Assembly: GCA_001783595.1 (NCBI GenBank)
Contig: MFMW01000005.1
Span: 18,377 to 57,402, forward strand
Length of the DNA: 39,026 nt
Reading direction: 5' to 3'
Source: Candidatus Kuenenbacteria bacterium RIFCSPHIGHO2_02_FULL_39_13
GTDB taxonomy: Bacteria; Patescibacteriota; Patescibacteriia; UBA2196; GWA2-42-15
Position numbers and translations under genes: made by a program. The notes beneath the pieces are model-generated. The model had not been told where the DNA came from, did not search any database, and saw nothing but the letters and a program-made list of their open reading frames with translations. How positions within the stretch are numbered: position 1 is the stretch's first letter; the number at the start of each line of letters is the position of its first letter. This document shows positions 1-39,026 of the stretch, piece after piece.

Positions 1-30
1 GCAATAAGCAATAAACAAAGAATAAAAGAC
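1..30. repeat. CAATAAN heptamer array (partial, at window edge)
   Basis: gcaataagcaataaacaaagaataa; same motif at 5661-5697, 6051-6089 (inverted) and 25094-25145. Confidence 0.7.
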
Positions 31-49
31 AAGGAATTTTTAAAACATC

Positions 50-322
50 TTAAATAACTTTCACAAACTTGACCAACTTCAGCTTGCCATCGTATTTTTT
101 TATCTTTTTAGACAAAAATTCAACCACCCCTCCTTTAATTGCGTAAAGCGTGTCATCACCGCCTTTTTTTACATTAAATCCAGGGCGAATTCTAGTTCCC
201 CGCTGGCGCATTAAAATAGCCCCGGCTTTAACTTTTTGCCCGGCAGTGACTTTAGTGCCCAGCCTTTTTGACATTGAATCGCGGCCCAGCTTGGTGGACC
301 CGCCTGCTTTACGATGTGCCAT
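50..322 (-). CDS. rpmA: 50S ribosomal protein bL27
   Basis: [51 protein letters not shown] is a typical bL27 sequence. Confidence 0.97.
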
Positions 323-339
323 TGAAGTTAATTTAATTT

Positions 340-582
340 TTAAGCCGTTGCTCTTTGTACTGGAGCTTTTTGCAAATCATAATTCCAATTTTGTATTAAG
401 AGTTCCCCCAGCTTTTCTTTGCCCAATTTTTCTGCCGCTCCAATTATTTCCAGATAAAGTGGAACGCCATTTTTATCCACATCTAAATTAACCTCTGGTG
501 CAATTTCCCGAGTTTCTTCAACCTCGCCTTCCTTAAAGGTGATGGATAAGCTGTCGGCTATATGGTCGTAAAATAATTTCAT
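340..582 (-). CDS. DUF2283-like small protein (possible antitoxin)
   Basis: [49 protein letters not shown] resembles DUF2283. Confidence 0.75.
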
Positions 583-587
583 CTTGT

Positions 588-815
588 TTAAGGTTTAAAT
601 TTTTTATCCCAATGAGCAGTGATAACGATTTTTTGATTATTGCTTTCTATAAATACCACTTTTAAATACTGCTTTTGAAAATATTTATAAGCTGCTTGGC
701 GATTGCCAAAGGTTGATATTACGTGATCAGGATTCTCCATCGTAATTTCTACAAGTTTCCGAGGAACTCTTCTTTGAGCCAATTTTATTAAAGCGTGCTT
801 AGTAAATATAGCCAT
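588..815 (-). CDS. DUF4258-like small protein (possible toxin)
   Basis: TKHALIKLAQRRVPRKLVEITMENPDHVIS...YLKVVFIESNNQKIVITAHW resembles DUF4258; 5 bp upstream of the DUF2283 ORF. Confidence 0.7.
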   Translation of the reverse strand: MAIFTKHALIKLAQRRVPRKLVEITMENPDHVISTFGNRQAAYKYFQKQYLKVVFIESNNQKIVITAHWDKKFKP

Positions 816-831
816 ATTAACTGTTAGTAAG

Positions 832-859
832 ATTATACCAGACTGTTAAATTATGTCAA
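832..859 (-). promoter_or_regulatory. sigma70-type promoter for DUF4258-DUF2283-rpmA
   Basis: minus strand TTGACA-16 nt-TATAAT (854-859 / 832-837). Confidence 0.75.
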
Positions 860-865
860 TTTTTT

Positions 866-1042
866 TTAATGCCCCCGAATTTCATTTTTAGTTTTACTAA
901 TTAATCTCTCCAGTTCAGGACTAATTTTCACCGGATATTGATAAGTCGTCTCAATTGCTAAATATTTTTTGGGCAGATATTTTAATTGCTTTTTTACATA
1001 ATCCCTAATTGCCAACACGTTGGGCAAATCATAAATTAACAT
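866..1042 (-). CDS. small hypothetical protein (58 aa, below the ORF-track cutoff)
   Basis: MLIYDLPNVLAIRDYVKKQLKYLPKKYLAIETTYQYPVKISPELERLISKTKNEIRGH; start overlaps the stop of the upstream gene (ATGTTAA). Confidence 0.55.
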   Translation of the reverse strand: MLIYDLPNVLAIRDYVKKQLKYLPKKYLAIETTYQYPVKISPELERLISKTKNEIRGH

Positions 1043-2112
1043 AGTTTTCTCACTATCCCTTTATCTGCGTCCACTTCCACCATATCCCCGTCTTTAAGGA
1101 CTTTGGTGGCGATTTTTGTGCTCATCACACTGGGAATTTTAAATTCTCTTGCAACAACTGCGATATGTGAAAGCACCCCTCCTTCATTGGTTATTATGGC
1201 TGCGAATTTCCTTAGCAGTGGTGTATCATTTGGCTTTGTTATATTTGTTACTAACACATATCCCGGCTTAGAAATTTTTATTCCGTGGAAAGCCTTATAT
1301 ACTTTACCTGTTATCTTGCCGGGATAGGCGGTGACTCCTTTTAAAATATTAATATTTTTTTTAACATCAATAAATTCCTTACGCACGCCGTTGACAGTCG
1401 CTTTATGTGAGGTAACATATTCTTTGTTTTCGTAAATCAAATACAGATAGCCTCTTCTTCGTTTAAACAGCTTAACAATATTATTTTTATAAATTTTTTT
1501 TTGCCTGATAATGCTTTTTAATTCTTGCAAAGTTGCATATCTTAATAAATCGCCCTCAAAACAAAAAGTTTTTCCGATTTTATTCACACATTTTTTTATA
1601 AGCGGTTCTATTTCTGGATAAATTAAATTAGCGACATTATCCCTTTCCTTCGCAATCAAAGAGATTAAATTACTCAACTTTTTTGCCCGGTTGAGATCGT
1701 CTTTTACGTAGCGCATGATGGAATTGTAAAAACCAATTTGGGAAAGAACGTGAGGATATACACGTAATACAACTGTTAATGTTTTAAAAGGATCTTTTTC
1801 GTTTTTTGTGCGCATTATGAGTTGTTTGTTTTTGTCAAAGATTTGTCTCATTTTTTTAATTATCAAATTCAAGTTTTTTCGTTTTAGCAATTTACCAAAG
1901 GAATCTCCAATCCGGTCTTCATTTATCAAAAAATTGGCCTGATTTTTTTTGCCAATACTACCTAAAGTGTTATAAAAAAAACCAACTACTTTTTTAAGAA
2001 TTTTGGTATAGCCCAAAAATATACAACTTACTGATATCAAGGGAAGCTGCCTTGAGCTGGCGTGAATCAATCCATTGTTTCTAATGATTTTGAAATAATT
2101 ATCCGCTTTCAT
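1036..2112 (-). CDS. PEP-utilizing enzyme mobile (phosphohistidine swivel) domain protein
   Basis: C-terminal ITNEGGVLSHIAVVAREFKIPSVMSTKIATKVLKDGDMVEVDADKGIVRKL; no ATP-grasp or PEP TIM barrel. Confidence 0.8.
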   Translation of the reverse strand: MKADNYFKIIRNNGLIHASSRQLPLISVSCIFLGYTKILKKVVGFFYNTLGSIGKKNQANFLINEDRIGDSFGKLLKRKNLNLIIKKMRQIFDKNKQLIMRTKNEKDPFKTLTVVLRVYPHVLSQIGFYNSIMRYVKDDLNRAKKLSNLISLIAKERDNVANLIYPEIEPLIKKCVNKIGKTFCFEGDLLRYATLQELKSIIRQKKIYKNNIVKLFKRRRGYLYLIYENKEYVTSHKATVNGVRKEFIDVKKNINILKGVTAYPGKITGKVYKAFHGIKISKPGYVLVTNITKPNDTPLLRKFAAIITNEGGVLSHIAVVAREFKIPSVMSTKIATKVLKDGDMVEVDADKGIVRKLC

Positions 2113-2168
2113 TTTTTTTATTTAGTTTCCTAACTAAACCTTTATCCGCATCAACTTCCACCATATCA
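2113..2168 (-). pseudogene. remnant of a PEP-mobile-domain C-terminus
   Basis: minus-strand translation DMVEVDADKGLVRKLN* nearly identical to the C-terminus of the 1036-2112 product. Confidence 0.75.
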
Positions 2169-2179
2169 TTGCTTCAGCT

Positions 2180-3052
2180 TTATTTTTGTTCAATTTTTTT
2201 CTCCAATCCCTTCCTATCTTCAATTACTTCTTCTAACAATTTACGATCAATACTTATTTTTTCAGTTTTGTCGCCTATGTCGTAAGTTATCTCTATTGTT
2301 TGACTTTTGCCATTGTTTATTATTTCAGTATGAAAACCTTGCGTTTCTTTATAGCCATTTCCTCCCACTGTATTGACATATTTATCCCTTGCCTCTGGCC
2401 CTTTGGTTTTTTCAAGTAGTTTAGCAATAAAACTTTCAGCTGCTCCGTTGTGTGTGGCCAAGTATCTCTCAAGCTGGTTGCCAAATTTTTCATATTTATC
2501 GGTTTGGCTGGCGAGTTTATTGAAATTATCACCCATTAATGAATATTTGTTATAAAGTTCAGCTAAATTGCCAGCATATCTTAAATAACTTGATTCTTTA
2601 GAATCCTTGTTCCTTAATACTGATTTATCGCTTTCCTCTATTAAAAATTTCAACAATCGTCCTTCATTATAAGCTGCTAGCGACTCTGCTGTTGAGTGAA
2701 AATCTAACCTTTCATCAGTATGTATTTTTGTGCCCATTTTTAATTCTTCAGCTATTTTAGTTTCCATCTGTTCTAAACTATCATCGGCCGAAATTTTTTC
2801 CTCATTAGCCAACATCATATGTCCAGCAGTTTCCAGCGTTCTTTTTTGTAAGCTGCCGGTAGCAATAGCCACTTCCGATTGGGGATTAAATTCTTTCCCC
2901 TTATTCGTTGCTTGCTGTCTGCCAAATGGAGTTAACAATCTGTCGCGATTATCCTTTTCTGGGTCATTTTCTTTTTGCCCGTGGCGCCGGCACTCAATAA
3001 TAACTTTGGTAACTTTTGTTTCAAGCTCTTTTGGTGACATTTTTTCTGGCAT
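2180..3052 (-). CDS. histidine phosphatase superfamily (phosphoglycerate-mutase-like) protein
   Basis: RRHGQKE motif near the N-terminus followed by LTPFGRQQATNKG. Confidence 0.75.
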   Translation of the reverse strand: MPEKMSPKELETKVTKVIIECRRHGQKENDPEKDNRDRLLTPFGRQQATNKGKEFNPQSEVAIATGSLQKRTLETAGHMMLANEEKISADDSLEQMETKIAEELKMGTKIHTDERLDFHSTAESLAAYNEGRLLKFLIEESDKSVLRNKDSKESSYLRYAGNLAELYNKYSLMGDNFNKLASQTDKYEKFGNQLERYLATHNGAAESFIAKLLEKTKGPEARDKYVNTVGGNGYKETQGFHTEIINNGKSQTIEITYDIGDKTEKISIDRKLLEEVIEDRKGLEKKIEQK

Positions 3053-3165
3053 AGTTTTTGCTATTAATTAATAATTCCTCTATATACTTTTATCTTATCC
3101 CTTTTATCTAAAAAAATCAAAAAAATACCTCCCAAGGTATTTTTAGCCTATCAATCCTAATCATT

Positions 3166-3465
3166 TTACTCAAACGGATTTCTGGTGAATTTTTCGGCTG
3201 CTGCCGGCGGCTGTTTTTTTAATTCAACCTTTTTTTTAATCTCCTGCCATATTTTCATATCCACCGTTTCCGTGGCCACCTGCTCCTGCAAGCTGACAAC
3301 CAAGCGCGTGTCATTAATTGATTTCAATAAAATATTGCTTAAAAATATGAAGCAAATTATTAAGATTAAAATCCCCGTTATTAAAAAAACTCTACTGCCG
3401 CATTTAGAGCATTTAGCCAGAATTATTTTAAGCTGTTGTTTTAGCTCTGCCATACTTATTTCCAA
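3166..3465 (-). CDS. short single-TM protein downstream of pilO-like gene
   Basis: hydrophobic segment GSRVFLITGILILIICFIFLSNILL; operon position. Confidence 0.55.
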   Translation of the reverse strand: MEISMAELKQQLKIILAKCSKCGSRVFLITGILILIICFIFLSNILLKSINDTRLVVSLQEQVATETVDMKIWQEIKKKVELKKQPPAAAEKFTRNPFE

Positions 3466-4037
3466 TAAGTTAATCCGTTCAAGCGCATTGCAAGCACACT
3501 TGGAGCTTGCTTATTTTCTTCCTCACTTTGCGCCTGCCCGGGAAATTTTTTGTTTATCTCCTCGCCTTGTTTAGTCAGTTCAATGTTTTGAAAATTAATA
3601 TAATAATCAAATGCCTCAATTTGAGCCAGATACGTTAGAATATTTTCCAGACTGCCAGAGAGCTGCAGTTCCAAAGGAATAATTTTGTTTCCTTTTTTTT
3701 CATTTGCTTGGGTATTGTCAAAAGTTATCGTCTGCTGCAAATTGTTTTTTTCTGCCGCGCTTTCCAAATCAGTAATAAATTCAAGTTCCTCCCCGCTGTT
3801 AAGCCATATCTCTTGCAGTATGTTAATTTCGCTTTTAACCGCTTGCACATTCTTTTGGTTTTCCCTGACACTCTGGCCTTGGCTCAATAATTTGTCTAAT
3901 TTTTCCCGCTGCTCATGTATTTGACTGGTATTTTGTCCGATAGCACTCGCTGCTGGCAGAATTACCCACCATAAAAGCCCCAGTGACATAAGCGCCAGCA
4001 GACTAAATATTATTAATAATTTTTTATTGTCTGGCAT
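3456..4037 (-). CDS. pilO: type IV pilus assembly protein PilO-like
   Basis: N-terminal TM, coiled coil, FITDLESAAEKNNL...LQLSGSLENILTYLAQIEAF; follows pilM and pilN. Confidence 0.75.
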   Translation of the reverse strand: MPDNKKLLIIFSLLALMSLGLLWWVILPAASAIGQNTSQIHEQREKLDKLLSQGQSVRENQKNVQAVKSEINILQEIWLNSGEELEFITDLESAAEKNNLQQTITFDNTQANEKKGNKIIPLELQLSGSLENILTYLAQIEAFDYYINFQNIELTKQGEEINKKFPGQAQSEEENKQAPSVLAMRLNGLTYWK

Positions 4038-4038
4038 A

Positions 4039-4548
4039 CTATAAATTTAATTTAGCTCGCATGGTAAAGTCAACGTCAGCCCGATGCAGCAGATTGGAAA
4101 TGGGCGATTCAATCTCCGAGAGCATTTGAGAATTTTCCAGATTTGCTTTAAGCTGTAAAAAATCGTCTCTTGTTTTCGCCCAGCCGTTCATGGTCATTGT
4201 CCCTTGTGCTCTATCCAAATTTATGCTTTGAATCGTATTGCCCGCTGGCAGTAAAGCCAGAAAATTATTCAATATACCTGACCACTTAACAAAATCTTTT
4301 TGCACTGCGCTAGCTTCACTCATCAGATTGTTAATCTCTCCAATCCCGCCAGGCTGCGTCATTTGTCCATTATTTTCACTGATCATCTTTAGTTCGTGAG
4401 CTATATATTTTTGACTGGCCAGCATCAAGGCAGAAGCAATTAAAAAAATTGCCGTTAATATCAGGGCATTATTAACCATAGCCACATAGCGCGTCTTTTT
4501 TATGATTTGTTTTTTTATTGCTCGCGGCAAAAGATTGAGTTCAATCAT
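4039..4548 (-). CDS. pilN: type IV pilus assembly protein PilN-like
   Basis: MIELNLLP start, N-terminal TM, operon order. Confidence 0.8.
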   Translation of the reverse strand: MIELNLLPRAIKKQIIKKTRYVAMVNNALILTAIFLIASALMLASQKYIAHELKMISENNGQMTQPGGIGEINNLMSEASAVQKDFVKWSGILNNFLALLPAGNTIQSINLDRAQGTMTMNGWAKTRDDFLQLKANLENSQMLSEIESPISNLLHRADVDFTMRAKLNL

Positions 4549-5660
4549 ATCATATTTTTTAAAGCCAGGCCTAGCGCCGTGGTATAAGCATAGAGGTTGC
4601 CAATTTTTCTTGGCAGCTCGCCCGAAATATTTGTGAGCGGGTCAGCAATCAAAATTCTTCTTTTTAATTTTTTTTCCAATATTTCGTCCAGACGATTTAT
4701 ATTTGAGCCGCCGCCGCATAAAATTATTTCTAAATCTTTTGTCTGCCCTGAAAAATGGTCCTGGTAAAAATTTATGGTATTAATGATTTCTTTAACCAAT
4801 TCATCTATGACTTCCATCATTATGTCCCGGATCACTCCTTTACATTTTTTAGCGTCACTGCCGCAAATCAACTTTGCTTTTTCCGCCTTAATGTAAGATA
4901 AATTTTTTCTCTCCATAATGGCCTTGGTAATTTTTTCTCCAGAAATATTGGCAATGCTATTGGCAAACTGTATTATTCCTTTGTCAAGCAGGATAATGCT
5001 TGTTCTGGTCGCGCCCAAGTCTAAAATGATTTTAGCCCCCTCATTTTTGTTATTGTTCGCCAGTTCTTTTGCTTTATGCCATGGTAATTTATTCAGCCAT
5101 CCTTGCTGGCTATTTTCAGTTGCGATAGGCAAAATTGCTCTGGTAATTGCCTGTGCCTCAACTTCAAGCGCCACTACCTCAAGTTGGGCCATATCACACA
5201 GCTTGATATATTCCTCGGCGACAATACGCGGCACGGCCGCCACTAGAAATTTCCTGTATTTATGGTCATTGCCAATTTCCTGCCAGTCAATTTGCACCTC
5301 GCTCATCTCAAGCGGCATATGCCTTGGCAGTTCCTTGCTAATCAAATCTCTGACTTTATCCGTTTGCGTGTCAGCGTGCGCTATGTCAATTACTTTAATA
5401 AAAGTTTTAGTTTCCGGCAAAGAAATCGCCGCATAGCGCGTGGTGAACTTATTAGCTGATTTTTGAATTACTTGCCGAATAAATCCAGCTACTTTTGGTG
5501 CATCTTTAATCACACCCTCCTCAATAATTCCGGGTGGCAGATTGATTGAATTTAATGCTTGAATATAATTTTTCCCCCTTTTTCTTTTAATTTGCGCGGC
5601 TTTTAAGGACAAATCAGAGATATCCAAGCCTAATATTTTATTGGGTGAAGTTAAAGACAT
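4545..5660 (-). CDS. pilM: type IV pilus assembly protein PilM
   Basis: LGLDISDLSLKAAQIKR, ILDLGATRTSIILLDKG, EIILCGGGSNINRL; start trimmed to 5660 because upstream codons are repeat sequence. Confidence 0.88.
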   Translation of the reverse strand: MSLTSPNKILGLDISDLSLKAAQIKRKRGKNYIQALNSINLPPGIIEEGVIKDAPKVAGFIRQVIQKSANKFTTRYAAISLPETKTFIKVIDIAHADTQTDKVRDLISKELPRHMPLEMSEVQIDWQEIGNDHKYRKFLVAAVPRIVAEEYIKLCDMAQLEVVALEVEAQAITRAILPIATENSQQGWLNKLPWHKAKELANNNKNEGAKIILDLGATRTSIILLDKGIIQFANSIANISGEKITKAIMERKNLSYIKAEKAKLICGSDAKKCKGVIRDIMMEVIDELVKEIINTINFYQDHFSGQTKDLEIILCGGGSNINRLDEILEKKLKRRILIADPLTNISGELPRKIGNLYAYTTALGLALKNMI

Positions 5661-5697
5661 GAAACAATAAGCAATAATCAATAAGCAATAAGCAAAG
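5661..5697. repeat. CAATAAN heptamer array (left flank of four-helix-bundle ORF)
   Basis: gaaacaataagcaataatcaataagcaataagcaaag. Confidence 0.8.
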
Positions 5698-6051
5698 TTA
5701 TAACTTTCTATTTTTTATTTTTGTCATGGACACCCAAAGCATTGCTGAAATCTCATCAATAAGATTAGTTAATCTAAGATATTCATCTTCTGAAAAATAT
5801 TTTAATTCTTTTGCCAGATAAATAATATATTTACATTCTCTCGCAGAACCATAAGATATTTCCCAAAAATTTAATTTTACATTTTCTTTTATTCTCGCAT
5901 AGCCTTCAAGAAAATTTAGCATTACTGACACCGCCGCTCTTCTTAGTTGGGATGTTAAAGCATATAGCTCGTTTTTCGGAAATTGGTTACTATATTGATA
6001 AGTTAATTTTATAAATTCATGAATTTTTACTTTAAGAATATTATTTTCCAT
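5698..6051 (-). CDS. four helix bundle protein (S23/IVP-like)
   Basis: KIHEFIKLTYQYSNQFPKNELYALTSQLRRAAVSVMLNFLEGYARIKE. Confidence 0.88.
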   Translation of the reverse strand: MENNILKVKIHEFIKLTYQYSNQFPKNELYALTSQLRRAAVSVMLNFLEGYARIKENVKLNFWEISYGSARECKYIIYLAKELKYFSEDEYLRLTNLIDEISAMLWVSMTKIKNRKL

Positions 6052-6089
6052 TCTTTGTTTATTGCTTATTATTCTTTGTTTATTGTTTC
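6051..6089. repeat. CAATAAN heptamer array, inverted orientation (right flank)
   Basis: reverse complement reads AGAAACAATAAACAAAGAATAATAAGCAATAAACAAAGAA. Confidence 0.75.
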
Positions 6090-7537
6090 TCCGTGGTTTC
6101 TTGCCACTGTAAAATCTGGTATTCTCCGGTTGTTGGAAAGCCAGGCGGCGGGTTATAGGTCAAATTTGAATCATAAATCGTTTCTGTGTTTCGGTAACCA
6201 GAGACAGTCTGGCCCCAGCCATTAACCCATGACCAAGTCCAAATCGTATTGGTAATAATTACTCCATACAAGCTGATTTTATTTCTCAAAACATAGTTTC
6301 TGGCATCTGCCGGCACTTGATATGAGCCGCTGGTTGTATAATATTTGCGAAAGACATGTCCTTTTTGCGCCATTAACACCGCGTTTATTTCTAGCTCATC
6401 AGGCGCCGAGTAAAGCGGCACATAAATATTGGACTGCGAAATCAGTCCCAAACTGCTCGTGCCATCCTTGGCCGCATAAACTAAATTCCCGTTAATCACA
6501 ATTTTTGGGTTGCTGCCCGAGTCTGGTAGTTTAGCAGCCACGACCGTTGTCTGTCCGTTGACCGTGCCATCAACCCAAAGATCATCTTCTACAAAAATTA
6601 TACCACAATTTCCCGGGATATTATAATTCCCGGTGTAAGATTCCCGGTCAATGTCATCAGATTCGCGCAGCCATTTAGAACTGTCCCAACCCCAGACAGG
6701 ATTTTTAAGCTTTGACACCCGATACATATCAAAAGTGCCGTCACTTTTAAAATTCAGATGATAGCCCAAGCCGCGCTGTTGAAAATAGCAATCTTCAGTT
6801 GTGGAGCACATTGAATTTTGGGCCAATGTTTTAAGCGTGGCCAAATCAGTTGTCACTTCGTCAAAGTCAATGTTAGACAGGGGAAAATCCCATAATGATT
6901 GTTCCTCGCCAGTTCCCCATACTCCCGGTTTTGTCTGGTAAGAACAGCCGTGTTCCGGCCCGCAAATATATGTTTCTTTAGCTGATGTTGTTTTGCCGTC
7001 ATTATAGCCGTCCATTCTAATGCCGCCGTTAGAATGCAGCGGCCCATGCAATGTTTCCGTGTCGCCAAACCAGACATTGGAATTAGTCAAAAAGGCGAAT
7101 TGCGCCATTGATGGCCGGCCGTATTTTACTTTAACGGTTCTATCCACACCCGGGTCATTATTCATCCAGCCTGTTGACTCAATTATGACTGTGTTGGAGC
7201 ATTCTGAAGGGGGAGTAATGGCTAAAGAGAATTTGCCAATCGTGTTGCCTAAATTATCTTGGTAATCGTGCACGTAAGGTCCGGGCAATCCTGTGCCGTC
7301 CTGAAAATCGTCAGGCGCGTGCGCCAAATGCCAGCGGTAATAATTAACTCCGGCCTCTGCCGTTGCTAAAGCCTTTGCCCAATTTATTTTTTTCAAGCCC
7401 AATTTATGCTGGCTAGCAATCATGCCTGACAGTCCTACTGCTATTACGGTGAACAGCATTGTAAAAACCAGCGCCATAATCAGCATCGCGCCCCTTTTAT
7501 TTTCAAGAATATTAATCCTGTTGCTTATTAATCGCAT
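6080..7537 (-). CDS. PilX-like type IV pilus assembly protein
   Basis: N-terminal KRGAMLIMALVFTMLFTVIAVGLSGMIASQHKL...AKALATAEAGVNYYRWHLA. Confidence 0.75.
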   Translation of the reverse strand: MRLISNRINILENKRGAMLIMALVFTMLFTVIAVGLSGMIASQHKLGLKKINWAKALATAEAGVNYYRWHLAHAPDDFQDGTGLPGPYVHDYQDNLGNTIGKFSLAITPPSECSNTVIIESTGWMNNDPGVDRTVKVKYGRPSMAQFAFLTNSNVWFGDTETLHGPLHSNGGIRMDGYNDGKTTSAKETYICGPEHGCSYQTKPGVWGTGEEQSLWDFPLSNIDFDEVTTDLATLKTLAQNSMCSTTEDCYFQQRGLGYHLNFKSDGTFDMYRVSKLKNPVWGWDSSKWLRESDDIDRESYTGNYNIPGNCGIIFVEDDLWVDGTVNGQTTVVAAKLPDSGSNPKIVINGNLVYAAKDGTSSLGLISQSNIYVPLYSAPDELEINAVLMAQKGHVFRKYYTTSGSYQVPADARNYVLRNKISLYGVIITNTIWTWSWVNGWGQTVSGYRNTETIYDSNLTYNPPPGFPTTGEYQILQWQETTEKQ

Positions 7538-7601
7538 TTTGTATTCTGATTTTATTATAGCACATTTTGCATTTTTTTAACTTTTCCACAGTCATATATG
7601 C

Positions 7602-7613
7602 TATAATATATAC
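7602..7613 (+). promoter_or_regulatory. -10 box TATAAT ending 7 nt before the ATG (leaderless mRNA candidate)
   Basis: gctataatatatacATG. Confidence 0.6.
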
Positions 7614-8603
7614 ATGAATAAACTTATCAAAAAAATTGAAGCCGCCGGTCTTTTGGGTCGCGGTTGCGGCACTTTCCCAACGGCTAAAAAATGGTTGGCC
7701 GTGTTAAATGCGCCCGGCAGGGAAAAATATGTCATCGTCAACTGTTCCGAGTCAGAGCCAGGCATTTTTAAAGACGAATTTATTTTAGATAATTATCCAG
7801 AGCTTGTTTTGGACGGTCTTAAACTCGCCATGCGAACTCTGAACGCCAGTCAAGGTTTTATTTATCTCAATCCCATATTTAATTCTCGTTTTAGAAACAA
7901 GATCCAAATCTTAATTGGTCATGATAATATTGAAATTTTTTCAGAACCATCCAAATCCTACATCGCTGGCGAAGAATCAACCATTGTCAATCTGATGGAA
8001 GGCAAAAGAGAAGAGCCCCGTTTTAAACCGCCCTTTGTTTTGGAAAAGGGTTTTTTAAATAAACCCACCCTAGTCAACAATTGTGAAACATTTTATGACA
8101 TAGCTCTTATTAATCAAGGCAAATACAAGCGAGAAAGATTTTTCTGCATTGCCGGTGATAACACTCCTAAAAATATTTTCAAATTCCCAGAAACCATAAC
8201 CGTTAAGCAAGCTCTGCTTGAATCCGGCCATTATCCTAATTTTAAATTTTTTATTCAGCTTGGCGGCGCCATGGCTGGCATCTGCCTTGCCGCAGACCAA
8301 TTGGATGATTACGCAATCCAGTATTATGGAGGGCTGATAATTCACGAGTTGGCAAAAGACGAGCGGCAGCTAGTCAATAAATGGCTTGAATTTTACAAAA
8401 AAGAAAGCTGTGGGCAATGCGTTCCCTGCCGCGAAGGCACTTATCGGCTTTATGAAATGTATAATGCAAAAGATTTTAACCACCAGCTATTTGCCGATAT
8501 CATCTTTGCCATGCAAAACTCATCTCTTTGCTCCATGGGTAAAATGGCCGCTACTGCCATTACCAGTTATTTTGAAAATATAAAAAAATGCAAAAAAAGA
8601 TAA
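7614..8603 (+). CDS. NuoF/HydB-like NADH-binding subunit (complex I 51 kDa family)
   Basis: SYIAGEESTIVNLMEGKREEPRFKPPF; C-terminal ESCGQCVPCREGT...SLCSMGK 4Fe-4S motif. Confidence 0.88.
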   Translation: MNKLIKKIEAAGLLGRGCGTFPTAKKWLAVLNAPGREKYVIVNCSESEPGIFKDEFILDNYPELVLDGLKLAMRTLNASQGFIYLNPIFNSRFRNKIQILIGHDNIEIFSEPSKSYIAGEESTIVNLMEGKREEPRFKPPFVLEKGFLNKPTLVNNCETFYDIALINQGKYKRERFFCIAGDNTPKNIFKFPETITVKQALLESGHYPNFKFFIQLGGAMAGICLAADQLDDYAIQYYGGLIIHELAKDERQLVNKWLEFYKKESCGQCVPCREGTYRLYEMYNAKDFNHQLFADIIFAMQNSSLCSMGKMAATAITSYFENIKKCKKR

Positions 8604-10405
8604 AAATAACCATCAATCATAAGCAATACTTTAGCCAAGAGAGCCAGACTATTTTAGATGTTTGCCAAGCCAATGGTATTGATATCCCAACCCTGTGCAA
8701 ACATCCTGATTTAGTTATTCAAGGCAAATGCCGGATTTGCTTGGTTGAAGTTGAGGGGCAGGGGATTATTACTGCCTGCACTCAAACTGCGGCAGATGGC
8801 ATGGAAATCAAAACCGACACTTTACTTGTCAAGCGCGCTCGGGCGGTTAATCTGGAAATGATTTATGCCGAGCACATTGAAAAATGCTCTAGCTGCATTC
8901 AGGAACATTCTTGCGCTCTTAAAGATTATGCTAACCAGTATGGCCTTAAAATTACTCGCTACCAAGACCGCAAGGCTAAATTACCAGCCTGGCACTTTGG
9001 CGACTTTATCCAGTTTGATTCCAGTAAATGCATTGACTGCGGAATTTGTAGCGAAGTTTGCACTGATAAACAAACCTGTGATTTTTATCAGACCATTAAT
9101 AAAGGTTATCAAACTCAAACCAAACCAACTGATGATCCTAAAAAAGACTGCACCTACTGCGGCCAATGCGTTGTCCATTGTCCAGTTGGCGCGGTTCAGG
9201 GCGTGCCCCATTGGCAATTTGTGGAAGAGTTGCTAAAAAATAAAAAGACAAGCGCTAAAACTCTTGTGGCCCAAATTGCTCCCTCAATCAGAGTGAGTAT
9301 TGGCGAAGAATATAATTTTGCTTATGGCCAAATTACCAGCGGTCAACTGGCTGCCAGTATGCGCGCCTTAGGCTTTGATGTTGCTTTTGATGTTTCAGCC
9401 GGGGCTGATTTTACCAGTTATGAGGAAGCGCTTGAACTAATTCATTGGCTTGAGGCAAAAAAAGACCGTCCGATGTTCACTGCTTGCTGTCCAGCTTGGG
9501 TGAAATTTGTTGAATTTTATTATCCAGAATTTATCTCTCATCTCACCACCACTCGTTCGCCGCATATTCATTCAGCCATCATAACTAAAACTTATTGGGC
9601 AGAGCTTATGGGAAAAAAGCCGCAAGATATTATTGTTGTTTCCATTATGCCGTGTACGGCTAAAAAGCAGGAAATTAGTCTAACCACCCAGCGCTATCAG
9701 CATCTGCCCATCGTTGATTATGTGGTCACCACGCGCGAATATGTTTATCTGCTCCGCAGGGCAAAAATTGATTTTCCAAAATTGGCATCAAAAGAGCTGG
9801 ATAATCCACTGGGTAATTCCTCCGGCGCCGGCGTAATTTATGGCGCTAGCGGCGGTGTGATGGAATCAGCTCTTCGTTCTGCCGACTATATGCTGCGGGT
9901 AAAAAAAGAAACAGGCAGTTTAAAGCCAATTATCAATGGTGAAAATTATCAACTAATCAAAAATAGATATTCCCGGATTAGCCAAAGCAGAATTGAATTC
10001 ACACAAGTCCGCGGCCAACAAGGGATTAAAGAAGCAGCGGTAAATATTGGCGGCAAAAATCTGCGCGTAGCCATTGTGAGCGGTTTGGGCAGTGCCAGAA
10101 AATTGATTGAAAACATCAAAGCTAAAAAATGCCAGTATGATTATGTGGAAGTGATGGCTTGCCCAGGCGGCTGTATTGGCGGAGGCGGGCAACCACTGCC
10201 AGTCAGCGCTGAAATCAGGGCGAAGCGCGCCGCTGCGCTCTACAATATTGACCAAAACCTAGTCATACGGGTCGCTCATGAAAATAAATTTTTGCTGACT
10301 GTCTATCGTGATTATTTTAAGGGCAGACAAGAACTGATTGAACAATTAATGCATTGCCAGTATAATGTAGCTAACCGGGCAGGTTATAAAAAAATAACTA
10401 ACTAA
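8588..10405 (+). CDS. [FeFe] hydrogenase catalytic subunit
   Basis: N-terminal 2Fe-2S, HxxxCxxCxxxxxC, two 4Fe-4S motifs; H-cluster motifs FTACCPAW, MPCTAKKQE, EVMACPGGCIGGGGQP. Confidence 0.97.
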   Translation: MQKKIKITINHKQYFSQESQTILDVCQANGIDIPTLCKHPDLVIQGKCRICLVEVEGQGIITACTQTAADGMEIKTDTLLVKRARAVNLEMIYAEHIEKCSSCIQEHSCALKDYANQYGLKITRYQDRKAKLPAWHFGDFIQFDSSKCIDCGICSEVCTDKQTCDFYQTINKGYQTQTKPTDDPKKDCTYCGQCVVHCPVGAVQGVPHWQFVEELLKNKKTSAKTLVAQIAPSIRVSIGEEYNFAYGQITSGQLAASMRALGFDVAFDVSAGADFTSYEEALELIHWLEAKKDRPMFTACCPAWVKFVEFYYPEFISHLTTTRSPHIHSAIITKTYWAELMGKKPQDIIVVSIMPCTAKKQEISLTTQRYQHLPIVDYVVTTREYVYLLRRAKIDFPKLASKELDNPLGNSSGAGVIYGASGGVMESALRSADYMLRVKKETGSLKPIINGENYQLIKNRYSRISQSRIEFTQVRGQQGIKEAAVNIGGKNLRVAIVSGLGSARKLIENIKAKKCQYDYVEVMACPGGCIGGGGQPLPVSAEIRAKRAAALYNIDQNLVIRVAHENKFLLTVYRDYFKGRQELIEQLMHCQYNVANRAGYKKITN

Positions 10406-10414
10406 CAAGAAAAT

Positions 10415-10924
10415 ATGCTCAAAGCGATTACTTTACAAAGGGTAAATATCAGCTATGCTGCAAGATTTTTAGTCATCTTGACAATGGCCACTGGCGCACC
10501 GCTTATTGGCATCCACTCTCAATGGCTTACCGGCCCAATTGTCAACATGTCCCTAATTCTTGCTGTTTTTTTAATTGGAATTCGCGGAGCACTGCTGGTT
10601 GGAATTCTGCCATCAACTATTGCCCTAGGCACAGGTTTGTTGCCAGCGATTTTGGCGCCCATGATTCCTTTCATTATTATTTCTAATACTATTTTGATAT
10701 TAGTGGTTGACTGGTTTAAGAATTATAATTATTTTCTCGGTTTATTCTTCGCCGCCGGAGCAAAATATCTTTTTTTATTCATTACCTCAAGCATTGTCAT
10801 CAATTTATTATTAAATCAAGCTCTTGCCCCCACAGTGGCTGCGATGATGAGCTGGCCGCAATTTTTTACAGCTGTAATTGGCGGAGTATTGGCTTGGGGA
10901 ATATTAAAATTTATCAATAAATAA
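10415..10924 (+). CDS. small multi-TM protein next to hydrogenase
   Basis: 169 aa, several hydrophobic segments, 9 bp downstream of the hydrogenase stop. Confidence 0.75.
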   Translation: MLKAITLQRVNISYAARFLVILTMATGAPLIGIHSQWLTGPIVNMSLILAVFLIGIRGALLVGILPSTIALGTGLLPAILAPMIPFIIISNTILILVVDWFKNYNYFLGLFFAAGAKYLFLFITSSIVINLLLNQALAPTVAAMMSWPQFFTAVIGGVLAWGILKFINK

Positions 10925-11000
10925 TAAAAATACATGAGTAATAATGATAAAAATAAGTTATGAGCATCAAATCAATTAAAAATCCGAAACACAGACTGGT

Positions 11001-11040
11001 GTTGTAAAAATTACAACAATTGTAGTATAATTAAACTACA
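11001..11040 (+). promoter_or_regulatory. promoter with two palindromic operator-like sites
   Basis: GTTGTAAAAATTACAAC (11001-11017), TGTAGTATAATTAAACTACA (11021-11040) containing TATAAT. Confidence 0.65.
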
Positions 11041-11044
11041 TATA

Positions 11045-11602
11045 ATGTTAAGCAAATCTAAAACCACACGCAAGCTATTAGCTTTCTACTTCACTAACCC
11101 TCAAGCCAAAAAATATGTTAGACAGTTGGCCAGAGTTTTGGGTTTGGATGCCGGGAATCTTTCTAAAGAATTAAAAAAATTTGAAACACAAGGTCTTTTT
11201 TTATCTACTAGAAACGGTGACCAGAAAATTTTTTATCTCAATAAAAATTATCACTTATTTGAAGAATATAAAAATATAATTTTAAAAACTGAAGGTATTG
11301 AAGCTAGCTTAAAAAAATTACTATCTCAATTCAAGAAAATTGAGCAAGCATATATTTTTGGTTCTTTCGCTGATAATAGTCAAAGAACTGATTCAGATAT
11401 TGATTTACTGGTTATTGGCCAAGTTGATTTTGGCAAATTAAATAGGGGAATTAATCAGTTAGAAAAAAAACTCCAGCGCGAAATAAATCAGGTAGTCTAT
11501 AGTTCACAAGAATTTCAAGCACAAAAAAGAAAATCACCGTTTTTAAAAAATATTTTAAGAAATAAAAAGGTAATTTTAATTGGCCAAGATGAAACAAAAT
11601 AA
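11045..11602 (+). CDS. wHTH + MNT-type nucleotidyltransferase domain protein
   Basis: YVRQLARVLGLDAGNLSKELKKFETQGLF wHTH; GSFADNSQRTDSDIDLLVIG NTase motif. Confidence 0.88.
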   Translation: MLSKSKTTRKLLAFYFTNPQAKKYVRQLARVLGLDAGNLSKELKKFETQGLFLSTRNGDQKIFYLNKNYHLFEEYKNIILKTEGIEASLKKLLSQFKKIEQAYIFGSFADNSQRTDSDIDLLVIGQVDFGKLNRGINQLEKKLQREINQVVYSSQEFQAQKRKSPFLKNILRNKKVILIGQDETK

Positions 11603-12062
11603 TTTGGACAAAAAAATCAAAGAATTAAAAAGTAAAAATTTAGCTAAAAATTTTCAGGTTAGTTTTTCTGATATCATAAAATATTTAAATAGGGCGAAAA
11701 AAGAGTTAATCATCGCTCATAAAAATATTAAAATTGATAAAAATACATCTTGCGTCTTGATTTATCAGTCAATGCTTAAAGTTGGTCGCTGTCTAATGTT
11801 TTCTTATCATTTGCGGCCGATTGATGGGAGCCAGCATAAAACGACCATTGAATTTTGTGAAGTAATCATCGGAGAAAAATTTAGACAACTAATTGAAAGT
11901 TTTGACGAGCTAAGAAAAAAAAGAAATAAATTTGTTTATGATGTTACCGAAGTTGAAATTTCTGATTCTGAATTGAATTATTATTTTAAAGAAGCTCAAA
12001 AGCTGATTGAATTAGTTGATAAAATTATTAAGCATAAAAATCCTCAAAAAGAACTATTATAA
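11589..12062 (+). CDS. HEPN domain protein
   Basis: four-helix HEPN-like pattern with ELRKKRNKFVYDV motif; overlaps the MNT gene. Confidence 0.78.
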   Translation: MKQNNLDKKIKELKSKNLAKNFQVSFSDIIKYLNRAKKELIIAHKNIKIDKNTSCVLIYQSMLKVGRCLMFSYHLRPIDGSQHKTTIEFCEVIIGEKFRQLIESFDELRKKRNKFVYDVTEVEISDSELNYYFKEAQKLIELVDKIIKHKNPQKELL

Positions 12063-12074
12063 GGCCTTTCAGTT

Positions 12075-13169
12075 ATGAAATTTAAATCCCTTAAATATAT
12101 AAGAAATCTGGCTGGCAAACGTGTTCTCGTGCGCTGTGATTTCGATCTGCCCATGAAAAATTGCAAAATAATTGATGATACCAGATTAAAAGCGTGCGTG
12201 CCGACGATAAAATATTTATTATTTAAAGGCGCCAAGGTGGTTTTGGTGGGGCATTTGGGAAGACCAAAGGGCGTGGATGAAAAACTAAGTTTATTGCCGG
12301 TGAAAAATAAACTAGAAAAAATACTTGAAAAAAAAATAGTTTTTATAGATTGGGATGAGATCCCTAGCCGCCTTGCTCCTCGGAATGACATATCACTAAG
12401 AATGTTAGAGAATCTAAGATTTTACACTGGCGAAGAAAAAAATTCTAAAAAATTTGCCAAAAAATTAGCAAGCTTAGCAGATATTTATGTGAATGAGGCA
12501 TTTGCCGTGAGCCACCGCAGCGTCGCTTCGGTTGATGCCATTCAAAATTATCTGCCGAGCTACGCTGGGCTACGTCTTGAAAAAGAAATTGAGAATTTAT
12601 CAGCCGTTCTGAAAAATCCCAAACACCCAGTGATCCTTATTATCGGCGGAGCCAAAATTGAGACCAAGTTGCCGGTGATTAAAGAGTTTCAAAAAATTGC
12701 CGACCAAATTCTTGTGGCTGGCGCTGTGGCCAATACTTTTTTAAAAGCCGCCGGGGTGGAAGTGGGGAAATCATTAGTTGATGAAAAATATATTGATGAA
12801 GCAAAAAGTATTTTAAATTCAAAAATTTTACTGCCCGTTGACTGGCGCGTAAAGAATGGAAAGATTCTTGATATTGGTCCGCGGACTATTGAATTATTTG
12901 CGCAAAAAATTAAATTAGCCAAGACAATCGTCTGGAACGGACCAATGGGAAAGTTTGAAGAGAAAGAATTTGCCATTGGCACACAGGAAATCGCTAAGGA
13001 AGTTTTAAAATCAAAAGCAAAAGTTGTGATTGGCGGAGGAGACACAGACAAAATTTTACAGGGTAAAAAATTTGGCAGTAACATTTTTGTTTCCACCGGC
13101 GGCGGGGCAATGCTGGAATTTCTGGCAGGGAAAAAATTACCCGGTTTTAAAAGAATCTTTTTACATTAG
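12075..13169 (+). CDS. pgk: phosphoglycerate kinase
   Basis: GKRVLVRCDFDLPM, LVGHLGRPKG, NEAFAVSHRSVASV, GGAKIETKLPV, WNGPMGKFE, GGGDT. Confidence 0.97.
   Translation: MKFKSLKYIRNLAGKRVLVRCDFDLPMKNCKIIDDTRLKACVPTIKYLLFKGAKVVLVGHLGRPKGVDEKLSLLPVKNKLEKILEKKIVFIDWDEIPSRLAPRNDISLRMLENLRFYTGEEKNSKKFAKKLASLADIYVNEAFAVSHRSVASVDAIQNYLPSYAGLRLEKEIENLSAVLKNPKHPVILIIGGAKIETKLPVIKEFQKIADQILVAGAVANTFLKAAGVEVGKSLVDEKYIDEAKSILNSKILLPVDWRVKNGKILDIGPRTIELFAQKIKLAKTIVWNGPMGKFEEKEFAIGTQEIAKEVLKSKAKVVIGGGDTDKILQGKKFGSNIFVSTGGGAMLEFLAGKKLPGFKRIFLH
12358..12396. repeat. repeat-derived segment inside pgk
   Basis: agatccctagccgccttgctcctcggaatgacatatc, encoding EIPSRLAPRNDIS in a variable region. Confidence 0.5.
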
Positions 13170-13499
13170 GACTTTCGCGTTTGTCATTCCCTTGCTTGAC
13201 AAGGGAATCCAGTTTTTAAATAATAGTGCTGTTAGCTTATCCTCTGGATCCTCGGATCAAGTCCGAGGATGACGGAAGAAGAGCCCGAATATTTATTTGT
13301 CATTGCCCGACCCTCGATCGCAGCCGAGGGCAGGCTTGATCGGGCAATCCAGACAAAAAAACAAACAAAAAAGAATTATGGTAGTTAGATTAACAGAATG
13401 GATCCTCGGATCAAGTCCGAGGATGACAGAAGAGAGAGTCCGAGGATGACAGAAGAGAGTCTGTGGATAACAGAAGGAGGGCAAACGCGAAAGTCCTAA
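13166..13499. repeat. composite palindromic element bounded by an 18-bp perfect inverted repeat
   Basis: TTAGGACTTTCGCGTTTG (13166-13183) / CAAACGCGAAAGTCCTAA (13482-13499); inside, several GTCATyCC...GGATCCAG-type palindromes. Confidence 0.85.
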
Positions 13500-13515
13500 A
13501 AACTAAAAAATTAAC

Positions 13516-14862
13516 TTGAAATTTATGACCAGAATCAAAAACATCATTGCTCGTGAAATTTTAGACTCGCGCGGCGACCCAACCATTGAAGTTCAGGTAG
13601 TGTTAGAAGATGGTATTACTAACGCCATTGCTTCCGTGCCCAGCGGCGCTTCCATTGGCAGCCACGAAGCACTAGAACTGCGCGATGGCGATAAAAAACG
13701 TTATGGCGGCAAAGGCGTGCTCAAAGCCGTAGCTAACGTCAATAAAAAAATTGCGCCGATTCTCACAGGCGAAGAAATAACTAACCAGCAGCGCATTGAT
13801 CAGCTAATGATTGAACTTGACGGCACTCCTAACAAAGAAAATCTGGGCGCTAATGCCATTTTGGGCGTTTCTTTGGCTTGTGCTCGCGCCGCTGCTAAAA
13901 TCAAAAAACAGCCTCTTTATCAGCACATCCGCGAGCTGTATAACATTAAATTTCCAGGCTGGCGCATACCCATGCCTCAATTCAATATCATCAACGGCGG
14001 AAAACATGCTGATAGTAATTTAGACTTTCAGGAATTTATGATTATTCCCATCATCAACACCACTTTTTCAGAACGTCTCCGAGTTGGCACAGAAATATTT
14101 CATCAGCTGGGTAAAGTGCTTAAAGCAGATGGTCTTGACACTGATGTTGGCAATGAAGGCGGTTATGGTCCTGATATTGATTCTGCCGTTAAGGCGGTTG
14201 AATATATTTTGAGCTCTATTAAACAAGCAGGATACATTGCCGGTGAACAAGTGGTTCTTGGCATGGACGCCGGTGCCTCAACATTTTATTTGCCACAGGA
14301 AAAATTATACAACTTTAGTCTGGACGAATCATTTCTTGATTCAGACCAGCTTGTTTATCTTTATAAAGAATGGTTTGAAAAATATCCTTTCTTACTGCTT
14401 GAAGATCCTTTAGCAGAAGATGACTGGCAGGCTTGGATTAATATGACCAAAGAATTTTCCGAGCTAAATTTAAAAGTTCACAATTACCGGCTTGATAATA
14501 AAAAATTCATTAAACTTCATGAAAAAAATTTACACCCGATCATTGTCGGTGACGATTTATTTACCACTAATGTCAATCGCTTAAACGAAGGCATTAAACT
14601 CGGCGCGGCCAATGCCGTGGTTGTTAAGCCCAATCAAATCGGTACATTGACAGAAACAGTTAGATTTGCCGAGCTGGCCAAAGAAAATAATTATCAACTT
14701 GTTGTTTCCCACCGTTCTGGTGAAACTTATGATGATTTCATCGCTGACCTGTCCGTTGCTCTTGGCGCGGAATTCATCAAAGCAGGCGCGCCGTCCCGCG
14801 GAGAGCGTGTGGCAAAATACAACAGATTATTGAAGATTGAAGAGGAATTAGTTGACCAATGA
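13516..14862 (+). CDS. eno: enolase
   Basis: IIAREILDSRGDPTIEV, SVPSGASIGSHEALELRD, NQIGTLTET, VVSHRSGETYDDFIADL. Confidence 0.98.
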   Translation: MKFMTRIKNIIAREILDSRGDPTIEVQVVLEDGITNAIASVPSGASIGSHEALELRDGDKKRYGGKGVLKAVANVNKKIAPILTGEEITNQQRIDQLMIELDGTPNKENLGANAILGVSLACARAAAKIKKQPLYQHIRELYNIKFPGWRIPMPQFNIINGGKHADSNLDFQEFMIIPIINTTFSERLRVGTEIFHQLGKVLKADGLDTDVGNEGGYGPDIDSAVKAVEYILSSIKQAGYIAGEQVVLGMDAGASTFYLPQEKLYNFSLDESFLDSDQLVYLYKEWFEKYPFLLLEDPLAEDDWQAWINMTKEFSELNLKVHNYRLDNKKFIKLHEKNLHPIIVGDDLFTTNVNRLNEGIKLGAANAVVVKPNQIGTLTETVRFAELAKENNYQLVVSHRSGETYDDFIADLSVALGAEFIKAGAPSRGERVAKYNRLLKIEEELVDQ

Positions 14863-16190
14863 CCAAAAAGCAGTTAATACAAAGGGTAAATAACATTCAG
14901 TGGGAATGGGATTGGGGAAGGAAATTTAGTCCCTTGTTTAGTTATGCCGTTGTTTGTGCTTGGACCAAGGCGCGTCAGGAACTATCGGGACAAGTCAATA
15001 ATGTCATATTGTTCAGTAAAAATTATTACACGAATTTTTTTGTCAATATCAAAGATTTAAATCAAGCAGGTAAAAAGGCCTATGAATTGAGTACTCAAAA
15101 AGGATTTATTAATTTTTATGAATGCGAAGCACGAAGAGCCTGTCAAAAATTAATCAAACTATCTAAATTTGATAAGACCGGAGACTTGCTCAGTCAGTAT
15201 AATAACTGGCTTAATGCTTATGTGGCTGTTTTAGAATTTGTTGCTCATATTAGGATATTTAACAGAATCGGTGAGAAAAAAATAAGAGAATTTATAAATT
15301 CAAAAATAAAAAATTCTAAAAAACAAGTGGAAATATTTAGTATTCTTTCCGCGACAACAAGAATAAATGCTTTTGATGATTTTCATAAAAAAATAACGTT
15401 GGCCTATCAGAAAAAAACAAAAAACAATTTAATTTTAGAACAAATTGTTCGGGATTTTAAATGGATGCCTGTCGGCTATGGGGATGAGCCGGAATGGACC
15501 ATAAAAGATATTAAAAAACAATCACAAAGCTTTAGGCCGATCAAACCAAACAAAATAGACAAAAGTTTGATAATTAAAAAATTAGTGCCAAACCGCGAAA
15601 TTTTAAACCTGATTGCGGCCATTGATTTGTTTGTTTATTACAAAGATTATCTGCGCAGGATTTGTAATTATTGTCACTATTATTCGCGGCCTATTTTTAT
15701 AGCATTAGGCAAGCGATACAACTTAAGTTTGCAAGAATTAAAAATGTTGTTGCCGAAAGAAATTGGCAAGGTGAAGCCAAATAAGGGAAATATATTGTTT
15801 TCAGACAAGGGTAAAATTTATAAATTTAATTATGACGAAAAACTGGAGAATGAATTTTTTACTACTAATGATAAGAGCGTGGTTGGCACGGTCGCTAATA
15901 CTGGTAAGGTAAAGGGCGTGGTTGTAGTTGTTAATAACCCTAAAGATTTGAAGAAGGATTATAATAATCGTATTTTAGTTTCAGTAATGACAACACCTGA
16001 CATTACTATTGCCATTAAGAAAGCCAAAGCCATTATCACTGACGAAGGCGGTATTACCTGCCACGCGGCCATAATTTCCCGCGAACTCGGTATCCCCTGT
16101 ATTATCGGCACTAAAATCGCCACACATGTTTTAAAAGACGGAGATTTGGTTGAAGTTGACGCGGATAAGGGAATTGTGAAAAAAATATGA
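14859..16190 (+). CDS. PEP-utilizing enzyme mobile (phosphohistidine swivel) domain protein
   Basis: C-terminal ITDEGGITCHAAIISRELGIPCIIGTKIATHVLKDGDLVEVDADKGIVKKI. Confidence 0.85.
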   Translation: MTKKQLIQRVNNIQWEWDWGRKFSPLFSYAVVCAWTKARQELSGQVNNVILFSKNYYTNFFVNIKDLNQAGKKAYELSTQKGFINFYECEARRACQKLIKLSKFDKTGDLLSQYNNWLNAYVAVLEFVAHIRIFNRIGEKKIREFINSKIKNSKKQVEIFSILSATTRINAFDDFHKKITLAYQKKTKNNLILEQIVRDFKWMPVGYGDEPEWTIKDIKKQSQSFRPIKPNKIDKSLIIKKLVPNREILNLIAAIDLFVYYKDYLRRICNYCHYYSRPIFIALGKRYNLSLQELKMLLPKEIGKVKPNKGNILFSDKGKIYKFNYDEKLENEFFTTNDKSVVGTVANTGKVKGVVVVVNNPKDLKKDYNNRILVSVMTTPDITIAIKKAKAIITDEGGITCHAAIISRELGIPCIIGTKIATHVLKDGDLVEVDADKGIVKKI

Positions 16191-16300
16191 CCCTTCCCCA
16201 ACCCTCCCATTGGTAAGGGGAGGGAGCGGATTTAATATTAATCTGTGAAAAACCAGGTTCCCCCTCCTTACAAAGGAGGGGGACAAGGGGGTGGTCATTA
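16189..16300. repeat. GC-rich palindromic repeats upstream of DUF559 gene
   Basis: CCCTCCCattggtaaGGGGAGGG and TTCCCCCTCCTTacaAAGGAGGGGGA. Confidence 0.75.
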
Positions 16301-16306
16301 AATTCT

Positions 16307-16663
16307 ATGACCGTAATTTTCAACCAACACAAGTATAAACAAACACGACAGCTTTTAAGAAATAACAGTACTAAGGCTGAAAGAATTTTGTGGAATCATT
16401 TAAATGGCAATCAAATTGGAATAAAATTTCGTCGTCAATATAGCATTGGTGATTATATCGCAGATTTTTGCGCACCAAGAAAAAAGTTGATTATTGAACT
16501 TGACGGTGGAATTCATTTGGTCAAAAATCAAAGATTATATGACAAAGCAAGACAGCTGGATATTGAGCATTTGGGATTTAGGGTGATTAGATTTGCCAAT
16601 AAAGAAATAGCCCACAATCTTGATAAAGTGCTTGATAAAATTAAAAAAGAAATAAAAATATGA
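16307..16663 (+). CDS. DUF559 endonuclease domain protein
   Basis: RNNSTKAERILWNHLNGNQIGIKFRRQYSIGDYIADFCAPRKKLIIELDGGIH...RVIRFANKEI. Confidence 0.92.
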   Translation: MTVIFNQHKYKQTRQLLRNNSTKAERILWNHLNGNQIGIKFRRQYSIGDYIADFCAPRKKLIIELDGGIHLVKNQRLYDKARQLDIEHLGFRVIRFANKEIAHNLDKVLDKIKKEIKI

Positions 16664-16713
16664 GTAAGGTGGAAGAGTTTTGTTTAAATTTACCGTAGCA
16701 TAAATTTATTTGT

Positions 16714-18297
16714 ATGCCAACTATTAATTCAAAAAATAGGCCATACCATCCATTTGTTCTAATAATATTAGATGGTTTTGGCATTGCTCCTTCTGGCCCT
16801 GGCAATGCCATTAGGTTGGCAAAATTGTCCAATTTAAACTATTATTTTTCCCATTATCCCTACACTGAATTAAAAGCTCATGGCGAGTATGTCGGTCTTT
16901 TTCCCGGCGAAGAGGGCAATTCTGAAGCCGGTCATATTAATCTTGGCGCTGGCAGGATTGTCAAACAGGATGTGGTGGCAGTTTCTGATATGATTAAAGA
17001 CGGCACTTTTTTTAAAAATGCCGCTTTTCTTGCCGCCTTTGATTATGTTAAAAAAAATAAATCAAATTTGCACTTTATTGGTCTTTTAACCGGTCCTAAT
17101 TCAGCTCATGCCTATCCGGAACATCTTGACGCCTTGATTAAAATGACGCGCCAGAACAAACTTAAGCAAGTTTACCTTCATCTTTTTACTGACGGCCGCG
17201 ATTCCCCGCCCTTTGAAGGTTACAGTTATTTGCAGCGATTATTACAAAAACTTGATCCGGCGCATGAACAAATAGCCACGCTTATGGGCCGTTTCTATGG
17301 TATGGACCGCAAAAAAGAATGGACTAGAACTGAACTTGCTTTTAACGCCCTTGTCTTTGGCAGCCAATACCATGCCGACCATCCCTTAAAAGCAGTTGAA
17401 GACGGTTATGGCCGCGGTGAATCAGATGAATATATTAAGCCAACCACTATTTATAAAAATAATAAAATGCTGCCGCGGATCAAAGACAACGACGCTATTA
17501 TTTTTTTTAACGCCCGGTCTGACCGCGCCAGGCAATTAACCAAAGCTTTTGTTCAGGACAAATTTAATGAGCAAAACCCCGGCTCATTTCGGCGCAAAAG
17601 GAAATTAAACAACCTTGTTTTTGTCGCCCTTACTGATTTTGGGCCGGATCTGCCTAATATCTTGACTGCTTATCCTTCGCCTGATTTAAAAAATACCCTA
17701 GCTATGGAACTTGCCGATCTGCGCCAGCTTTATATTGCTGAAACTGATAAATATGGTCACCTGACATATTTTTTTAATGGCGGTTATGCTGATCCAGTTG
17801 CCGGAGAAGAAAGAATTTTAATCAAATCGCCTGATGCTAGATCATACGATTCAGTACCTAATATGTCTGCCGGCACCATTGCTGACATTGTAGTTAAAAA
17901 TATCCAAAATAAAATTTATGATTTTGCCGCTGTTAATTTTGCCAATCCGGACATGCTCGGCCATACCGGCAACTTAAGCGCAACTATCAAGGGCTTGGAA
18001 TTTATGGATAAATGTGTTAAGAAAATTGTATTGGAAGCAGTTGATAAAAACAGAGGCTATGTTGTAATTACTGCTGATCATGGCAACGCCGAGGAAATGA
18101 TTGATATTAAAACTGGCAAGGTAGATACCCAGCACTCAATTTTTCCAGTTCCATTTTGTATTATTGGTCCGGCAGAGCCAGTTAGAAAAATAAAACTCCG
18201 TTCCAACGGCATCCTGGCTGACGTGGCGCCCACTATTCTTTATTTAATGAAACGGGACAAACCTCAAGAAATGACAGGAAAAAATTTGATTATATAA
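16714..18297 (+). CDS. gpmI: 2,3-bisphosphoglycerate-independent phosphoglycerate mutase
   Basis: LIILDGFGIAPSGPGNAIRLA, GNSEAGHINLGAGR, TDGRDSPP, NFANPDMLGHTG, ITADHGNAEEM. Confidence 0.98.
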   Translation: MPTINSKNRPYHPFVLIILDGFGIAPSGPGNAIRLAKLSNLNYYFSHYPYTELKAHGEYVGLFPGEEGNSEAGHINLGAGRIVKQDVVAVSDMIKDGTFFKNAAFLAAFDYVKKNKSNLHFIGLLTGPNSAHAYPEHLDALIKMTRQNKLKQVYLHLFTDGRDSPPFEGYSYLQRLLQKLDPAHEQIATLMGRFYGMDRKKEWTRTELAFNALVFGSQYHADHPLKAVEDGYGRGESDEYIKPTTIYKNNKMLPRIKDNDAIIFFNARSDRARQLTKAFVQDKFNEQNPGSFRRKRKLNNLVFVALTDFGPDLPNILTAYPSPDLKNTLAMELADLRQLYIAETDKYGHLTYFFNGGYADPVAGEERILIKSPDARSYDSVPNMSAGTIADIVVKNIQNKIYDFAAVNFANPDMLGHTGNLSATIKGLEFMDKCVKKIVLEAVDKNRGYVVITADHGNAEEMIDIKTGKVDTQHSIFPVPFCIIGPAEPVRKIKLRSNGILADVAPTILYLMKRDKPQEMTGKNLII

Positions 18298-18306
18298 TGT
18301 GTAGGT

Positions 18307-18371
18307 CTTTGCGGTGCCTTCGGCACAACGCAAAGCCCGTTCTCGGTACTCGGCCTAAAGCAGTTTAGGCC
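18307..18371. repeat. two adjacent hairpins between gpmI and the next gene
   Basis: CTTTGCGgTGCCttcGGCAcaaCGCAAAG (18307-18335); GGCCTAAAgcagTTTAGGCC (18352-18371). Confidence 0.75.
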
Positions 18372-18389
18372 TCGTTTAACCCTCGAACT

Positions 18390-19427
18390 ATGAAGATTAT
18401 AATCTTTGCCGGCGGCGTGGGCACCAGATTTTGGCCAATCTCTCGCCGTAAATTTCCCAAACAATTCCAAAAGATATTTAATGGCCAATCAACTTTAGAG
18501 CTCGCCTGGCAGAGAATAGCTCCTTATTTTGGCGCGGAAAATATTTATTTGCAAACCACTCCTGAATTAAAAAATCTAACCTTAAAAGAACTGACCGGAT
18601 TAAAGAAAGATCATATTATTATTGAACCTGAAAGAAGAAATAATGGCCCGGCTGTTTGCCTAGCTCTCCAAAAACTAATTCAAGAAAATAAATCCGGCCC
18701 AGTAGCCATTCTTTGGGCTGATCACCTGATGGATCAGCCGCAAGAGTTTGTTAAGAATTTAAAAACAGCTGAAAAATTAATTCAAGAAAATCCTAACAGG
18801 TTTATTTTTCTGGCTGAACAGCCTCGCTTTGCCAATAATAATTTGGGCTGGATTCATGTCGGAGAAAAAGTCGGCCGGATAGGGAAGTGCGATTATTTCA
18901 AATTCCTTGGTTGGCAATACAAACCAAAGCAGGCTGAATGCCATAAAATATTTGAATCTGGAGAATATTTCTGGAATCCAGGCTACTTCATCAGCTCAAT
19001 TAAATTTCTCAATGATCAATTTCAAAAACTTGCTCCTGAAATGTGCCAGTCAGTTAAAAATGACTATGCCCATGCTCCTAAAATCAGTTTTGATCAAGCA
19101 ATTATTGAGCGGCTTGATTTATCCCAGGCAGTCATTCTGAAAACAAATATGGGCTGGTCAGACCCGGGTAGTTTATACGCGCTCAAAGAAGCTTTACAAA
19201 AATCACAAGATGAAAATGTTATTCAAGGCAAAGTTTTCAATCTTGATTCCCAGGACTGCCTTGTTTATAATTTTGAAGACAAAAAACTCCTCACTACCGT
19301 CGGTCTTGAGGGCCAAGTGGTCATCAACACCAGAGATGCTCTGATTGTTGTGCCCAAAGACAAAGTCAAACAAATTACCGAGCTGTTGGAAAAATTAGAA
19401 CAAGAGGGGTTGGCAGAATATTTGTAG
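18390..19427 (+). CDS. mannose-1-phosphate guanylyltransferase-like nucleotidyltransferase
   Basis: IIFAGGVGTRFWPISRRKFPKQF, IEPERRNNGPAVCLAL, WSDPGS. Confidence 0.88.
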   Translation: MKIIIFAGGVGTRFWPISRRKFPKQFQKIFNGQSTLELAWQRIAPYFGAENIYLQTTPELKNLTLKELTGLKKDHIIIEPERRNNGPAVCLALQKLIQENKSGPVAILWADHLMDQPQEFVKNLKTAEKLIQENPNRFIFLAEQPRFANNNLGWIHVGEKVGRIGKCDYFKFLGWQYKPKQAECHKIFESGEYFWNPGYFISSIKFLNDQFQKLAPEMCQSVKNDYAHAPKISFDQAIIERLDLSQAVILKTNMGWSDPGSLYALKEALQKSQDENVIQGKVFNLDSQDCLVYNFEDKKLLTTVGLEGQVVINTRDALIVVPKDKVKQITELLEKLEQEGLAEYL

Positions 19428-19448
19428 CAAAGAGAATTTATTGTCTCA

Positions 19449-19478
19449 TTGACTTTTATCCCTTGTTATTTGTATAAT
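19449..19478 (+). promoter_or_regulatory. sigma70-type promoter (leaderless candidate for mltG)
   Basis: TTGACT-18 nt-TATAAT; ATG begins 7 nt after the -10 box. Confidence 0.7.
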
Positions 19479-19484
19479 TATTAT

Positions 19485-20549
19485 ATGCCAGTCTATAAAC
19501 TAGAAAAGCAAAAAGCAAAAAAAAGTGGCCGGAAAATTTTCGGCGTTTTTATTAGCCTTGTTATTTTTGTCGGTTTTATAATGAGCATCTGGTTTTTATT
19601 TATTCTTTTAAACCCCATTTCTATTGGACACACCCAGTTCACCATCAGCCATGGACAAAATGTCAATGAAATTAGCCAAAATCTTTTTGCAAATGGCATA
19701 ATTAAAAGCAAATTTGTTTTTGAAATCTACGTTTATCTTAAAGGCATTGAAGGCAAACTTAAAGCAGGAGAATATAACCTGCCAAACGTTATAAATATCA
19801 AACGGCTGACGGAAATTCTCATTGTCGGTGAGCTACCTCAAGAATGGGAATTGACAGTGATTGAAGGTTGGACAATTAAAGACATTGCCTGGCAGCTGGA
19901 AAACATTGGTAAGTTTCAAGCAGTAGAGCTTCTTGAAGCAACCGGCGTCAACCAGCCGAACAATCAATTTAATTTTGACATTTCAAATTATGACTTTTTA
20001 AGCGATAAACCAACAACCGTCAATCTTGAAGGCTATATGTTTCCTGATACTTACCGTTTTTTCGCTTACGCGACCATTGACGATATTGTCCGTAAAATGC
20101 TTAATAATTTTGACAAGAAATTAACCCTGCAGCTGCGCCAAGACATTCAAGCCCAAGGCAAAACTATTTTTGACATTATTACCATGGCTTCAATCATTGA
20201 ACGGGAAGTTATGACGGACAATGATCGCGCTATTGCTGCCGGCATTTTTTGGAAACGGCTTGAGGCTGGCGTGCCGCTTCAGGCAGATTCCACCATTAAC
20301 TACATCACTGGCAAAAAAACCCCGGCAGTTTCCGCTGAAGACTTAAAAATCAATTCATTCTACAACACCTATCTTTATCCCGGTTTGCCGCCCGGCCCAA
20401 TCAGTAATCCCGGCCTAGCTTCAATTAAAGCCGCTGTCTATCCGCAAGCCTCGGATTATTGGTATTTTCTCACTGACAGCGATGGCAACGTCCATTACGC
20501 GCCTGATTTTGAAGAGCATAAGGCGAATAAGGTGAAGTATTTGAATTAA
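19485..20549 (+). CDS. mltG: endolytic transglycosylase MltG
   Basis: N-terminal TM; ITMASIIEREVMTDNDRAIAAGIFWKRLEAGVPLQADSTINY, YNTYLYPGLPPGPISNPGLASI. Confidence 0.95.
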   Translation: MPVYKLEKQKAKKSGRKIFGVFISLVIFVGFIMSIWFLFILLNPISIGHTQFTISHGQNVNEISQNLFANGIIKSKFVFEIYVYLKGIEGKLKAGEYNLPNVINIKRLTEILIVGELPQEWELTVIEGWTIKDIAWQLENIGKFQAVELLEATGVNQPNNQFNFDISNYDFLSDKPTTVNLEGYMFPDTYRFFAYATIDDIVRKMLNNFDKKLTLQLRQDIQAQGKTIFDIITMASIIEREVMTDNDRAIAAGIFWKRLEAGVPLQADSTINYITGKKTPAVSAEDLKINSFYNTYLYPGLPPGPISNPGLASIKAAVYPQASDYWYFLTDSDGNVHYAPDFEEHKANKVKYLN

Positions 20550-20552
20550 AAT

Positions 20553-20581
20553 TTGACACCTATTTTCGTCTGTTGTATAAT
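20553..20581 (+). promoter_or_regulatory. consensus sigma70-type promoter
   Basis: TTGACA-17 nt-TATAAT. Confidence 0.8.
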
Positions 20582-20616
20582 GTAAGAGTTATAAATATTC
20601 CTGTTCAATTACTCAT

Positions 20617-21051
20617 ATGCTTGAACAAAAAGACTATAAAAAATTAGAAAAACTTTTTGACCAGCGAGGACGTCAGCTTTTTAAGGAAGAAGGGCGCAAG
20701 TTGTTTGAACAAGAAGGTAAGAAGTTGTTTGAACAAGAAGGTAAGAAGTTAGAAGACAGAATTATTACCCAAGTCGGTGAAATGATTGAACAGAACATCT
20801 CGCCTATTTTATGTGATCACACAAACAGGCTGGATAAGCTTGAAAAAAAGATTAACAATTTACCGGACAAGCTTTACTTAAGTGATAAGTTCGCCGACTT
20901 GCAAGCCAACGTTACATCTCGCCAAAGAAAAGAAGACGAGAAAGTTAATCTTCTGATTAGTTTCCTTAAAAAGAGAAAGGTGTTGGTTGATAGAGAAGTA
21001 GAAATACTTGAGGCAATTGAAGTGTTTCCTAATCCTCAAAAAATAAGTTAG
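20617..21051 (+). CDS. coiled-coil hypothetical protein
   Basis: KLFEQEGKKLFEQEGKKLEDR repeats, charged helical composition. Confidence 0.7.
   Translation: MLEQKDYKKLEKLFDQRGRQLFKEEGRKLFEQEGKKLFEQEGKKLEDRIITQVGEMIEQNISPILCDHTNRLDKLEKKINNLPDKLYLSDKFADLQANVTSRQRKEDEKVNLLISFLKKRKVLVDREVEILEAIEVFPNPQKIS
20701..20748 (+). repeat. perfect 24-bp tandem duplication within a CDS
   Basis: ttgtttgaacaagaaggtaagaag x2, with a degenerate copy upstream. Confidence 0.9.
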
Positions 21052-21072
21052 TAAAATCAATTTAACTTAAAT

Positions 21073-21101
21073 TTGACATCTTGCGTTTTTCTTGCTAGAC
21101 T
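21073..21101 (+). promoter_or_regulatory. promoter of rplJ-rplL
   Basis: TTGACA-17 nt-TAGACT with an extended TG -10. Confidence 0.7.
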
Positions 21102-21116
21102 TACTCTAGCAATTTA

Positions 21117-21240
21117 AATTACCCGCAGACAGCAGGCAAATCCGCCTCCATTCGGAGTCGAGACAAGTAAGACCTGCCGAGGTCAAAATTTTAGCTAATT
21201 TTAGCTATATTAATCTCTGCGGTAAAACGCGGTTTTTTAA
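21117..21240 (+). ncRNA. ribosomal protein L10 leader
   Basis: cgcagacagcaggc...gacctgccgaggtc...ctctgcggtaaaacgcggtttttt directly upstream of rplJ. Confidence 0.85.
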
Positions 21241-21256
21241 TTTTAATGATGCAATA

Positions 21257-21781
21257 ATGCCAAAAACAAGACAACAAAAAGAAACTGTTTTGAGTGAGCT
21301 AACAGATAATTTAAAAAATGCCAAATCAGCCGTCTTGGCTAATTTTTCAGCCATTACGGTCAAGGACGACCAGCAGTTAAGAAACGTTATACGTTGCCAA
21401 GAGATCAATTATTCAGTTATTAAGAAAACACTTTTGAGGAAAGCTTTTGAAAAATTAGGCTTTAAGACAGATTTGTTTAAGGGTGTTGACGGCAACATTT
21501 CCATGGCCATTTCAGCCGCAGATGAAGTTGCTCCGGCCAAAGCCATTCACGGTTTTATTGCCAAAAATAATAATATGAACATTATTGGCGGCATACTGGA
21601 AAACAATTGGATTGACAGTAATAAAGTCAAAGCGCTGGCTGTTTTGCCGTCAAAACAAGAGTTGCTTGCCAAAGCCATTAGTACAATCAAAGCGCCGCTA
21701 AGCGGATTGGTAAATGTCCTAGCAGGCAATTTGCGAGGTTTGGTTAATGTTTTGAAGGCAATTAAAGATCAAAAGTCGTAG
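21257..21781 (+). CDS. rplJ: 50S ribosomal protein uL10
   Basis: KETVLSELTDNLKNAKSAVLANFSAITVKDDQQLRNVIR...YSVIKKTLLRKAF. Confidence 0.95.
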   Translation: MPKTRQQKETVLSELTDNLKNAKSAVLANFSAITVKDDQQLRNVIRCQEINYSVIKKTLLRKAFEKLGFKTDLFKGVDGNISMAISAADEVAPAKAIHGFIAKNNNMNIIGGILENNWIDSNKVKALAVLPSKQELLAKAISTIKAPLSGLVNVLAGNLRGLVNVLKAIKDQKS

Positions 21782-21817
21782 AAAATAAATAATATTTTAT
21801 TAATTAATTATAATAAT

Positions 21818-22243
21818 ATGGCAGATGAACAAAAAACCCAAGAAGAAAAAATTGTTGCCGTGCCTGACAAATTCAAATCAATCGTAGCAGAGATTGAAAA
21901 AATGTCAGTCATTGACCTGTCGGCGCTGGTTAAAATTCTTGAGGAAAAATTCGGTGTTTCCGCTGCTGCTCCCATGATGATGGCGGCCATGCCAGTTGCT
22001 GGCAATGGTATGGCAGAAGCTGCCGCGGAAAAATCAGATTTTGATATTGAGCTCACCGCTACCGGTGAAAATAAAATCGCTGTCATTAAAGCCATTCGCG
22101 AGGTCACTGAAAAAGGCTTAAAAGAAGCTAAAGACATGGCAGAAGGCGCTCCAGTAACAATTAAAACCGCTGTCAAAAAAGAAGAATCCGAGGCAATAAA
22201 GAAAAAGCTTGAAGCAGCAGGCGCCCAAGTTACTTTGAAATAA
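21818..22243 (+). CDS. rplL: 50S ribosomal protein bL7/L12
   Basis: KSDFDIELTATGENKIAVIKAIREVTEKGLKEAKDMAEGAPVTIKTAVKKEESEAIKKKLEAAGAQVTLK. Confidence 0.97.
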   Translation: MADEQKTQEEKIVAVPDKFKSIVAEIEKMSVIDLSALVKILEEKFGVSAAAPMMMAAMPVAGNGMAEAAAEKSDFDIELTATGENKIAVIKAIREVTEKGLKEAKDMAEGAPVTIKTAVKKEESEAIKKKLEAAGAQVTLK

Positions 22244-22263
22244 AATTTGTTTCAATTAAAAAT

Positions 22264-22296
22264 TCGCTCCGATAAGCATCAGAGCGGGTTTTTTAA
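22264..22296 (+). terminator. rho-independent terminator after rplL
   Basis: CGCTCcgataagcatcaGAGCGggtttttt. Confidence 0.75.
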
Positions 22297-22307
22297 TTAC
22301 TCAAAAA

Positions 22308-24386
22308 TTACAATTCTATCTTATAAACTTTATTAACCGTCATAATGTATAGTTCTTGTTCGTTGCTGTTCGGCGCTATGGAAATTATTTTTTCCAGCTC
22401 ATCGCCCAAAAATTGTTTTGACACCCGGCCGGTTTTATCCGCTATAAGAATTCTATTTTTGTCCCGGTCAAGCAGATATAAGTTGTTGATTAGCTCGTTG
22501 GTCAGCAGCAGGGTATGGCTGCTTATTTTTTCATAAGCTCCTTTTAAGCTAAAAACCTCTTTTTTGCCTTTAAAAAATTTGTTTATCTGGCCGTCTTTCG
22601 CCCCTAGCCAGACATTGCCGTCAACCGCAATTGTCTCATTGCCCGCCAGATCCTCCTGGCCGGACAGCCATTTAGTCGGGGTGGCAAAACTAGTCGTCTG
22701 ATAATTATATTTGTATATATTATTATTTCCGTCATCAAGCAAATATATTTTTAATCCGTAAACTGCTAGGTCAACCAGCTGGCTTTTTTCCGGCAGCTCC
22801 AAAGCAATTTCTCTGACGTTATAATTATTGGTATCCATTATCCACAGTTTGCCCGCCGAGGTCAAAATTAGCATTTTATTTTTTTCAAAATTCATCAGCT
22901 TTTTAGCCTGTCCAGCGATACTGGCCACTTTGTCCAGCGCCTTATTGGCGGAGTTCACCTTGTAAATTTCATCTCCGCGCGCCAAATAAATTATATTATT
23001 TGAAGCGAGATATATATTGGATGTTGGCGCAAAGCCTTGCGGCAAATCAGCCGTCACTTCCGGGTTGGTAATAGTTTCTAAATTATAAATTCTATTAATC
23101 TGCTTTGCCAGCTTATTTTTTAATTCCTGATACTGGTATTGTTCTTCAGGATTATTGCTCGTTAGCTTGGCCAAAAGATTATTGGCTTCGCTCAAAAGCC
23201 CTTGCGCTTTGTCCTCGTCTTTGTAAATGAGCGCCGCTTCCACAGAATTTATCTTGCTGTTTATTTCTTCAGCCAATGTCTGGAATTCCTGCTTCTTCGT
23301 TTGCTTTGCATTTTTTTTATTAATCATAAGCAAACTGCCGGCAAATAAAATGGCGGCCAATATAATGAGTAATATTAAGCGATACTCCACAATATTAAAG
23401 CTTTTCCATTTTTTAAAGGCCAAACCCCTTGCTTTTTTCCCAGTGTCCTGGTCAGCTATTTGTTGTTCACTCCCCACTCTTGTTTCAACCAACTGCCCGA
23501 GCTCTTTTTTTGCTTCTTTTTTGCCAGTCATTTTTAATCTGCCTGCTTTTTTAATCAGGGCGTGAATTTTAGCTAAGCCGCTTTTAGCAGAGCCAGCTAG
23601 GGCCATAAATATTTTAGCCATTATCCCTGGTGCGGCTTTGTTTAACATTGCCACGGCATCTATTGTTTGAAGCACATTAACTTCTGTTGTGGCATCAACA
23701 ATTTGTTGCGGCGTTTTTTTAAAAGCCATGAATTTAATAATAATAGTGCTAAAATCAACTGGCACTTTGTAATCAAGCAAAGTATTTTTAAAAAATGCGC
23801 AAGCCTGCGTCGGCGCCAAACTCATCACGGTTTTTTTGATTTTTTCATCTGAAAAATAGTCAAAAATAGTATTATTAGTTAGCAGTAAAATATCCTCGTT
23901 AATCAGCTGTCCGCTAATCAATTGACAAAGTATTTTTTTGCCAGTCGCATTTTTGTTGCCGCCGCCGCCTGTAATATCATGGATTTTATTGTTCCTAAAA
24001 AGCCAGGCGCGCAGGCCGCCAAAATTACTAATAATTAATTTGTTGTCTTGAACCGCCGCGATCAAAATACTCATTTTTTCTCTTATCCACCTTAAATTTT
24101 TGCCAGTAATGTCATCAATGTTTTCATTAAAATACTGCGCCGCCGTTTCCAGCGCTGCTTCCGTGTTTTTAGTAGGCGAGTGATAATAATATTCTGACAG
24201 CTCGTTCACCAACTGATCTAAAATACCGGGGATTTTTTTCTCGCGCGACCTTGACTCAACCACTATAAAAAGTTGTCCCAAACCCGTTGTCCCTTGCCTG
24301 TCGGAAGGCGCCACATACACATGCGATTGATAATAGCCCTTGGCATTGCCAATCGTTAATTTATCCACTTTTGTTTGATATATCAT
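22308..24386 (-). CDS. PP2C-like domain + TM + beta-propeller-like protein
   Basis: N-terminal PP2C-like layout (SILIAAVQDNKLIISNFGGLRAWLFRNNKIHDIT), central TM, repeated YLLDDGNNNIYKYN-type units at the C-terminus. Confidence 0.6.
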   Translation of the reverse strand: MIYQTKVDKLTIGNAKGYYQSHVYVAPSDRQGTTGLGQLFIVVESRSREKKIPGILDQLVNELSEYYYHSPTKNTEAALETAAQYFNENIDDITGKNLRWIREKMSILIAAVQDNKLIISNFGGLRAWLFRNNKIHDITGGGGNKNATGKKILCQLISGQLINEDILLLTNNTIFDYFSDEKIKKTVMSLAPTQACAFFKNTLLDYKVPVDFSTIIIKFMAFKKTPQQIVDATTEVNVLQTIDAVAMLNKAAPGIMAKIFMALAGSAKSGLAKIHALIKKAGRLKMTGKKEAKKELGQLVETRVGSEQQIADQDTGKKARGLAFKKWKSFNIVEYRLILLIILAAILFAGSLLMINKKNAKQTKKQEFQTLAEEINSKINSVEAALIYKDEDKAQGLLSEANNLLAKLTSNNPEEQYQYQELKNKLAKQINRIYNLETITNPEVTADLPQGFAPTSNIYLASNNIIYLARGDEIYKVNSANKALDKVASIAGQAKKLMNFEKNKMLILTSAGKLWIMDTNNYNVREIALELPEKSQLVDLAVYGLKIYLLDDGNNNIYKYNYQTTSFATPTKWLSGQEDLAGNETIAVDGNVWLGAKDGQINKFFKGKKEVFSLKGAYEKISSHTLLLTNELINNLYLLDRDKNRILIADKTGRVSKQFLGDELEKIISIAPNSNEQELYIMTVNKVYKIEL

Positions 24387-24497
24387 ACATAATTTATTTT
24401 ATCAGATTTTTCATTTTACAACAACAAAATACTATACTATAATAGAAATATCAATAAAATCGCCAAGGTACTATTAAATTAACTTAAGACTACGATT

Positions 24498-25100
24498 ATG
24501 TTAGAGGATTTATTTGGTTCAAAAACTCGCGCCAAACTTTTAACTCTGTTTTTCAATAACATTGACTCTGCCTTTTATGTGCGCGGCATTGCCAGAGACT
24601 TGAAAGAAAACATTAATTCCATTAGAAGAGAAGTTTTAAATCTGGAAAAACTGGGAATTATAAAGAGTGTGCCGCTTGATAAAATTGATGTTCCAAAAGA
24701 AGAGCTGGCGCGAGACAAGCAGGAAAACAGGAAATATTATCAGGTCAACAAAGAATACACCATGTTCAATGAGCTCCATAGCTTGATCATCCGCTCTAAA
24801 CTTCTAGTTGACAAAGCTATGCTTGAAAAACTTAAGGAGATGAACGGCATCAAGTTATTGGTTTTAAGCGGCATTTTTGTTTCCGATGTCAGGGCGCGCA
24901 CAGACATTCTCATTATGGGCAATGTTGATAAAAACAAAATCAGAAGATTAATTTCTGGTATGGAAAAAAATTTCAGCAATCCCATTCGCTATTCCGTGAT
25001 GACTCAAAAAGAATTTGACTATCGCAACCAGATGACCGACAAATTTTTATTTGAGATTATGGAAGGCAAAAAGCATGTGGTGGTGGATAGAAGACAATAA
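24498..25100 (+). CDS. wHTH regulator with degenerate NTase-like C-terminus
   Basis: FYVRGIARDLKENINSIRREVLNLEKLGIIK; C-terminal half aligns with the wHTH-MNT protein at 11045. Confidence 0.75.
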   Translation: MLEDLFGSKTRAKLLTLFFNNIDSAFYVRGIARDLKENINSIRREVLNLEKLGIIKSVPLDKIDVPKEELARDKQENRKYYQVNKEYTMFNELHSLIIRSKLLVDKAMLEKLKEMNGIKLLVLSGIFVSDVRARTDILIMGNVDKNKIRRLISGMEKNFSNPIRYSVMTQKEFDYRNQMTDKFLFEIMEGKKHVVVDRRQ

Positions 25101-25145
25101 ACAATAAACAATAATCAATAATCAATAAGCAATAAGCAATAAGCA
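25094..25145. repeat. CAATAAN heptamer array
   Basis: caataaacaataaacaataatcaataatcaataagcaataagcaataagcaa. Confidence 0.9.
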
Positions 25146-25176
25146 AGGGCGCTTTTCAGGCGCTTTTGTTCGGAAT

Positions 25177-25845
25177 ATGAAAATATATCTCCAACAATTT
25201 TTATCTACTGCCGGACTAGCTTCCAGAAGGGCAGCGACTGACCTCATAAAACAAGGTCGTGTCAAAGTCAATCATAAACCAGCCGAGCTAGGCATAAAAA
25301 TTGATCCAAAAAAGGACAGGATAGAATACCAAGGTAAGATAATCAAAGCGCCTGAAGAAAAAGTCTATTATTTGGTCAATAAACCAATCGGTTGCACCTC
25401 AACTGTCAAAGACAGGCACGCCTTAAAAAAAGTGGTTGATCTTGTCCCTAAAGTTCCCAAAGTCTGGCCTGTTGGCCGGCTTGATAAAGATTCTCATGGT
25501 TTAATCATTCTTACCAACGACGGCGATTTGACTAACAAATTAACTCATCCTAAATTCAAGCATGAAAAAGAATATATTATTACGATAAATAAAGCCGTCA
25601 CTCAAGACTTATTATCAAAACTTTCAAAAGGCGTTAAATTAGAAGAAGGGTTGGCTCGGGCTGATAAAATTAATAAATTGGATGAAAATAAATTATCAAT
25701 TACTCTCCACCAAGGCTGGAAAAGGCAAATTAGAAGAATGCTGGGAAAGTGTGGATATAGAGTAATAGACTTACAAAGAATAAGAGTGGATAAAATTAAA
25801 TTAGGAAATTTAAGAATTGGTTTATACGCAAAAGTGCAATTATGA
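25177..25845 (+). CDS. RsuA/RluB-family pseudouridine synthase
   Basis: S4 domain STAGLASRRAATDLIKQGRVKVN; PVGRLDKDSHGLIILTNDGDLTNKLTHPKFKHEKEY. Confidence 0.93.
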   Translation: MKIYLQQFLSTAGLASRRAATDLIKQGRVKVNHKPAELGIKIDPKKDRIEYQGKIIKAPEEKVYYLVNKPIGCTSTVKDRHALKKVVDLVPKVPKVWPVGRLDKDSHGLIILTNDGDLTNKLTHPKFKHEKEYIITINKAVTQDLLSKLSKGVKLEEGLARADKINKLDENKLSITLHQGWKRQIRRMLGKCGYRVIDLQRIRVDKIKLGNLRIGLYAKVQL

Positions 25846-25868
25846 AAATTAAAATCAAAAAATAGTAT

Positions 25869-26741
25869 ATGCAATCATATTTAAACATAGTTAAAAAAAT
25901 TTTAGCACAAGGCAAGGCAAAGCCTGATCGCACTGGCACCGGCACTATTGCCATAGCCGGTCATATGTTCCAGCATGATATGGCAAGTGGTTTTCCGCTT
26001 CTGACCACAAAAAAAGTGCCTTATCGGCTGGTAGCCAGCGAACTGGAATTTTTTATCAAAGGCATCACTGACAAAAAATGGCTGCAAGACAGAAATAACC
26101 ACATTTGGGACGAATGGTGCACGCCCTTGAAGGTGCCATACGCCCACGATGAGCAGACAAAAAAAAGAATGATTGAAGAAAGAGATCTTGGTACCATTTA
26201 CGGCTGGGAATGGCGGCATTTTGGCGCAGAGTACAGGGATTATAATACCGATTATACTGGTCAGGGAGTTGATCAACTTAAGAAATTAGTTGACAATATA
26301 AAAAGGGAGCCAACCAGCAGGCAGATGCTCGTGCTTGCCTGGAATCCGCTTGATATTAAAAAAGCCGTTCCCCCGTATTGTCATTACGCTTTTCAGGTTA
26401 CGGTTATTGATGGCCGGCTGAATCTTTTTTGGAATCAACGGTCTGTTGACGTGGCTCTGGGCCTGCCGTTTAATATCGCGAGCTATGCCACGTTGCTGCA
26501 TCTCTTGGCTCTTGAAACAGGATATAAAGAAGGCATGCTCACGGGGTTTTTAGCAGATGTTCATATTTATCTAAATCATATTGAAGGCTTGAAAGAACAA
26601 TTAACAAGAGATCCCAATAAATATCCTTTGCCAACGATTAAAACTGAAAACTTTAAGTCAATTTTTGATTGGCAGTACACCGATACTGTTGTAGAAAATT
26701 ATCAAAGCTATCCCAGCATAAAATTCCAGATAGCCGTTTAA
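25869..26741 (+). CDS. thyA: thymidylate synthase
   Basis: KPDRTGTGTIAIAGHMFQ, PPYCHYAFQ, QRSVDVALGLPFNIASYA, DVHIYLNH. Confidence 0.95.
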   Translation: MQSYLNIVKKILAQGKAKPDRTGTGTIAIAGHMFQHDMASGFPLLTTKKVPYRLVASELEFFIKGITDKKWLQDRNNHIWDEWCTPLKVPYAHDEQTKKRMIEERDLGTIYGWEWRHFGAEYRDYNTDYTGQGVDQLKKLVDNIKREPTSRQMLVLAWNPLDIKKAVPPYCHYAFQVTVIDGRLNLFWNQRSVDVALGLPFNIASYATLLHLLALETGYKEGMLTGFLADVHIYLNHIEGLKEQLTRDPNKYPLPTIKTENFKSIFDWQYTDTVVENYQSYPSIKFQIAV

Positions 26742-26745
26742 AACT

Positions 26746-27255
26746 ATGAAAAAAATATTAATGATGGCAATAACAGTTGATGGCAAAATAGCCAAATACA
26801 CTGACCAGCCGGCTACCTGGACCAGTCAGGCTGATAAAAAAATGTTCATAGCAGAAACCAAACGGGTCGGCGTGATTGTCATGGGTAAAACAACTTATGA
26901 CACTATTGGCAAACCTCTGCCGGGACGGCTCAATATGGTTATGGATTTTGACGTGAGTAAATATGAGAATATTCCGGGCGCATTGGAATATACTAATAAA
27001 AAACCAGAAGAAATCATAGCCGAACTTGAAAGTCGTGGTTTTAAAGAAATGATTGTTGGCGGCGGTGCAACCATCAATGGCTTGTTTTTATCACAGGGTT
27101 TAATAGATGAAATCTGGCTGACTGTTGAACCCAAAGTTTTCGGCAATGGACTGTCACTTTTCAAAGGCGCGGATGTCAATCTTGATTTGGAACTTATAGA
27201 AGTAAAAAAACTTGACGATAATGTTATTCATGTCAGGTATAAGGTAAGGAAATAA
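26746..27255 (+). CDS. dihydrofolate reductase / RibD C-terminal family protein
   Basis: MMAITVDGKIAKY, VIVMGKTTYDTIG, EMIVGGGATINGLFLSQGLIDEIWLTVEPKVFGNG. Confidence 0.88.
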   Translation: MKKILMMAITVDGKIAKYTDQPATWTSQADKKMFIAETKRVGVIVMGKTTYDTIGKPLPGRLNMVMDFDVSKYENIPGALEYTNKKPEEIIAELESRGFKEMIVGGGATINGLFLSQGLIDEIWLTVEPKVFGNGLSLFKGADVNLDLELIEVKKLDDNVIHVRYKVRK

Positions 27256-27257
27256 CT

Positions 27258-27596
27258 ATGGAAAAAGTATTTATAAAAAATAGAAAGGGACAAAAGATCT
27301 CCGCTTTAATTGATGAAAGTAAAAACCAAAAAGGCCTTGTTTTTATTTTACACGGTTTGGGAGGTTTTAAAGAACAGCCTCATATACAAACATTTATTAA
27401 GATACCAGTTTTGCTCATTGTTGGGCGAAATGATGAAAGCACTCCACTAGAACACCAAAGGATTTTATTTGACGCCCTAAAGACGGATAATAAAGAATTA
27501 CATCTAATTAAAGGAGCTCCTCATGCTTTCAGTGACAAAGTACATTTAGATGAAATTTATGACATCTTTGATAAATGGATTAAAAAATATTTATAA
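27258..27596 (+). pseudogene. alpha/beta hydrolase with internal in-frame deletion
   Basis: N-terminal FILHGLGGFKEQPHIQTF joins directly to C-terminal IPVLLIVGRNDESTPLEHQ...GAPHAFSD; the nucleophile-elbow region is absent. Confidence 0.7.
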
Positions 27597-27644
27597 TTTT
27601 TAAGTGACCTTACATAAATAGCAGAAAATAACATAAATAATACT

Positions 27645-27706
27645 GTCATCGCGAGCGATCCGCTCACCTTTTGAAAAAAGGTGAGGGAGAGCGTCGCAAT
27701 GACACA
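27645..27706. repeat. nested palindromic repeat
   Basis: TGTCATCGCGA...CTCACCTTTTgaaAAAAGGTGAG...TCGCAATGACA. Confidence 0.85.
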
Positions 27707-27749
27707 GGGAGAGGAGTGCGTAAGGTTTTTTATTTTTTATTTTGATTTT

Positions 27750-28910
27750 ATGAAGATTGCTCACATCGTCTGCCGTTTTCCGCCGTATTCAGGCGGTATG
27801 GGAGTGGTAACTTATGAACAAGTGAAAAGACTGGCTGAAACTGGTCACCAAATGACTGTTTTTACATTGAATCAAAAAGAGAAGCTAGAGCCAGATAATT
27901 TTAAAATTAAATATATAAAAACTCTACGTTTTGGCAATGCCGGTATTTGCCCCAGTTTTTTATGGCGCTTGAGAAATTTTGATATCATTCAACTGCATTA
28001 CCCGTTTTATGGCGCTCAAGAATTTATCTGGCTGGCAAAAAAATTTAAACTTTTAAAAAGCAGCAAGCTCATTATCTGGTACCATATGGATGCCACTGCC
28101 AGAAATTTATTCCATAAAATTTTACAGTTAAGCTCATGGTCCATCCAAAAACATCTTTTAAAGCTAACTGATAAAATCTGTTCTGCCTCGCTTGATTATG
28201 TTAAAAATTCAAAAATAAAAGAGATATTTAAAAAATATAATGAGAAATTTGTTGAAATTCCCTTTGGCAGCAACCAGCATCCGGAAGAAGTAGAACAGTC
28301 GCAAGTGGATGAGTTGAAAAATAAATTGCATATTAAATCAGAAAAAATCATTCTTTTTGTTGGTGGTCTTGACAGCGCCCACTATTTTAAAGGCGTGCCA
28401 ATCTTAATTGACGCCATGAAGAAAATCCCGAAGCTCCGAGACAAACTCGGAGTTCGGGATCACCCAAATATTAAACTCGTCATTGTTGGCGACGGCAATC
28501 TGCGCAATGATTATGAGCGCCAAGTGGCCGGCTCTAATTTGCAAAATCAAGTTGTCTTTACCGGCCGCATAAAATTTGACGAACTAAAAAATTATTATGC
28601 GCTGTGCGACATAACGGTGCTGCCTGCAACTACCAGCGCCGAAGCTTTTGGGCTTGTCTTGATTGAAGCTAAAACTTACGGCAAGCCAGTTATCGGCTCT
28701 GACCTGCCAGGTGTCAGAGATGTGGTCGGGCAGTCTGGTTTAATAGTCAAACCGGGCGATTCAAATGATTTAGCTGAAAAAATTGAAAAAATACTGACTG
28801 ATAAAAGTCTATATAATAATTTTTCCCAGAGCGCCATCCAAGAAGTCAAAGAAAAATATAACTGGGATAAACACATTAAAAAATTATTAGAAATTTACAA
28901 TACTATTTAA
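27750..28910 (+). CDS. GT4-family glycosyltransferase
   Basis: KIAHIVCRFPPYSGGMGVVTYEQVKRLAETGH; SAEAFGLVLIEAKTYGKPVIGSDLPGVRDVV; start trimmed from 27681, whose 5' end is repeat. Confidence 0.92.
   Translation: MKIAHIVCRFPPYSGGMGVVTYEQVKRLAETGHQMTVFTLNQKEKLEPDNFKIKYIKTLRFGNAGICPSFLWRLRNFDIIQLHYPFYGAQEFIWLAKKFKLLKSSKLIIWYHMDATARNLFHKILQLSSWSIQKHLLKLTDKICSASLDYVKNSKIKEIFKKYNEKFVEIPFGSNQHPEEVEQSQVDELKNKLHIKSEKIILFVGGLDSAHYFKGVPILIDAMKKIPKLRDKLGVRDHPNIKLVIVGDGNLRNDYERQVAGSNLQNQVVFTGRIKFDELKNYYALCDITVLPATTSAEAFGLVLIEAKTYGKPVIGSDLPGVRDVVGQSGLIVKPGDSNDLAEKIEKILTDKSLYNNFSQSAIQEVKEKYNWDKHIKKLLEIYNTI
28425..28460. repeat. palindromic element inside a glycosyltransferase CDS
   Basis: ATCCCGAAgCTCCGAG acaaa CTCGGAGTTCGGGAT (15 bp, one bulge). 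Confidence 0.85.
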
Positions 28911-28913
28911 TTT

Positions 28914-29510
28914 ATGCGAGAATACGAAGTAATGTACACGGACATCAATCCAGTTCAAATTAGAAAAAAACTAAAAGCCATTGGCGCCAAGAAAAAATAT
29001 AAGAGAATTTTTAAATGGACCAATTTTGATTTTCCTGATTGGAGATTGCACAAAGATCATTCATGGATCAGATTGCGCAATGAGGGAGATAAAGTCACTT
29101 TAACTTATAAACAAAGACTCGGACCAGGAAAAGGGGGGAACGGAAATGATAAAGGCATGAAAGAAATTAGTTTCGCTATTGATGATTTTGATATGGCCTG
29201 TCATTTTTTTAAAGCAATTGGCATGACTGTCAAATATGAAGTAGAAAAAGAACGAGAGCATTGGGTTTTAAATGATCTTGAATTTGATATTGATAAATAT
29301 CCTCTTATTCAGCCACTTTTAGAGATAGAATCAACCTCAATGGCCAAAGTAGGTAAAGGCATCAAACTGCTAGGTCTTGATCCCGAGAAAAAGAAAATTC
29401 AAACAGCCTATCAAATATATCTAGATAATGGAATTGATATAGAAAAATTCATTACGATTCATTTTGATAAACAGAAAAAGAGAAGAGTAAATGAAATGCC
29501 GGCTAGCTAG
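28914..29510 (+). CDS. CYTH domain protein
   Basis: EYEVMYTDINPVQIRKKLKAIGAK...HSWIRLRNEGDKVTLTYKQR...LEIEST. Confidence 0.85.
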   Translation: MREYEVMYTDINPVQIRKKLKAIGAKKKYKRIFKWTNFDFPDWRLHKDHSWIRLRNEGDKVTLTYKQRLGPGKGGNGNDKGMKEISFAIDDFDMACHFFKAIGMTVKYEVEKEREHWVLNDLEFDIDKYPLIQPLLEIESTSMAKVGKGIKLLGLDPEKKKIQTAYQIYLDNGIDIEKFITIHFDKQKKRRVNEMPAS

Positions 29511-29520
29511 CCGGTTTTTT
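29499..29520 (+). terminator. terminator overlapping the CYTH stop codon
   Basis: CCGGCTAGCTAGCCGG followed by TTTTTT. Confidence 0.75.
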
Positions 29521-29559
29521 GACACAACCGCTAAAAAAGGGCATAATAAAATTAAATAT

Positions 29560-30720
29560 ATGATTGAGCCAAATAAGAACAAAGTCCTAATTTTTTCAGT
29601 TACCTATTTTCCTTTTGTCGGCGGGGCAGAAGTTGCTTTGTATGAAATTACTAAGCGCATAACTAATGTTAAATTTGATTTAATTACTGCTAAGTTTAGC
29701 CGAAATTTACCAGATTTAGAGGTTGTGGATAACATCACAGTTCACCGTGTTGGCCAAGGGAAAAAAATAGACAAGTATCTTTATCCTTTAAAGGCTTTTT
29801 TTCTTGCCCGCAAGCTGAATCGTCAAAACAATTATTATTTAATTTGGGCAATGATGGCTAATTGGGCAGGCATGGCAGCGCTAGTCTTTAAATTATTTCA
29901 CCCAAAAACAAAATACTTTCTCACTTTACAGGAAGGGGATTCCGCAGCTTTTTTAAAAGCCAGAACCTGGTTTTGGCGCCCGCTATATGCCCAAATTTAT
30001 AAAAAAGCTGATCATATCCAGGTTATTAGTCATTGGCTGGCAAAGAGAGCCAGAAGTTATGGCTATAAAAAGGAAATTAGTATTATTCCTAATGGCGTCA
30101 ACGTAGAAAAATTTAAAAACTCACAACTGCCAACTAACAACTCACAGTTAAAAAAACAATTAAATATACCGGAAAAAAATCAAATTATTTTCACTAGTTC
30201 ACGGCTGGTTAAAAAAAATGACATAGCCTCGCTTATCCGCGCTTTTGACATATTAGTTGCAAGTTGTAAGTCGTCAGTTACTTTAGTTATCGCCGGTTCT
30301 GGCAAACTTGAACAAAAATTAAAACAGCTCACTAAAGATTTAAAGTTAGAAAATAATGTCATTTTTCTTGGTCAAATTGACTATGATGAAATTTCAAAAT
30401 ACTACTCCAGCGCAGATATTTTTGTCCGTTCTTCTCTTTCTGAAGGCCAGGGCATTGCTTTTATTGAAGCTATGGCTGCCGGTTTGCCAGTTATTGCCAC
30501 TCCTGTCGGCGGTATTACTGATTTTTTACTTGATAAAAAAACAGGACTTTTTTGCCAGGTAAAAAACCCCGAGGATTTAGCTGAAAAAATAAAACTGCTT
30601 TTAGCAGATAAAAAATTATACCTTGAAATTCAAAAAAACGGTTTAGAGTTAGTCAGGCAAAAATATGACTGGAATTTAATTGCCGCAAAAATGAAAGAAA
30701 TTTTTAATAATTTAATCTAA
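29560..30720 (+). CDS. GT4-family glycosyltransferase
   Basis: VTYFPFVGGAEVALYEITKRI; IPNGVNVEKFKN; SLSEGQGIAFIEAMAAGLPVIATPVGGITDFL. Confidence 0.93.
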   Translation: MIEPNKNKVLIFSVTYFPFVGGAEVALYEITKRITNVKFDLITAKFSRNLPDLEVVDNITVHRVGQGKKIDKYLYPLKAFFLARKLNRQNNYYLIWAMMANWAGMAALVFKLFHPKTKYFLTLQEGDSAAFLKARTWFWRPLYAQIYKKADHIQVISHWLAKRARSYGYKKEISIIPNGVNVEKFKNSQLPTNNSQLKKQLNIPEKNQIIFTSSRLVKKNDIASLIRAFDILVASCKSSVTLVIAGSGKLEQKLKQLTKDLKLENNVIFLGQIDYDEISKYYSSADIFVRSSLSEGQGIAFIEAMAAGLPVIATPVGGITDFLLDKKTGLFCQVKNPEDLAEKIKLLLADKKLYLEIQKNGLELVRQKYDWNLIAAKMKEIFNNLI

Positions 30721-32327
30721 TGATCAAATTTGCCATTAAGCATATTAAGAAACGCGCACAATTTTTCAAATACTGCGTTGGCGGCGGTACGGCTTTTATT
30801 GTTGATTTCAGTTTGCTCTATATCTTCACTGAATTTCTCGGCCTGTGGTATCTTTGGTCAGCCAGCGCTTCATTTATCATTGCCGTTTATGTTAATTATT
30901 TAATTCAAAAGTTCTGGACGTTTAAATCAAGCGGTCAGCGCGCTCTGCGCCAATTCCTCGTCTTTAGCGCCGTGCAAATTGTCGGGCTTTTTATCAACAA
31001 CACAACGATCTATATTTTAGTAGAAAGTTTTGGCCTGTGGTATATGTTTTCCAAAGCCGCTGCCGCTGCCATTGTTCTCATCTGGAATTTTTGGGCAAGC
31101 AAGATGTTTGTTTTCAATGACAAATTTTTGAACCAGAAAGCGCAAATTATCATTGCCGCTGAAATCTTTCCGCCTGACATTGGCGGCCCGGCCACTTACA
31201 CTTACCGCATCGCCAAATATCTGGCAAATCAAAAGATAAATTTTAAAATTATCTGCTATGCCACGGTTATCCCTAAAAAAAGCCGAGAAGAATTTGGTCG
31301 GCGGGTTACCCGCATTTCCAGTTTCTTGCCTTTAGCCATTAAATATTTTATCTATTTTATCAATCTTTTTGTACTCTCTTTGTCAATCTCTGCCAAGGTT
31401 ATTTATGCCCAAGGCCCAGTTGCTTCAGGATTGCCCGCGGTGCTAGTCGGAAAAATTTTACGTAAACGGGTAGTTATCAAAATAGTCGGTGATTATGGCT
31501 GGGAGCAAGCCAGAATGTTCCATGCCAGCGAACGGAGCATTGATGATTGGCAGCATCAAAGAGTCTTTAAAGCTCAAAATTCGTTGATTAATCTAAAACT
31601 AAAATTTATCTGCCAAGTGCAAAAATTCGTTGCGCGACAAGCTAACGCCATTATCGTTCCTTCGCATTATTTAAAGAATTTAGTTATCGCCTGGGGTGTG
31701 CGCGAACAGAAAATTAAAGTTATTTATAATGCGGTTGATTTCCAATTTTACGAGCTCCATAGCCAAAAAGAGGCTAAGGAAAAAATAAAAATTGACGGCG
31801 ATCTTATTTTAACAGTTGGCCGTTTGATTCCTTGGAAAGGCATGGACACCTTGATTTCAATTATGCCTGAAATAAAAAAGATTAATCCTTGTTTTAAATT
31901 AGTTATTGCCGGTTCGGGGTCGGAAGAAAAAAATTTAAAACTACTGATTAAAGATTTAAAACTGACTAGTTCGGTCATTATGGCCGGCCGGCTGTCTCAA
32001 CAGGAAATGTCAAAATTCTATCAAGCCTCTTCGCTTTTTGTCCTTAATTCGTCTTATGAAGGTCTGTCGCATGTTATTTTAGAGGCCATGTATTACAAAC
32101 TGCCCATCATTGCATCAGCTGTCGGCGGCAATCCAGAGCTTATTCAAGATGATTATAACGGCTGTTTAGTGGAATATAATAATAAACAAGCATGGCTAGC
32201 TGCCATTAAAAGGCTGTGGGAGAGCAATTCGCTCCGCGAACGATTTTGCTCAAGCCCGCTGGTTAAAATGGATGTTTTTAGTTTTGACCATATGGTCCGT
32301 GATACTATAAAAATTTTAAATTTTTAA
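30720..32327 (+). CDS. GtrA-family membrane domain fused to a GT4 glycosyltransferase
   Basis: N-terminal FFKYCVGGGTAFIVDFSLLYIFTEF...YLIQKFWTFKS (GtrA); then IIAAEIFPPDIGGPATYTYRIAKYL and a GT4 C-terminus. Confidence 0.9.
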   Translation: MIKFAIKHIKKRAQFFKYCVGGGTAFIVDFSLLYIFTEFLGLWYLWSASASFIIAVYVNYLIQKFWTFKSSGQRALRQFLVFSAVQIVGLFINNTTIYILVESFGLWYMFSKAAAAAIVLIWNFWASKMFVFNDKFLNQKAQIIIAAEIFPPDIGGPATYTYRIAKYLANQKINFKIICYATVIPKKSREEFGRRVTRISSFLPLAIKYFIYFINLFVLSLSISAKVIYAQGPVASGLPAVLVGKILRKRVVIKIVGDYGWEQARMFHASERSIDDWQHQRVFKAQNSLINLKLKFICQVQKFVARQANAIIVPSHYLKNLVIAWGVREQKIKVIYNAVDFQFYELHSQKEAKEKIKIDGDLILTVGRLIPWKGMDTLISIMPEIKKINPCFKLVIAGSGSEEKNLKLLIKDLKLTSSVIMAGRLSQQEMSKFYQASSLFVLNSSYEGLSHVILEAMYYKLPIIASAVGGNPELIQDDYNGCLVEYNNKQAWLAAIKRLWESNSLRERFCSSPLVKMDVFSFDHMVRDTIKILNF

Positions 32328-32332
32328 AAAAT

Positions 32333-33925
32333 ATGGCTGCTTTTCCCAACGCTATTGCCAACTGGCTGGACAACTATTGCGCAGTCATTGCCAGCCAAAA
32401 AGAAAAAACCCCAGGTGCCACTGTTGAAGTGAGTGATGCCGCTGGCAAGCTGGCTTTTATTTATGAAAAAATCAGAAATACCGTTGACTATAAAGACGAC
32501 CATCTCTTACGGAAGCATGCCATTGCCCGCATGCTCAAGCGCTTAGCCGTCCCGGGCGCCAAAGGCTCAACCATTGCCTTGCCATTGGTTGAAGAATTAA
32601 TTCGGGCAAGATACCTGCCCAACAAAGCCGTCTTTGATATGTCTGTGGAGCAGATTCGTCATGCCATCAATAAATATATTGTGATTTACAATTCAGCAAT
32701 TGATAAAAATTATAACTCCCGAGAATTAAGAAAATTTTATGATTGGCTGATTCATCTGGCCGCCTGTGAAATAGAAGAAATCTTAGTTCCCGCCAGAGAA
32801 ACTTTAATTACCGTTGATGCCATGCATCGGGTCGTCAGACAAAATGTTATTTTAGACGGCAATTCAGGGCTTGATCCAATTGATCAAAATATTCAAATAT
32901 ATATCGCCGTTCTAAAATCCCTGATTAAAGCCGACGAGATGACAATCAACTATTTTCTTTTTAAATACTATTTTCCAGATTGGCAGAAGTTAACGCTGGC
33001 TCAAGTTGAAAAGCTGGTCGGGCAAATTTGGCAGATTAAATATCTAATTCAAGCCCACGCCGTTTATCATTTAAATGAAAAATTAACCCACGAATTTAAA
33101 AAATATGCCGTTGTTTTCTGGATACTGCAAGATATTATCAGCCAAAACCCCGGCCAGTTTCAGAATATTTTTGCTTCAAGAGAACTCCTGACTGAAGAAA
33201 TTAAAAAAGTCTGCCATAAAAAATATAAAAGCATTGGCAAAAAAGTCCGCACAGCCATTGTCCGTTCAGTTATCTATATCTTCCTGACAAAAATGATTTT
33301 TGGTCTTTTACTTGAATTTCCATACGATTATTTCTTTCTAGAAAAAGTCCAATGGCTGCCGCTCTCAATCAATGCTCTTTTCCCGCCAGTGCTTATGGCC
33401 GCCATCGGTATGAGCATCAGGACGCCCAAAGAAGACAACACCCAAGCCATCATCGCTGAAGTTGACAACATTGTTTATTGCAGTCAGGGCAAAGAACATC
33501 GTGTCAAAATCAGACAGCCAAAACATGGTTTTGGTTTCTACTTATCGCAAACCATTTATGCCATTCTCTATCTTATTTCTTTCGGTTTGGTTATTTACGG
33601 TCTTGCCCAGCTGCTTTTCAGTTTTGCGAGTATGATAATTTTTATCTTTTTTCTGACCATGGTCAGCTTCTTTTCCCTGCGCATCAGAAAAACCGCTGCC
33701 GAGCTGATTATTCTGGAACAGCGGGAAAGATTTTTAACTGTTATTTTTACTTTTCTGGCCATTCCTGTTTTGCGCGTCGGCCGCTGGATTTCAGTTCATT
33801 CGTCAAAAATCAACGTCTTTATTTTTATGCTTGATTTTTTTATTGAAACCCCGTTTAAAATTTTTATCCGCATTTTTGAAGACCTAGTGGTCTTTGTTAA
33901 AGAAAAAAGAGATGAGATGCTCTAA
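32333..33925 (+). CDS. hypothetical membrane protein
   Basis: 530 aa ORF with several C-terminal TM segments. Confidence 0.75.
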   Translation: MAAFPNAIANWLDNYCAVIASQKEKTPGATVEVSDAAGKLAFIYEKIRNTVDYKDDHLLRKHAIARMLKRLAVPGAKGSTIALPLVEELIRARYLPNKAVFDMSVEQIRHAINKYIVIYNSAIDKNYNSRELRKFYDWLIHLAACEIEEILVPARETLITVDAMHRVVRQNVILDGNSGLDPIDQNIQIYIAVLKSLIKADEMTINYFLFKYYFPDWQKLTLAQVEKLVGQIWQIKYLIQAHAVYHLNEKLTHEFKKYAVVFWILQDIISQNPGQFQNIFASRELLTEEIKKVCHKKYKSIGKKVRTAIVRSVIYIFLTKMIFGLLLEFPYDYFFLEKVQWLPLSINALFPPVLMAAIGMSIRTPKEDNTQAIIAEVDNIVYCSQGKEHRVKIRQPKHGFGFYLSQTIYAILYLISFGLVIYGLAQLLFSFASMIIFIFFLTMVSFFSLRIRKTAAELIILEQRERFLTVIFTFLAIPVLRVGRWISVHSSKINVFIFMLDFFIETPFKIFIRIFEDLVVFVKEKRDEML

Positions 33926-35168
33926 AAAAACAATCCAATACATTTTAAAATCATTGGCCAAGGCAATCTTAAAAAAATATCAGCCTGATGTTATCGGCAT
34001 CACCGGTTCTGTGGGCAAAACCTCAACCAAGATGGCCATTCAAACCGTTTTAAAAAATGATTTTAAAGTCCGCGCTAGCCAAAAAAGCTATAATACCGAA
34101 ACTGGCGTGCCATTGACTGTTATTGGCGCGGATAATCCGGGCCACGATATTTTTGGCTGGCTGGCCGTGTTTTTAAAAGCTATATTTTTGATTTTTGCTC
34201 GCGATAAAAATTATCCGCAAATTTTTATTCTGGAAATGGCCGCTGACCATCCGGGTGATATTGAATATCTGACTGATATTGCCAGGCCAAAGATCGGCCT
34301 CATCACTTCAGTCGGCCCGACCCATCTTGAATTTTTTGGCTCTGTGGCCAACGTAGCCAGAGAAAAAAGCACCATGATTACCAGTCTTCATACTACTGAT
34401 TATGCCGTGATTAATAACGACCAAAAGACATTAGCGGAGCTAGCCAAAAAAACTAAGGCTCAACTTTTAACTTATGGCTTGAAGCAGGCTGATTTAACTG
34501 CCAGTGATATTAAATTTAATCAGGATAGCGCTGGCCTTTATTTTAAGATAAATTATAAATATGATAGCGCTAGCGTAAATTTGCCTAATATGTTGGGCCG
34601 GCCAGTCGTCTATGCGTTTTTGGCCGCCAGCGCGGTTGGCATTATCTATCATCTTGACCTGAAAAAAATTGCCCAGCGGCTGGAACATTTTGAAAATCCA
34701 CCGGGCCGCTTGAATTTATTGCCCGGCATTAAATGCACCCGTATTATAGACGACTCATATAACTCTTCCCCTCTGGCAGCCAAAGCTGCTTTGGAAACAT
34801 TGAGCCAATTAAAATGCGCTGGCAATAAATTCGCAGTTCTGGGCGATATGCTTGAACTTGGCGATTATACAAAAAAAGCCCACCAAGAAATAGGGGAGTT
34901 GGTTGCCAAGCTGGCAATAGATTATCTAATTACCGTGGGCGAACGTTCTCACCATACGGCTGAATCAGCCAAAGAATTCGGCATGAATCCGGATAGAATT
35001 TTTAGTTTTGACAATCCGGAAAACGCCGGCTGTTTCCTCCAAGAGCGCATTGCAGAAGGCGATTTAATCCTGATTAAAGGCTCTGCCGCTATGTCTATGG
35101 AGCGCATCACCAAAGAAATAATGGCCGAGCCAAAAAGAGCAGGTGAACTGTTAGTTAGACAAAAATAA
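33912..35168 (+). CDS. murF: MurF-like Mur ligase
   Basis: DVIGITGSVGKTSTKMAIQTVL, NTETGVPLTVIG, SYNSSPLAAKAALETL, FAVLGDMLELGDYTKKAH. Confidence 0.93.
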   Translation: MRCSKKTIQYILKSLAKAILKKYQPDVIGITGSVGKTSTKMAIQTVLKNDFKVRASQKSYNTETGVPLTVIGADNPGHDIFGWLAVFLKAIFLIFARDKNYPQIFILEMAADHPGDIEYLTDIARPKIGLITSVGPTHLEFFGSVANVAREKSTMITSLHTTDYAVINNDQKTLAELAKKTKAQLLTYGLKQADLTASDIKFNQDSAGLYFKINYKYDSASVNLPNMLGRPVVYAFLAASAVGIIYHLDLKKIAQRLEHFENPPGRLNLLPGIKCTRIIDDSYNSSPLAAKAALETLSQLKCAGNKFAVLGDMLELGDYTKKAHQEIGELVAKLAIDYLITVGERSHHTAESAKEFGMNPDRIFSFDNPENAGCFLQERIAEGDLILIKGSAAMSMERITKEIMAEPKRAGELLVRQK

Positions 35169-35220
35169 AAGTTTGATTTTGGTAGCCCGTAGGGGAATCA
35201 AACCCCTTTTATCAGGATGA

Positions 35221-35317
35221 CCCCTCACCTTTTACCGCCACGGGGAATTGAACCCCGGTTACCAGGATGAGAACCTGGCGTCCTAACCATTAGACGATAG
35301 CGGCAAAAGGTGAGGGG
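35221..35317. repeat. 13-bp perfect inverted repeat flanking the inner tRNA
   Basis: CCCCTCACCTTTT (35221-35233) / AAAAGGTGAGGGG (35305-35317). Confidence 0.95.
35233..35304 (-). tRNA. tRNA-Glu (anticodon CUC)
   Basis: GCCGCTA TC GTCTAATGGTTAGGAC G CCAGGTTCTCATCCTGG TTAC CGGGGTTCAATTCCCCG TGGCGGT A cloverleaf; no encoded CCA. Confidence 0.92.
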
Positions 35318-35342
35318 CTAATCATTAGACGAACGGGCCGAA

Positions 35343-36578
35343 TTACTTGAACATTAAAAGCTGTGGGTTAATGAGCATTATCACCCCCAGTATCAAAAGC
35401 AAAATGCCGCCGATTAAATGCGAATATTTTATATATTTATTACTGCTAATTAAAAGCTGCCAGGTAAATCCAGCTATCAAAAGCACCGCAATATCGTCCA
35501 GCATATAGAAAAAATCATAAGTCAGCAAATAGAGATAGTAGCCGATTTTAGATAAATTATTTTGTGACAGCACCTGCGTATAAACCGCGGGAATACCGGC
35601 TGAACAAAGCAATTCAATTAAATTAACGCTAAAGGCCACCAATGCCACGGCAATTATTATGGCCAAAACCGATTTTTTTTGTATGGCGCGTTCCAGTCTG
35701 GCAATTAGTTTATTTTTAGTCGTTGCTGAAGTTACTTCGCAAGTCAATGCCGCCTGCTTTCTTTTTTTATAAAAATCATTCAGAAAATATATGCCCACCC
35801 CGACAGCCAGAATTCCAATCAGAATTTTGACCGCTGCCAGATAACCGACAAATAAAAAAGTATTAAACCAAGCTGTTAAAAACAGGAAATATGATAGGCT
35901 AGAGGCAATGATAAAAGTGCTGCCCACCAGCCACAGCTTTTTCTTTGAGCCAGTATTAATTAAAAGCGTAATTAAAACAGCCAAAGCCCACATAGAGCAT
36001 GGATTAAAGCCGTCTAATGTGCCCAAGATCACTGTTAGCAAAGGCAATGACAAATTTTTCAAATTAATCTCGCCAATCAGCGGATATTTTATTTTTTCCC
36101 CTATTGGAGATGCTGGTATTGGTTCGCTGCCGCCAGTATTATCCATCTTGCTTTTTACAATATATATATCCAAGAGCTGTTTTATCTTGGCGCCGGTCGT
36201 ATCTTCACTGCTAAAACCGAGCACCAGTTCATCGCCAATCACAGTGACTGGCACAGAGCCAGTTGCTTGCCCGCTTTTTTCTTGTGTCACCTGCAGTAGC
36301 AGCTGATAGTTTGCCTTATCATTCCAAGTTTCAAAGTTTAACCAGTCAATTTCCGGATAATCGTCTTTTATTTTTTGCAAAAAAATTGCTTCGTCATGGC
36401 AATGCGGACAGCCATCTCCCCAGAAAAAATAGACCGGCAGTTTTTCACTTTTTTGCGCCAACTGCGCTTGGCTCTCATTGGGCGCGTTAAGAGCGGCTTG
36501 GGCAGTCCCTGTATTAAAAAATACTCCCACTGCCAATAGGATAGTTAAAAACAGGCTAAATATAACAATCTTTTTCAT
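35343..36578 (-). CDS. thioredoxin/glutaredoxin-like domain fused to a CcdA/DsbD-like membrane domain
   Basis: signal/TM, VYFFWGDGCPHCHDEAIFLQKI, then multi-TM TLDGFNPCSMWALAVLITLL. Confidence 0.85.
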   Translation of the reverse strand: MKKIVIFSLFLTILLAVGVFFNTGTAQAALNAPNESQAQLAQKSEKLPVYFFWGDGCPHCHDEAIFLQKIKDDYPEIDWLNFETWNDKANYQLLLQVTQEKSGQATGSVPVTVIGDELVLGFSSEDTTGAKIKQLLDIYIVKSKMDNTGGSEPIPASPIGEKIKYPLIGEINLKNLSLPLLTVILGTLDGFNPCSMWALAVLITLLINTGSKKKLWLVGSTFIIASSLSYFLFLTAWFNTFLFVGYLAAVKILIGILAVGVGIYFLNDFYKKRKQAALTCEVTSATTKNKLIARLERAIQKKSVLAIIIAVALVAFSVNLIELLCSAGIPAVYTQVLSQNNLSKIGYYLYLLTYDFFYMLDDIAVLLIAGFTWQLLISSNKYIKYSHLIGGILLLILGVIMLINPQLLMFK

Positions 36579-36689
36579 GTAATTGATTATAAACCAAAAA
36601 TTAATTCAGGTCAATTTTGACTAAAATCAGTTTTTTTTGTAAAATAAGCAGTAACAAAGCTAATAATTTTTTAATTTAAAAAATTTAAC

Positions 36690-37280
36690 ATGAGCGCCTA
36701 TTACAATCTCAAGGCCATAATCTTAAAGCGTCAAGATTTTCGCGAAGATGATTTGCTCGTCACGGCATATTCGCGCGAAAAGGGTAAAGCCATTCTTCAG
36801 GCCAAGGGCGCTAAAAAGATATTAAGCAAGCTCGCCGGCCATTTGGAGCCGGTCTCTTTGTCTTATCTCAATGTGGTTGACGGCCGTTCCATTGACCAGC
36901 TCATTGGCGCGGAAATGCGCCAAAGTTACGGAAAAATAAAAACCAACCTCGCCAAACTTTCCCCGGCCGGCTGGTTTCTGAATTTGCTTGATCAGATGAC
37001 GATGGAAAATCATTCGGATCCGCGCATTTTTCAACTTACCCAAAAATACCTTGACTTTTTAGAGCAAGAGAGCAAAGATTACGAAATAGCTAAATTGGCG
37101 GTCGGGTTTAAGTTGCTGCATCTGTTAGGTTTGAATCCGGCCGCTAAAACTGAAGTTGAGCTTAAAGATGAGATAGGGTTTATTGTTAAAAACAATATTG
37201 AGGAGATTTATAAAAATAAAGAGATACAAATTAATCAGAATAAATTGGAAAAAATTTTGAATCAAGAAATACAAACATAA
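36690..37280 (+). CDS. recO: DNA repair protein RecO
   Basis: YYNLKAIILKRQDFREDDLLVTAYSREKGKAILQAKGAKKILSKLAGHLEPVSL. Confidence 0.88.
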   Translation: MSAYYNLKAIILKRQDFREDDLLVTAYSREKGKAILQAKGAKKILSKLAGHLEPVSLSYLNVVDGRSIDQLIGAEMRQSYGKIKTNLAKLSPAGWFLNLLDQMTMENHSDPRIFQLTQKYLDFLEQESKDYEIAKLAVGFKLLHLLGLNPAAKTEVELKDEIGFIVKNNIEEIYKNKEIQINQNKLEKILNQEIQT

Positions 37281-37282
37281 AT

Positions 37283-38437
37283 ATGTTTCATTCCTCATCC
37301 AGAACCCGAAAATCGTCAATCCGCAACAGGATTATCGCGACTCCGCACGGTAAAATCAGAACGCCGTTTTTTATGCCTGATGCCACGCAAGGCGCAGTCA
37401 AATTGATTGAAAGCGAAAAAATTAAAACCATTGGCGTGCCAGCCATGGTTGTGAATACTTTGCATCTTTATCTCCAGCCCGGCTTGAAAATTATTCAAAA
37501 GGCTGGCGGTATCCACCAATTTATGAATTGGCAAGGGCCTTTACTTTCAGATAGCGGGGGATACCAAGTGTTTTCTTTAATTTATAAAACCAAAGGCCGG
37601 GCGGGAAAAGTTTATGAAGATAAAGTAGTTTTTAGGTCGCCCATAGACGGCTCGCGGCACGAATTGACCCCGGAAAAATCCATTCAAATTCAATTCGCGC
37701 TTGGCACTGATATGATGGTCTGTCTGGACGATGTCCGGCCCAATGACACTGACCGGCGAGAGGCCGAAGCATCTGTTGAGCGGACGATTAAATGGGCGCG
37801 AAGGTGCAAGCGTGAATTTGAGAAACAAGTCAGAAGCCATAAGCCAAAAGTCAAAAGTTATCACCCGCCCCTGCTTTTTGGCGTGGTGCAGGGTGGTATT
37901 TTTCCTGATTTGCGGCGCGAATGCGCTAAAGAATTGGTGAAAATCGGTTTTGACGGCCTGGGCTATGGCGCCCGGCCGATTGATGAGAATGGAAAATTTT
38001 TAGAAGAAGTTTTAACCGCCACGACCGCAGCCATTCCGGAAAATTATTTGCGTTTTGCTCTGGGAGTCGGCACGCCGGAAGACGTTATTCGTTTCGCTCG
38101 GCTGGGCTGGGATATGTTTGACTGCGTCATTCCGACCCGGGAAGGCAGACATGGACGTTTATACCAAAGTCAAAAGTCAAAAATCCCTGCCTCGCCGGCA
38201 GGCAGGAAAAGTCAAAATTTTGGAAAAGATTTTTATAGAATTTTAAATATCACCAATGCGAAGTTTGCCATGGATTTTTCGCCAATCAATGCAGACAGCA
38301 AACTTCCGGAACTGCGCGAGCATTCCAAGGCCTATTTACACCATCTGTTCAAAGTCAGTGAACCACTGGGCCAACGCCTCGCCAGCTTGAATAATTTGGA
38401 GTTTTACAATAATTTGATACTAAAAATCGGCTCATGA
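37283..38437 (+). CDS. tgt: queuine tRNA-ribosyltransferase (Tgt) family protein, zinc cysteines absent
   Basis: MPDATQGAVKLI, LSDSGGYQVFSL, FGVVQGGIFPDLR, FDCVIPTREGRHGRLY. Confidence 0.9.
   Translation: MFHSSSRTRKSSIRNRIIATPHGKIRTPFFMPDATQGAVKLIESEKIKTIGVPAMVVNTLHLYLQPGLKIIQKAGGIHQFMNWQGPLLSDSGGYQVFSLIYKTKGRAGKVYEDKVVFRSPIDGSRHELTPEKSIQIQFALGTDMMVCLDDVRPNDTDRREAEASVERTIKWARRCKREFEKQVRSHKPKVKSYHPPLLFGVVQGGIFPDLRRECAKELVKIGFDGLGYGARPIDENGKFLEEVLTATTAAIPENYLRFALGVGTPEDVIRFARLGWDMFDCVIPTREGRHGRLYQSQKSKIPASPAGRKSQNFGKDFYRILNITNAKFAMDFSPINADSKLPELREHSKAYLHHLFKVSEPLGQRLASLNNLEFYNNLILKIGS
38183..38206. repeat. CCTGCC/GGCAGG palindromic insertion in tgt
   Basis: atccCTGCCtcgccGGCAGGCAGGaa; encodes a KIPASPAGRK spacer. 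Confidence 0.65.
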
Positions 38438-38460
38438 AGATATGTGAGCCAATTTTTTTA
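38429..38460 (+). terminator. rho-independent terminator overlapping the tgt stop
   Basis: GGCTCATgaagatATGTGAGCCaattttttt. Confidence 0.75.
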
Positions 38461-38543
38461 TCCACTTTTTCATTTGACCGCCGGGGATGGGTTATGATAT
38501 GTTTAAATTAACAAACGGGTCCCTAAAAAACAGGAGGTGGATT

Positions 38544-38669
38544 ATGTTGGTGCAGCTTATAACTTTAAGTTTGTGCCTATTGTTCCTCATCTCGATAATC
38601 GGAACACTAATTGAAACGATATTACACCCTCCCACCACCAAGAAAAAGGAAAACACAAATGGACAGTAG
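38544..38669 (+). CDS. small membrane peptide (41 aa)
   Basis: aggaggtggattATG; MLVQLITLSLCLLFLISIIGTLIETILHPPTTKKKENTNGQ. Confidence 0.6.
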   Translation: MLVQLITLSLCLLFLISIIGTLIETILHPPTTKKKENTNGQ

Positions 38670-38679
38670 GCCCAAAGAA

Positions 38680-38727
38680 AAAAGGGAACAACATCTAAAT
38701 GGATTTCCGATGTCTGTTCCCTTTTTA
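38680..38727 (+). terminator. terminator after the small peptide
   Basis: AAAGGGAACA...GATGtcTGTTCCCTTTTT. Confidence 0.8.
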
Positions 38728-38828
38728 TTTTTTTATTAGCACCCTCACATTTTGAGGGCGATAATAAAAAATAATAAAAACAAAAAAATTGAAATAACAA
38801 CCCAAATCATATCTCCTCCTCTAAAAAT

Positions 38829-38857
38829 TTGACATAAAGTACGATTTTCCCTATACT
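38829..38857 (+). promoter_or_regulatory. promoter of rplU
   Basis: TTGACA-17 nt-TATACT. Confidence 0.7.
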
Positions 38858-38887
38858 ACTTCTTAATATCCTTAATCTAACCATATT

Positions 38888-39026
38888 ATGCTAAAAATTG
38901 CAATTATCAAGACTGGCGGCAAGCAGTATATTGTCAAAGAAAAAGATATTTTGAAAGTGGAAAAACTCAAGGCCAATGCCGGCGACGAGCTTGATTTGGA
39001 AACCTTGCTTTTGGCCAATGAAGACG
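38888..39026 (+). CDS. rplU: 50S ribosomal protein bL21 (truncated at window end)
   Basis: MLKIAIIKTGGKQYIVKEKDILKVEKLKANAGDELDLETLLLANED. Confidence 0.93.
   Translation, partial: MLKIAIIKTGGKQYIVKEKDILKVEKLKANAGDELDLETLLLANED

Follow-up and report, generated by a model that had tools for sequence, protein, structure and literature searches.

Transfer RNA genes are commonly seen as places where mobile elements dock without damaging the gene. Double-hairpin elements and ORF-linked replacements of gene ends occur in the mitochondria of Allomyces, and these resemble the locus described here in that hairpins lie in the loops of RNA genes and in that a gene is broken while a substitute part is brought in; they are, however, mitochondrial, and we know of no case among them in which a cognate tRNA encloses a complete tRNA. 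The split, permuted and intron-containing tRNAs of archaea and algae likewise involve a tRNA gene interrupted in its loops and complementary arms, but the halves observed here cannot rebuild a full tRNA and match no intron family.

Closer parallels are found in bacteria and phages. The rRNA genes of CPR bacteria harbor insertion sequences, among them GIY-YIG-encoding ones that resemble no intron (Tsurumaki et al. 2024, PMC11270868). These inserts occur in the same clade as the elements described below and share with them the presence of GIY-YIG ORFs in non-intron inserts, the many short copies without an ORF and the location of sites at the tops or bases of rRNA stem-loops, but that study deals with rRNA, and the words 'tRNA' and 'palindrom' are absent from its text. 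Terminal inverted repeats (TIRs), target duplications and tRNA cargo are additions made here to that picture. The phage GIY-YIG enzyme SegB is reported to cut within tRNA genes and to promote their spread or amplification (PMC13096335; Brok-Volchanskaya et al. 2008). SegB is also a GIY-YIG nuclease tied to tRNA genes but, in that account, it is free-standing and acts via homologous recombination in phage genomes, with neither TIRs nor tRNA-in-tRNA nesting described (PMC13096335). In the literature searched, whose coverage excludes most subscription papers, no report was found of tRNA cassettes nested in cognate tRNAs or of TIR-bounded GIY-YIG elements.

The window (the whole 39,026-nt stretch of DNA analysed) derives from a 717-kb metagenome-assembled genome (MAG) of 34 contigs. 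By direct reading of the sequence, a tRNA-Glu on the minus strand (35339-35180) is split, with a 97-nt insert between its halves made up, in order, of a 13-nt arm, an intact 71-nt tRNA-Glu(CUC) and a further 13-nt arm (Table 1). Where the insert now stands, between the D loop and the anticodon loop, the outer gene has lost 12 nt. A previous sequence-only reading of this locus had described the outer halves, the arms, the inner tRNA and the 97-nt spacing exactly as they are found.

Table 1. Features of the nested tRNA-Glu locus and its flanking genes, in window coordinates.
Feature	Coordinates	Strand	Evidence and remarks
Outer (resident) tRNA-Glu(CUC), 5' half	35318..35339	-	GGCCCGTTCGTCTAATGATTAG, 22 nt; acceptor 5' strand and D arm to TTAG
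Left arm / terminal inverted repeat	35305..35317	-	CCCCTCACCTTTT; perfect inverted repeat of right arm
Inner intact tRNA-Glu(CUC)	35234..35304	-	71 nt, without encoded CCA; ARAGORN; Rfam RF00005, 62.7 bits
Right arm / terminal inverted repeat	35221..35233	-	AAAAGGTGAGGGG; sequence reading and fold
Outer tRNA-Glu(CUC), 3' half	35180..35220	-	TCATCCTGATAAAAGGGGTTTGATTCCCCTACGGGCTACCA, 41 nt; anticodon position 35 (TCAT...), T arm, acceptor, encoded CCA
Upstream neighbour, 411 aa	35343..36578	-	No Pfam family; anchors the locus in relatives
Mur ligase gene, convergent downstream neighbour	33894..35168	+	Pfam Mur_ligase_M and Mur_ligase_C

The inner tRNA-Glu(CUC) is the only gene called at the locus by ARAGORN and Rfam, and no intron family was detected in the window by Rfam, the tRNA being the sole match, nor any catalytic group I or II intron RNA. 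In the predicted fold of the 160-mer (-80.6 kcal/mol), the 7-bp outer acceptor stem and the outer T arm both form, the arms and the inner acceptor stem make one continuous helix and the inner cloverleaf is full, while the outer anticodon arm is absent; the fold thereby reproduces the acceptor pairing and the extension of the inverted repeat that had been proposed from the letters. Anticodon base 34 and two stem strands, the 3' one of the D stem and the 5' one of the anticodon stem, fall within the segment missing from the outer gene, and the exact 12-nt stretch lost is present in the inner gene. Joined in cis, the outer halves give no complete tRNA, since the 12 nt are absent and no proper anticodon arm results, in agreement with the earlier argument that the missing anticodon strand speaks against simple splicing. 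The 97-nt insert contains no nuclease ORF, which is present only in relatives of the element. The features of a tRNA-targeting integrase element, namely an integrase and a restored tRNA 3' end, are also lacking at the window locus, where 97 nt leave no room for an ORF and the breakpoints lie in the D and anticodon loops. No target-site duplication flanks the window copy, 12 nt having been lost instead.

An empty site is found in the closest relative compared, a member of the same genus (G001). Here the ortholog of the 411-aa neighbour (91% identical) is followed directly by an ordinary intact tRNA-Glu(CUC), and the upstream 300 bp are 92.7% identical to those of the window. The site reads GGCCCGTTCGTCTAATGATTAG-GACGCCAGGTTC-TCATCCTGG..., where the first 22 nt are the same as the outer 5' half of the window, the outer 3' half is identical at 39/41 positions and GACGCCAGGTTC represents exactly the 12 nt replaced in the window, giving a precise value to the 'about 11-12 nt' estimated previously. 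As the intact G001 gene is a CUC gene, the outer gene of the window was likewise a tRNA-Glu(CUC), so that inner and outer genes are of one isoacceptor; this corrects the earlier reading, in which the outer gene was a second, tRNA-Glu-like gene. An intact tRNA-Glu(UUC), for which a search of the remaining genome had been recommended, is located on another contig. Two ordinary tandem tRNA genes, the arrangement in relatives that would have pointed to an assembly chimera, were looked for, and the closest relative has a single ordinary tRNA. The inner tRNA-Glu(CUC) shares 79% identity with the resident gene of G001 and 94-96% with the tRNA-Glu(CUC) genes of other lineages, suggesting that it probably came from outside, and it is the only tRNA-Glu(CUC) found in the assembly (88% complete).

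Short elements that have the arm sequence, YCCCKCACCTTTT, as their TIR form a dispersed family with many members in Patescibacteria. An arm scan of named genomes recovered at least 119 stretches, many in Patescibacteria, a count which takes in chance matches outside this group and is not a frequency. Exact arms are present in 13/384 genomes of the class sample, against zero in 384 for a backwards control pattern, and 6/18 elements of this sample, as counted by reading the matches, carry a tRNA. Because the arms are perfect, the same arms surround other tRNAs and the control pattern was not found, the sequence evidence indicates that the nested arrangement is not chance. Among the matches listed, a tRNA lies between the arms in 14 cases elsewhere, in named and mostly patescibacterial MAGs, with Trp, Met, Thr, Ala, Val, Arg, Ser and Ile isotypes represented. 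Read case by case, most of these 14 are visibly inside tRNA halves of the same isotype, and the visible outer anticodons (Ser CGA, Trp CCA, Val CAC and Arg UCG) fit the inner ones. Breakpoints of the tRNA-bearing insertions, again among the matches listed, lie in D, anticodon or T loops, with a Thr(UGU) of Moranbacteria and a Thr(CGU) of G098 showing a D-loop to anticodon-loop gap like that of the window, and other outer tRNAs are decayed. BLAST comparison of the flanks mostly recovered the same amino acid; matches in the D and T arms are short and lack specificity, however, and the isotype matching therefore rests on the individually read cases. A class-wide pattern for an orphan 3' half matched the window only, this pattern being too strict for other isotypes and for hairpin-bearing loops.

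Copies with and without a tRNA differ at their borders. An exact 4-bp direct duplication is found in 28/76 distinct tRNA-free copies among the matches listed (1000 shufflings: mean 4, maximum 10) and in 1/13 tRNA-bearing copies among the same matches, where the single instance is probably a coincidence. Several tRNA-bearing copies lose a loop-to-loop segment and, given these losses and the lack of 4-bp duplications, may enter by a reaction other than that which moves the tRNA-free copies. No free, non-nested tRNA cassette that could serve as donor was identified among the cassettes found. Many copies of ~100 bp with CCCTCACCTTTT ends were also observed in the Hydrogenedentota MAG J094 (L117, L123, L156, L163, L168, L180 and L181).

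In the source genome, at least three further intact tRNAs each lie inside a tRNA of matching isotype. A tRNA-Ala(UGC) is nested in a tRNA-Ala with TCCCTCACCTTTT/AAAAGGTGAGGGA arms, while a tRNA-Arg(GCG) sits in the D loop of a tRNA-Arg(GCG) whose outer gene is complete and identical to that of the congener; when the 119-nt insert is removed, this outer gene matches the empty site of G001 over 22/22 and 80/80 nt at the junction. The third case, a tRNA-Arg(UCG) within a tRNA-Arg(UCG), is common to the source genome and G001; the inner tRNA is nearly identical between the two species, while in G001 the 3' half of the outer gene has eroded, a pattern expected, as far as sequence comparison can tell, of a working inner and a dying outer gene. 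In addition, a tRNA-Asn is flanked by TCCCGCACATTTT/AAAAGGTGCGGGA arms and a decayed 3' remnant, and a tRNA-Lys has arms without a clear outer gene. The arms of the nested Arg-GCG and Arg-UCG tRNAs, and of those in G273 and G006, are unrelated to the CCCKCACC arms, and the latter therefore do not account for all nested tRNAs. Remnants of tRNAs with double hairpins in the anticodon and T loops were also observed in the source genome (G000; L002, L026 and L010), where each adjoins an intact tRNA of its own type (Glu-UUC, Ser-CGA and Arg-UCG).

The same TIRs bound elements of ~300 bp whose sole ORF encodes a GIY-YIG nuclease. The 16S rRNA gene of the source genome (L268, confirmed by Rfam) is broken at GGGAAGAA/TGACGGTACC by an insert of ~305 nt with TCCCTCACCTTTTAGC/GCTAAAAGGTGAGGGA ends and one ORF of ~85 aa, coding for a GIY-YIG nuclease. 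An element with similar ends, encoding a GIY-YIG protein of 69% amino acid identity, occupies the same 16S site in G167; such reuse of a site in distant genomes was observed for the ORF-bearing relatives only, at this one site. Homologues of the nuclease are present in 248/288 class genomes, and inverted repeats of at least 11 bp bracket 16/26 scored GIY-YIG loci, compared with 1.2% of random positions; additional TIR-bracketed loci were recovered under other search settings. The elements are hosted by 16S, 23S, RNase P RNA and tRNA genes and also by intergenic DNA, in a sample ranked by similarity to the 16S-borne query, so that the share of RNA genes is not an unbiased estimate. At L268 (G000:C34), the regions ~1463-1772 and 2767-3063 correspond to the TIR-bounded GIY-YIG element and to a group I intron match (51.8 bits), the latter at the 16S 3' end. 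GIY-YIG elements with 14-22 bp inverted repeats lie inside or at RNase P RNA genes in L293, L313 and L318, as identified by Rfam (L293) or by the conserved GGAAAGTCCGAACAC motif (L313 and L318).

A further arrangement involving tRNA-Glu was observed in 23/384 class genomes (L077-L102, L064 and L073). In these, a tRNA-Glu 5' half truncated at the D-loop TTAG precedes a GC-rich hairpin, single or double, and often a GIY-YIG ORF; a full tRNA-Glu comes next, and its 5' part duplicates the truncated copy. Units of 109 bp in L096 (G136) and of 105 bp in L098 (G091) are repeated in tandem; each unit lacks an ORF and consists of a tRNA-Glu 5' half interrupted by a hairpin, and the array ends in a full tRNA-Glu.

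We consider it likely that a tRNA-carrying mobile cassette displaced the resident tRNA-Glu(CUC). This reading builds on the observed anatomy, empty site, shared TIRs, recurrence, isotype match and dispersal of tRNA-free copies with 4-bp duplications. The 97-nt insert would represent a small mobile cassette, composed of two 13-nt TIRs around a complete tRNA-Glu(CUC), which entered the resident gene and replaced the 12 nt. The inner gene would then be the working tRNA-Glu(CUC) of the cell and its sole functional copy, most likely driven by the resident promoter, with the outer gene a pseudogene. The cassette appears to be a non-autonomous member of the TIR family, the ORF-bearing members of which encode one small GIY-YIG nuclease and often lie in structured-RNA genes (16S, 23S, RNase P and tRNA), and this protein may mobilise it. 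A tRNA would at some stage have come to lie between the TIRs, and targeting, not survivor bias, may account for the loop positions. Entry may have been repair-like, as suggested by the missing 4-bp duplications and by the segments lost from loop to loop, perhaps following nuclease cleavage within the tRNA gene. Insertion would be tolerated and survive because the cargo replaces the gene which the cassette breaks, and would become irreversible once the outer gene is lost. More tentatively, and with somewhat less than even confidence, we propose that the GIY-YIG nuclease is the mobility enzyme of a ~300 bp TIR element preferring structured-RNA loops, and that its TIRs also move tRNA cassettes which break and functionally replace cognate genes, a dedicated tRNA-swapping mobile system across Patescibacteria. 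What occurs across the family is of greater interest than the window locus alone.

That a tRNA-carrying palindromic element destroyed a tRNA-Glu gene was one of three options raised by the sequence-only reading, and it gains strong support from the empty site, from arms shared also with GIY-YIG elements and from the repeated cases. The other two fare less well. A template switch or illegitimate recombination between two tRNA-Glu genes could itself have created the inverted repeat, with no mobile element involved, and both the missing 4-bp duplication at the window copy and the 12-nt stretch shared by the inner and the lost outer sequence would fit such an accident, as would the loss of those 12 nt by end processing at a break. 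We nevertheless regard it as unlikely, as the arm sequence also surrounds the tRNA-Ala and the 16S GIY-YIG element of this genome and, in distant genomes, other tRNA isotypes, for which a simple decayed recombination product does not account. Considerably less probable is a functional composite, in which processing of the nested transcript would yield a novel composite RNA or both of the tRNAs, its arms acting as an intron stem or as the complementary arms of a split tRNA. The respect of the insertions for RNA loops, the retained outer acceptor stem and CCA, the very stable predicted fold and the complete Arg-GCG outer gene, the same as that of the congener, are in keeping with this idea, but the outer gene of the window has lost both stem strands and position 34 and gives no proper anticodon arm on cis-joining, the Arg-UCG outer gene erodes in the congener while its inner tRNA is conserved, and other outer genes are decayed.

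A further reading, that a REP-associated tyrosine transposase (Y1_Tnp, RAYT) moved a pair of REPIN-like palindromes with a tRNA enclosed by chance, is similarly improbable. The genome encodes one RAYT-like gene and elements of ~100 bp with inverted palindromic ends resemble REPINs, but the palindrome of that gene, TGGCTCCAGA..., differs and no CACCTTTT arm occurs in the surrounding 2.7-kb stretch. IS200-like transposition makes no target duplication, whereas the tRNA-free copies have 4-bp duplications. RAYT/REPIN was rejected as the motor of the CCCKCACCTTTT ends, the RAYT-like Y1_Tnp gene (L261, G000:C17) being bordered by a different palindrome. REPINs share with the present elements the paired inverted palindromes ~100 bp apart (PMC3116915), but differ in the palindrome used by the RAYT-like gene and in the target duplications of the TIR family. 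Least credible of all is a chimera of two tRNA loci arising from metagenome assembly: the window comes from one MAG and short repeats can misassemble, yet the same architecture recurs in many independently assembled MAGs, the Arg-UCG nesting is found in two species with partly covarying arms, and the upstream flank is conserved.

With the displacement of the resident gene by a mobile cassette as the preferred reading, a close formal category is that of MITEs, which are similarly short, lack an ORF, have TIRs common to ORF-bearing copies and, in the tRNA-free copies here, 4-bp duplications. Dispersed copies sharing the TIRs are found in the tRNA-Ala cassette, the 16S insert and many elements elsewhere, and a close relative, G001, has the empty site. 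Unlike a MITE, however, the window cassette holds a full tRNA gene, lies in a cognate tRNA and is accompanied by a small deletion rather than a duplication, while the only ORF of its relatives encodes a GIY-YIG nuclease and not a DDE, HUH or serine/tyrosine transposase. By analogy, the cassette behaves as a MITE carrying a payload would, and resembles a homing element in supplying a replacement gene of its own. It does not strictly belong to either class, because it has no duplication (MITE) and no ORF in the window copy (homing element).

The elements described here would break a tRNA and supply its replacement, which would explain the spread and the irreversibility of foreign tRNA genes in bacteria with one gene per isoacceptor. 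Insertions tied to loops of structured RNAs (tRNA, rRNA and RNase P RNA), together with a tiny nuclease, constitute a testable mechanism, and the locus also serves as a warning that annotation pipelines overlook broken outer tRNAs.
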